From a virus, in IMG/VR virus record IMGVR_UViG_3300020166_000050, positions 1-39,145 of that record: a stretch of DNA of 39,145 nt; one strand, written 5' to 3'. Positions 1 through 39,145 of this stretch are shown here, one piece after another. The first letter of the stretch is position 1; the number at the start of each line of letters is the position of its first letter. The notes below the pieces were generated by a model. That model had not been told where the DNA came from and ran no database searches. It was given only the letters and a program-made list of their open reading frames with translations. The position numbers were made by a program, and so were the translations under genes.

Positions 1-14
1 TAAACCAATAAGCC

Positions 15-83
15 ATGATCTTAATAGCACTAGCAATTCCAATCGCATTATTTGCAACCTTCATGAGAAGTAACAACTACTAA
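15..83 (+). CDS. 22-aa hydrophobic membrane peptide
   Basis: Seen: an ATG-to-TAA frame of 22 codons, with an in-frame stop at 9-11, so it is not the tail of a longer gene in this frame. The peptide is one hydrophobic stretch (Ile/Leu/Ala/Phe, residues 2-16) ending in a polar MRSNNY tail, which would make a single membrane segment. The bases before it (1-14) match the leader before the ATG at 1295 at most positions, which supports a real start. It forms a pair with the 91-aa gene that follows, ahead of the first ribozyme. Function unknown; such a short frame could still be chance. Confidence 0.45.
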   Translation: MILIALAIPIALFATFMRSNNY

Positions 84-96
84 TAACTAATTAATT

Positions 97-111
97 AAAA
101 CTGAAAATAAA
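97..111 (+). promoter_or_regulatory. A-rich translation leader (AAACTGAAAA type)
   Basis: AAAACTGAAAA followed by TAAA sits directly before the ATG at 112. The same core recurs before most genes up to 4166. Bacteroidota starts usually lack Shine-Dalgarno pairing and favour A-rich leaders, so this is read as a ribosome-loading element. Confidence 0.5.
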
Positions 112-387
112 ATGCAAAATTCAAACTACAACACCACAGAAAGATTCGATAGATACACAACATTCAATCCAATGATGATGTCATTTATCCAAACAACAAT
201 TCACAACCTACGTAACGGAGGCTTTAGAGCATCAGATTTGGTCAACTCTCTTTACGGTATCTATGACGGTTACTACTACACAAATCTTAGAGCCGAGGCT
301 GATCGTTTATACTCACATGATATTATGATGCTTAGAGATCTACACGCAATTGCCGACACTCTAGACGGAATTGTAGCACGAGCATAA
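112..387 (+). CDS. Small early protein, unknown function (91 aa)
   Basis: A 91-aa soluble protein, rich in Asn, Tyr, Met and Asp, with no signal peptide or membrane segment. I do not recognise a family. The C-terminal half (LYSHDIMMLRDLHAIADTLDG) looks helical. The start is supported by the A-rich leader directly upstream. Its TAA stop (385-387) is followed without a gap by the first hammerhead ribozyme, so its mRNA would end in the ribozyme hairpins after self-cleavage. Small unknown proteins in a phage early region are often host-takeover factors, but nothing here shows that. Confidence 0.75.
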   Translation: MQNSNYNTTERFDRYTTFNPMMMSFIQTTIHNLRNGGFRASDLVNSLYGIYDGYYYTNLRAEADRLYSHDIMMLRDLHAIADTLDGIVARA

Positions 388-441
388 GATCACTGATGAG
401 CCTGTGAGATCCAGGCGAAACATCCTTCGGGATGTCTGATT
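388..441 (+). ncRNA. Hammerhead ribozyme 1 (type I, stem I open)
   Basis: All core elements are present in order. Stem I 5' strand is ATCA 389-392 (plus G388). The conserved box CTGATGA is at 393-399. Stem II is GCCTG 400-404 with CAGGC 412-416 and loop TGAGATC. GAAA is at 417-420. Stem III is A420/CATCC 421-425 with GGATG 430-434/T435, closed by a TTCG tetraloop. The cleavage triplet GTC is 434-436, with predicted cut after C436. Stem I 3' strand is TGAT 437-440, plus a possible G388-U441 wobble. It starts on the base after the upstream stop codon. Cleavage would leave a 25-nt leader for the ATG at 462. Confidence 0.95.
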
Positions 442-446
442 AATAA

Positions 447-461
447 TTTAAACTGAAAACA
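447..461 (+). promoter_or_regulatory. A-rich translation leader (AAACTGAAAA type)
   Basis: TTTAAACTGAAAACA lies directly before the ATG at 462 and within the 25-nt 5' leader that ribozyme 1 would create. Confidence 0.5.
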
Positions 462-797
462 ATGTATACTGAAACAATCAAAACTGAACTAAAAGAGTAT
501 TTAAATGATTTTATCGCTGATAACAACGATGTTAAATGGAATAGCGATGATAACGACCTACACCAGGAAGCATTCAACAATGATTATTATTTAATCGGTT
601 ATTACAACTGTAGCCAATGGTTAAAAAAACACAACATTGATCCTTTTGAAGCAATCGCATTTGTACAGAACTACGAGAGAGAAAATTTTGGTGATGATGC
701 TGTAAGAACTTACGACAATGCGGAAACTACTGTAAACATGATTGTTTATATAATAGGCGAAGAAGTAACAAACGAATTATACACACAAACAATTTAA
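462..797 (+). CDS. Small acidic early protein, unknown (111 aa)
   Basis: A 111-aa acidic soluble protein with many Asn, Asp, Glu and Tyr. A central segment (WLKKHNIDPFEAIAFVQNYE, residues ~47-66) followed by DNAETTVNMIVYIIGEE (~86-102) has the helix-loop-helix look of small conserved phage proteins, but I cannot name the family. It starts at an ATG behind the conserved leader, 25 nt after the predicted cut of ribozyme 1. It is followed after 10 nt by the 81-aa gene, so the two form one ribozyme-bounded pair (437-1096) and would be on the same processed RNA. Confidence 0.78.
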   Translation: MYTETIKTELKEYLNDFIADNNDVKWNSDDNDLHQEAFNNDYYLIGYYNCSQWLKKHNIDPFEAIAFVQNYERENFGDDAVRTYDNAETTVNMIVYIIGEEVTNELYTQTI

Positions 798-807
798 ACT
801 GAAAACT
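793..807 (+). promoter_or_regulatory. A-rich translation leader overlapping a stop codon
   Basis: TTTAAACTGAAAACT precedes the ATG at 808 and contains the TAA stop (795-797) of the upstream gene. The leader is kept even though no ribozyme fits into the 10-nt gap, so the leader does not depend on a ribozyme. Confidence 0.5.
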
Positions 808-1053
808 ATGTTAACATTAAGAGAATTCTACCAGGAAAAATACCCAACAGATGAATTGGGATCTGAAATCAATTTAACAACATTTGTAGCCTTAATGGAT
901 TGCTTACATACAGGTGCTGATGTTTACCTCTACATAGGTGTTGATGACAGCCTGGTAAGAGAGAGATTGTTTGAGCAACTTGCCAATATGATCGGCACCA
1001 ATTACAACTATGTTTATAATCTATGGATGCAAGTAGACAAGGAACTATACTAG
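808..1053 (+). CDS. Small early protein, unknown (81 aa)
   Basis: An 81-aa soluble protein beginning MLTLREFYQEKYPTDELG, with a second conserved-looking part YIGVDDSLVRERLFEQLANM (residues ~42-61) and a Tyr/Asn-rich end. The order 'LREFY..KYPTDELG' then 'IGVDDS..RERLFE' seems familiar from short phage proteins, but I cannot assign a family or role. It is the second gene of the pair between ribozymes 1 and 2. Its TAG stop (1051-1053) directly abuts ribozyme 2. The opposite-strand frame over it is a shadow. Confidence 0.78.
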   Translation: MLTLREFYQEKYPTDELGSEINLTTFVALMDCLHTGADVYLYIGVDDSLVRERLFEQLANMIGTNYNYVYNLWMQVDKELY

Positions 1054-1101
1054 GCAATCTGATGAGATCTTTATGATCGAAACGCTGCGAAGCGTCATTG
1101 T
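1054..1101 (+). ncRNA. Hammerhead ribozyme 2 (type I)
   Basis: Stem I is CAAT 1055-1058 with ATTG 1097-1100, plus a G1054-U1101 wobble. The box CTGATGA is at 1059-1065. Stem II is GATC 1066-1069 with GATC 1075-1078 and loop TTTAT. GAAA is at 1079-1082. Stem III is A1082/CGCT 1083-1086 with AGCG 1091-1094/T1095, capped by a GCGA (GNRA) tetraloop. The triplet GTC is 1094-1096, with predicted cut after C1096. It abuts the TAG stop at 1051-1053 and would leave a 27-nt leader before the ATG at 1124. Stems I and II differ from the other copies but remain paired. Confidence 0.95.
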
Positions 1102-1108
1102 CAAATAA

Positions 1109-1123
1109 TTTAAAATAAACAAA
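1109..1123 (+). promoter_or_regulatory. A-rich translation leader (variant)
   Basis: TTTAAAATAAACAAA precedes the ATG at 1124. It is a divergent copy of the TTTAAACTGAAAA leader, keeping the TTTAAA block and the A-rich run. Confidence 0.4.
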
Positions 1124-1267
1124 ATGTCAAAATCAAAATTAAAATTAGTACTAGTCGCAACAGTAGTCGCATTAGCAATTACTTTTCTAGGACTAGCATT
1201 GTTAACAGCAATGAACTTAGTAGGAGAGCAATCCGATCTTATCAACTTAATGAACTACAACAAATAA
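1124..1267 (+). CDS. 47-aa single-pass membrane protein
   Basis: An ATG-to-TAA frame of 47 codons. The N-terminus is basic (MSKSKLKLK-like), followed by one long hydrophobic segment (about residues 8-30: LVLVATVVALAITFLGLALL) and a short polar tail (EQSDLINLMNYNK). This predicts an N-in, single-pass inner-membrane microprotein. The start is set by the leader and by the ribozyme 2 cut 27 nt upstream. It forms a pair with the next, also hydrophobic, 47-aa gene between ribozymes 2 and 3. Function unknown; membrane microproteins of phages can act in superinfection exclusion or lysis timing, but this is only a possibility. Confidence 0.65.
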   Translation: MSKSKLKLVLVATVVALAITFLGLALLTAMNLVGEQSDLINLMNYNK

Positions 1268-1278
1268 TCAATTAATAA

Positions 1279-1294
1279 TTTAAACTGAAAAACC
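1279..1294 (+). promoter_or_regulatory. A-rich translation leader (AAACTGAAAA type)
   Basis: TTTAAACTGAAAAACC stands directly before the ATG at 1295 and is the best match to the shared leader. Confidence 0.5.
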
Positions 1295-1438
1295 ATGTTA
1301 AACAAAATTCAAACAATCGCAACAAAAACCTTTATAGGATCTTTATTTACTGTATGGGCTGTATCATTCACAATGCTAATCTTTCACCTGGTAACAGAAG
1401 GTATAGATCCTAACGCAACTTTTGGTTTCCTGGGATAA
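1295..1438 (+). CDS. 47-aa single-pass membrane protein
   Basis: An ATG-to-TAA frame of 47 codons with one hydrophobic segment (about residues 13-33, FIGSLFTVWAVSFTMLIFHLV) and a polar tail (TEGIDPNATFGFLG). It is the same length as the preceding gene and also single-pass, though not obviously related in sequence. The start is supported by the conserved leader. Its TAA stop (1436-1438) is followed directly by ribozyme 3. The pair of membrane microproteins would lie alone on a processed RNA of 389 nt (1097-1485). Function unknown. Confidence 0.65.
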   Translation: MLNKIQTIATKTFIGSLFTVWAVSFTMLIFHLVTEGIDPNATFGFLG

Positions 1439-1490
1439 ACAAACTGATGAGCCTGTGAGATCCAGGCGAAACGCTGCGAAGCGTCTTTGT
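1439..1490 (+). ncRNA. Hammerhead ribozyme 3 (type I)
   Basis: Stem I is ACAAA 1439-1443 with TTTGT 1486-1490 (5 bp). CTGATGA is at 1444-1450. Stem II is GCCTG 1451-1455 with CAGGC 1463-1467 and loop TGAGATC, identical to ribozyme 1. GAAA is at 1468-1471. Stem III is A1471/CGCT 1472-1475 with AGCG 1480-1483/T1484 and a GCGA loop, identical to ribozyme 2. The triplet GTC is 1483-1485, with predicted cut after C1485. It abuts the TAA at 1436-1438 and leaves 25 nt before the ATG at 1511. It is thus a mosaic of the other two with its own compensated stem I. Confidence 0.95.
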
Positions 1491-1494
1491 ATAA

Positions 1495-1510
1495 CTTAAA
1501 AATGAAAATC
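1495..1510 (+). promoter_or_regulatory. A-rich translation leader (variant)
   Basis: CTTAAAAATGAAAATC aligns with TTTAAACTGAAAAACC before the 1295 gene. The alignment places the start at the ATG at 1511 rather than the in-leader ATG at 1502. Confidence 0.45.
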
Positions 1511-1939
1511 ATGCAAACTGTTCAATTAAAATTAAATGCGATCATTAAATTACAAAAAGCGTTAACCTCTCACGATTGGCACTTCGAGAGATCAGAAGAT
1601 CCTGGAGTTTATAGAAGAGGTAGAGCACAAAGAGGTGAATTAAATATTCTTATGACTGCTATAGGCGATGAGACACTTGCTCTCTCTCTATACAATAAAG
1701 CATGTCCTTGGGTTGAAGACAAAGAGGAGGTCACCCCAAATCGTTACAGCCTAAAGGAACAAGCCCAGGAATTATTAGACAGCGGAAACTCTACAGAAAA
1801 AGCAGAAGGCTTTGGAATGATGAGAGTAATTGAGGCGATCATGGACCTGGTAGAATACGAGGCCGACTCAAACGAAGAGCCACCAAGTGATGGCGAATGT
1901 ATAGATAATATTTACGCAATTTTAAACACCAACTCATAA
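1511..1939 (+). CDS. Early protein, unknown (142 aa)
   Basis: A 142-aa protein that I do not recognise. It is soluble and mostly helical by eye. It has a basic N-terminal part with FERSEDPGVYRRGRAQRGELN (residues ~21-41) and a long acidic C-terminus. An upstream TTG at 1487 is inside ribozyme 3 and an ATG at 1502 falls within the A-rich leader, so the ATG at 1511, 25 nt after the predicted cut, is preferred. The stop overlaps the next start (TAATG at 1937-1941), so translation is probably coupled. No ribozymes occur after this gene. Confidence 0.72.
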   Translation: MQTVQLKLNAIIKLQKALTSHDWHFERSEDPGVYRRGRAQRGELNILMTAIGDETLALSLYNKACPWVEDKEEVTPNRYSLKEQAQELLDSGNSTEKAEGFGMMRVIEAIMDLVEYEADSNEEPPSDGECIDNIYAILNTNS

Positions 1940-2250
1940 TGAAATACTTAATAACTGATACCGAAGATTACACAATGGGAGAAGTAAATACCTACTTCAA
2001 ACAAGAACTTAAGAAAACTAATTTAAACCCTGATGACATAGTAGTTGAAGCAAAGTTAAAAGTTAAACTAGCCATGATGGAGATCCAAAGGATATTTACT
2101 GAAAATGGATTTGAAGATTTTTCTACAGACATAGGCTGTATTGATTTACAACATACAGGAAACCGTATAGAGTTTTCAGAAAACGAACTTGAATGCAGAT
2201 TTATAGATGTGTTTAAGGATTTATTAACAGTTTTAAAAGAAGAGGAATAA
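1939..2250 (+). CDS. Early protein, unknown (103 aa)
   Basis: A 103-aa acidic soluble protein (MKYLITDTEDYTMGEVNTY...), predicted mostly helical, with no recognised motif. It overlaps both neighbours by one base (TAATG-type junctions at 1939 and 2250), so it belongs to a tightly coupled run of small genes from 1511 to 3180. Start codon choice is clear because of the coupling. Function unknown. Confidence 0.7.
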   Translation: MKYLITDTEDYTMGEVNTYFKQELKKTNLNPDDIVVEAKLKVKLAMMEIQRIFTENGFEDFSTDIGCIDLQHTGNRIEFSENELECRFIDVFKDLLTVLKEEE

Positions 2251-2408
2251 TGGCAGTAATAACAATGAAAAAATTGAAACAGATCCAGGATCAAATAGTA
2301 GACCTTGGATGGGAGACACAAAGAATGTCTCGATCAGGAGTAGAAACTTATAACAAACTGTGTAAAACATTTTATGTGGAGCCAATAGACATGAGAGAAT
2401 ATGAATAA
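2250..2408 (+). CDS. Small protein, unknown (52 aa)
   Basis: A 52-codon frame: MAVITMKKLKQIQDQIVD, then a basic middle and an acidic end (VEPIDMREYE). Its ATG shares a base with the TAA of the upstream gene, and its TAA lies within ATGAATAA, overlapping the next start at 2401. These tight junctions on both sides support it as a real gene despite its length. A later ATG (2265) is possible. No family recognised. Confidence 0.55.
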   Translation: MAVITMKKLKQIQDQIVDLGWETQRMSRSGVETYNKLCKTFYVEPIDMREYE

Positions 2409-2760
2409 AGAACAAACATTTTATAGCGTCACCAAGGCGGTGATCTATGGCCAACTAATGTTAGAAGCATTAGATGATGTAAAAGAAACAAAGATCTTTA
2501 AACACTCTTTAAAGCATAAAGTAAAAATTGCAGAAAAAGAATTGGAAAAAGAATTGGAAAAGTATATAAACCTGTTTGCTAAAAACGATGAGCAGTTTTA
2601 TATGAATATTCAAAATCATATTGACTCCCTGGTAACCAAATTGGCGGGCTTAGGTGTAGAGGAATTGCCCTTAGTCAATAAGATTATAGACGAATACCTC
2701 AACGACAAGGATCATTGGAAGGATAACTTAACACTACAATTTAAAAAACTTAATTCATAA
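2401..2760 (+). CDS. Helical early protein, unknown (119 aa)
   Basis: A 119-aa Lys/Glu-rich protein with a probable coiled-coil stretch (residues ~36-58, heptad-like Glu/Lys/Leu pattern AEKELEKELEKYINLF). It has no membrane segment and no recognised family. It overlaps the upstream 52-aa gene by 8 nt and is followed after 2 nt by the next gene, which fits one operon of small helical proteins. Confidence 0.68.
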   Translation: MNKEQTFYSVTKAVIYGQLMLEALDDVKETKIFKHSLKHKVKIAEKELEKELEKYINLFAKNDEQFYMNIQNHIDSLVTKLAGLGVEELPLVNKIIDEYLNDKDHWKDNLTLQFKKLNS

Positions 2761-2762
2761 CT

Positions 2763-2999
2763 ATGGGAACTAATATAAAAATGGGAAAGTTTTTAGAGAC
2801 AAACATTTTAGATACGATCTCCAGGAAATATAAATACGATCCGACTAGATCTCTTCCTTACCTGGATGAGATTACAGAGCAACTTAAACAGGTTCAGGTT
2901 TTGGTAAACGAAACTAAAGACTACATGAATACTGTAGTAAAAATTAAAGAAGAAGATGAGAACAAAGAATTTTTAAAAGCACAAAGAGATGTATTATAA
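2763..2999 (+). CDS. Small helical protein, unknown (78 aa)
   Basis: A 78-aa, mostly helical charged protein (TRSLPYLDEITEQLKQVQVL in the middle, a Glu/Lys-rich end). A second in-frame ATG at residue 7 (MGKFLETN, 2781) could be the true start. It overlaps the next gene by 11 nt. No family recognised. Confidence 0.6.
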   Translation: MGTNIKMGKFLETNILDTISRKYKYDPTRSLPYLDEITEQLKQVQVLVNETKDYMNTVVKIKEEDENKEFLKAQRDVL

Positions 3000-3180
3000 C
3001 CTAAGCGAAGAAGATCAAAAATTAAAGGATCACATCAAAGCAATGTTTCCAAAAGGAACGGATGAACAATTTATTAGCAACATGTTTCATAGTTTAAAAG
3101 GGAAACAGATGCTTTGGGATTGCTTAGATATGAACGATGATTCAAAATCGGATAGAGAATATTTTGGTAATAGAGATTAA
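2989..3180 (+). CDS. Small acidic protein, unknown (63 aa)
   Basis: A 63-aa acidic protein (MYYNLSEEDQKLKDHIKAMFPKG...). Its ATG overlaps the end of the previous gene by 11 nt. It looks like a small two-helix domain: a helix to about residue 20, a 'GTDEQFISNMFHSL' segment at ~23-36, then an Asp/Ser-rich tail. Function unknown. It is the last gene of the coupled run 1511-3180. Confidence 0.6.
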   Translation: MYYNLSEEDQKLKDHIKAMFPKGTDEQFISNMFHSLKGKQMLWDCLDMNDDSKSDREYFGNRD

Positions 3181-3195
3181 ATCATTAATTTAGCA

Positions 3196-3208
3196 CCTGT
3201 CAGACAGG
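3196..3208 (+). other. Short hairpin in an intergenic gap
   Basis: CCTGT/CAG/ACAGG forms a 5-bp stem with a 3-nt loop between the genes ending at 3180 and starting at 3240. No T-run follows, so it is not a convincing terminator. It vaguely resembles hammerhead stem II (GCCTG...CAGGC), but no catalytic core is present. Confidence 0.3.
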
Positions 3209-3216
3209 CAACTACT

Positions 3217-3225
3217 AACTGAAAA
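3217..3225 (+). promoter_or_regulatory. AACTGAAAA leader element
   Basis: AACTGAAAA followed by a long A-rich run precedes the ATG at 3240, the same core as in the ribozyme region. Confidence 0.4.
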
Positions 3226-3239
3226 AAAAAACTAAAGTC

Positions 3240-3551
3240 ATGAACGAACGTAAAATACGAGAGTTACAGAAACAATTCGGATACGATGTCTTACAGGCTC
3301 TTATCAATTCAGGAGCAGCATGGAATTCAGGAGGCTCAATTACAAAAAAATGTAAAGCAGCATTAGTAACAGGTGCTTGTTACCTACCCTACAGAGAATA
3401 TGTAATTAATATTTTTAATACAGTGCCCTCAAGGTACCAGGTATCAAAAAATTCCATTGGATCTATTAATAAATCAAAAAAATATTGGTCAGATCAATGG
3501 AATGTATCAAATGAAATTGCAAAAAACATTACACAAACCCTAACAGCGTAA
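3240..3551 (+). CDS. Unknown basic protein (103 aa)
   Basis: A 103-aa basic protein without recognised motifs. The N-terminus is helical (MNERKIRELQKQFGYDVLQALINSG) and a Gly/Ser-rich part with KKCKAALVTGACYLPYREYV follows. The basic C-terminal half (KNSIGSINKSKKYWSDQWN) could bind nucleic acid, but this is only a charge argument. The start is supported by the A-rich AACTGAAAA leader. It is directly followed by the DnaA-domain-like gene, 5 nt away, so the two are probably cotranscribed and may act together. Confidence 0.6.
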   Translation: MNERKIRELQKQFGYDVLQALINSGAAWNSGGSITKKCKAALVTGACYLPYREYVINIFNTVPSRYQVSKNSIGSINKSKKYWSDQWNVSNEIAKNITQTLTA

Positions 3552-3556
3552 AACAA

Positions 3557-4102
3557 ATGAACACAATAAACCACGACATAAGTATTATCTGCGATGCAGT
3601 AAAAGTAGTTACAAAATCAGATCCAATGGCAAGGGATAGAGTAAGACAGAATGTAGATGCCAGGAGAATTGTATACAAGTTATGTAGAGAATTACTAAAC
3701 ATCACATACACAAGAATAGCCAAGTATTTTGATAAGAATCATGCATCAGTGCTTCATGGACTTAAGCAATTCGATGCCTTATTTGAAACAGATAGAGAGT
3801 TTAGAAGAAATTATAATGCTGTGATGCATGTGATCTCTAGTATAGAATTTGACAGCAACATTATTGATAGTCAAGATATTATTGTTGACTACTTACATCT
3901 TAAAGATGACAACTTTGACGTTCAAAAAAAATACGATCATCTTTTAAAATCTCTTCAATATAAAGTAACAGAGAAGATCAATGAACTGTTGTCACCAATA
4001 GACAATGTTTTAATACACGATATTATAAGAGACGACAAGTGTTCATCTGATCTACAAAAAACTTTACACGATATACTTGTACAAAAGAATATGAATATTT
4101 AA
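3557..4102 (+). CDS. DnaA domain IV-like DNA-binding protein
   Basis: Residues ~27-78 read like the C-terminal double-stranded DNA-binding domain (domain IV) of DnaA. A basic Arg-rich lead is followed by ARRIVYKLCRELLNITYTRI and then the signature-like NHASVLHGLKQ (residues 61-71), which matches the family pattern (D/N)H(T/A)(T/S)VLHA.(R/K). In DnaA this helix-turn-helix reads DnaA boxes. There is no AAA+ ATPase domain. The remaining ~100 residues are helical and unrecognised. A stand-alone domain of this kind could bind a phage origin or repress or redirect host DnaA. The gene stands at the head of the replication side of the early arm. Domain call fairly sure, role inferred. Confidence 0.7.
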   Translation: MNTINHDISIICDAVKVVTKSDPMARDRVRQNVDARRIVYKLCRELLNITYTRIAKYFDKNHASVLHGLKQFDALFETDREFRRNYNAVMHVISSIEFDSNIIDSQDIIVDYLHLKDDNFDVQKKYDHLLKSLQYKVTEKINELLSPIDNVLIHDIIRDDKCSSDLQKTLHDILVQKNMNI

Positions 4103-4110
4103 CTTAGACT

Positions 4111-4138
4111 TAGACATACATCATAATAAGTATGTCTA
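4111..4138 (+). other. Hairpin in the intergenic region
   Basis: TAGACATAC (4111-4119) pairs perfectly with GTATGTCTA (4130-4138), 9 bp with a 10-nt loop. No T-tract follows, and an AACTGAAAA leader comes 2 nt later. It could be an RNA processing or stability element, or an operator for a dimeric repressor. Confidence 0.4.
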
Positions 4139-4139
4139 C

Positions 4140-4148
4140 AACTGAAAA
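4140..4148 (+). promoter_or_regulatory. AACTGAAAA leader element
   Basis: AACTGAAAA lies 17 nt before the ATG at 4166, and the motif recurs within the first codons (4171-4180). The distance is greater than in the ribozyme region, so the role here is less certain. Confidence 0.3.
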
Positions 4149-4165
4149 CTATTATATTAATAATT

Positions 4166-4420
4166 ATGAAAACTGAAAAAAATTTAAGGATCAAATATAG
4201 ATCCCATGAAAGGTTTAAAAAGACAGCGTACAATCTGCTGCAACTCACCCATCTACCGACCACCGAGGTTTGCGAATATGTTTACGGTACCAAAAAAAAG
4301 AAGAGCACTCTAAATCAAAAGAAGACAGGAGCATCTCCTTTATTTTTTGAAGAGTCTTGCAAAATAATAGACTATTACGGTAAGGTTGCTGATGAGATAA
4401 TAGACATCATCAACGATTAA
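4166..4420 (+). CDS. Small basic protein, possible DNA-binding regulator (84 aa)
   Basis: An 84-aa protein, basic in the first two thirds (a run of lysines at ~43-47, GTKKKKSTLNQKK) and acidic at the end (IIDYYGKVADEIIDIIND). The pattern 'LPTTEVCEYVYGTKKKKSTLNQK' could be the turn and recognition helix of a Cro/CI-like fold, but no clear helix-turn-helix score can be given by eye. It sits just before the first tyrosine recombinase. Small regulators are common there. Call is tentative. Confidence 0.55.
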   Translation: MKTEKNLRIKYRSHERFKKTAYNLLQLTHLPTTEVCEYVYGTKKKKSTLNQKKTGASPLFFEESCKIIDYYGKVADEIIDIIND

Positions 4421-4460
4421 CTATAGTACAAAACCATCTTACTAACTTTAAAGAACTTTT

Positions 4461-5423
4461 ATGAAGCCTGGAACCTTTTTACACTTACTGAAACAAGTCA
4501 TTACTTTACTAGAGGATGGATCTATATTGAATTATGGAAAGAAATTTTCAAACCTTACTATAACTTCCTACAGACAGGTATACAATCAAATGTCTGCATA
4601 CAATTATAACTTTAATGTAGATGCTTTAGATCTTAATAGCGTAAACAGTAGAAAGGATAGATTGAAGGTCACCCGAAATTTACAGACGCACGTAAATAAG
4701 TACCTCAACATGATGCTAGAAGATTGCAAACATCATAACACCAGGAAAACACATTTAAAAATAATAAGAACAACTCTTAAAAAAGCAGAAGCATATTATG
4801 GTTACCTGTTTCCTGGACTACAGAGCATGAAGGAACTTCAAACGGAGGTCATTGCTCTAGAGCCATCACAAGTAGAACTTATACATAACAACAACCCAGG
4901 AATCGAACTCCAGGATATATGGTACTACACCAGGCTTATGCTATACTCTTGCATGAGAGTAAGTGACCTGGTAAACTTCCAGGCCTCTTCAGATGGCAGT
5001 GTTGTTACGATAATTACTAAAAAAGGAGTAGGATCAATATCTTCTTTTTACTTACCTGATGATGTTTTAAAATTCCTGGAGGGCAAGGGATCCTTTTCTC
5101 AGTCACAACAATACTTTAGAGTAAGACTTAAAGAACTGCTTAAGTTTTATAATGAATTTCATAAAAAGAAAATAGTGTACAGTTATGATCATAACGGTAA
5201 CCCTGTGCATGAAGAAAAGTTTTTGTTTGATCTTATAACTCCCCACAAACTAAGAGCAAGCGGTATAACTTACCAACTATCCAAGGGTCTTAGCGAGATC
5301 GAGGCCAGGAATATTAGCGGGCACACTAACGGCTCAAAAGCATTTTATAGATACGTAAAGCACAGTAACTCAGACTCTATAGAAAAACAAAAAAGAATAC
5401 ACAATCAAATGTTAATAAAATAA
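4461..5423 (+). CDS. Tyrosine recombinase (integrase family), 320 aa
   Basis: Tyrosine recombinase: cuts and rejoins DNA through a 3'-phosphotyrosine link. The N-terminal ~125 residues look like a SAM-like core-binding domain and there is no extra arm-binding domain. The catalytic domain holds Arg166 (SCMRVSDL), Lys187/188 (ITKKG), H262-x-x-R265 (TPHKLR), His288 (ISGHTNG) and the nucleophile, probably Tyr296 (AFYRYV). All key residues are present, so it should be active. It sits in the middle of the early arm, not beside an obvious attachment site. A second, differently built integrase lies at 12555. Possible jobs are integration, genome dimer resolution or DNA inversion; the sequence does not decide. 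Confidence 0.9.
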   Translation: MKPGTFLHLLKQVITLLEDGSILNYGKKFSNLTITSYRQVYNQMSAYNYNFNVDALDLNSVNSRKDRLKVTRNLQTHVNKYLNMMLEDCKHHNTRKTHLKIIRTTLKKAEAYYGYLFPGLQSMKELQTEVIALEPSQVELIHNNNPGIELQDIWYYTRLMLYSCMRVSDLVNFQASSDGSVVTIITKKGVGSISSFYLPDDVLKFLEGKGSFSQSQQYFRVRLKELLKFYNEFHKKKIVYSYDHNGNPVHEEKFLFDLITPHKLRASGITYQLSKGLSEIEARNISGHTNGSKAFYRYVKHSNSDSIEKQKRIHNQMLIK

Positions 5424-5433
5424 AATGATTTTG

Positions 5434-5451
5434 TTTGAACATTAGTTCAAA
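5434..5451. promoter_or_regulatory. Inverted repeat, candidate operator or weak terminator
   Basis: TTTGAAC (5434-5440) and GTTCAAA (5445-5451) form a perfect 7-bp dyad around ATTA, 11 nt after the recombinase stop and in the 90-bp gap before the next gene. The short T/A stretch after it is too weak for a clear terminator, so a binding site for a dimeric regulator is equally likely. Confidence 0.4.
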
Positions 5452-5513
5452 TTTAAAACTATTTGTCATACATTTATAGAAAATAACCACGACATGAAAT
5501 ACCCATATATCAC

Positions 5514-5771
5514 ATGGTCAGATTTGACTACGACAACAAGGAAATTATTCATGATCGAAAAAGATTTTCTCTAAGAGATTTCAAATTATTCATGCTCACA
5601 TATCATGAAGATATATGCATGGAAAGAAGAATTAGAGGATGGGTATTTGATTGGGAATCAATATTATTTCACGCAAGAAAATATTATATAGTAAACTTTT
5701 ATTTAAACAATCTAAAACAAACATCAAGAAATGAAACTGAAGCGAAAACTAAAAAAAACATCAATAGGTAG
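5514..5771 (+). CDS. Small protein, unknown (85 aa)
   Basis: An 85-aa protein with many charged and aromatic residues (RFSLRDFKLFMLTYHEDICMERRIRGWVFDWESILFHARKYY) and a basic, Asn-rich tail. No family recognised. The ATG at 5514 follows the inverted repeat region. Its last 41 nt overlap the next gene in another frame, so either its C-terminus is real and the genes are coupled, or the next gene starts later than called. Confidence 0.5.
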   Translation: MVRFDYDNKEIIHDRKRFSLRDFKLFMLTYHEDICMERRIRGWVFDWESILFHARKYYIVNFYLNNLKQTSRNETEAKTKKNINR

Positions 5772-6264
5772 AGGAGTAAATATTGTACCTTGGATTGAAA
5801 GATTGAATTATTTCAACGACTATTTCCGAAATGAAGGATACACACTTGAAACTGAGATCATTGAGATGAACGATAGTATTATCGTTATGATAGGTAAAGT
5901 CTACAACCAGGACAGAGTAATGGTCGCTGATGGTGTAGCACACAAGAGAACAAACGAGCCATTCTCTTTTCAAAAATGCCAATCAGGAGCATTAAATCGT
6001 GCACTATTCATTTTAGGAATAGTTGATAGTGGTGAAGACTCTATTATGGACGAAGACGAGGCCAAAGAACTTCAAAGAGTCAAAGCATCAAACGGATCTG
6101 AAATTTATCAATCGATGTTATCATACATAACGGTAGACTATAACGCTGTAGAGAAACGTATCCCCGCAAACAAATCTCTACTTTCTGCCGAGCAAATTAA
6201 GGAATTGAAGTCTTTAATTAATGCTGAAAAATCTAAGAAGGCCATAGCACAAGCAAGCAAATAA
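5731..6264 (+). CDS. Probable single-strand annealing protein (Rad52/Sak-like), 177 aa
   Basis: The segment VMVADGVAHKRTNEPFSFQKCQSGALNRALFILGI (residues ~69-103, split here by function: a Gly-containing turn, then a helix with QSGALNRAL) resembles the conserved core of Rad52/Sak/ERF-type annealing proteins, where an Ala-rich helix packs on a sheet. The C-terminal ~50 residues are Lys-rich (KSLINAEKSKKAI). Phage annealing proteins are normally paired with an exonuclease, and a YqaJ exonuclease follows two genes later. Expected job: anneal complementary single strands during phage recombination. Function is inferred from context plus a weak motif; the exact family is uncertain. Confidence 0.5.
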   Translation: MKLKRKLKKTSIGRGVNIVPWIERLNYFNDYFRNEGYTLETEIIEMNDSIIVMIGKVYNQDRVMVADGVAHKRTNEPFSFQKCQSGALNRALFILGIVDSGEDSIMDEDEAKELQRVKASNGSEIYQSMLSYITVDYNAVEKRIPANKSLLSAEQIKELKSLINAEKSKKAIAQASK

Positions 6265-6267
6265 TTT

Positions 6268-6332
6268 AGAGGGAGGACGCAAACCAACAACAACCTGTGA
6301 AGTCAACCACTGTCTTTACGTGTCCTCCCTTT
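6268..6332 (+). ncRNA. Strong stem-loop between annealing and RHH genes
   Basis: AGGGAGGAC (6270-6278) pairs with GTCCTCCCT (6322-6330). The stem extends inward by a G-U and a C-G pair and outward by two more pairs, to about 13 bp, around a 39-nt loop. It begins 3 nt after the annealing gene's stop and ends 15 nt before the RHH start. A short T-rich piece (TTCTTT) follows. It is much more GC-rich than its surroundings. It could be a terminator/attenuator, a processing site, or the operator-leader for the ribbon-helix-helix gene that follows. Confidence 0.6.
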
Positions 6333-6347
6333 CTTTAAAAACGACAA

Positions 6348-6500
6348 ATGGAAAGAGGAATTACAGAGAAACTGTCCACTAGAATTACATTCAGACTTAC
6401 CCCAAGTGAAGTTAACAAACTGCATTCAGCATGCGATTTAGAGAGAAAAAACATCTCTCAATTAATCAGAGAAGCATTAAAAAAAAACTGTAAAATATGA
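6348..6500 (+). CDS. Ribbon-helix-helix DNA-binding protein (50 aa)
   Basis: A 50-codon frame. It begins MERGITEKLS, then TRITFRLTPSEVNKLHSAC (residues 11-29: the beta-ribbon 'ITFRLTPSE' followed by helix 1), a turn, and NISQLIREALKK (residues 35-46: helix 2). This is the Arc/MetJ/CopG layout of a dimeric transcriptional regulator. Its stop overlaps the ATG of the YqaJ gene (ATGA at 6497-6500), so it is translated with the exonuclease. The dyad-rich stem-loop just upstream is a plausible operator, which suggests autoregulation of the recombination genes. Confidence 0.75.
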   Translation: MERGITEKLSTRITFRLTPSEVNKLHSACDLERKNISQLIREALKKNCKI

Positions 6501-7522
6501 GCAAAATAACTAGAATACCAACAGCAAACCTAACTTACGAAGAGTGGGTTGATTTAAGAAAAACTTTAGTCTACAAAGGAATGGTCGGAGGATCAGATGC
6601 ATCAACATTGTTAGGACTTAATCCCTGGACTTCTAAAATAACAAGATGGAATCAATCTGTCGGAACAGCCAACATGAAAAACATTGACAATGAGATTATG
6701 TTTCATGGAAGACTTTTAGAAGATTACGTTGCAGATCTATGGCAATATTGGACAGGAGATCCAATTGAAATGATAAATAATTATCAAAGCAAAACTAAAT
6801 TAAGGAAATCAATTAGACGTAATTCTATTTTTATCAATGAGAAGTATCCTTTTTTGTTTGCAAATATTGATAGACAAATAACAAGTCATGATGAAATACC
6901 AGGAAGAGGAGTATTAGAAATTAAAACCATTTCAGGATACAATGCAGATAAATGGGAAGGCGGGATACCTCCTTATTACATAGCACAAATCCAATTATAC
7001 ATGTTAGTCCTGGGATACGATTATGGACAGTTCGCTTTTTTAAAAGATGGTAGACATATGGATGTATTTACTGTAGAAGCAAATCAGAATATACAGGAAA
7101 CTATACTTATTGAAGGTGAGAAGTTTTACAATAGCGTCCAGGAAGCAAGAGGAATTATTGATATTGAAGGTGTTCAAGGAAACACAAACGATGCATACAG
7201 ACTCGTATCACATCTAGAGCCTGATGTTGAAGATCAATACAAAGTAGATTTAGATCAATTTTTATCATTCAAACATAAGGCAATGCTTGACAGAGTTAAG
7301 ATTGATTCTAATGATGAAATCACTGAACTGACAAAGCAATATATAAATTTTAGGGAAGATGAAAAGGTTGCTAAAGCGGGTAAACAGTTAGCAATGCAGC
7401 AAATAAAACAAATCCTATTACATCGTGGAGCACAGGAAGTAGACTTTGGTGATAGTGGTAAGATCGTTTGGGGAAAGACCTTTAACGTAAGATACAAGGA
7501 CGTGAAATTATTAAATTTTTAA
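6497..7522 (+). CDS. YqaJ-family phage exonuclease
   Basis: Lambda-exonuclease/YqaJ fold nuclease (PD-(D/E)XK superfamily), which resects DNA ends to leave 3' single strands for annealing. Visible motifs: VGGSDASTLLGLNPW (residues ~30-44), HGRLLEDYVA (70-79), the metal-binding Asp125 (FANIDRQ), Glu141-x-Lys143 (LEIKT) and the QIQLYM helix (Gln164/166) that closes the active site. The C-terminal third (from ~240) is a helical extension with many Lys/Glu. It is in an operon with the annealing protein, RHH regulator and replication genes. Confidence 0.88.
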   Translation: MSKITRIPTANLTYEEWVDLRKTLVYKGMVGGSDASTLLGLNPWTSKITRWNQSVGTANMKNIDNEIMFHGRLLEDYVADLWQYWTGDPIEMINNYQSKTKLRKSIRRNSIFINEKYPFLFANIDRQITSHDEIPGRGVLEIKTISGYNADKWEGGIPPYYIAQIQLYMLVLGYDYGQFAFLKDGRHMDVFTVEANQNIQETILIEGEKFYNSVQEARGIIDIEGVQGNTNDAYRLVSHLEPDVEDQYKVDLDQFLSFKHKAMLDRVKIDSNDEITELTKQYINFREDEKVAKAGKQLAMQQIKQILLHRGAQEVDFGDSGKIVWGKTFNVRYKDVKLLNF

Positions 7523-7523
7523 A

Positions 7524-7889
7524 ATGAAATTATTAGATATAAAGAAGGGCATACTAAACAACTTAGCAGTTAAAAATCAACACACTTTAGAAGTGGATCC
7601 TGTCCTGGAAGGCAACTCTTATTTTGGCCTTTGCATTTTTGTTGGAGTTTCTAGGATGTTTAATTTTTCCAAAACAGAAGTACAAGAGTTTTTAAGTGAG
7701 CCAATGGATCATGTGGAATTTCTTGAAGAAAAGTTTTTGTCAATACTTGATAACTACTTCAACACAAAGGATCCAAGTGTAACTACTAGAGGTTTTTTTG
7801 TCAAAACAAACCTAATACTAAACCATATCAGACTAGAGCACCAAAAATCAGTGTCTCTTAAGGATATAATTAAAGAAAAAATAAAATGA
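7524..7889 (+). CDS. Unknown protein in replication operon (121 aa)
   Basis: A 121-aa soluble protein (MKLLDIKKGILNNLAVKNQHTLEVD...) with a mixed alpha/beta look and a helical, charged C-terminus (LRLEHQKSVSLKDIIKEKIK-like). No family recognised. It starts one base after the exonuclease stop and its last 4 nt overlap the next ATG, so it is part of the coupled replication operon. Confidence 0.62.
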   Translation: MKLLDIKKGILNNLAVKNQHTLEVDPVLEGNSYFGLCIFVGVSRMFNFSKTEVQEFLSEPMDHVEFLEEKFLSILDNYFNTKDPSVTTRGFFVKTNLILNHIRLEHQKSVSLKDIIKEKIK

Positions 7890-8146
7890 ATGTAACTGTA
7901 TTAGGGCAAGTAAAATACATATCAAAACCAAAGATAGTTGAATCAGGAAATGAAGATCATTCTTTTGTAACAATGTGGCTCAAAACTTTGGAAGATTCTC
8001 ACATAGCCATTAACTGTTGGGATGGTACCATAGCAAAAACAGTAGATTTTAAAATTGGCGAAATAGTTACACTTGAATGTAAGATTGAGTCACATAGAAA
8101 CAAGAAAAATCCAACATTATTTTATCATAAAATATTATTAAAATGA
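7886..8146 (+). CDS. Small OB-fold-like protein, probable ssDNA-binding (86 aa)
   Basis: An 86-aa protein, mainly beta by eye: MNVTVLGQVKYISKP, then SFVTMWLKTLEDSHIAINCWDG (residues ~26-47), then FKIGEIVTLECKIESHRNKKNPTLFYHKILL split across the last third. A 'G.V' opening strand, a middle 'W' strand and 'K.G..V.LECKIES' is typical of small OB-fold single-strand-binding proteins. There is no acidic SSB tail. A second SSB-like gene is at 11349. It overlaps both neighbours by 4 nt. Role inferred from the fold pattern and the replication context. Confidence 0.5.
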   Translation: MNVTVLGQVKYISKPKIVESGNEDHSFVTMWLKTLEDSHIAINCWDGTIAKTVDFKIGEIVTLECKIESHRNKKNPTLFYHKILLK

Positions 8147-8757
8147 TAAGATCAACAACAATTATATATGAGGTGTTGAGAAAGCACGACATTTCTCCTC
8201 TAGCATACATGTTGTGTGATCTAATATACAAGTACACATCAGTTGATGGGTATTGTGATAAAACATTAACGGATCTAGCAGAAGAACTTAACTCGTCCTC
8301 CAGGACAATGAGTAGATATATGACAGAACTTTCAGAAAAAGGTACTGTTGAAAATATAGGGACAAAAGCACATCCAAAATTTAGAACTACTCCGCTGTGG
8401 TTTAATGTTGCTGTTGCAGATGGCAATCAAACAATATCTCTTGAATATCAAAAGGTATGCAGTGAAGTTATAACATATTTAAACGAGAGGTTTAAACATA
8501 AATACAACCCAAGAACATACGAGAAAAGATTTAAAAGCATTTTATCTAAAAAGTTTGATGGGGAATTGATCACAGGATCCCAAATGGTAGATGTGTTTGT
8601 TTGGTGTAAAGAGAATTGGAGTGAAAAGTATCAATCCTCTGTTACTCCTGAAGTAATTTTTGGAAACAAATTCGTAGAGAAGTACCTAATACAATATAAA
8701 GAGTGGGAGACAATGAATAAGGTCACCCCCAACAGAAAAAACATAGCAATAATATGA
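8143..8757 (+). CDS. Phage replication initiator/helicase loader-like (winged helix + Phg_2220_C)
   Basis: The N-terminal ~85 residues form a winged helix (LTDLAEELNSSSRTMSRYMTELSEKGTVENIG, ~43-74, is the recognition part). Residues ~103-185 follow the conserved phage C-terminal domain Phg_2220_C: ITYLNERFKHKYNPRTYEKRF, then the W-containing helix, then TPEVIFGNKFVEKYL. This domain pair is typical of phage replication initiators that recognise the origin and bring in the helicase. The gene sits directly before the primase-helicase with overlapping start and stop (8754-8757), which fits that role. Confidence 0.75.
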   Translation: MIRSTTIIYEVLRKHDISPLAYMLCDLIYKYTSVDGYCDKTLTDLAEELNSSSRTMSRYMTELSEKGTVENIGTKAHPKFRTTPLWFNVAVADGNQTISLEYQKVCSEVITYLNERFKHKYNPRTYEKRFKSILSKKFDGELITGSQMVDVFVWCKENWSEKYQSSVTPEVIFGNKFVEKYLIQYKEWETMNKVTPNRKNIAII

Positions 8758-10478
8758 GTGATAATTTATCTAAACTGCAAGATCTTGGCATTGAAGTCAA
8801 TGGAAATAGTAACTCTGAGCCACAGAAGACTAAATGTCCTAAGTGTTCTCACACAAGGAAAAAGAATAAGAATGAAAAATGCCTAAGAGTTTGGGTAGAG
8901 ACAGGTACTTATTACTGCCATCACTGTGGAGAAAATGGATCTGTTGCAGAGTACGAGTCAGAATATGAATTGCCTGTTGTAAAATCATCTTCACTAAGCG
9001 ATAAAGTTTTAAAGTTTTTCAAAGACAGAGGTATAAACAATAGCACAATAGAATATTTTGGAGTTACTGAAGGTGTAGAGTGGATGCCACAGGTTTCCGC
9101 TGAAAGACCTGTAATACAATTTAACTACATAAGAAAAGGCCGAAGAATTAATGTAAAATTTAGAGACTCACAGAAGAACTTTAAACTCAACAAAGGGTCT
9201 GAGATGATCATGTATGGTTTAGATCTTATTAAACCCGCTTCATGGTGTGTTATAACGGAAGGAGAGTTTGATGCAATGGCATTTTATGAGGCGGGTCTAC
9301 AGCAAGGTAAACTTATGTTTGCTTGTTCTGTTCCAAACGGAGCATCTACAGGTAATCAAAACCTAACTTACTTAGATAATAGTATTGATGAGTTTGAAAA
9401 TAAGGAGAAAATATACCTGGCTTTAGATAATGATGCACCAGGAATTAAATTAAGAGATGAATTATCGAGAAGGTTAGGGAAAGAAAGAGTATGGTTAGTA
9501 AATTTTCCCGAGGGATGTAAGGATGCCAATGATGTTTTACTTAATCATGGATCAGAAGTATTAGTTAAATGTATTGATGAAGCAAAACCCTTTCCACTAG
9601 AAGGTGTAAGTAAAGCATCAGATTCTCGATCAGAAATTCACAACTTATATAACTATGGTATGCCTAAAGGTGATACTATAGGATATCCAAAGTTTGATGA
9701 ATTAATGTCCTGGAGGCCAAGCGAATTTACTCTTGTTACAGGAGTTCCTGGGCATGGTAAATCAAGTTTTGTTGATCAGGTTGCTATAGAACTCGCTAAG
9801 AAGGGATGGAAGTTTGGAATATTTTCTGCTGAAAAGCAGCCAATTAAAGTTCATGTTGCTGAACTTATTGAAAAGTATGCGGGTAAAAGATTTGGTAAAG
9901 GATCTGTAGATAATCTTCAGCCTGAAGAACTAGATCCCGCTATTGATTTCATAAACAATCATTTCTTTTTTATAAATCTTAAAGACAATGATCTTACAGT
10001 AGATGGAATATTAAACAAAGGGAAAGAGTTAGTTAAGAAGTTAGGAATTAATTGTTTGATAATTGATAATTGGGCATTCGTAGAACATAAGATAGAACGA
10101 GGAATGAACGAGCACCAATACACAGGAATGCAATTGTCAAAAATTAAAATATTTAAAGAGTCATATGATTGTGGTGTAGTGTTAGTGGCTCACCCACAAA
10201 AACTAAAAAAAGAAAATGGGAAGGTTGAGGTCGCTTCAGGTTACAGCGTAAGTGGCTCTTCCCACTTCTTTAATAAAGTAGACAATGGTATTACCGTTTA
10301 TAGAGATTTTGAAAAAGAACTCGTTGAGGTTCACATATGGAAAGTCAGATGGAGATTTACAGGTAAGACAGGAATGCAAGAGTTCAAATATAATTTAACA
10401 ACAACATGCTATACAGAGCATAACGAAGATCAATATGAGACATCGAATGGGCAATTCCCAAAGTTTAAAGGACAGTAA
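8754..10478 (+). CDS. Primase-helicase (zinc ribbon, Toprim, DnaB-like RecA core)
   Basis: Bifunctional replicative enzyme of the T7 gp4/Twinkle type, 574 aa. A zinc ribbon is at C28-x2-C31 and C55-x2-C58. The Toprim domain (residues ~163-265) has Glu169 in TEGEFDA and Asp225/Asp227 in LALDNDAPG. The helicase core has Walker A GVPGHGKS (330-337), a Walker B-like CLIIDNW (434-440), His480 in VAHPQK, and a C-terminal arginine-rich strand. It makes primers and unwinds the phage fork. It follows the initiator gene with a 4-nt overlap. All key residues are intact. Confidence 0.92.
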   Translation: MSDNLSKLQDLGIEVNGNSNSEPQKTKCPKCSHTRKKNKNEKCLRVWVETGTYYCHHCGENGSVAEYESEYELPVVKSSSLSDKVLKFFKDRGINNSTIEYFGVTEGVEWMPQVSAERPVIQFNYIRKGRRINVKFRDSQKNFKLNKGSEMIMYGLDLIKPASWCVITEGEFDAMAFYEAGLQQGKLMFACSVPNGASTGNQNLTYLDNSIDEFENKEKIYLALDNDAPGIKLRDELSRRLGKERVWLVNFPEGCKDANDVLLNHGSEVLVKCIDEAKPFPLEGVSKASDSRSEIHNLYNYGMPKGDTIGYPKFDELMSWRPSEFTLVTGVPGHGKSSFVDQVAIELAKKGWKFGIFSAEKQPIKVHVAELIEKYAGKRFGKGSVDNLQPEELDPAIDFINNHFFFINLKDNDLTVDGILNKGKELVKKLGINCLIIDNWAFVEHKIERGMNEHQYTGMQLSKIKIFKESYDCGVVLVAHPQKLKKENGKVEVASGYSVSGSSHFFNKVDNGITVYRDFEKELVEVHIWKVRWRFTGKTGMQEFKYNLTTTCYTEHNEDQYETSNGQFPKFKGQ

Positions 10479-10758
10479 TCAAAACCTTCATAAAATTGTT
10501 TGGGAAACAAATAAATGGGGCAGTAAGATAGGTGTACATAAAATTTTCGATAATGGTGAATTTTTGCGATTGGCTAATATAGATGAGATTGTACCAGGAA
10601 AAGAAGAATATTTTATCAGACCCAATGCACATGGAGAAGATTATTATTTAGTACATAAAGGTTTTCACAAAACCGCAGAATACAACGACATAAAAAGTTT
10701 TGTAAAAAACAAAATGGTATATGTCTACAAAGATTTTAATAAATATGGCAAACACTAA
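10435..10758 (+). CDS. Unknown protein (107 aa, start uncertain)
   Basis: A 107-aa beta-rich protein with aromatic residues (KIVWETNKWGSKIGVHKIFDN, then YFIRPNAHGEDYYLVHKGFHK). No family recognised. From the ATG at 10435 it overlaps the end of the helicase gene by 44 nt; the next ATG (10447) would shorten it by four residues. Its end overlaps the resolvase start by 14 nt. It could be a small OB- or Tudor-like accessory factor, but that is only an impression. Confidence 0.5.
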   Translation: MRHRMGNSQSLKDSNQNLHKIVWETNKWGSKIGVHKIFDNGEFLRLANIDEIVPGKEEYFIRPNAHGEDYYLVHKGFHKTAEYNDIKSFVKNKMVYVYKDFNKYGKH

Positions 10759-11092
10759 CAGAAACAAAGGACACAATTACGAAAGACAATTAGTCAAAGA
10801 CTTTAAAGAATTAGGATTTACGGATTGCGTTACCTCAAGGTATGGATCTAAAATGTTAGATGATCGTGGAATTGATCTAATGAACACAGGAGATTTTGTA
10901 GTCCAGGCAAAATGTTATAAAAGAAACCCACAGTACAAAAAGGTGTTAGCAGACATGGTTGTACAGCCAACAGATGTGCCAATTGTTTTTCATAAAGCAC
11001 CAGGAGGTAAAGAGTATTGCATCTTGTATAAAGAAGACATGATGGAATTAATACAAATGCTAGTAAGTAATAAAATTATTAATACCCCATAA
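10745..11092 (+). CDS. Holliday-junction-resolvase-like PD-(D/E)XK endonuclease (115 aa)
   Basis: The motif order of archaeal Hjc-type resolvases is present: Glu13 in GHNYERQLVKDF, Ser31/Arg32 after CVT, Asp44 in RGIDLM, and Gln54-x-Lys56 in VVQAKCY. This makes a compact single-domain nuclease of usual length (~115-120 aa). It would resolve recombination and replication branches before packaging. The start at ATG 10745 (MANTNRNKG) is preferred over an ATG eight codons upstream because the nuclease domain begins there. It sits among recombination and replication genes. Confidence 0.78.
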   Translation: MANTNRNKGHNYERQLVKDFKELGFTDCVTSRYGSKMLDDRGIDLMNTGDFVVQAKCYKRNPQYKKVLADMVVQPTDVPIVFHKAPGGKEYCILYKEDMMELIQMLVSNKIINTP

Positions 11093-11093
11093 G

Positions 11094-11330
11094 ATGCAAG
11101 AAATGCCTGTAAACTATAAGATTAGAATACCTAAGATAGATAAACTTCTAACAGATCACAATCATGCACACGTAGAAATTGTATCTGTTACAAACACAAA
11201 AGAAGAAGTAAAAAAACTCAAAGAGTTAGATGACTCTTTAATAAAAGAAATTGACCATATAAATGAAGTGGTTAATGAAGTCCTGCAATATTTGGAGGCG
11301 AGAGGTTGCGAAACCTCTGAATATATATAA
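11094..11330 (+). CDS. Small coiled-coil protein, unknown (78 aa)
   Basis: A 78-aa protein: a short beta-like N-terminus (VNYKIRIPKIDKLL), then a long helix rich in Lys, Glu, Leu and Ile (residues ~36-70) likely to be a coiled coil. The second ATG (11103, MPVNYK) is a possible start. Its last codons contain a strong hairpin (11301-11318). No family recognised. It lies between the resolvase and SSB genes. Confidence 0.55.
   Translation: MQEMPVNYKIRIPKIDKLLTDHNHAHVEIVSVTNTKEEVKKLKELDDSLIKEIDHINEVVNEVLQYLEARGCETSEYI
11301..11318 (+). other. GNRA-capped hairpin at gene end
   Basis: AGAGGTT (11301-11307) and AACCTCT (11312-11318) form 7 bp capped by GCGA, the same tetraloop as stem III of ribozymes 2 and 3. 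It lies in the last codons of the 78-aa gene, 31 nt before the SSB start. No CTGATGA box is present, so it is not a hammerhead. A weak transcription or mRNA-stability boundary before SSB is possible. Confidence 0.45.
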
Positions 11331-11348
11331 CAGTTTAATTATTTAATT

Positions 11349-11732
11349 ATGAGCAATTCATTAGAATTACAAGGTCGTATCAAAAACATCTCTGATGCAC
11401 AAACCATTCAAACTCAAAAAGGAGAGATTGAAAAAAGAGTATTAACAGTTGAATTAGGTGCTGATAGTCAGTATCCTGTAGACTATCCTGTTGAAGCAAT
11501 TGGTGCCAAGGCAAACTTGTTTAGTGCTTACAAAAGCGGAGACGAAGTATTGGTTTCTATTAACCTTAGAAGTTACAGAGATCGTAACGGAGAGTTGAGG
11601 ACTGCTAATGCTAACGCATGGAAAATTACTTATGCCGATGGAAACATTCCAAACGGAAAGTCTAATTCTCATGAGCAGAAGGTTGAAAACTTTGTTAATG
11701 GTAAACAAGATGGTCCTGATCTACCGTTTTAA
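11349..11732 (+). CDS. ssb: Single-stranded-DNA-binding protein (DUF3127-like)
   Basis: A 127-aa protein with an OB-fold pattern (LELQGRIKNISDAQTIQTQKGEIEKRVLTVEL across residues 5-36, then VLVSINLRSYRDRNGELR at ~67-84 and ANAWKITY). It ends in the acidic, Phe-terminated tail DGPDLPF typical of bacterial SSBs, which recruits partner proteins. The first part matches the Bacteroidota DUF3127 type of SSB-like protein. It coats single strands at the phage fork. An A/T-rich leader lies directly before the ATG. Confidence 0.82.
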   Translation: MSNSLELQGRIKNISDAQTIQTQKGEIEKRVLTVELGADSQYPVDYPVEAIGAKANLFSAYKSGDEVLVSINLRSYRDRNGELRTANANAWKITYADGNIPNGKSNSHEQKVENFVNGKQDGPDLPF

Positions 11733-11734
11733 TA

Positions 11735-12070
11735 ATGGATACTAGAGAAAAAATTGAGAGGGTTGGTGCTGAAATCATCAGCCTTCTCATCTCTAAAAAC
11801 GCTGACTATGGTGATAGTGCTACATCACCTATTAAAGTTTTTGGAGAGGGCGATGCAGTAGTATCTTTATGTGCCAGGATAGATGATAAATTATCTAGAA
11901 TAAAACAAAAAGGGCTATACGACAAGACTGAAGATACTGTTAAGGATCTTACAGGATATCTCATACTGTTATTGATTGCTTTAAAAGACCAAGAGCAGCC
12001 AACAGAGGATATGAAGAATAGAAACAAACCTTTTAGAGATCATTCAGGATGGTTTTCAAATCACACTTAA
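11735..12070 (+). CDS. DUF1599-type nucleotide-modification-associated protein (111 aa)
   Basis: The pattern ISKNADYGDSA (residues ~19-29, 'K..DYG.S' being the hallmark), then SLCARIDDKLSRI and the EDTVKDLTGYLILLLIAL helix, matches the DUF1599 / nucleotide-modification-associated domain 1 family, which is related to all-alpha NTP pyrophosphohydrolases such as MazG. It probably binds or hydrolyses nucleotides during phage replication. It follows SSB after 2 nt in the same operon. Exact substrate unknown. Confidence 0.7.
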   Translation: MDTREKIERVGAEIISLLISKNADYGDSATSPIKVFGEGDAVVSLCARIDDKLSRIKQKGLYDKTEDTVKDLTGYLILLLIALKDQEQPTEDMKNRNKPFRDHSGWFSNHT

Positions 12071-12080
12071 ACTAAAAGAT

Positions 12081-12287
12081 ATGCCTGGAAAACATAACGT
12101 AATTGAAAGTGAAATATTTAATCACTTTAGAGAAGAAGAAGAAAGAATACAAAAAGCAATTTTACTATTAAAAAAAGATGGTTACATCGTTTATAAAAGG
12201 TCAACAAAAAGTCCAAGAATTTACGATACATTAGGTATAAGCAAACTCATAGTAAAAGTGTCTGACAAAATGACAAAGAGCCTATAA
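12081..12287 (+). CDS. Small protein, unknown (68 aa)
   Basis: A 68-aa charged protein (MPGKHNVIESEIFNHFREEEERIQKAILLLKKDGYIVYKR...), the last gene of the rightward replication operon. A helix (~8-32) is followed by a beta hairpin (GYIVYKRSTKSPRIY) and a basic tail. The helix-plus-wing look could fit a small DNA-binding protein, but there is no recognised family. Confidence 0.55.
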   Translation: MPGKHNVIESEIFNHFREEEERIQKAILLLKKDGYIVYKRSTKSPRIYDTLGISKLIVKVSDKMTKSL

Positions 12288-12310
12288 TCAAAGTTATTAA
12301 CATTAAAATT

Positions 12311-12330
12311 AGGGACCAAATCAGGGACCA
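12311..12330 (+). repeat. 20-bp direct repeat, copy 1
   Basis: AGGGACCAAATCAGGGACCA, itself made of two GGGACCA units 12 bp apart. An identical copy is at 12536-12555. Candidate recombinase or arm-type binding sites. Confidence 0.85.
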
Positions 12331-12365
12331 AAAGAGAGATATTTCTACTTAGATTTGTCTCTTTT
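12330..12365 (+). terminator. Weak intrinsic terminator-like hairpin
   Basis: AAAAGAGA (12330-12337) can pair with TCTCTTTT (12358-12365) around a 20-nt loop, ending in a T-rich run. The stem is AT-rich, so termination would be weak. It would end the replication operon before the integrase region. Confidence 0.35.
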
Positions 12366-12404
12366 TTATGAGGTAGAAGTCTTGAATACCGATATGCTGA
12401 TAAA

Positions 12405-12419
12405 TTAACATCATGTTAA
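12405..12419. promoter_or_regulatory. TTAACAT palindrome, candidate protein-binding site
   Basis: TTAACAT-C-ATGTTAA is a perfect dyad. Single half-sites occur at 12297-12303 and (inverted) 12455-12461. Four half-sites in 165 bp before an integrase suggests binding sites for an integrase, excisionase or repressor. Confidence 0.5.
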
Positions 12420-12441
12420 ACATAGCGGCAAATATATACAA

Positions 12442-12449
12442 TAACTTTG
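12442..12449 (+). promoter_or_regulatory. Candidate Bacteroidota -7 element
   Basis: TAACTTTG fits the Bacteroidota -7 consensus TAnnTTTG, but no good -33 TTG box is seen at the usual distance. It shares the 10-mer ATAACTTTGA with 12493-12502. It could drive the integrase gene. Confidence 0.35.
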
Positions 12450-12493
12450 ACCTAATGTTAATAACCTACCATCAGATTTTCGTGCTTTGTGCA

Positions 12494-12501
12494 TAACTTT
12501 G
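12494..12501 (+). promoter_or_regulatory. Candidate Bacteroidota -7 element for integrase
   Basis: A second TAACTTTG, about 54 nt before the integrase start. No convincing -33 box. If used, transcription would start inside or just before direct repeat copy 2, which would let bound integrase repress its own gene. Confidence 0.4.
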
Positions 12502-12535
12502 AGGCTAACACCTTATAAACAGCATTTTATGTTTT

Positions 12536-12555
12536 AGGGACCAAATCAGGGACCA
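12536..12555 (+). repeat. 20-bp direct repeat, copy 2, overlapping the integrase start
   Basis: Identical to 12311-12330. Its last base is the A of the integrase ATG (12555-12557), so a protein bound here would block translation-start access or transcription. Confidence 0.85.
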
Positions 12556-13808
12556 TGGGACTATTAATTGGAAGCAGAAACGAAACTAATAAAGATGGAA
12601 CTGTATTGTTGCATGTTCGTTTTAAAAATAAACTGCTAGATAAAAAAATATATACTTCAATAAAAGTGTATAAAAAATATTGGGATAAAAAAAACAAAAG
12701 GTTAAAACCTGATCATCCATATTTTGAACAAAAGAATAAACAAGTAAAAAAACTAACGGATGTTGTTCATGATCTTCACATGCAAAGTGCTATTGGAACT
12801 CTTACATTTGAAGAGGCTAAAACTAGATTAACCTATGGATCTTATGTAAATGACATTAATTCCTACCTAGATAATCATCTTAAGGATCAAATGAGAGATA
12901 CCACTTTTAATGATTATAAGAACAAAGTAAGATCAGTTGCTTCTAATATTGGAATTAAGAACCTCACTTTTCAAGATGTATGTCAGAAACAGGTTTGGGT
13001 GAAACTTAAAAAAGTCCTGTTAGAAAGAGGCAGAAGTCCTGCTACATTTAATACTTATCATAGAGCAATAAAAGCAATTCATTCTCACGCTTTAAAAGAT
13101 GAAATCACATTTAATGTTTTTCCTCACGTAAGAACAAATCCACAAAATAATTTCACTCCACAGTGGATTAAATCTCATGAATTAATTGATGTAATTAAAG
13201 ACTTAAACCCCAATGATAAAAAATTTAATAAAGAAGTAATATCTATTTTGATTTATTTATTAATGTTTTCAATGAGAGGAATGTATGCTAAAGACCTTGA
13301 GAAGTTATCAATGAAGTCATTTGTAAACTCTACTTATGAAAATCATAATACATATTTATTTGCTGAAAAGAATATGGTATACAAACACTTTAGATCAAAG
13401 ACTAATAAAATGGGCTTAGTGTATATGGGGCTAGATCCAATAAAGAAAATTATACGATTATTAAATAATATAACCAACACAAACAGTGACAGTCTTTTTC
13501 CAATAATGAGTGGTTCGGTAGATGATAGTGTTTGGAAAGTCAATCAAATGCAATTCAAGAAATTGACAGGTCATAGTTATAAGTCAGCAAGAAAAGCATT
13601 CAACACAACAGGATCCATTATTAGTATTCCAGATGCTGATATAAGAGAACTTATGTTTCAAACAGATAATACAATTTCAAAACATTATAAGGACACTCAG
13701 GCACCAATGATGTTAGCAAAGTATACAAAGTTTCATTCAGACATTTTAATTAAGTACAGGGTATCTGAAATGTTTGAAATGTTGAGGGATAAAGTAATTA
13801 CATTGTAA
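12555..13808 (+). CDS. Bacteroidota-type phage integrase with unusual catalytic residues
   Basis: A 417-aa tyrosine recombinase with the three-part Bacteroidota layout: an N-terminal arm-DNA-binding domain (residues ~1-65, including KKIYTSIKVYKKYWDKKN), a SAM-like core-binding domain (~95-195) and a catalytic domain. Seen: Arg241 (FSMRGMYAKDL), a lysine near 282, Arg346 (SARKAF) and Tyr378 (SKHYKD). The first His of the H-x-x-R box is Lys343 and the second His/Trp position is probably Gln369. This could be a variant active site or impaired activity. It starts inside repeat copy 2. Its stop abuts the stop of the leftward holin gene (convergent). Confidence 0.88.
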   Translation: MGLLIGSRNETNKDGTVLLHVRFKNKLLDKKIYTSIKVYKKYWDKKNKRLKPDHPYFEQKNKQVKKLTDVVHDLHMQSAIGTLTFEEAKTRLTYGSYVNDINSYLDNHLKDQMRDTTFNDYKNKVRSVASNIGIKNLTFQDVCQKQVWVKLKKVLLERGRSPATFNTYHRAIKAIHSHALKDEITFNVFPHVRTNPQNNFTPQWIKSHELIDVIKDLNPNDKKFNKEVISILIYLLMFSMRGMYAKDLEKLSMKSFVNSTYENHNTYLFAEKNMVYKHFRSKTNKMGLVYMGLDPIKKIIRLLNNITNTNSDSLFPIMSGSVDDSVWKVNQMQFKKLTGHSYKSARKAFNTTGSIISIPDADIRELMFQTDNTISKHYKDTQAPMMLAKYTKFHSDILIKYRVSEMFEMLRDKVITL

Positions 13809-13812
13809 TTAC
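13794..13812. other. GTAATTAC repeat pair across convergent stop codons
   Basis: GTAATTAC-ATT-GTAATTAC can form an 8-bp hairpin on either strand and includes the stops of both convergent genes (13806-13808 and 13809-13811, back to back). It may help separate the two opposing transcripts, but it has no flanking T-tract. Confidence 0.4.
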
Positions 13813-14246
13813 CTATGTCTATTGTTTCCCATGACTTTTTCAATTCCCCTGGAGCCAAAGTATGCTCCTACAATCAAACTCAATACACCTGAGACTGATT
13901 CTAAGGGATAATCTAGGTACCAACCAACAATATAACTAACCGAAAAAAATACGAGTGTAATAGGTCTTACATTTTGACTCAACCATGATGTACTTGCCAT
14001 ATCTGAAGTCCACCTTTTTGTGACTTCTTGCATTTCAATCATGTCAATATCTAAAAGTTTTAGTGCTGTTTCTTTATCTTCAGGAGTTAATACTTTAGGA
14101 TCTTCTTTCTCTATTAAATTTTTAACCAACCCCAATACACCTGCATCAGGCAATACATCTCCAACTATACCTAAAATAGATGGTACTTTTTTAAGTAAAA
14201 ATTGACCAACTTTAGTATCCTTAAATTTCTTTTTTGGTTTACTCAT
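13809..14246 (-). CDS. Holin, 3-TM GTA/phage type
   Basis: A 145-aa protein with a basic, cytoplasmic N-terminus, a helical middle (TPEDKETALKLLDIDMIEMQ), then RWTSDMASTSWLSQNVRPITLVFFSVSYIVGWYLDY, and a second hydrophobic helix (VSGVLSLIVGAYFGSRGIEKV). The combination 'RW.SDM.S.SWLS.NVRP.TL..F' is typical of the 'holin of 3TMs' family (PF11351). It would form inner-membrane lesions for lysis. It is the last gene of the leftward late operon, next to the amidase. Confidence 0.75.
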   Translation of the reverse strand: MSKPKKKFKDTKVGQFLLKKVPSILGIVGDVLPDAGVLGLVKNLIEKEDPKVLTPEDKETALKLLDIDMIEMQEVTKRWTSDMASTSWLSQNVRPITLVFFSVSYIVGWYLDYPLESVSGVLSLIVGAYFGSRGIEKVMGNNRHR

Positions 14247-14252
14247 ATCTTT

Positions 14253-14498
14253 TTATTTTTTCTTACCTTCTAAATATCCTTTTTCGTATTGTAGTTCTTT
14301 TTCTATACCTACTATTCTGTCTTCTAATTCATTGATAACCTTTATCTTTTTATCTAACCTTTCGTGTACAGTTGTTAACTCTACTTGAAGAGCAGTAAAT
14401 TGTGCGAAGATAGTTCCCGCTGTAAATATACCCGCCAATAAACCTATTACAATTGACCAATTATTAGCCAAAAATTTATTTAGGTTTATTTCACTCAT
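14253..14498 (-). CDS. Small membrane/coiled-coil lysis-region protein (81 aa)
   Basis: An 81-aa protein with one N-terminal membrane segment (residues ~15-35: SIVIGLLAGIFTAGTIFAQF) and a long charged coiled coil (~38-78: LTTVHERLDKKIKVINELED...). The N-in single TM with a periplasmic or cytoplasmic coiled coil resembles an inner-membrane spanin or an accessory holin. It lies between the amidase-linked gene and the 3-TM holin. The ATG overlaps the upstream 55-aa gene by 8 nt. The lysis role comes from context. Confidence 0.62.
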   Translation of the reverse strand: MSEINLNKFLANNWSIVIGLLAGIFTAGTIFAQFTALQVELTTVHERLDKKIKVINELEDRIVGIEKELQYEKGYLEGKKK

Positions 14499-14658
14499 CC
14501 CCTTCCCACCATTTAATGTGAATCATTATGAATATTATATAAATATTCAACTCATAGTTGTCTTCCTCATCATCAGGTGTGTAGAATGCCCAACCTAACA
14601 TTGGACCAATCCTAAACCTTTCTGATATTGCTACAACGTAGCCTAAATTATCAAACAT
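14491..14658 (-). CDS. 55-aa protein of the lysis cassette
   Basis: A 55-codon gene starting at the ATG 14656-14658, inside ATGTTTGA, which contains the stop of the amidase gene. The frame can be extended upstream, but that part only shadows the amidase gene. The sequence begins MFDNLGYVVAISERFRIGPMLGWAFY and ends in a hydrophobic Ile-rich, Trp-containing stretch (NIYIIFIMIHIKWW), a possible membrane segment. Translation is probably coupled to the amidase. Function unknown; a lysis accessory role is inferred. Confidence 0.55.
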   Translation of the reverse strand: MFDNLGYVVAISERFRIGPMLGWAFYTPDDEEDNYELNIYIIFIMIHIKWWEGDE

Positions 14659-15091
14659 ATTTTTCTTGTATTGATTTATATTCTTCTTTTGCATCAAAGC
14701 ATGGACAACTTTTGCTAGACCAATTATTATGACCTGACACCTCTGACCCTGGATAACTAGCACAAAGAAAACCAATCAGATATTCTAAACTATCTTTTTG
14801 TGCTTCCGTCCTTGTATCTTTTGCAATCCATTTACCGTCTTCACCTCTTTCAGATTCTACTCCTCCTACATATGTAATACCGATACTGCTTTTGTTTTGA
14901 TTCTTAACATGGGCACCTTGCTTTTCAATTGGTCGCCCCCGATTTATTGTACCATCTAATTGCACAACATAATGATACCCAATTCCTGACCAACCTCTTT
15001 TCTTGTGCCATTTATCAATGGTACTAACTGATATAGGTTTACCTTCCTGTGTCGCTGTGCAATGCACAATGATCTTGTCTATTTCTCTCAT
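14651..15091 (-). CDS. N-acetylmuramoyl-L-alanine amidase (endolysin, T7 lysozyme-like)
   Basis: A 146-aa Amidase_2-type enzyme, which cuts the bond between muramic acid and the peptide in the cell wall. Zinc ligands fit the T7 lysozyme pattern: His10 (IIVHCTAT), His121 (SGHNNW) and Cys129 (KSCPCFD), with Tyr39 (GYHY) and Lys127 as catalytic residues. There is no signal peptide, so it needs the holin to reach the wall. It comes after the 2736-aa gene and heads the lysis cassette, with the 55-aa, coiled-coil and holin genes behind it. Confidence 0.9.
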   Translation of the reverse strand: MREIDKIIVHCTATQEGKPISVSTIDKWHKKRGWSGIGYHYVVQLDGTINRGRPIEKQGAHVKNQNKSSIGITYVGGVESERGEDGKWIAKDTRTEAQKDSLEYLIGFLCASYPGSEVSGHNNWSSKSCPCFDAKEEYKSIQEKYV

Positions 15092-15093
15092 AA

Positions 15094-18000
15094 TTAATCT
15101 ATTATTGTGTTCCTCCAGGATTTTTTATTTCTCAGTTTAGATTTAGCCTGAGCAGCAGCCCACATTTTAGAAATGTTCATCTTGTGCATGCTTTGAGATC
15201 TACCTGAGTAAGTAAGTATTTTATCTTCACGTCTACCTCTTCCTCTCATATAATTAGTAATGAGTTTATTAAACTCTTGACCAGTAGTTATTTGATGTTG
15301 GTAAAGTTCATCATCTGTAAGAGTTCTCATGTCTCTTCCTATTTTCATAGGTCTGTTTTGAATTTTACCAGGATAAGCATTATACTTATCTAAAAACTGC
15401 CATCTAGCATCTTCACCTCTTAAGCCAAACCAATGAGTATAAGGGATTACTGTTTCACCTGGATAACTTTTAGCCTGTTCACCAAACACATCTACCTTTG
15501 GTTGACCTGCAATTTGACTAAGTCCTGCTGCATATAACAATGCATTTTTAGCATCTCCCGCACTGTATGAGTTTGCGTCAAGAATTTTAGTCGTTTGTCT
15601 AAATAAATTTAGGTTTTGCGGTAGTGGTCTTAAAACAGTTCCTCCAATAGATTTTATAGATGTTTTACCTATTCGCTGTAATGTTTTATTTAAACTAGAA
15701 TCACTAACTGTATTAGGATCAAACTGAGACCCTCTACCATCTACTTGACCAAATATAGCCTCAGTTAATTCTTTTACAGATGTAAGTACAGATGAATCCA
15801 TAATTAAGTTAGCAGAGTTTGCATAAGCAATAAGCAATCTATCTTGCATGTCATCAAACACCTCACCTTTTCCTCCTGTCATCTTGTGAGTTTCCATATA
15901 ATTACCTATAATAGCCATTGGAATTGCTAAAGGAACTATGTTTCTATAATCCATAACTACACCACCAACTTTAAAAGAATATGGAGGTAGTGCAGCATTC
16001 TTCATATCGTTTCTAGTGTACATGTTAGAGTTGTTGTAACCTCCACCACTTACTTCAAAAAACGGTTCTTCATCATCATCTTCATATGCCTTAGCCGCAA
16101 GTGCTGCTAAACCTAAAAACGACATTGTACCAAAGTATGCTCTAGACATTTGTTCATCTCTCATTCTAGATCCTTTTTCACCTAAACCATCCTTAGCCAT
16201 ATATGCTCTTGCTAAACCTATACCAGGTGTAACATCGATCATATATTCACCAATTGAACCAATAATACTTGTAAAAGGTACAAATGATTTCATGGCAAGT
16301 TTTCCACCAAATCCTATACTTTGTGAATTGGATGCTTGTCGAATTTTCTCAGCGACCCAAGCAATAGGTTGAGCAAAACTTCCTGGTCTATTGTCTATAA
16401 ACACCTGTGCATTACTTGCCAGGTTAGCGTCTGTAGCAATACCGTTTATTTCAGCCTCTTTCATGGCCTTCATGTATTCTTTAAACTCTTCAATGGTTCC
16501 ATCGAAACCATCTTTTTCCTTCATTACTTCAAGTTCAGCATCTGATTTGTCAACAAAGTCCTCACTATATTTTAAAGCAAGTGCTTCGTGCATTAATTCT
16601 CTTGCTCTAACAACTTCTATATTACTAAAATCAGTATCAGGATCAGCCTCACGCATTCTGTTCATTAAGGTTTCCATTTCCTTTTGTGCGGTTCTACTAA
16701 CTTCAGTTGCTAAGTATAAGTCTGATGCTCTCTTTCTTAATTGACTTTTAGGAACACCATCTTTTCTTAATTGATCTATCAGATAATTATAATATCTACC
16801 TTCATATCCAACTTTACTTATAAATCTATCAGTAGCATTTAGCATTCTACCCACATACTTATAGTAGTTGTAAGGATTTGCTTTACCACCTTTAAACTCT
16901 GTAGTTTCTAAAACATTGTACTGACCACCATCTGGTGTGCTTTCAGAGTTCTGGTATTTATCTACCCTGGCTCCATTTTTCCAGATATCCATAGCCATGT
17001 TATAACCTTGCTGCATACCTTTTTTATTTGTGCCAGAACCAATCTTTCTTATGAAATCAAAGTAACCGCCTGTAAATATTTTATCTATTCTAGACATTTC
17101 CATTAACGGTTGCAAAACAATGTTTGCACTACCTGATGTTACATTTAATACTTGCGTAGAAACACCTGATAAAAGTGCTGCGTATTGCAAACCAAAAAAC
17201 GTGTCTTGCCATGTGTAAGAAGGTAATACCGAATCCATATATTTATACATAGATCTCATAGCAACATTAGCAAGTTCACTGTTAGCAGGAGCGTCTTTAA
17301 TTATAGAGTGTAACTCTTCAATTTTTTTACGCTGTTCTGGTGATAGTGTTGTGCTTTCTAATTTTTGTTTACCTCCAAAAAGCCTATGAATAAAATTACC
17401 AAACTTACTCTTATTGTCCATGTCCTCATTAAACTTCTCCATGGCACGTTCAGTCCTGTCAATTAATGTAGCGGCTGTTTGTGCTGTCCAAGATCTTAAT
17501 GCGGCAGATGCTTGTCCTGCTTCTGTAGCGTCTTTTGCTAAAACACGTTCTATTTTAGCCATTGTATCAATTACAGAATCTATCTCCGCACCTGATGCAC
17601 CCTCCGATCTAAGTTTACTGACTTTTAATCCGTAATGATGTAATGCTGCTTGACGTGCTAACTGTACTCTTGCTAATTCTTTAACAGTGGTATTACTACC
17701 TAGTAAATCTTTTATTACTTGTTCGTTTTCAAAACCACCTCTAGAATTTATATCATCTAATACTAGTTCCATGGTTTGTTTCATATCCATGGTTTGGTAA
17801 TAGTTGGGATTTTCGTTTACCCAATCATATACTTCCTGCTTTCCTTCATCGCTGTCCTTAGCATTTTCAATAGATCCTGTTTCAAATCCTCTTTGTCTAA
17901 AACCTTCAGACCCCATGAATTTATTAAGCAGCATTCTCGCTTGTTCAGTAGATAGTTCTTTACCATCTACTCTTTGAGAATATATCTTAATTGCGGGTAT

Positions 18001-21000
18001 AAGTTTAGAAGGCACCATGCCTTGTCCACTTAATGTAGTAAGTAACTGTGTAAGTTGATCAGGTAGTTTTGCCTGATCTATTCTTCTGTGTTCGACTCCT
18101 GAAATCGATCCGCCATCATTTGGCGATACAGTTCCAGAGAAGCGGGATCTATCCCCTTCATCTTGTTGTCTTTGTGCATCGACACTTGGACTTCCTTGTT
18201 GGGGTTCGACTCTTGTGGCCTTTGATTGGAAGTATTCCTTTGTGCGTGTTTTGCTAGTTCCTTTAAATATGTCTTTTGATCCATTTTCTATATTATTTAA
18301 GATTCCGTTGTATTGATTATTGTGAGCAACGAATGTATCTACATAATGGTTGTAAAAGTACAAAACATTTTCGTTGTTTTCTAAATTTAATTTAGTTTCA
18401 TGTGCATTATTACTCCAGTCACTAACTGCTTGCCTTACATTATCATCTGTAATATCCTCTTCGTTTTCAAAAACAAACTCTGGAACAAACTGATACTTAA
18501 CACCTAAGACCTTATTTCCTTCTTCATTAGTTATAAAAGTATAACCAGAAATATCTGTTTTTACTGGTCCTAATTGAACACCTTCTTTGTCTAAATTTTC
18601 TCTAGCAAAAGTAGATGCTTCTTCAAAACTCATAGGAGTTCTAAATTGCATTTCAACAGCAGGCCGAGCGTTTGGACGTTTAGCCAATTCTCTCTCCATT
18701 GTTTCAGGATCCATTCTCTCATCAATAGGTAATACCTCTGACAAGAATACCGACTCTTGTTCATGTTTCTTTGCCGACTCAATAGCCCTCTTCAAAACAG
18801 GAGTCATATCTTGATCCGATTTTACAATCATCTCAGCATCAAAACTTCTTTCAGGATATATTAAATACTGTCCCTGTGTCTCGTTTACTTTTAATGATAC
18901 CAGGTCACCCTCTCTTAAGTCGTTTTGAATAGACTGTCTTTCCTCTTCTATTATCTCTAAGTTATCTTTTGCTTCTAACTCAGGATCTGTATACTGATCT
19001 CTTTCTGTACTTAATCCTAAATAATATCTAGTGATATCATCTTTAGCAGCCTCTTCCCTAAAGTCAGATTTCTTAGCGGCAGTTCCTTTTGACCATCCTT
19101 TTTTTAACCAAAGATCCTTTTCTGCAAACCATAAGTATGCCTGTAGATCATCGGGATCCATATCTAGTTTTGCCGAAGCGTTTTTGATAACCTCTTCCGC
19201 TAATTGATAATCTGAAAAACCTCCTGCTTCAGCAGCATAAACTCTTTCATCTACACCTTGCTCTGCTCTCTCTGCAATTCTGTATCTATCAACATTACCA
19301 TCATAAACCATTCGTCTTATTGTACGAGCAGCCCATAAATCAATAGTAGGATTTGTTGTTAAACCAACAACATTTTCATAAAAGTTATTTGTCTTTGATT
19401 GCTGAGTTTGTTGCAACCATATACCTGCTAATACCTTTGCAGCAGCAGGACTATTAATACCGTATAGTTTTGTAGGATTATCAGTTCTATATAAAGGATT
19501 AGCCTTTGGCCATAGATTTAATAACTTTCTTTTTGTTTCGTTAATGTCTTTGGGATCAGGCTTAATTCTTGATTCGCTATAAGCAGTTTTTCCTTGTTTT
19601 TTTAAAGCGTTTACTGCTCTTCCCTTATATTCGTTAAAGAATTGATTTAATTCCTCTTCGTTTTCAAACTGTTCTACTCTGTCAATAAACTCTTTATACT
19701 CTTCAAGGTACTTGTCATAAGCACCCTTTGAGTAAGCCTCTAATGCTTGAGTAGCATATTTGTAATTTTGCTGTACATCTGTCTGTCCTGAAGTTGCACC
19801 TAATAATCTACCAAAGAAATTAGTTCTACCTCCAAAGAGGTTTCTCATATTTAGATGTAAATCTTTATACCATCCTAAACCTTTAACTACTTCAGGTACA
19901 TCCTTATTTGCTTCAAATTCATCTACAATTTTGTCACCAATCAGGTCTATTTTCTCTTCAATAGTCCCCTCAAAGTGTTCATTAACTCCGTTAACCAAAG
20001 CATAAGACTGACCAGATATTTTAACTTTTAGTTTACCTGATTTTGTTTTAGTGAATTGATATTTACCGTCCTTCATCACAGGAGTAAGTTGTGATAGTGT
20101 TGGATCGTTTTCTAATGTTTCTTTTAACGCATTGAATTCTTTTATTGCTTCACGCTCAGGGTTTTTATATCTCTGTGCGTCAATTGCGTCTACATCAATT
20201 GATTCTTTATTTGCATTAGGATCAATACTTGTAGCAGACATTATTTTCTCAGCACTTGAGTTTATAACAGCATCAATACTACTTGTTTTGATATCAAAAT
20301 CTGCATCAGCAGGTAAGTTTAATGCTTGCTTAATTGCCTGTTTAACTTGATCAATTACTTTTTCAAACTGTGATTGTCTCTTAGGATCTTTAAATATTTT
20401 AGCACTTTTTTCGCCAATAGCCTGTACTAAAGCCTCGTTTAGTGCTCTATCGCCATAACCGTTAGCAACCGCTTCTTTATGAAACTTTGTACCCTTAATT
20501 AAAGCCATTGCTTTTTTATGAGCATCTGGATTTACCTCAGCCAACATGTCTTCCCATATATGAGCAAACTCATGTATAGGTGTATCAAGCGTAGCAAGTT
20601 TAGGGTTTATATAAATTTGATTTGTATTTCTGTCTCTAAACCCTTTGTTTTTTGCAGGATCTAATCCTCTTTTTTGGGCCTCTTCATTAAATACTTCTTG
20701 ATCAAATTCTATTGTTGATCCTTTGAACACTCTTTGAAAATGGTTACCAATTTTTTCTATGTCTTGCATAGATTCATTAGTACTATTCTCCGATGTTGGA
20801 GATACAATATTATCTATAGCGTTTACAATAGATGTTTCTTCTTCTTTAGAAACAGTGGTTTCTTGTTCGTTAAAAACTCTAATTCCTTTTTGGCCTCTGT
20901 TGTATGCAGCAGCCAATCGCTTCATTCCATCTAAAACATTTCCTTCATTATCAATAACAGCAGGAGCATTTTTGTTCTTGCCATCATAAACCATGTCAGG

Positions 21001-23304
21001 ATTTTCATCTACAAACTTTTTAAACTCTTTGTTTGTTTCGTATAATGTTTCAAGAGAAGTCCTTTTCATTTTAAAAGTTCTACCCTGGATGTTATCTAGT
21101 TTAGTTTTTAAATCAGAATCTGTGGCACTATCTCCTATGTTTTCTATTACAGAAACAACTTTGCCTCCGTCAACAATAGCACCTTGTTTAGGTATACCAT
21201 TTTTAATTTCTGCTTTCTTTTCCTCTACAGTTGGTTCCGCAGATGTTTCTGCATCAGGCTGTGTAGGTGCATTCATTGAATTATAAACAACATCAGCCAA
21301 TTCGGTGATCTCATTTATTTTAACCCCTGAGTCTTTTAATGGCTTAACTATAGTTTCATATACTTTAGCCTTCTCCAACATACCTTGGCCAGTTTCCTCA
21401 GTGAACTTAGGGTTCTTTTTGCTTAATTCTTTTTGTACAGATTTCTCAAAATTGGCATAATCTAAACCTGCTGTTGTCCATGCTTCCTTCTCTAGTTGAG
21501 ATGAAGATATTCCTAGGTTTGGTGATGCCATTAAAGTCGTTGCTGTTGCAGTAAGAATTACCGTATTTGTAAACTCTTCTTTAGACATAAACTTATCTAC
21601 ACCATATACTGGGTTTGGAGAGTTTTGATCGTACTTGTATTTAGTATAATTTTCAAAGCCTCCTTGTACAAGTTCTTCTAACTCCTCACCTCCAACTTCT
21701 TTTAAATATGCTTTTCCTCCTGCTTTTATTGCTGCTTGTCTACTTCCTGAAGATGCTAAGGTTTTAACCGCTTCTTTTGTGGCTCTTTGTCTTACACCCA
21801 TCATAGCACCAACACCTTTTCTTGCTAAAGGGTTATTAAATAAAGCACTAGTACCACCAGTAACAAGGGCTATACTTAATGCCATTGCTTCAGCGTCTTC
21901 TGGATCTACTCCAAGTTCTCTTGCTTCTTTATTTGTTTGATGATAAGATTTAAAGAATTGGTCACCCCCCATTATAGAACCTGCTACTAATGTACCTCCA
22001 CCTGTGTAAGCCGCAGCAACAATCGCAGGAGCCATTTCACCTACAGTCTTTAATGTCATTGGTAATATATACATAGGATTGTCAGCCAAGTCTGCCCCTG
22101 CTACCTCATTAGGTACATATGCATATTGACCTAAAGATGTGTCTTTCCAATTATCTGATGAGAAAAAATGGGAGATTTTATCTGCTGTTACTTCCGCTTG
22201 TCTGTCATATACTTCATCTAGTTCGGCTAACTTTTCATTTGTTTCATCTGAAGCAAGTGAACTTCCTATAGCGTCTGCTAATAATAACCCTGGATTTAGT
22301 TTATCGCCATGCTTTGCAAAAAACTCATACAGACCACCTCCTAAGTTTCCTAAAGTTTCAACAACTGCTCCCACACCTACTGCAACAGAAGTATCAAGAT
22401 AACCAGGCATAATTCCACCAACACCTGGACCCATAGCCCCACTTAATCTAGCAGTTTGCAGCATATCCCTTGCATCCTGAGAATACATATCTCCAAAATT
22501 GGCTTTTATATGATCATGATATTTAGATGCTACATCCTCATGGGATTTATACATCTTCATGAACTCTTCATCTTCACGCAGTTCAGGCATTATCTTAAAA
22601 AAGTCTTCATTTTTATCTACAAAATCATATAGATTCTTATCGTAGTTAGAAGCAATATATCTTAATGCATTAACTTTAAATTTAGTTCCTTGAAAATTTC
22701 TTGCTTGCTTTGTAAATTCATATGCAGACCTAGGATCTTCAAAAGGGTCTTCTCCTGGTTGGTATTTTTTATTAAACTCAGGATCAGTATGTCTTAACAC
22801 CTGTCCGTATTGTATCAAATTCTTTTTTATACTTTCATCAGTTCCTTCTGGCAACAATCCAGGCTGTGCAATAACACCATCAACTTCCTGGTTATCGTAC
22901 ATCTGAGTCCCTTTGTCTATAGCACCTTGTATTTTACCCCACTTACCCTGAGCGTTATCAGGATTTGTTTGGGCATTTAATACATTTATAGAACCGTTGT
23001 TGTTTTCATATTCAGGAAACTGAACACCCTCTAACTCAGGAAATAAACCTTCAAATTTAGAATTCAACTCATCACCTTGTTCGTAACGACCTCTATTAAA
23101 AGTGTTACCCCAGGCTACAGCCTCTTGAAATTGATTTTGATTAAGGTCAGGTATAACACTTTGTATATCTTGTATTTCAAAACCAGACATACCTGTATTC
23201 CTGGACTTTCTCAATTTATCCGCAAGAATAATTAATTTATCTTCTTTTTCCTCTGTACTTAAATCTACAAAAGGATCAACTCCTAAGATATCTTCGTCTT
23301 CCAT
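15094..23304 (-). CDS. Giant polyvalent/ejection-type virion protein (2736 aa)
   Basis: An 8.2-kb gene. Seen: a ParB-like patch around Asp792 (NVLDGMKRLAAAYNRG), and a zinc-metallopeptidase motif H911-E-F-A-H915 (HEFAHIWEDM) followed by LNEALVQ. Hydrophobic segments occur near residues 290-335, 425-450, 585-605 and 2385-2410. A Gln/Ser-rich linker lies near 1680-1745. ParB-like and metallopeptidase domains in one long chain are typical of phage 'polyvalent proteins' that enter the cell with the DNA. Position and order after the 201- and 632-aa genes match T7 gp16. It probably travels in the virion and is ejected. No lysozyme domain recognised. Confidence 0.75.
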   Translation of the reverse strand: MEDEDILGVDPFVDLSTEEKEDKLIILADKLRKSRNTGMSGFEIQDIQSVIPDLNQNQFQEAVAWGNTFNRGRYEQGDELNSKFEGLFPELEGVQFPEYENNNGSINVLNAQTNPDNAQGKWGKIQGAIDKGTQMYDNQEVDGVIAQPGLLPEGTDESIKKNLIQYGQVLRHTDPEFNKKYQPGEDPFEDPRSAYEFTKQARNFQGTKFKVNALRYIASNYDKNLYDFVDKNEDFFKIMPELREDEEFMKMYKSHEDVASKYHDHIKANFGDMYSQDARDMLQTARLSGAMGPGVGGIMPGYLDTSVAVGVGAVVETLGNLGGGLYEFFAKHGDKLNPGLLLADAIGSSLASDETNEKLAELDEVYDRQAEVTADKISHFFSSDNWKDTSLGQYAYVPNEVAGADLADNPMYILPMTLKTVGEMAPAIVAAAYTGGGTLVAGSIMGGDQFFKSYHQTNKEARELGVDPEDAEAMALSIALVTGGTSALFNNPLARKGVGAMMGVRQRATKEAVKTLASSGSRQAAIKAGGKAYLKEVGGEELEELVQGGFENYTKYKYDQNSPNPVYGVDKFMSKEEFTNTVILTATATTLMASPNLGISSSQLEKEAWTTAGLDYANFEKSVQKELSKKNPKFTEETGQGMLEKAKVYETIVKPLKDSGVKINEITELADVVYNSMNAPTQPDAETSAEPTVEEKKAEIKNGIPKQGAIVDGGKVVSVIENIGDSATDSDLKTKLDNIQGRTFKMKRTSLETLYETNKEFKKFVDENPDMVYDGKNKNAPAVIDNEGNVLDGMKRLAAAYNRGQKGIRVFNEQETTVSKEEETSIVNAIDNIVSPTSENSTNESMQDIEKIGNHFQRVFKGSTIEFDQEVFNEEAQKRGLDPAKNKGFRDRNTNQIYINPKLATLDTPIHEFAHIWEDMLAEVNPDAHKKAMALIKGTKFHKEAVANGYGDRALNEALVQAIGEKSAKIFKDPKRQSQFEKVIDQVKQAIKQALNLPADADFDIKTSSIDAVINSSAEKIMSATSIDPNANKESIDVDAIDAQRYKNPEREAIKEFNALKETLENDPTLSQLTPVMKDGKYQFTKTKSGKLKVKISGQSYALVNGVNEHFEGTIEEKIDLIGDKIVDEFEANKDVPEVVKGLGWYKDLHLNMRNLFGGRTNFFGRLLGATSGQTDVQQNYKYATQALEAYSKGAYDKYLEEYKEFIDRVEQFENEEELNQFFNEYKGRAVNALKKQGKTAYSESRIKPDPKDINETKRKLLNLWPKANPLYRTDNPTKLYGINSPAAAKVLAGIWLQQTQQSKTNNFYENVVGLTTNPTIDLWAARTIRRMVYDGNVDRYRIAERAEQGVDERVYAAEAGGFSDYQLAEEVIKNASAKLDMDPDDLQAYLWFAEKDLWLKKGWSKGTAAKKSDFREEAAKDDITRYYLGLSTERDQYTDPELEAKDNLEIIEEERQSIQNDLREGDLVSLKVNETQGQYLIYPERSFDAEMIVKSDQDMTPVLKRAIESAKKHEQESVFLSEVLPIDERMDPETMERELAKRPNARPAVEMQFRTPMSFEEASTFARENLDKEGVQLGPVKTDISGYTFITNEEGNKVLGVKYQFVPEFVFENEEDITDDNVRQAVSDWSNNAHETKLNLENNENVLYFYNHYVDTFVAHNNQYNGILNNIENGSKDIFKGTSKTRTKEYFQSKATRVEPQQGSPSVDAQRQQDEGDRSRFSGTVSPNDGGSISGVEHRRIDQAKLPDQLTQLLTTLSGQGMVPSKLIPAIKIYSQRVDGKELSTEQARMLLNKFMGSEGFRQRGFETGSIENAKDSDEGKQEVYDWVNENPNYYQTMDMKQTMELVLDDINSRGGFENEQVIKDLLGSNTTVKELARVQLARQAALHHYGLKVSKLRSEGASGAEIDSVIDTMAKIERVLAKDATEAGQASAALRSWTAQTAATLIDRTERAMEKFNEDMDNKSKFGNFIHRLFGGKQKLESTTLSPEQRKKIEELHSIIKDAPANSELANVAMRSMYKYMDSVLPSYTWQDTFFGLQYAALLSGVSTQVLNVTSGSANIVLQPLMEMSRIDKIFTGGYFDFIRKIGSGTNKKGMQQGYNMAMDIWKNGARVDKYQNSESTPDGGQYNVLETTEFKGGKANPYNYYKYVGRMLNATDRFISKVGYEGRYYNYLIDQLRKDGVPKSQLRKRASDLYLATEVSRTAQKEMETLMNRMREADPDTDFSNIEVVRARELMHEALALKYSEDFVDKSDAELEVMKEKDGFDGTIEEFKEYMKAMKEAEINGIATDANLASNAQVFIDNRPGSFAQPIAWVAEKIRQASNSQSIGFGGKLAMKSFVPFTSIIGSIGEYMIDVTPGIGLARAYMAKDGLGEKGSRMRDEQMSRAYFGTMSFLGLAALAAKAYEDDDEEPFFEVSGGGYNNSNMYTRNDMKNAALPPYSFKVGGVVMDYRNIVPLAIPMAIIGNYMETHKMTGGKGEVFDDMQDRLLIAYANSANLIMDSSVLTSVKELTEAIFGQVDGRGSQFDPNTVSDSSLNKTLQRIGKTSIKSIGGTVLRPLPQNLNLFRQTTKILDANSYSAGDAKNALLYAAGLSQIAGQPKVDVFGEQAKSYPGETVIPYTHWFGLRGEDARWQFLDKYNAYPGKIQNRPMKIGRDMRTLTDDELYQHQITTGQEFNKLITNYMRGRGRREDKILTYSGRSQSMHKMNISKMWAAAQAKSKLRNKKSWRNTIID
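18078..18284 (-). CDS. Candidate overprinted gene inside the giant gene (68 aa)
   Basis: An ATG-to-TAG frame on the same strand as the giant gene but in another frame. It begins MDQKTYLKELAKHAQR and contains GIDPASLELYRQMMADRF (residues ~44-61), which looks more like folded, helical protein than a chance frame. The host frame here is a low-complexity linker rich in Gln, Ser, Arg and Gly, as expected if it is constrained by a second frame. The start has an A-rich leader (ATATAGAAA). Local base composition is richer in GC than the surroundings. Alternatively it is a shadow, or it marks two compensating frameshifts. Confidence 0.35.
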   Translation of the reverse strand: MDQKTYLKELAKHAQRNTSNQRPQESNPNKEVQVSMHKDNKMKGIDPASLELYRQMMADRFQESNTEE

Positions 23305-23307
23305 ATT

Positions 23308-25206
23308 TTATCTTTCCTCGTTTAAATTGAATTCACCTGAAGAACCTGATACTTCATTTATAAAGTCCTGTACCTTCACTTCTGCTGTCTGAAGAGGACC
23401 AAATGTTCCATCTCCGTTATCTACTTTATATTCTAGTATACCGTACTTCTTAGAGAACCTATTTCCATAATATTCTCCGTCTCTTTTAAACTTAATATAT
23501 TTTACTTTTTTATCAGTAACCACTGCACCATTTCTATCTGTTACACCCACACTTGTATGCCCATTTCTAGCAAAATGTAAATTAACTGGCTTAAGTGCTG
23601 CATCAATTTTTTTACTGTCATTACTTGCATTAGATATACTTTGACCTAAAGTAGCAGCATCAAAAGCAGGCTGTGCATTTGCTTGATCTTGAGCAGCATT
23701 TTGTCTTGATATAGCATCTGCTTGAGCCTCATCTGTAAGTCCAGTTATATTACTTTGTCTATTTACACTACCATCACCAGACATAACACCTGTACTTTTG
23801 TTGTAATAACTCCAGGCATCAAAGTATGATTGACTACCAAATGTATTTTTAGACATATTTTGAACTACTTGATTTGCAGTTCTGTCGTTGTATATTGTAT
23901 ACTGTGGGTCACCATTTGCATCCATCCCTTCAAAGTAAAGTGTTCTTTCTTCTGTATTAGGATCAATACTTAAATAAACTTTGTTTGGTCTAACATACGT
24001 TTCTGTGGGTTGTCCAGTTGCAAGATTTTCTGTGACTATTCGAGCCAACTTATAATCTGCTTTAGAAAATCCTGTGACATCCAACATTTGAGTATCTATA
24101 CCATCACCATTTGTATCTACTTGAGCAAAAGGAACTGAATCTGTTCCTCCTGGCAATTGACTTAAATCTAAGTTTCTAACTTGATCTATATTTGTTACCA
24201 TGTCATTTACAGTATTTGCTTTTAACTGTAATTCTTTGTTTGCTGCTGATCCTCTATTAGGATCTTGAGGTCTACTTCTAAACTGTGTATCTTCTGAATC
24301 TTGAATTGATCCTCCAGGAGCAAGTTTTTTCATTTCTGATAAAACAAACTCTTGCTCATAAACTTTTTTAGCATGTGGATCTAAATCTCCACCACCATTT
24401 AATTGATGTTTTTGATCAACAAAATTATCCATCAATGTAGAAGCAGAATCATCTATACCTCTATACAATTCAACCAATCCCATAGGAGGTAATTTTGTTG
24501 AATCAAACGCAGGAATATACATACGAGTAGCAGGATCATATTTATAACCTGTAACAAACTTTTGTCCATCTACTGTTTTAGTAAACTGCGAAAACTCTGA
24601 GTTTACATTATTTAATCCTCCTGTTTGCTCTACCTTTTGTACTATTTCTCCAAGTTTAGACTGAAAGTCTGTTCTAACAACACCGTCTTTAATATTGTCT
24701 ATATTTCTTTTAAAACCTGTAAATGAGTTATCTAAATCATCTCTAGTAGTATTTAAACCACCTGTTTGAATTGCATCATCTAGACTTGCACCCAAAGCAT
24801 TACGTTCGTAGTATTTATTACTAGGATCCTCTTTAAACTGGTCAGTTATTTCTTGAGCACCTGTTGTAATCTGTGCTTGTTTAGCAACATTGATACCTAG
24901 TTTAGCATTGGCCTCTGCAAGCGTAACTTGATATGCTTCTGAATAAGTACCCATAGTAGCCAACTTCGCTATATCTTCACCAACCTCAGCAGCCATTATA
25001 TCAGAAAAATGTCCTGATACAATACCATCTCTAAGTGCTTGGGCTTGTTCAAACTTTTTATTCTTTGCCTCTGTGATTGCTCTAGCATTGTTTTGAACAG
25101 CCTGATTTAATTGTGCTGCTCCTGCATCAACAAAGCCTCCTCCAAAGAAAGGTGCTAAATTTACTTCTGTGTCTTGACCTAGTAAAGTCGGTGTATATTT
25201 TGCCAT
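23308..25206 (-). CDS. Internal virion protein, T7 gp15-like by position (632 aa)
   Basis: A 632-aa protein rich in Gln, Asn, Ala, Asp and Thr. It starts MAKYTPTLLGQDTEVNLAPFFGGG, with long helical stretches (residues ~30-130) and a more beta-like C-terminus. No membrane segment or enzyme motif seen. It lies between a 201-aa hydrophobic-start protein and the giant protein, the same order and relative size as T7 gp14-gp15-gp16, which form the DNA-ejection channel. Assigned by order and composition, not by a domain. Confidence 0.55.
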   Translation of the reverse strand: MAKYTPTLLGQDTEVNLAPFFGGGFVDAGAAQLNQAVQNNARAITEAKNKKFEQAQALRDGIVSGHFSDIMAAEVGEDIAKLATMGTYSEAYQVTLAEANAKLGINVAKQAQITTGAQEITDQFKEDPSNKYYERNALGASLDDAIQTGGLNTTRDDLDNSFTGFKRNIDNIKDGVVRTDFQSKLGEIVQKVEQTGGLNNVNSEFSQFTKTVDGQKFVTGYKYDPATRMYIPAFDSTKLPPMGLVELYRGIDDSASTLMDNFVDQKHQLNGGGDLDPHAKKVYEQEFVLSEMKKLAPGGSIQDSEDTQFRSRPQDPNRGSAANKELQLKANTVNDMVTNIDQVRNLDLSQLPGGTDSVPFAQVDTNGDGIDTQMLDVTGFSKADYKLARIVTENLATGQPTETYVRPNKVYLSIDPNTEERTLYFEGMDANGDPQYTIYNDRTANQVVQNMSKNTFGSQSYFDAWSYYNKSTGVMSGDGSVNRQSNITGLTDEAQADAISRQNAAQDQANAQPAFDAATLGQSISNASNDSKKIDAALKPVNLHFARNGHTSVGVTDRNGAVVTDKKVKYIKFKRDGEYYGNRFSKKYGILEYKVDNGDGTFGPLQTAEVKVQDFINEVSGSSGEFNLNEER

Positions 25207-25215
25207 AATTATGTT

Positions 25216-25821
25216 TTATTGGAAGAACCCAGTATTACCTGCTGCTGTTCCTGCTGTTCCCATATTTGCTAAACCTGCACCCGCCTGGTTAATACCACCA
25301 AAAGTCATTTGTCTAGACATAGCATCATTGGCTAATGTCCCTTGAACTTTCATTTTGAACGGATCTAATTCATTTAATTTAAATGCTTGGTCTTTTGCTT
25401 GAGCCAGGTTAGTTAAAGATTCTCTGTATCCAGAAATTCTTTGTGATCTTTCTTGTGCACCTGCCATTCTGTTTTTTATTAATGCATCTTGCATTCCTGC
25501 ACCCGCACTTGCACCAATTGCTAATTGATCTTCTAATGATCCTGAAGCCGCCTGTGCTCTAGCAACTGAATTTTGTGCATTAGTGAATAAAGCATTCTTC
25601 ATGTCTTGTTGCTCTGATAACCTACCATCTTTTCGGTTACGCATCATCTCCATGTCTTGTGATATCTCTTTTGGTATTTTGTATTTAGGTCTTTGAGCCA
25701 GAAGATTTTCTAATCTTTTCTGTCTTTTTTTCTTACCAAATATACCAGAGGCCGCTTGAGCCAAACCACCTAGTGCTTGAATACCTCCTCCGATTAAACC
25801 TGCTGTAACTATTCCTGCCAT
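25216..25821 (-). CDS. Internal virion protein, T7 gp14-like by position (201 aa)
   Basis: A 201-aa protein, close to the ~196 aa of T7 gp14. It has a hydrophobic, Gly/Ala-rich N-terminus (MAGIVTAGLIGGGIQALGGL, then AQAASGIFG) that could cross a membrane. A basic patch (GKKKRQKRLENLLAQRPK) follows, then a long Ala/Gln-rich helical part and a Gly-rich end. Such proteins sit inside the capsid and form the outer-membrane part of the ejection channel. It is followed by the 632- and 2736-aa genes. Confidence 0.6.
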   Translation of the reverse strand: MAGIVTAGLIGGGIQALGGLAQAASGIFGKKKRQKRLENLLAQRPKYKIPKEISQDMEMMRNRKDGRLSEQQDMKNALFTNAQNSVARAQAASGSLEDQLAIGASAGAGMQDALIKNRMAGAQERSQRISGYRESLTNLAQAKDQAFKLNELDPFKMKVQGTLANDAMSRQMTFGGINQAGAGLANMGTAGTAAGNTGFFQ

Positions 25822-26303
25822 GATTTTTCTTTTTTATTATATTCCTCTATTGTAATAGAGTATAGTTCATCCTGTATTTTTTCAATATCTTTTATGTTTG
25901 TTGGGTTTTTATGCACATTTATAAATAAGCATTCCTCTGTACAAACAATAAATCTTTTAGCACCCTTAATAGATTTAGCGTAACAAGGTGCAATATGTTC
26001 TACAGTTTCTTCATCTGTCGTAACAAATATTCTACCAGATAATAAAAACCAAAAATGATCAGTGTGATGTATCGCACTAACCACAAAGGATCCTTTTGGC
26101 ATTCTCATTTTTCTCATATACAATTGATCTGAAAAATCATGTGTAATTTGAAACTCATCATTATTAACTAATGTTTTTCCATCTCCATATATTCCTTCTT
26201 GATCATTATTAGCAATCATTACATTTTGTAAATCTTCAAGTTTCTGTTTAAAATTACTTACACCAGAATTACCCTTTTTGCTGACTGCCTCCTCTTGAAC
26301 CAT
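25809..26303 (-). CDS. Cupin-fold protein in the tail module (164 aa)
   Basis: A 164-aa protein. Residues ~70-120 read like a cupin double-stranded beta helix: MRMPKGSFVVSAIHHTDHFWFLL, then SGRIFVTTDEETVEHIAP and a Gly/Lys-Arg turn. The HH...H cluster (IHHTDHFW) could bind a metal. The N-terminus overlaps the 514-aa gene by 35 nt, and its end overlaps the 201-aa gene by 13 nt. Cupin-like proteins occur next to tail genes in many environmental phages, perhaps modifying or binding sugars. Enzyme activity is unproven. Confidence 0.6.
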   Translation of the reverse strand: MVQEEAVSKKGNSGVSNFKQKLEDLQNVMIANNDQEGIYGDGKTLVNNDEFQITHDFSDQLYMRKMRMPKGSFVVSAIHHTDHFWFLLSGRIFVTTDEETVEHIAPCYAKSIKGAKRFIVCTEECLFINVHKNPTNIKDIEKIQDELYSITIEEYNKKEKSWQE

Positions 26304-27813
26304 TTGTTGTATGCCCTTTACTTGTTATATATCCTATATTAGAATGCTTAACTTCTAAATCTTGCTGTCTAAAAGTCATAAATACTTTTATGTACTGACC
26401 TCTTAGTTTAGTTCCCTTCATCAACCTATCTCCGTATGTAGAATTATCTCCTACGTTTGGATCATTTGTATCTCCAAAAATATCAGCATAAAACACGCTT
26501 TCTCTTTTGGTATAATCATCTTTCAAAAGATCACTATTCATTGTCCAATTATCTATTGTCTCAAATCTAGTAATCCTTGGTACAGCATTACCTTCAACAG
26601 CATGTGTCATAAACACTTTAGACTGTGATGGTTCAATGTTTTCTACATAGCAAACCTGTGTAGGAAATGCACCATTGTAAAAATAATTCTTATTATTGGA
26701 ATCATCATGAATATATAACTTCCCTTTTACAAATGAAGCAAAGCCAGTTTTGTAAGTTGAAAAATATTCAGGGGTAAAAGAATATCTAGTAACCCATCTT
26801 TGTGCTGCTTGACTCCAAGCCATAGTTTGCTTTTTACCTGCTCGTACTTGTTCTACTATTTCTTCAACCTTCTTATAAATTTGAACATTTGTCTGCCATT
26901 GATAGTTACCTGTGTTACTGTTGGAGTAATCAAAAGACACTACAGGATTTGAACCATGATGATTAGTTAAAGTTAATTCAATACCTGAGTTACTATATCC
27001 ATCATTCAAATCATCTTCTGCAAATATAATGGCATCAGCATATCCTATTTTTATATCTAAATCTGTTTTTGGTGTTATACCTTCACCTTCTTCTACTATT
27101 TTAAAAACAACTCCTCCTTTGTAGAAATCACCAACAGAAACACTGTCTGTAGTCACTTCTTTTCTAACTGCTCTTACTCTGAATTTATGATATTTACGTC
27201 TTCCAAAAGCCGCACCACCACCAGAGTTTGGGTTAAACGATATACTTACGCATGGAGTATTACTGGTTTGATTGCTTGATTCCTGGGAACTCCAATAGTT
27301 TTTTACAATAGCCCAACTATGATTCTTTCTTAATTGACTTCCTCCGTTGCTAATGATTACAGGATCTAAAACAGACATTAAATTATACAATGTTGCTAAT
27401 TCCCAACTATGTGGTAAATACCAATCATCATATGTGACTCCGTCTACTGTTCTTGATATGTCTGAAGCAATCTTATGAGCAGAGGTCTCGTGCCCCGCTT
27501 GGTTAATTACTTGGTTTGTATTGTATGCTCCATCTGCTGAAGTAGCACCTGCAAAATAATCTTCATTAGTTTGCCATCCTCCTGGCTCTACATAAGTTGC
27601 TCTTACATTACTCCAATGTATATTTTGTGACTGTATATTTTGATAATCACTTTGTTGAATATTCTCTTCTGCTATAGTATGAGGAACACCTTCATGTATA
27701 TCTACTATGTGAACAGTTTTACCTGATGTTGTAGGCACCTGATTGCTTATGTCAAAGACAATTTTTATTTCATCTCCAGGATTAAAACTTGTATCTATAG
27801 AAAAACTACTCAT
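26269..27813 (-). CDS. Tail protein with DUF1566 (C-type-lectin-like) domain (514 aa)
   Basis: Residues ~80-218 carry the DUF1566 pattern: a 'HKIASDIS..VDGVTYDDWYLPHSWELATLYN' region, YWSS at 173-176 and the closing FRVRAVR at 211-217. This fold is a C-type-lectin-like scaffold used in host-binding and in variable proteins of diversity-generating retroelements. A second partial copy begins at VGDFYKGGVVFKIVEEGEG (~225-243). The C-terminal half is beta-rich and unrecognised. It lies between the large tail protein and the cupin/ejection genes, so it is probably a tail tip or receptor-binding protein. Confidence 0.7.
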   Translation of the reverse strand: MSSFSIDTSFNPGDEIKIVFDISNQVPTTSGKTVHIVDIHEGVPHTIAEENIQQSDYQNIQSQNIHWSNVRATYVEPGGWQTNEDYFAGATSADGAYNTNQVINQAGHETSAHKIASDISRTVDGVTYDDWYLPHSWELATLYNLMSVLDPVIISNGGSQLRKNHSWAIVKNYWSSQESSNQTSNTPCVSISFNPNSGGGAAFGRRKYHKFRVRAVRKEVTTDSVSVGDFYKGGVVFKIVEEGEGITPKTDLDIKIGYADAIIFAEDDLNDGYSNSGIELTLTNHHGSNPVVSFDYSNSNTGNYQWQTNVQIYKKVEEIVEQVRAGKKQTMAWSQAAQRWVTRYSFTPEYFSTYKTGFASFVKGKLYIHDDSNNKNYFYNGAFPTQVCYVENIEPSQSKVFMTHAVEGNAVPRITRFETIDNWTMNSDLLKDDYTKRESVFYADIFGDTNDPNVGDNSTYGDRLMKGTKLRGQYIKVFMTFRQQDLEVKHSNIGYITSKGHTTNGSRGGSQQKG

Positions 27814-27816
27814 CTT

Positions 27817-30800
27817 TTATGGTTGATATGGTGAACCGCTTTGCGAAACAGTTCCAGTTATACTTACAGGTTCCGCAATACCTGTTTCGTTTGATATACC
27901 ATCAAAAGCGTGGACTTTAAAACTTAAGTCTCTTGAACCAACACTTGTGTTTCTAGGTATTTGTATTTGTAAAGTATCAGATGATTGATTATTGTCAAAA
28001 GAAACATTTAGATATCTAGTGTTTAAAATCTCTAATCCTGAAGAAACAACGATCTCAATAGTTCCATTAGCCACACCTAACTGTGTACTCTTTATTGCGT
28101 CAATCTGTACAAATCCGCCTTGGTATGGCACCTCTGATGTTCTTAGTCTAAAACTTCCAATCCCTACATCAGAAGACGTTATTATTAACGACCTTACTTC
28201 TCCGTAATATGTTCCTCCTGCATCTATAGCAAATGCCCTGAAATAGTATGTTAGGTCTTGTATAAAAAGGCGTGCATTACTTTCAAACTCATAGACATAT
28301 TCATCTTGAATCGGAACAGGTATATTTATTTGTTCTACACCTACATAGCCTATTTGTGGGGTCGTCTCTGAAGTAGACCAAACAAAACCATGTTGTTCTA
28401 GATCTGCTGAACCTGTTATAGTTGCTCTTCCTTCAAACTTTTTAGTAGTGTCATCAAATGGAACTGTGTATACTGTTGAAGGTTTTACGTTTTCTTGTCC
28501 TGTAGTGTTAGGAACACAAGATCCATAACTAGTTCCGAAATTAGATCTTAAGAAAGGTTTCACATAGTAAGTAGTACTAGGTGAAAGATCAGATGCTGTA
28601 GTATTAAAATCAACCGCATCCGAAGCGGCAGTTCCAACCACAATAAGTGTTACGTCTGAATCTCCAATTGCAGGATTACTATTTGTTTCTGAAATTACAA
28701 AACCAAAATCAACAGGAGTTTCTCTATTTAAAACGATTCCACTTCTAAAGGTTAATGATGTTGGTGCTACATTAGTATAAACTGGTAACGAAATCACTGC
28801 TCTTTTTAGTGGTCTAGATTCTATGATAATCGAATCAATATCTTCATCTATTCCTGAAATATTAATATTAGAATTTCCTGATAAATAACCAATTCTTTCT
28901 GAGCCTTCTGTAACTGGAGTGGCAGTTGTTGACACTCTATTAGAAGGTATAATAGTACAAACACCTTGAGAGCATTCTGTAAAGTTTATTGAATTTTCAT
29001 CATCATTACCAAATTGCCAAAAAGTCCCAGTAGTTATGGGTATAACTATTGATCCTGAAGATACTGTAATTTCTTTTTCTTCAAAATTCTGTATAGTACT
29101 ATCTACAGCACCAGTTATTCTTATTGGGGTATTACCATTTAAAGTTTCTCCAAAAACAAAATTAGTGTCATTAAAATATAATTTAGGATTTGATACGACT
29201 ACTTCTCCTCCACCCAATTCTTTAATTCTTGCTAATTTAATTGTTATTTGTTCTACGTCACCCCCAACATTTGACACTGTTAAAGACCCTGAACCTGAAA
29301 TATATTGGCCATCATTGTTTGGAGAATTAAAACCTCCAGACGTTGAATTGATGATAGTGATGTTTGTGTTCTCAGGCTCTTCTATTGCATCCGAAGGTAT
29401 ACTAAAACTAAATGGTGATTCAAATGTTATTTGGCCTACACCACTAGTTATTGTAACAGTTCCTGTTATATTCCATGGGCCAAGTATTGTATAGTTTACA
29501 ATCTTATCTGTTGGCTCTTCACCTATATTTGTAATGTCAATAACTGGTGTGTCTGGGTAATAAGGATCTTCTTGTAAAACCGTAACTACCTCACCTGTAC
29601 TAGGTAGAGATATAATGTATTCAGAATTATAATCATCATATGTGCCTATAACAAAATTCTTAATTGAATCATTTAAAATTACATTTGCCTTTGATTTAAA
29701 AAAGGTTTTCATTTTATTATCTCCAATTGCAGTCAACCCATTAGAATCATATCTAACAACTGTCTCATTTTTAACATCAAACCAAAATGCTGTACCTTCA
29801 TTTACAACTATAGATTCAGGATGCATTGTACCATAAGATCCTTTTAATGTATTCATGGTTCCAATAACTCCAGAAGAAACTGCTAAAAACTGTCCTCCAC
29901 TAGAGGTTTGTTGTAATTGCTGTTCTCCAAGATATATACCAGTTGTTTCATTTTCAGAAATAGCCAACAATACAGAACCTGTAGATTGAGTTTTGCTAGT
30001 TATTTTCAATGCTCTTAATGGTCCTGTAGCGTCATCTAACCTCTTCTCATCCAATGCACTAAACTTAGATAGTCCATTTATTTTACTTCCTGGAATTTTT
30101 GTTTCGCTAAATACAATCGCTGTAGTCTTCTTTTGACTACTAACCTCTGACGGTACTAAATTAGGTTTACCTGTAATTTGAGTCCAATTTAAAAAGTAAT
30201 CATTACTTGGATTCATTGATTCAGCAGAATAAGGGAATTCATCAGTATAATCTACGTTCATAGTATGATTTCCATTAATATTTCTACCACCACTTCTTTT
30301 TCTTAATACACCTTCATAAATCATATGTATAGTAGACCCATCACTCCTACTTACCTCTTGGGATACAGATGACCCTAGATAATTTAAAATGTTTAATTGG
30401 GTTTGCCCACCATTACCTGACGGATCAACAACCCCTCTTCTAAATGAAAAATTATCCATATCTCCTTGAGCCGCTGCCATTACAACAGACCCAAAACTGC
30501 TTTCCCAAAATAATTCTTCTATATTATCATAAGTTCTAGTAACTGATGTAGCAGGATAAGTAACCTCCCAAGTTCTTCTATCCTCAGAAGCAACAAGAGT
30601 ACCTTGCTTGTATTCTGTGAGGTATAGTTTAATTTCTGAGTTTATTAATATGGTTCCATTTGGAGGTGAAGCCCAAGTAGCAGTATACCTTTTATGTTCC
30701 TCATTCATTCCAGAGTTATCAGCAATCTTTGCATTTACAACCCATCTGTCATCTATAGTATGTCCTGTTGTACTTTCAAACTTTATAGTAACACCATTAT

Positions 30801-33066
30801 CTAATGTTTGTGTGTTACCTGTTATACTTACTTCACCACTATAACCTACGTTTGTAGTATACTGAGTTCTTGTTCTTTTTCTCCATCTGAATTTATCAGG
30901 AGTTCCCGTAGAAGATATTTTAATGTCATATCTAAGATCTAGATTATGACTTCCATTATTTACACCTGTATTACATTCCAAATCATTTTCACCATCCCCA
31001 TAAAATACAGGAAAATCAATATATTTTATCTCTCCTTTAAGTTCATGATCCTGACCACTGTCTGTAGAAGAGTGCCCCTGGAAAAAATAACTTTCTAAAG
31101 CACTCGTGTCGGCTATAAGTTTTCTTAGATAAACATCTCCAATTAATTCTTCAGTTGTATTTGAAAAAGATGCGTTACCGCTAGAGTCTCTTAATATCCT
31201 TCCATTAAATGCTTCATAATAAAACTCATTAGGCTGTATTTTATGTGGACTATATATTTCATAAACAACAGCATAATCTTTATTTGATAATGCACTAGTA
31301 TTTAAATACTGTTCATCATTTAAATCATAAAGGTTAGTTGTGACATACCTTCCTGACTGTCCTGTTACTGCTGCTTCAATTACACCATCATTCGTGATTA
31401 ACTTAACTCTATCCCCCTCTTGATATGTATATCCTTGCTTATATGATGTTAGGTCACCCAAACCAATTGCACATCCTTCAAAATCAGCCCTAAACGAAAC
31501 ATGTTCTGCATCAGAAAATGTTCCATTTGGAGTATCTGATATTGCTTTTCTATCGTTCTCGTCATTTACAGGATAATTTTTTTCTACATTTACAGTGAAA
31601 TTCCCTGTAGATGCAGTTGTATAATATCTCACCTTATCAGATAGATTTGATATTGTAAAGTCTTTAGTTAAATTTTTAGTTCTAACTATAGCATAATATT
31701 CAGCCCAATCTGGTATTTTACTTGCTAAAGATGGATTTAAATTAAACCTAATAGATGAATTATATGTTGACAAATCAACACCTCTTTCAGGTGTTATAAC
31801 TTTTAAACTATCGTCTGTTAATACACCTCCTGTTCTGCCTGCAAAATCAAAAAAAGCAATACCTATTTGGTATGCTGATGAGTGTGCAAAACCTACCTTT
31901 CCACCTCTATCTCTATCATATTGATTAAAACTATCAGTAAAAGATTGTGTTAACAAGTCTAAAGAAATGTCTTCTGAAGTGATTTGTTCAGGGTTTAATC
32001 TTCCTTCTTTTATATTACCTAAAAACAATCTGTTTCGTGCAATACTTAATGCTTCTGCTTCATACGGAACTGCATCTGATAGTTTTATAGAGTTGACATC
32101 ATCAACAGCAAAACCCAAAACATCATTATAAAAATCAGCAGTTATTACTCCAGACTGACTTTTAGTTTGATCAGCAAATTCTGTTTCATGAGTTTTACTA
32201 TCAAATTCTTTCCATATAAAATATGATGTATCAGAATCAAATTTAACTGCGTATTGTACTTTATGTACATCTTGATATATACCAGTTTCATCGGCCTCAA
32301 ATTGAGGAAAATCCACTTTGATTTTTTTTGATGTTTTATGATTATCATCATCCATATCCTGGTTAGGATAATGATATGATGTAGGCGAAAAAACACTTGT
32401 CTCTCCATCTTTATAAACATACCTATAGGCAAAAGTATGTGCCCTAGATTTTAAAAAGGATGTATCTCTCGTATCGTCCTCCTGAACTGTAATCTTAAGA
32501 GGCAACATTGGAGGTTTACGAATAAGAGTGACTATTGATTTTTTTATTGGTAGATTATATGGATCAGCGTCATATTGGCTGTTATTGGCTGCAATACCTC
32601 TCTCTACATTTATTCTAAATGGCTCTTTACCATCTATACCTGTCCAATACAATATATCATCTATATATGCTATTCCAGTAATTGGCTTTTCTGGATCAAA
32701 ACCTAACCTGTAGGATGCCTCCATATTACTATCTGCAAGTACTTTATAAATATTATCCTCCTTGGGTTTATAACAATAAATACTAGACGCTTTATACCTT
32801 GTCGATGGATTTTCATCAACTAAAAAATAAAATATATTATTAGTAGTAGGATCCTCATAAGTTCCTATACATTTCGTAGATCTTGACAAGTCTTGTGAGT
32901 TAGGGATATTTCTTGTCCCATTTACATTAGATATTGAACCTGCTTTACCTTCAGATGAAGAGACTACCCTTACATTAAGAGCATCTAAATTATCTTGACC
33001 AGTATGGGCAAAAAAAGAATCATCGGCATTAATTCCCGCTATAAATGTTTTTTTTGAGTTTTCCAT
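27817..33066 (-). CDS. Large tail/stabilisation protein (TTPB/gp10-like, 1749 aa)
   Basis: The N-terminus (FIAGINADDSFFAHTGQDNLDALNVRVVSS) and the propeller-like ITGIAYIDDILYWTGIDG (~128-145) resemble the packaged-DNA stabilisation / tail-tube B proteins of podoviruses. The first ~1150 residues are beta-rich. The last ~350 hold fibronectin-III-like repeats of the Bacteroidota type (LSPSTTYYVKPFLRSNFGTSYG; then LTYYFRAFAIDAGGTYYGEV) and a final Ig-like piece. It is expected to plug the tail channel below the ring proteins, with decorations for surface contact. It follows three neck genes directly. Confidence 0.68.
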   Translation of the reverse strand: MENSKKTFIAGINADDSFFAHTGQDNLDALNVRVVSSSEGKAGSISNVNGTRNIPNSQDLSRSTKCIGTYEDPTTNNIFYFLVDENPSTRYKASSIYCYKPKEDNIYKVLADSNMEASYRLGFDPEKPITGIAYIDDILYWTGIDGKEPFRINVERGIAANNSQYDADPYNLPIKKSIVTLIRKPPMLPLKITVQEDDTRDTSFLKSRAHTFAYRYVYKDGETSVFSPTSYHYPNQDMDDDNHKTSKKIKVDFPQFEADETGIYQDVHKVQYAVKFDSDTSYFIWKEFDSKTHETEFADQTKSQSGVITADFYNDVLGFAVDDVNSIKLSDAVPYEAEALSIARNRLFLGNIKEGRLNPEQITSEDISLDLLTQSFTDSFNQYDRDRGGKVGFAHSSAYQIGIAFFDFAGRTGGVLTDDSLKVITPERGVDLSTYNSSIRFNLNPSLASKIPDWAEYYAIVRTKNLTKDFTISNLSDKVRYYTTASTGNFTVNVEKNYPVNDENDRKAISDTPNGTFSDAEHVSFRADFEGCAIGLGDLTSYKQGYTYQEGDRVKLITNDGVIEAAVTGQSGRYVTTNLYDLNDEQYLNTSALSNKDYAVVYEIYSPHKIQPNEFYYEAFNGRILRDSSGNASFSNTTEELIGDVYLRKLIADTSALESYFFQGHSSTDSGQDHELKGEIKYIDFPVFYGDGENDLECNTGVNNGSHNLDLRYDIKISSTGTPDKFRWRKRTRTQYTTNVGYSGEVSITGNTQTLDNGVTIKFESTTGHTIDDRWVVNAKIADNSGMNEEHKRYTATWASPPNGTILINSEIKLYLTEYKQGTLVASEDRRTWEVTYPATSVTRTYDNIEELFWESSFGSVVMAAAQGDMDNFSFRRGVVDPSGNGGQTQLNILNYLGSSVSQEVSRSDGSTIHMIYEGVLRKRSGGRNINGNHTMNVDYTDEFPYSAESMNPSNDYFLNWTQITGKPNLVPSEVSSQKKTTAIVFSETKIPGSKINGLSKFSALDEKRLDDATGPLRALKITSKTQSTGSVLLAISENETTGIYLGEQQLQQTSSGGQFLAVSSGVIGTMNTLKGSYGTMHPESIVVNEGTAFWFDVKNETVVRYDSNGLTAIGDNKMKTFFKSKANVILNDSIKNFVIGTYDDYNSEYIISLPSTGEVVTVLQEDPYYPDTPVIDITNIGEEPTDKIVNYTILGPWNITGTVTITSGVGQITFESPFSFSIPSDAIEEPENTNITIINSTSGGFNSPNNDGQYISGSGSLTVSNVGGDVEQITIKLARIKELGGGEVVVSNPKLYFNDTNFVFGETLNGNTPIRITGAVDSTIQNFEEKEITVSSGSIVIPITTGTFWQFGNDDENSINFTECSQGVCTIIPSNRVSTTATPVTEGSERIGYLSGNSNINISGIDEDIDSIIIESRPLKRAVISLPVYTNVAPTSLTFRSGIVLNRETPVDFGFVISETNSNPAIGDSDVTLIVVGTAASDAVDFNTTASDLSPSTTYYVKPFLRSNFGTSYGSCVPNTTGQENVKPSTVYTVPFDDTTKKFEGRATITGSADLEQHGFVWSTSETTPQIGYVGVEQINIPVPIQDEYVYEFESNARLFIQDLTYYFRAFAIDAGGTYYGEVRSLIITSSDVGIGSFRLRTSEVPYQGGFVQIDAIKSTQLGVANGTIEIVVSSGLEILNTRYLNVSFDNNQSSDTLQIQIPRNTSVGSRDLSFKVHAFDGISNETGIAEPVSITGTVSQSGSPYQP

Positions 33067-33068
33067 TA

Positions 33069-33818
33069 TTAAGATTTAACAGCCGCATTCGTATGAGATC
33101 TTAGGGACTTAAGAATATCATCCATTGATAACTTATAGTTTCTACTTCTATATCTTTTATGTGCTTGTATCCATTCTTCTTTAGCCATGATTTTAGCATT
33201 CATGGGTGTTGTTCGACTTTGTTCTGCAACTCTCCACAAGATATACCTCTCTATCGTTTCAGCCGCATATGCAGGAACCGCAGTTGGTACATCTTTAAAA
33301 GCCATGTTTGTCGATATATAATCTATAACGATATGCTTCACTAAGTGTAGAGAAGGATCTAACATTATAACACCTCTTTCTGGTATAACCATAAAAGAAT
33401 TTTTATAACTAGGTTTATGTCCAAAATGCCTACCTACATGTTCACCTTTATCATTTGAATGACTATCGTTATTATCGTGTATTAAGCCTTGATCCGTTTC
33501 AACATCAGGATAAGGTATCTGATTACCACTTGAGTCTCTGTTAACTAATCTGTTAAAAGAATCTTTTTCTATAAGTTTTTTAATGTATTGACCGTTTGAC
33601 CAACCAACTCTAACATAATCAACATAATCACGAGGAAGAGAAATTTCATTGTTTTGATTAACAGCCAACTTTACAGATTTAATAGTGTATGGTGAATCAT
33701 AACCTATTTCTCTCACAGCCTTTAAACCATAATGCAAATACTGCATATAATAATGTATAGGCTTCTGAGTTGTTAATAAGGCAGAACGAATTATTTCGTC
33801 TATTTTATATACTCTCAT
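33069..33818 (-). CDS. Neck/tail-ring protein, TTPA-like (249 aa)
   Basis: A 249-aa protein with an N-terminal helical segment (MRVYKIDEIIRSALL), a region PRDYVDYVRVGWSNGQYIKKL (residues ~60-80), an Asp/His-rich middle (DNNDSHSNDKGEHVGRHFGH) and the C-terminal YAAETIERYILWRVAEQ (~187-203). The combination 'VGW..G....L' with 'AAE.IE.YI.WR' is typical of tail-tube A / ring proteins of podoviruses including those of Bacteroidota. It overlaps the upstream gene by 4 nt and lies directly before the large tail protein. Confidence 0.6.
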   Translation of the reverse strand: MRVYKIDEIIRSALLTTQKPIHYYMQYLHYGLKAVREIGYDSPYTIKSVKLAVNQNNEISLPRDYVDYVRVGWSNGQYIKKLIEKDSFNRLVNRDSSGNQIPYPDVETDQGLIHDNNDSHSNDKGEHVGRHFGHKPSYKNSFMVIPERGVIMLDPSLHLVKHIVIDYISTNMAFKDVPTAVPAYAAETIERYILWRVAEQSRTTPMNAKIMAKEEWIQAHKRYRSRNYKLSMDDILKSLRSHTNAAVKS

Positions 33819-34462
33819 ATTTGATTATTTGTATCTGATGCTTTGTCTACCACTTTAGGTAATGCACCAATTAATGTTAAAACCTCTTTTACTACCGATT
33901 CTTCCATTTCAATTGGAATCTGCAAGTAATCATATTCTCCTATTACAGTTGGATCTACAATTAATAATTTAACTTTTAATCGTTTTTTTTCTGGATCTAT
34001 GCCAAATAAAGGATAACGTACCCAGATCATTTTGCCTTCTACCCAGTAAAATGGTTGGTATTCCATCTGCGAAAGACCTTCTAGTTTTCCAATTTGATGT
34101 TGTTGCCCTGATTCAATAGGAATTAATTCCTCTGAACCTTGTTCATCAGTTATAGACCATATCCCCATATTTCTAGGAAGGGATATTGGCATAACTGGTA
34201 GTTTTAAATACCAATCTCTTACAAACTTTTCTGAACCTTCTACAGGATATCTCTCAACTATGTAAGTAGTTATTAAAGTATGAGGAGGGTAATCTGAATC
34301 TAAAGGCATGTTTACTGACAAATGCTCAGTTTTTAATAACCTATTAATAACCTGACTAACAAGTAACGCTATGTCTTCTCTAGATATTTCTTTCTCATCA
34401 TTTGTACTACCACCTGTTGAAAGCCTTAAGATTTGATCTATTATTTTTCCTTTTGTTATCAT
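33815..34462 (-). CDS. Structural neck protein (215 aa)
   Basis: A 215-aa soluble, beta-rich protein with a helical start (MITKGKIIDQILRLS). The segment LPVMPISLPRNMGIWSITDEQG (residues ~87-108) and 'LIPIESGQQHQIGKLEG' look like those in neck/ring proteins that come second in a three-gene set in crAss-like and related podoviruses (recalled, not searched). It overlaps both neighbours by 4 nt (ATGA), as expected for genes making a fixed-ratio complex. Confidence 0.5.
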   Translation of the reverse strand: MITKGKIIDQILRLSTGGSTNDEKEISREDIALLVSQVINRLLKTEHLSVNMPLDSDYPPHTLITTYIVERYPVEGSEKFVRDWYLKLPVMPISLPRNMGIWSITDEQGSEELIPIESGQQHQIGKLEGLSQMEYQPFYWVEGKMIWVRYPLFGIDPEKKRLKVKLLIVDPTVIGEYDYLQIPIEMEESVVKEVLTLIGALPKVVDKASDTNNQI

Positions 34463-35337
34463 AGCCCTGTTTGATTTTTAACCTCTGCATATTGATATAC
34501 ATTCATATCCTCTATATGTATACCTAGAGAAACTAAGGCTTTGTTTATAATATCATTTATACAGTCTTCTGGCCATTCTAGATCAAAACTAGGCCCTAAA
34601 ATATAAGAAGTTCCTGGACTTATTACAGTTCCATCTGGAAGTGTTAACGTACTTGAAGCAGTGTATGTAGCAGTAATTGAACCACCATTGTGTACAACCT
34701 TTCTACCATCCACTACATAACTAAACTTAGGCTTACGAGGCCTGGTTAAATACATAATATACCCTTCATGTTTAGTCTCAGGAAATAACTGAATTTTAGT
34801 TCCAGAATCTCCTAGTATTCCAACAGGAGAGGTAGTTGAAGGAGTTGCTACTTGAGAAATTAATCTATCCGCTAGTTGATCTTCACTCACTATTTTTACA
34901 GGGTTCTGAGTCTTTACAGATTGGTTTTCTCTGTATACTTCTATAACACCTGTTGCCTCATCTACTACACTTTTAATTACTGGTGTACTATTAATTGATC
35001 CTGAAACATATAAACCTAATAAATGTAAATATTCTGGATTCGCAGGACCTATACCACTCATGAAATTACCTAAGTCTAAAACACCATCATTCTGTGTTTC
35101 AAACTGTCTTCTCATTTTAAAATATCTTAAATCATCAGATATTTTTTGTGTTTGACCATAAGCAATTGGAGGCACTGGTCTGCCTGGCTGATATTGTTTA
35201 GGGTTACTGTATAACTCCATAAACTTAGACATTTGACCCCTATCTAAAGCGGCATCAATGTCACTATGCGAAACATACCCTGTAGTCTCCTTATTTAGGA
35301 TAAAGACTATATAATCATGAATCTCCTTTATTGTCAT
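34459..35337 (-). CDS. Structural neck protein (292 aa)
   Basis: A 292-aa protein with helical N-terminal ~60 residues (VSHSDIDAALDRGQMSKFMELYSNP is typical of the first of the ring-protein set). Beta-rich parts follow, with a short repeat-like SITATYTASSTLTLPDGTVISPG and the C-terminal helix WPEDCINDIINKALVSLG. It is the first of three overlapping genes (292, 215, 249 aa) leading to the 1749-aa protein. Probably a portal-proximal adaptor/ring. Exact role inferred from the set. Confidence 0.52.
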   Translation of the reverse strand: MTIKEIHDYIVFILNKETTGYVSHSDIDAALDRGQMSKFMELYSNPKQYQPGRPVPPIAYGQTQKISDDLRYFKMRRQFETQNDGVLDLGNFMSGIGPANPEYLHLLGLYVSGSINSTPVIKSVVDEATGVIEVYRENQSVKTQNPVKIVSEDQLADRLISQVATPSTTSPVGILGDSGTKIQLFPETKHEGYIMYLTRPRKPKFSYVVDGRKVVHNGGSITATYTASSTLTLPDGTVISPGTSYILGPSFDLEWPEDCINDIINKALVSLGIHIEDMNVYQYAEVKNQTGL

Positions 35338-35599
35338 CTTTTTCTACATTTGTAGAAGTTTGATCAACAATTTCTCCTGTCATTACATCAATTTGGCAAT
35401 CTCCATAACTTTCTTTTAATTCTTCAGATAATTTTTTCATCTCTTCGCTTACATCTGTAAACTCTACTTTTAAGTCCGAAACTCTTTTATCTAAATCTCC
35501 TTGCATTAATTGTGTATCTCCAAGAGCAATTTTAATATCAATCTGCTTCTTGTTTAATTCTTGAATTTGTTCTAGGTGTTTTTTGCTTACTTTTTTCAT
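35315..35599 (-). CDS. Coiled-coil protein of the tail operon (94 aa)
   Basis: A 94-aa, highly charged protein; most of it (~5-66) is a heptad-like helix (Leu/Ile with Lys/Glu), ending in an acidic, disordered tail. Such small coiled-coil proteins in late operons often act as scaffold or tail-assembly helpers. Its end overlaps the 292-aa gene by 23 nt. About 100 bases without a gene lie upstream (35600-35703). Confidence 0.58.
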   Translation of the reverse strand: MKKVSKKHLEQIQELNKKQIDIKIALGDTQLMQGDLDKRVSDLKVEFTDVSEEMKKLSEELKESYGDCQIDVMTGEIVDQTSTNVEKDDNKGDS

Positions 35600-35703
35600 T
35601 TTAAATAATTTAATTGTTACTTATTGTTTGCTGTACAAATAAAAGGAATTCCTCTGGGTAAGTAATTATAATTTATACTTGGTTGTTGAATTAAGAAAGT
35701 GTT
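35600..35703 (-). other. Intergenic gap inside the late operon
   Basis: About 100 bp without a gene. It holds the short palindrome AGGAATTCCT (35644-35653) and an A-rich leader before the 94-aa gene. No clear terminator or promoter. Confidence 0.4.
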
Positions 35704-36366
35704 TTACTGTTTAGGTTGACAGTAGATGTTTGAAACCTCAAAACTTGTTGGTGTCTTACCATTATTATACATGGTAAAGTAAACATACATTCCTGCCGAG
35801 CCATTAATAATTATAGAACTTTCACCACCCTTTTCTATCTCTGTATAAAGTTGCCATTCTTTTGGTGTAGTTGGATTATCATTTGGATCACCTTTTGGAT
35901 CTATATAAATTCTAAGAGTGCCTAACTCGCTTTTTGCAACGTCTATCAGCATTTGATCAAAGGTGTTATCCAAAAATTTAAGTCTAAAGTAGTTGTGTTG
36001 ATACTTGTCAAACGCTGTTAAGGATTCAGAAGCACCTGATAGTTTTGATGTTGACGTACCAAGACCATCCACAAAGGATCTCATATTGTAATTAATCAAA
36101 TCAATATACTCAGCAGGTGATGCATCGTGATCATAACTATACCATTGACTAAAACGGTCTACTTTAGCACCAGTATCTCCAGGATAATGTTCGCTATCTG
36201 TGTTAGTCACATCATAAGAAATAACACTTCCATTGAGTTTACCACCATTTATTAGATCTTGGAGTGATATTGCACCTGGAATATCTACAATAGCATTATA
36301 GTTATCTTCTGACTTCTCTTTAGATAACCCTGATAAACTTATGTTCCCTTCTGATGGTACTGCCAT
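35704..36366 (-). CDS. Virion/tail-associated protein, MAVPSEGNISL-type (220 aa)
   Basis: A 220-aa protein beginning MAVPSEGNISLSGLSKEKSED, an opening often seen in tail-associated virion proteins of marine and flavobacterial phages ('MAVPSSG.ISL..I..EK'). The rest is beta-rich, ending in YVYFTMYNNGKTPTSFEVSNIYC. Its ATG overlaps the stop of the 113-aa gene by one base (TAATG). Probably a tail-fibre neighbour or tail collar component. Confidence 0.6.
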   Translation of the reverse strand: MAVPSEGNISLSGLSKEKSEDNYNAIVDIPGAISLQDLINGGKLNGSVISYDVTNTDSEHYPGDTGAKVDRFSQWYSYDHDASPAEYIDLINYNMRSFVDGLGTSTSKLSGASESLTAFDKYQHNYFRLKFLDNTFDQMLIDVAKSELGTLRIYIDPKGDPNDNPTTPKEWQLYTEIEKGGESSIIINGSAGMYVYFTMYNNGKTPTSFEVSNIYCQPKQ

Positions 36367-36707
36367 TATTCTGATATTTCATTCCATGGTAATGGGGTTT
36401 CTACAAATTTCTCCGCTTCTTCTAGTTCTATTTGTTCATCTAAAATCAGAATTGCTGTGTTTCTTTCATCGTCCTGGTTTACCCAGTTTTGAACCTCACC
36501 TTTATCTATATCTGTAAACTGCTTGAAATCTTCTGTTGGAAACTCTAGGTCTCTTGTAAAACCAATAGATTTTATTGTGCCACTTGGTGATTTTGCAATC
36601 CATCTGTAGTCTACTCTTGTGATTACATTATACAAAGTAACGTCACCATCTACGAATTTTTTATTAGTATATAATCTTACAATTTCTATGCTATAGTTAT
36701 TTGCCAT
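36366..36707 (-). CDS. Tail-associated small protein (DUF7936-like?), 113 aa
   Basis: A 113-aa beta-rich protein with Trp residues (TRVDYRWIAKSPSGTIKSIG), a Trp/Asn turn, and an acidic helix ending in TPLPWNEISE. The build 'Y.W.....G' plus a C-terminal E-rich helix and 'LPW' is familiar from small proteins coded next to tail fibres in T4-like and marine phages. Its start overlaps the fibre stop by 11 nt. Function unknown; perhaps fibre assembly. Confidence 0.5.
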   Translation of the reverse strand: MANNYSIEIVRLYTNKKFVDGDVTLYNVITRVDYRWIAKSPSGTIKSIGFTRDLEFPTEDFKQFTDIDKGEVQNWVNQDDERNTAILILDEQIELEEAEKFVETPLPWNEISE

Positions 36708-39145
36708 TACACTTACACATTTTAGATTTTAATTCATTTATTTGCTCTTGCTGTTCTTTAACTGCACCAATTAATACTGACACTAAGTGCTCGTAATCAA
36801 CTGTCTTATAGGTCTTTGTAGAACCTTCCTCTAATCTTTCCTGCTCTCGTACAACTTCTGGTACAATTTCTTCTACCTCTTGTGCTATAAGTCCTATGTT
36901 GGTTCTTCCTTTACGGTCACCCTCTTTCCATTGGTAACTTACAGGATGTAATGACATCACTTTTTCTAAGTTGTTTTCTAAAGGCTTTATATTGGTTTTT
37001 AATCTTCTATCTGAAAAATCCCAAAATCCAACAATATCTGAGGCCATATGTAAAACACCTTTAGAGTTTACTTGTCCTCTTGTAGTACCTCCAGTCATAA
37101 ACTGTATTGGATGACTTGACATTGTACCAATCTTACCTGCTCCATGGCCAGTATGTGCATACATTGTAGTAATGATTCCATCACTAACTGACTTAACATC
37201 TAGTCTAGCGTGAGAAGATCCTGCAACATTTACTCTACCATTCCAACCTCCATCATTAGATACACTTCCTGTTGAATTACCAAACTCATTATAACTATTA
37301 CTAAAGGTTTTAGATCCTGAAAGAGTTTCATTAGCACTTTTTACAGAATAATTACTTGGAGTAAAGTTTTCTTGAGTCCAATAATCAAATGGCCCTTTTA
37401 TAACACCTTCTGTTCCCTCTTGCCTTGAGTATCTTGGCACTCCCCAGAAAGGTCGAATATCTACAGTATTATAATAAGTCTGCCCATTACCATGATTACC
37501 AATCCAATAATTTGCCCAACCTGTATGCCCTGCAAAAGTACCTGATGTTTGGTAAAAAGTTCCTTCATCAGATCCATATCCAACTTCTGCTAATCCGTTT
37601 GCTTTATCTACAGTAGAACTATTGACTGCTGCTTGTTTCACATATCCTGCATCAGCGTGATTACCCCAGTCATAAGCAGTTTTCCAATTTGCTGCTGTTC
37701 CATAAGACGTAGTAGTAATATTGTATTTAGTCCAGAATCCATCACCCATTGCAGACCTTGTATCTCCATTAGAAACACATAGTAGTTGATGTCCTAGACC
37801 TGCAATATCCTCGCCCTGTGTGTTGTTTGAATGAGTCCACGCTAGTCCATATAAATTACCTAAAGTCGTTCCATCATCCGCCGTTTTATAAGCAGCACCC
37901 ATACTCCAAACATGCTGATATCTTGTTGATGAGTAAAGTCCAAATACACCACGACCATAATTATTAGCGACTAATGCTACTTGTGTACCCATTGTAAGAG
38001 TAGATCCGATTGTATCTGCTGCATTACTTCTAAGATACTTGGAGTCTGTTTGAGCAGTTATATCAAAACTTTTTATATATCCTGCACTTGCGTGGTTACC
38101 CCAACCATGTGCAGCATCCCAATTAGTATTGGTTACATTTTGTAGTAGCCTATCTTTAGTTAAAAAAGTTGTACCGTTTAATTGTAGAACCCCTGAACCA
38201 TTCATACCAAAGTCAGCAGAACCCCAGGTACTTAAACCATGATTTGGTGCACCATGTGAAGCAGCACCCCATCCACTAGGGCCTCCAATATGAACTCTAT
38301 TATATAAATGTATGTATTCTCCTGTTTGTGATCCTTTTGCAGTACCTCTAATACCACCAATTTTTAAGTTTTCAGTAGAGGCTGTTCCTGTTAATATTCC
38401 ACTAAATGAGTCTGCTGCATCTGATCTTAATAAAGATGCACCATTAATACCGTCCACTTTTTCAGAGTCTGCTGCTTTTGCAGTCTTGCCTAAGTATTGA
38501 GAATTTGACCATGATTGTGTGGCTACTCTATTTCCATCATCGTATAAATCATTACTATATCTTACAGGCCATTTAGAGTTAACTTCGTTCGTTCTACCAG
38601 TTGCTGCTTCTTCAGCATTTCTTGGTTTATAAACATCACCATTACCTGCTGTATATGCTTCATATTCTATATCAGCACCTGCGTTTCTTCCCTCTGGTGT
38701 ATGTAATCTATATTGAGCACCTCCACCTCTAAGCCACACCATAATACCACCAGTAACTGGTAAAACTATACCACCTAGCATATTAGAATATGTTTCATGA
38801 AATTCAACAACTCTTATTGATTTATGATTTCCACCCCATGCAGTATCACCTGACCATTCAAAAGTAAATGTCAATCCTCCTTTGTGTGATGCTGTATACC
38901 ATGTATCAGGTGCTTTCCAACTATATCTTCTTGAAACAGAATATCTTTGATAAGCATACGAACCTCTTCCTTGTATTCTTACAGGGTAATATGTATCTGC
39001 ATTTCCATCAACTTGAATATCTACATAAGCAGTGTTAATGTGACTTTCTACGTCAATGTCTGCAAATAGTTTATCAGATTCATCTTCAGTATAATACCTA
39101 TCGTCATGGTTGTGAGATGGTAATGTTTTAATATACCCTGCATTA
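36697..39145 (-). CDS. Tail fibre/spike with peptidase S74 chaperone domain (5' end cut)
   Basis: The frame is open to the right edge with no stop. The TTG at 38872-38874 is not a real start, since 90 further codons are readable (GYIKTLPSHNHDDRYYTED...). This gives at least 815 aa. Repeats of the type WGNHA.AGY (two clear copies, around residues 258 and 403 counted from the 38874 TTG) form a fibre shaft. The C-terminal ~100 residues are an intramolecular chaperone (S74): the Ser and Lys of SDRRLKTNIKPL (near 37000-37015) are the self-cleavage pair, followed by IGLIAQEVEEIVPEVV and a coiled coil. The fibre trimer would recognise the host. Confidence 0.85.
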   Translation of the reverse strand, partial: NAGYIKTLPSHNHDDRYYTEDESDKLFADIDVESHINTAYVDIQVDGNADTYYPVRIQGRGSYAYQRYSVSRRYSWKAPDTWYTASHKGGLTFTFEWSGDTAWGGNHKSIRVVEFHETYSNMLGGIVLPVTGGIMVWLRGGGAQYRLHTPEGRNAGADIEYEAYTAGNGDVYKPRNAEEAATGRTNEVNSKWPVRYSNDLYDDGNRVATQSWSNSQYLGKTAKAADSEKVDGINGASLLRSDAADSFSGILTGTASTENLKIGGIRGTAKGSQTGEYIHLYNRVHIGGPSGWGAASHGAPNHGLSTWGSADFGMNGSGVLQLNGTTFLTKDRLLQNVTNTNWDAAHGWGNHASAGYIKSFDITAQTDSKYLRSNAADTIGSTLTMGTQVALVANNYGRGVFGLYSSTRYQHVWSMGAAYKTADDGTTLGNLYGLAWTHSNNTQGEDIAGLGHQLLCVSNGDTRSAMGDGFWTKYNITTTSYGTAANWKTAYDWGNHADAGYVKQAAVNSSTVDKANGLAEVGYGSDEGTFYQTSGTFAGHTGWANYWIGNHGNGQTYYNTVDIRPFWGVPRYSRQEGTEGVIKGPFDYWTQENFTPSNYSVKSANETLSGSKTFSNSYNEFGNSTGSVSNDGGWNGRVNVAGSSHARLDVKSVSDGIITTMYAHTGHGAGKIGTMSSHPIQFMTGGTTRGQVNSKGVLHMASDIVGFWDFSDRRLKTNIKPLENNLEKVMSLHPVSYQWKEGDRKGRTNIGLIAQEVEEIVPEVVREQERLEEGSTKTYKTVDYEHLVSVLIGAVKEQQEQINELKSKMCKCNGK

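Follow-up and report, generated by a model that had tools for sequence, protein, structure and literature searches.

Phage attachment sites of the lambda type and of the mycobacteriophage L5 type are about 250 bp long and lie beside int, with direct-repeat arm sites flanking inverted half-sites and a 7-bp overlap. Among Bacteroidota, the integrase IntDOT of the conjugative element CTnDOT has an arm-binding domain and uses subterminal arm sites (PMC8138268). A literature search found no paper on an attP of the kind described below in flavobacteria.

We analyzed a 39,145-base IMG/VR virus record, classed as linear and referred to here in its full length as the window. The repeats that precede its integrase gene look like an attP, with paired outer sites flanking a central exchange site, an arrangement that is standard and, judged from sequence, unusually clear. 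Very probably the phage is a temperate phage of Flavobacteriaceae and positions 12260–12555 are its attP. The region resembles the lambda and L5 sites in its length, in the arm repeats on both sides, in the putative 7-bp overlap, and in the adjoining int. In contrast to those sites, its arm sites are two identical doublets with a 12-bp period, of which the integrase-side one overlaps the start codon. The site is of a known kind and is a new, well-resolved example, with the putative arms, half-sites, overlap, and promoter of an attP mapped to the base in a flavobacterial phage lineage that is known here from metagenome contigs alone. The original prediction was of an attP with arm- and core-type sites next to the integrase gene; relatives and three integrated elements bear out this layout, and the assignment of its parts is revised below.

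Overall architecture of the probable attachment region

The features of the region are listed in Table 1. In the proposed mechanism, the integrase would bind both GGGACCA doublets through its N-terminal arm-binding domain and the two inverted half-sites through its core-binding and catalytic domains, and strand exchange with a host attB would take place across the spacer of about 7 bp between the half-sites.

Table 1. Features of the putative attP and the adjoining integrase gene (window positions)
Feature	Position	Strand	Remarks
attP–integrase block	12260–13808	+	Left edge GTCTGAC (12260–12266) kept in relatives
Conserved left element	12288–12303	-	TGTTAATAACTTTGA on the minus strand; nearly all relatives have CAAAGTTATnnACA upstream of the distal doublet
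Distal doublet, putative arm-type site	12309–12330	+	Two GGGACCA units, 12-bp period; place kept in relatives
Hairpin with T-run	12330–12367	+	RNA fold -14.9 kcal/mol, z = -4.56
Palindrome TTAACAT-C-ATGTTAA	12405–12419		Not conserved beyond the 93% relative
Left core half-site (predicted)	12437–12446	+	TACAATAACT; invariant in 11 sequences
Spacer, putative overlap region	12447–12453	+	7 bp; variation at 6 of 7 positions, 7 versions
Right core half-site (predicted)	12454–12465	+	AATGTTAATAAC; invariant in 11 sequences; holds a TTAACAT half-site of the minus strand
Probable integrase promoter	12472–12501	+	TCAG (-33-like), 18 bp, TAACTTTG (-7) at 12494–12501
Integrase-side doublet, putative arm-type site	12534–12555	+	Last base opens the start codon
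Tyrosine integrase	12555–13808	+	417 aa; N-terminal Arm-DNA-bind_5 domain

Integrase

The N-terminal part of the integrase matches the arm-binding domain Arm-DNA-bind_5 (PF17293) with 32.2 bits against a Pfam cut-off of 22.6, and the protein also matches a PHROG integrase family. No Pfam catalytic domain matches above threshold. The catalytic part is divergent, with Arg241, Lys282, Arg346, and Tyr378 invariant across ten relatives and the two catalytic His positions seemingly replaced by Lys343 and Gln369, as we assign them from motifs. Structure prediction reached a mean pLDDT of 64.8, a modest confidence. With this low-confidence model, Foldseek ranks tyrosine recombinases in all of the first 15 places, with lambda integrase on a Holliday junction at the top. 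Searches of phage and plasmid records by tblastn and of solved structures by sequence gave zero matches.

A second tyrosine-recombinase-like gene is found at 4461–5423. It has no match to the arm-binding domain, is 82–98% conserved in relatives, and perhaps encodes a resolvase.

Putative arm-type doublets

Two identical repeats of 20 bp had been predicted at a distance of 225 bp. The identity, the make-up as GGGACCA doublets, and the start-to-start distance of 225 bp hold, and the repeat, TTAGGGACCAAATCAGGGACCA, is 22 bp long. Exact direct repeats reached at most 12 bp in 400 simulated 288-bp segments with matched dinucleotide composition, which places the 22-bp repeat beyond chance. All four copies of GGGACCA in the window, counted on both strands, lie inside the two doublets, and the second repeat extends, as had been noted, to the first base of the integrase ATG, the A at 12555. 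From sequence, both doublets are best read as arm-type sites.

Relatives of the integrase in IMG/VR share 93%, 67–68%, or 55–58% identity with it. In every relative with upstream DNA, one doublet lies at the start codon and another 225–256 bp upstream, with a near-invariant block in between. In the 55–58% clade, the distal doublet has a degenerate or inverted outer unit. The units differ among genomes (GGGACC, GGGACT, GGGAAC), and within one genome both doublets tend to carry the same variant. All four units read ACC in the window and ACT in L027 and L029, and between the window and L004 the same base is changed in both doublets. Such sharing is the expected outcome of one binding domain acting on both doublets.

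A search of IMG/VR for the pattern AGGGACC-N5-AGGGACC-ATG also returned four contigs outside the integrase family (L014–L017). We treated these as chance matches, none having an integrase reading frame at that ATG. Two of them, the large viral contigs L015 and L017, contain an intergenic AGGGACCAAGAGAGGGACC doublet with more GGGACC units close by and no integrase frame at the next ATG.

Probable core between the doublets

The core most likely spans 12437–12465 and comprises one TAACTTTG box and one inverted TTAACAT half-site, its halves forming imperfect inverted repeats (TAACTTT, TAACATT). Invariant half-sites around a short variable spacer are the mark expected of a tyrosine-recombinase core in which the overlap changes with the target. 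By post hoc arithmetic, six variable columns placed at random among the 29 would be confined to a single 7-column stretch in about 3 of 10,000 cases. The region presents, on sequence evidence alone, inverted half-sites around a 7-bp spacer, a length within the 6–8 bp expected of an overlap, with repeated putative arm-type sites on both sides that are conserved and are paired likewise in integrated elements. We infer the position of the crossover within this core, and with it the exact cleavage points, from layout and conservation in a lineage for which the searches described below yielded neither an integrated copy nor an attB.

A degenerate pattern of the core, searched across all of IMG/VR, was found in 16 contigs, every one of which carries this integrase family; the remaining relatives (L035/L054, L056) end before reaching the core. 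The core is unsplit in all 16, which marks these copies as unintegrated forms.

The four predicted TTAACAT half-sites are all present, at 12297(+), 12405(+), 12413(-), and 12455(-), two of them forming a perfect palindrome. This palindrome is confined to the nearest relatives. We rejected it as the likely core, on conservation rather than on a junction, because it is missing from the 67% and 55–58% clades while 12437–12465 is invariant. Both predicted TAACTTTG boxes also exist (12442 and 12494), together with an inverted third copy at 12289–12296 that had been missed. Only the box at 12442 belongs to the putative core, and the one at 12494 fits a promoter -7 element better. Neither motif is enriched window-wide (for TTAACAT, 13 found against 16.2 expected), so that only position and conservation carry weight.

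In place of the palindrome of the window, the 67% clade (L023–L030) has four 11-bp repeats in tandem, reading TGGGAYACCCN on the minus strand (for example, at about 4350–4395 in L023). These are possibly excisionase or regulator sites. Neither an IHF site nor an excisionase gene was identified in the phage.

The phage half-site TAACTTTG(C/A) resembles the IntDOT core GTANNTTTGC. The two systems are alike in having a Bacteroidota integrase with an arm-binding domain and variable bases beside a core half-site. They differ in that the present element is a phage rather than a conjugative element, has paired doublets, and retains the box-I Arg (Arg241). By analogy, the phage might integrate with relaxed overlap homology as CTnDOT does, recognizing host sites that resemble TAACTTTG, and so a promoter -7 element, and carrying host bases as a coupling sequence. 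The spacer variation is compatible with non-identical overlap (coupling) sequences of the IntDOT type, and if this reading were true, the variable 7 bp would be a record of earlier target sites. We consider it unlikely.

Integrated elements in Flavobacteriaceae genomes

A profile search of 397 Flavobacteriaceae genomes identified distant relatives of the integrase in eight, and the species-genome collection yielded no close relative. Several of the eight have a tandem doublet with a 12-bp period just before the integrase gene and a tRNA 3' end farther upstream. In two of these elements, G310 (tRNA-Ala) and G298, a doublet with three mismatches to the integrase-side one is located at the opposite att repeat, where it has the same orientation and lies just within the element. 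A third, G314 (tRNA-Asn), has a more diverged doublet, spotted by eye, in the corresponding place. After joining of the ends, the doublets are spaced by 218 bp in G310, 209 bp in G298, and 252 bp in G314, compared with 225 bp in the window. Across the 108 kb of G310, just the two doublet places match at three or fewer mismatches.

The order in G310 and G314 is that of the window, namely distal doublet, hairpin, core, integrase-side doublet, and integrase. The core lies 71 bp from the integrase-side doublet in the window and about 100 bp in G310. All three elements share with the window a doublet at the integrase start and a second one just inside the opposite att repeat, whereas their doublet sequences differ and their integrases are only distantly related. 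Furthermore, the core of G310 and G314 is the 3' part of a tRNA, unlike that of the window, and G310 has a TAnnTTTG element between doublet and ATG. These elements give the strongest support for the attP, since the place of the doublets relative to a real attachment site is visible in them. Points that weigh against the attP reading are the somewhat different core position, the distant relationship of the integrases compared, the seemingly replaced catalytic His positions, and the failure of the genome searches to reveal an attB, attL, or attR of this lineage.

The integrated elements also weigh on the possibility that the region serves solely to control the integrase gene, through operator repeats, a promoter, and an upstream terminator, with the attachment site elsewhere in the phage. 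Such a control region would account for the promoter-like element, the hairpin, and the doublet on the start codon. An operator pair does not explain why, in three elements, the second doublet stands beside the att at the far end, 10–15 kb from the integrase, and a variable spacer within invariant inverted half-sites is unexpected of an operator. We therefore regard this alternative as very unlikely.

Among 29 further Arm-DNA-bind_5 integrases of Flavobacteriaceae, near-perfect doublets (9–10 of 10 bases matching, within 150 bp upstream of the integrase) with a period of 11 or 12 bp occurred 13 times, at 12 loci, while periods of 9, 10, 13, and 14 bp together gave one. This indicates that putative arm doublets with an 11–12 bp period near the integrase start are widespread in this group. 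Such doublets could help to locate where mobile elements end in genomes. The proposed attP, in turn, gives work on site-specific integration in Bacteroidota a starting point.

Probable promoter and possible self-repression of the integrase

The -7 box of flavobacterial sigma-A is TAnnTTTG (PMC9723704). The TAACTTTG box at 12494 fits this consensus, is nearly invariant, and has a conserved TCWG 18 bp upstream; a sigma-70 promoter scan is uninformative for this phylum. The integrase would accordingly be transcribed from a promoter inside attP, with a start near 12507. The start-codon doublet lies downstream of this predicted start, and integrase bound there could act as a roadblock that lowers its own expression. 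A precedent is intS of KplE1 in E. coli, whose promoter overlaps the attachment region and permits negative autoregulation, as demonstrated experimentally (PMC2951348). In the phage, by comparison, the doublet follows the predicted promoter, and autoregulation is suggested by the arrangement of the sequence. We judge self-repression to be plausible, with the chances about evenly balanced.

The hairpin downstream of the distal doublet is a probable terminator of the upstream operon, according to the predicted fold. Its stem is AT-rich, and a GC-based terminator scan did not report it.

Left edge and orientation of the block

The conserved left element resembles 12487–12501 in inverse orientation and is possibly an extra core-like site or a site for an accessory protein. 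The DnaA box is TTATNCACA, and both of these elements (at 12289 and 12487–12501) contain TTATnnACA or TTATGCACA-like sequences that resemble it. With a primase-helicase gene near the attP region, an origin of replication made up of iterons and DnaA boxes beside the replication genes might also be envisaged. The left element lacks the C of the DnaA box in the window and several relatives, the core is found only with this integrase family, and the block travels with the integrase, even when inverted between unchanged neighbors, which makes an origin highly improbable.

The sequence GTCTGAC is found about 292–315 bp upstream of the integrase in the window and in relatives, whichever the orientation of the block. 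In the 55–58% clade (L050–L056), everything from GTCTGAC through int is inverted between the same two neighbor genes, which sets the left limit of the functional unit at about 12260. Integrase conservation of 55–67% is below that of most adjoining replication genes, many of which exceed 85%. A module subject to replacement or rapid divergence would be expected to show such a gap. That clades differ in the orientation of the block, its flanking genes being unchanged, could suggest a switch flipped by its own integrase, but this is the least probable reading of all, with a single core per cassette, no inverted GTCTGAC edge beyond int, and an orientation uniform per clade, which, together with the mere 55–58% identity of the inverted clade's integrase, suggests module replacement or an old inversion.

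Search for attB and junctions

The genome collections searched contained no recognizable attB, attL, or attR of this lineage, and no integrated copy turned up in the species-genome collection or the Flavobacteriaceae genomes. In the latter (397 genomes), the phage primase-helicase gave only matches of 33–35%. A profile search of 395 genomes of the class was also empty, which carries little weight by itself.

The 17-mer AACTTTGACCTAATGTT has 23 matches in the species-genome collection, about the chance number, with no consistent target; six of them represent one orthologous intergenic Flavobacterium locus. Two matches in Flavobacteriaceae MAGs lie inside a frame that we read as uvrA-like (VTLGQSS...LSGGEAQR). 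We rejected uvrA as attB, given that several phage spacers would alter or stop this frame and that the match count is near chance. A tRNA target was likewise rejected, as no tRNA genes were found in the window and the core does not resemble an anticodon arm.

Other features of the phage genome

Two hammerhead-ribozyme-like motifs are located at 383–443 and 1438–1494, with a common core CTGATGAGCCTGTGAGATCCAGGCGAAAC and different outer stems. Rfam hammerhead models match both below their gathering scores only, and both are predicted to fold into the three-stem hammerhead shape.

A protein of 1749 aa (27817–33066) shares about 27% identity with virion structural proteins of the Cellulophaga phages phi38:1, phi40:1, and Calle, a match that ties the phage to this group of flavobacterial phages.
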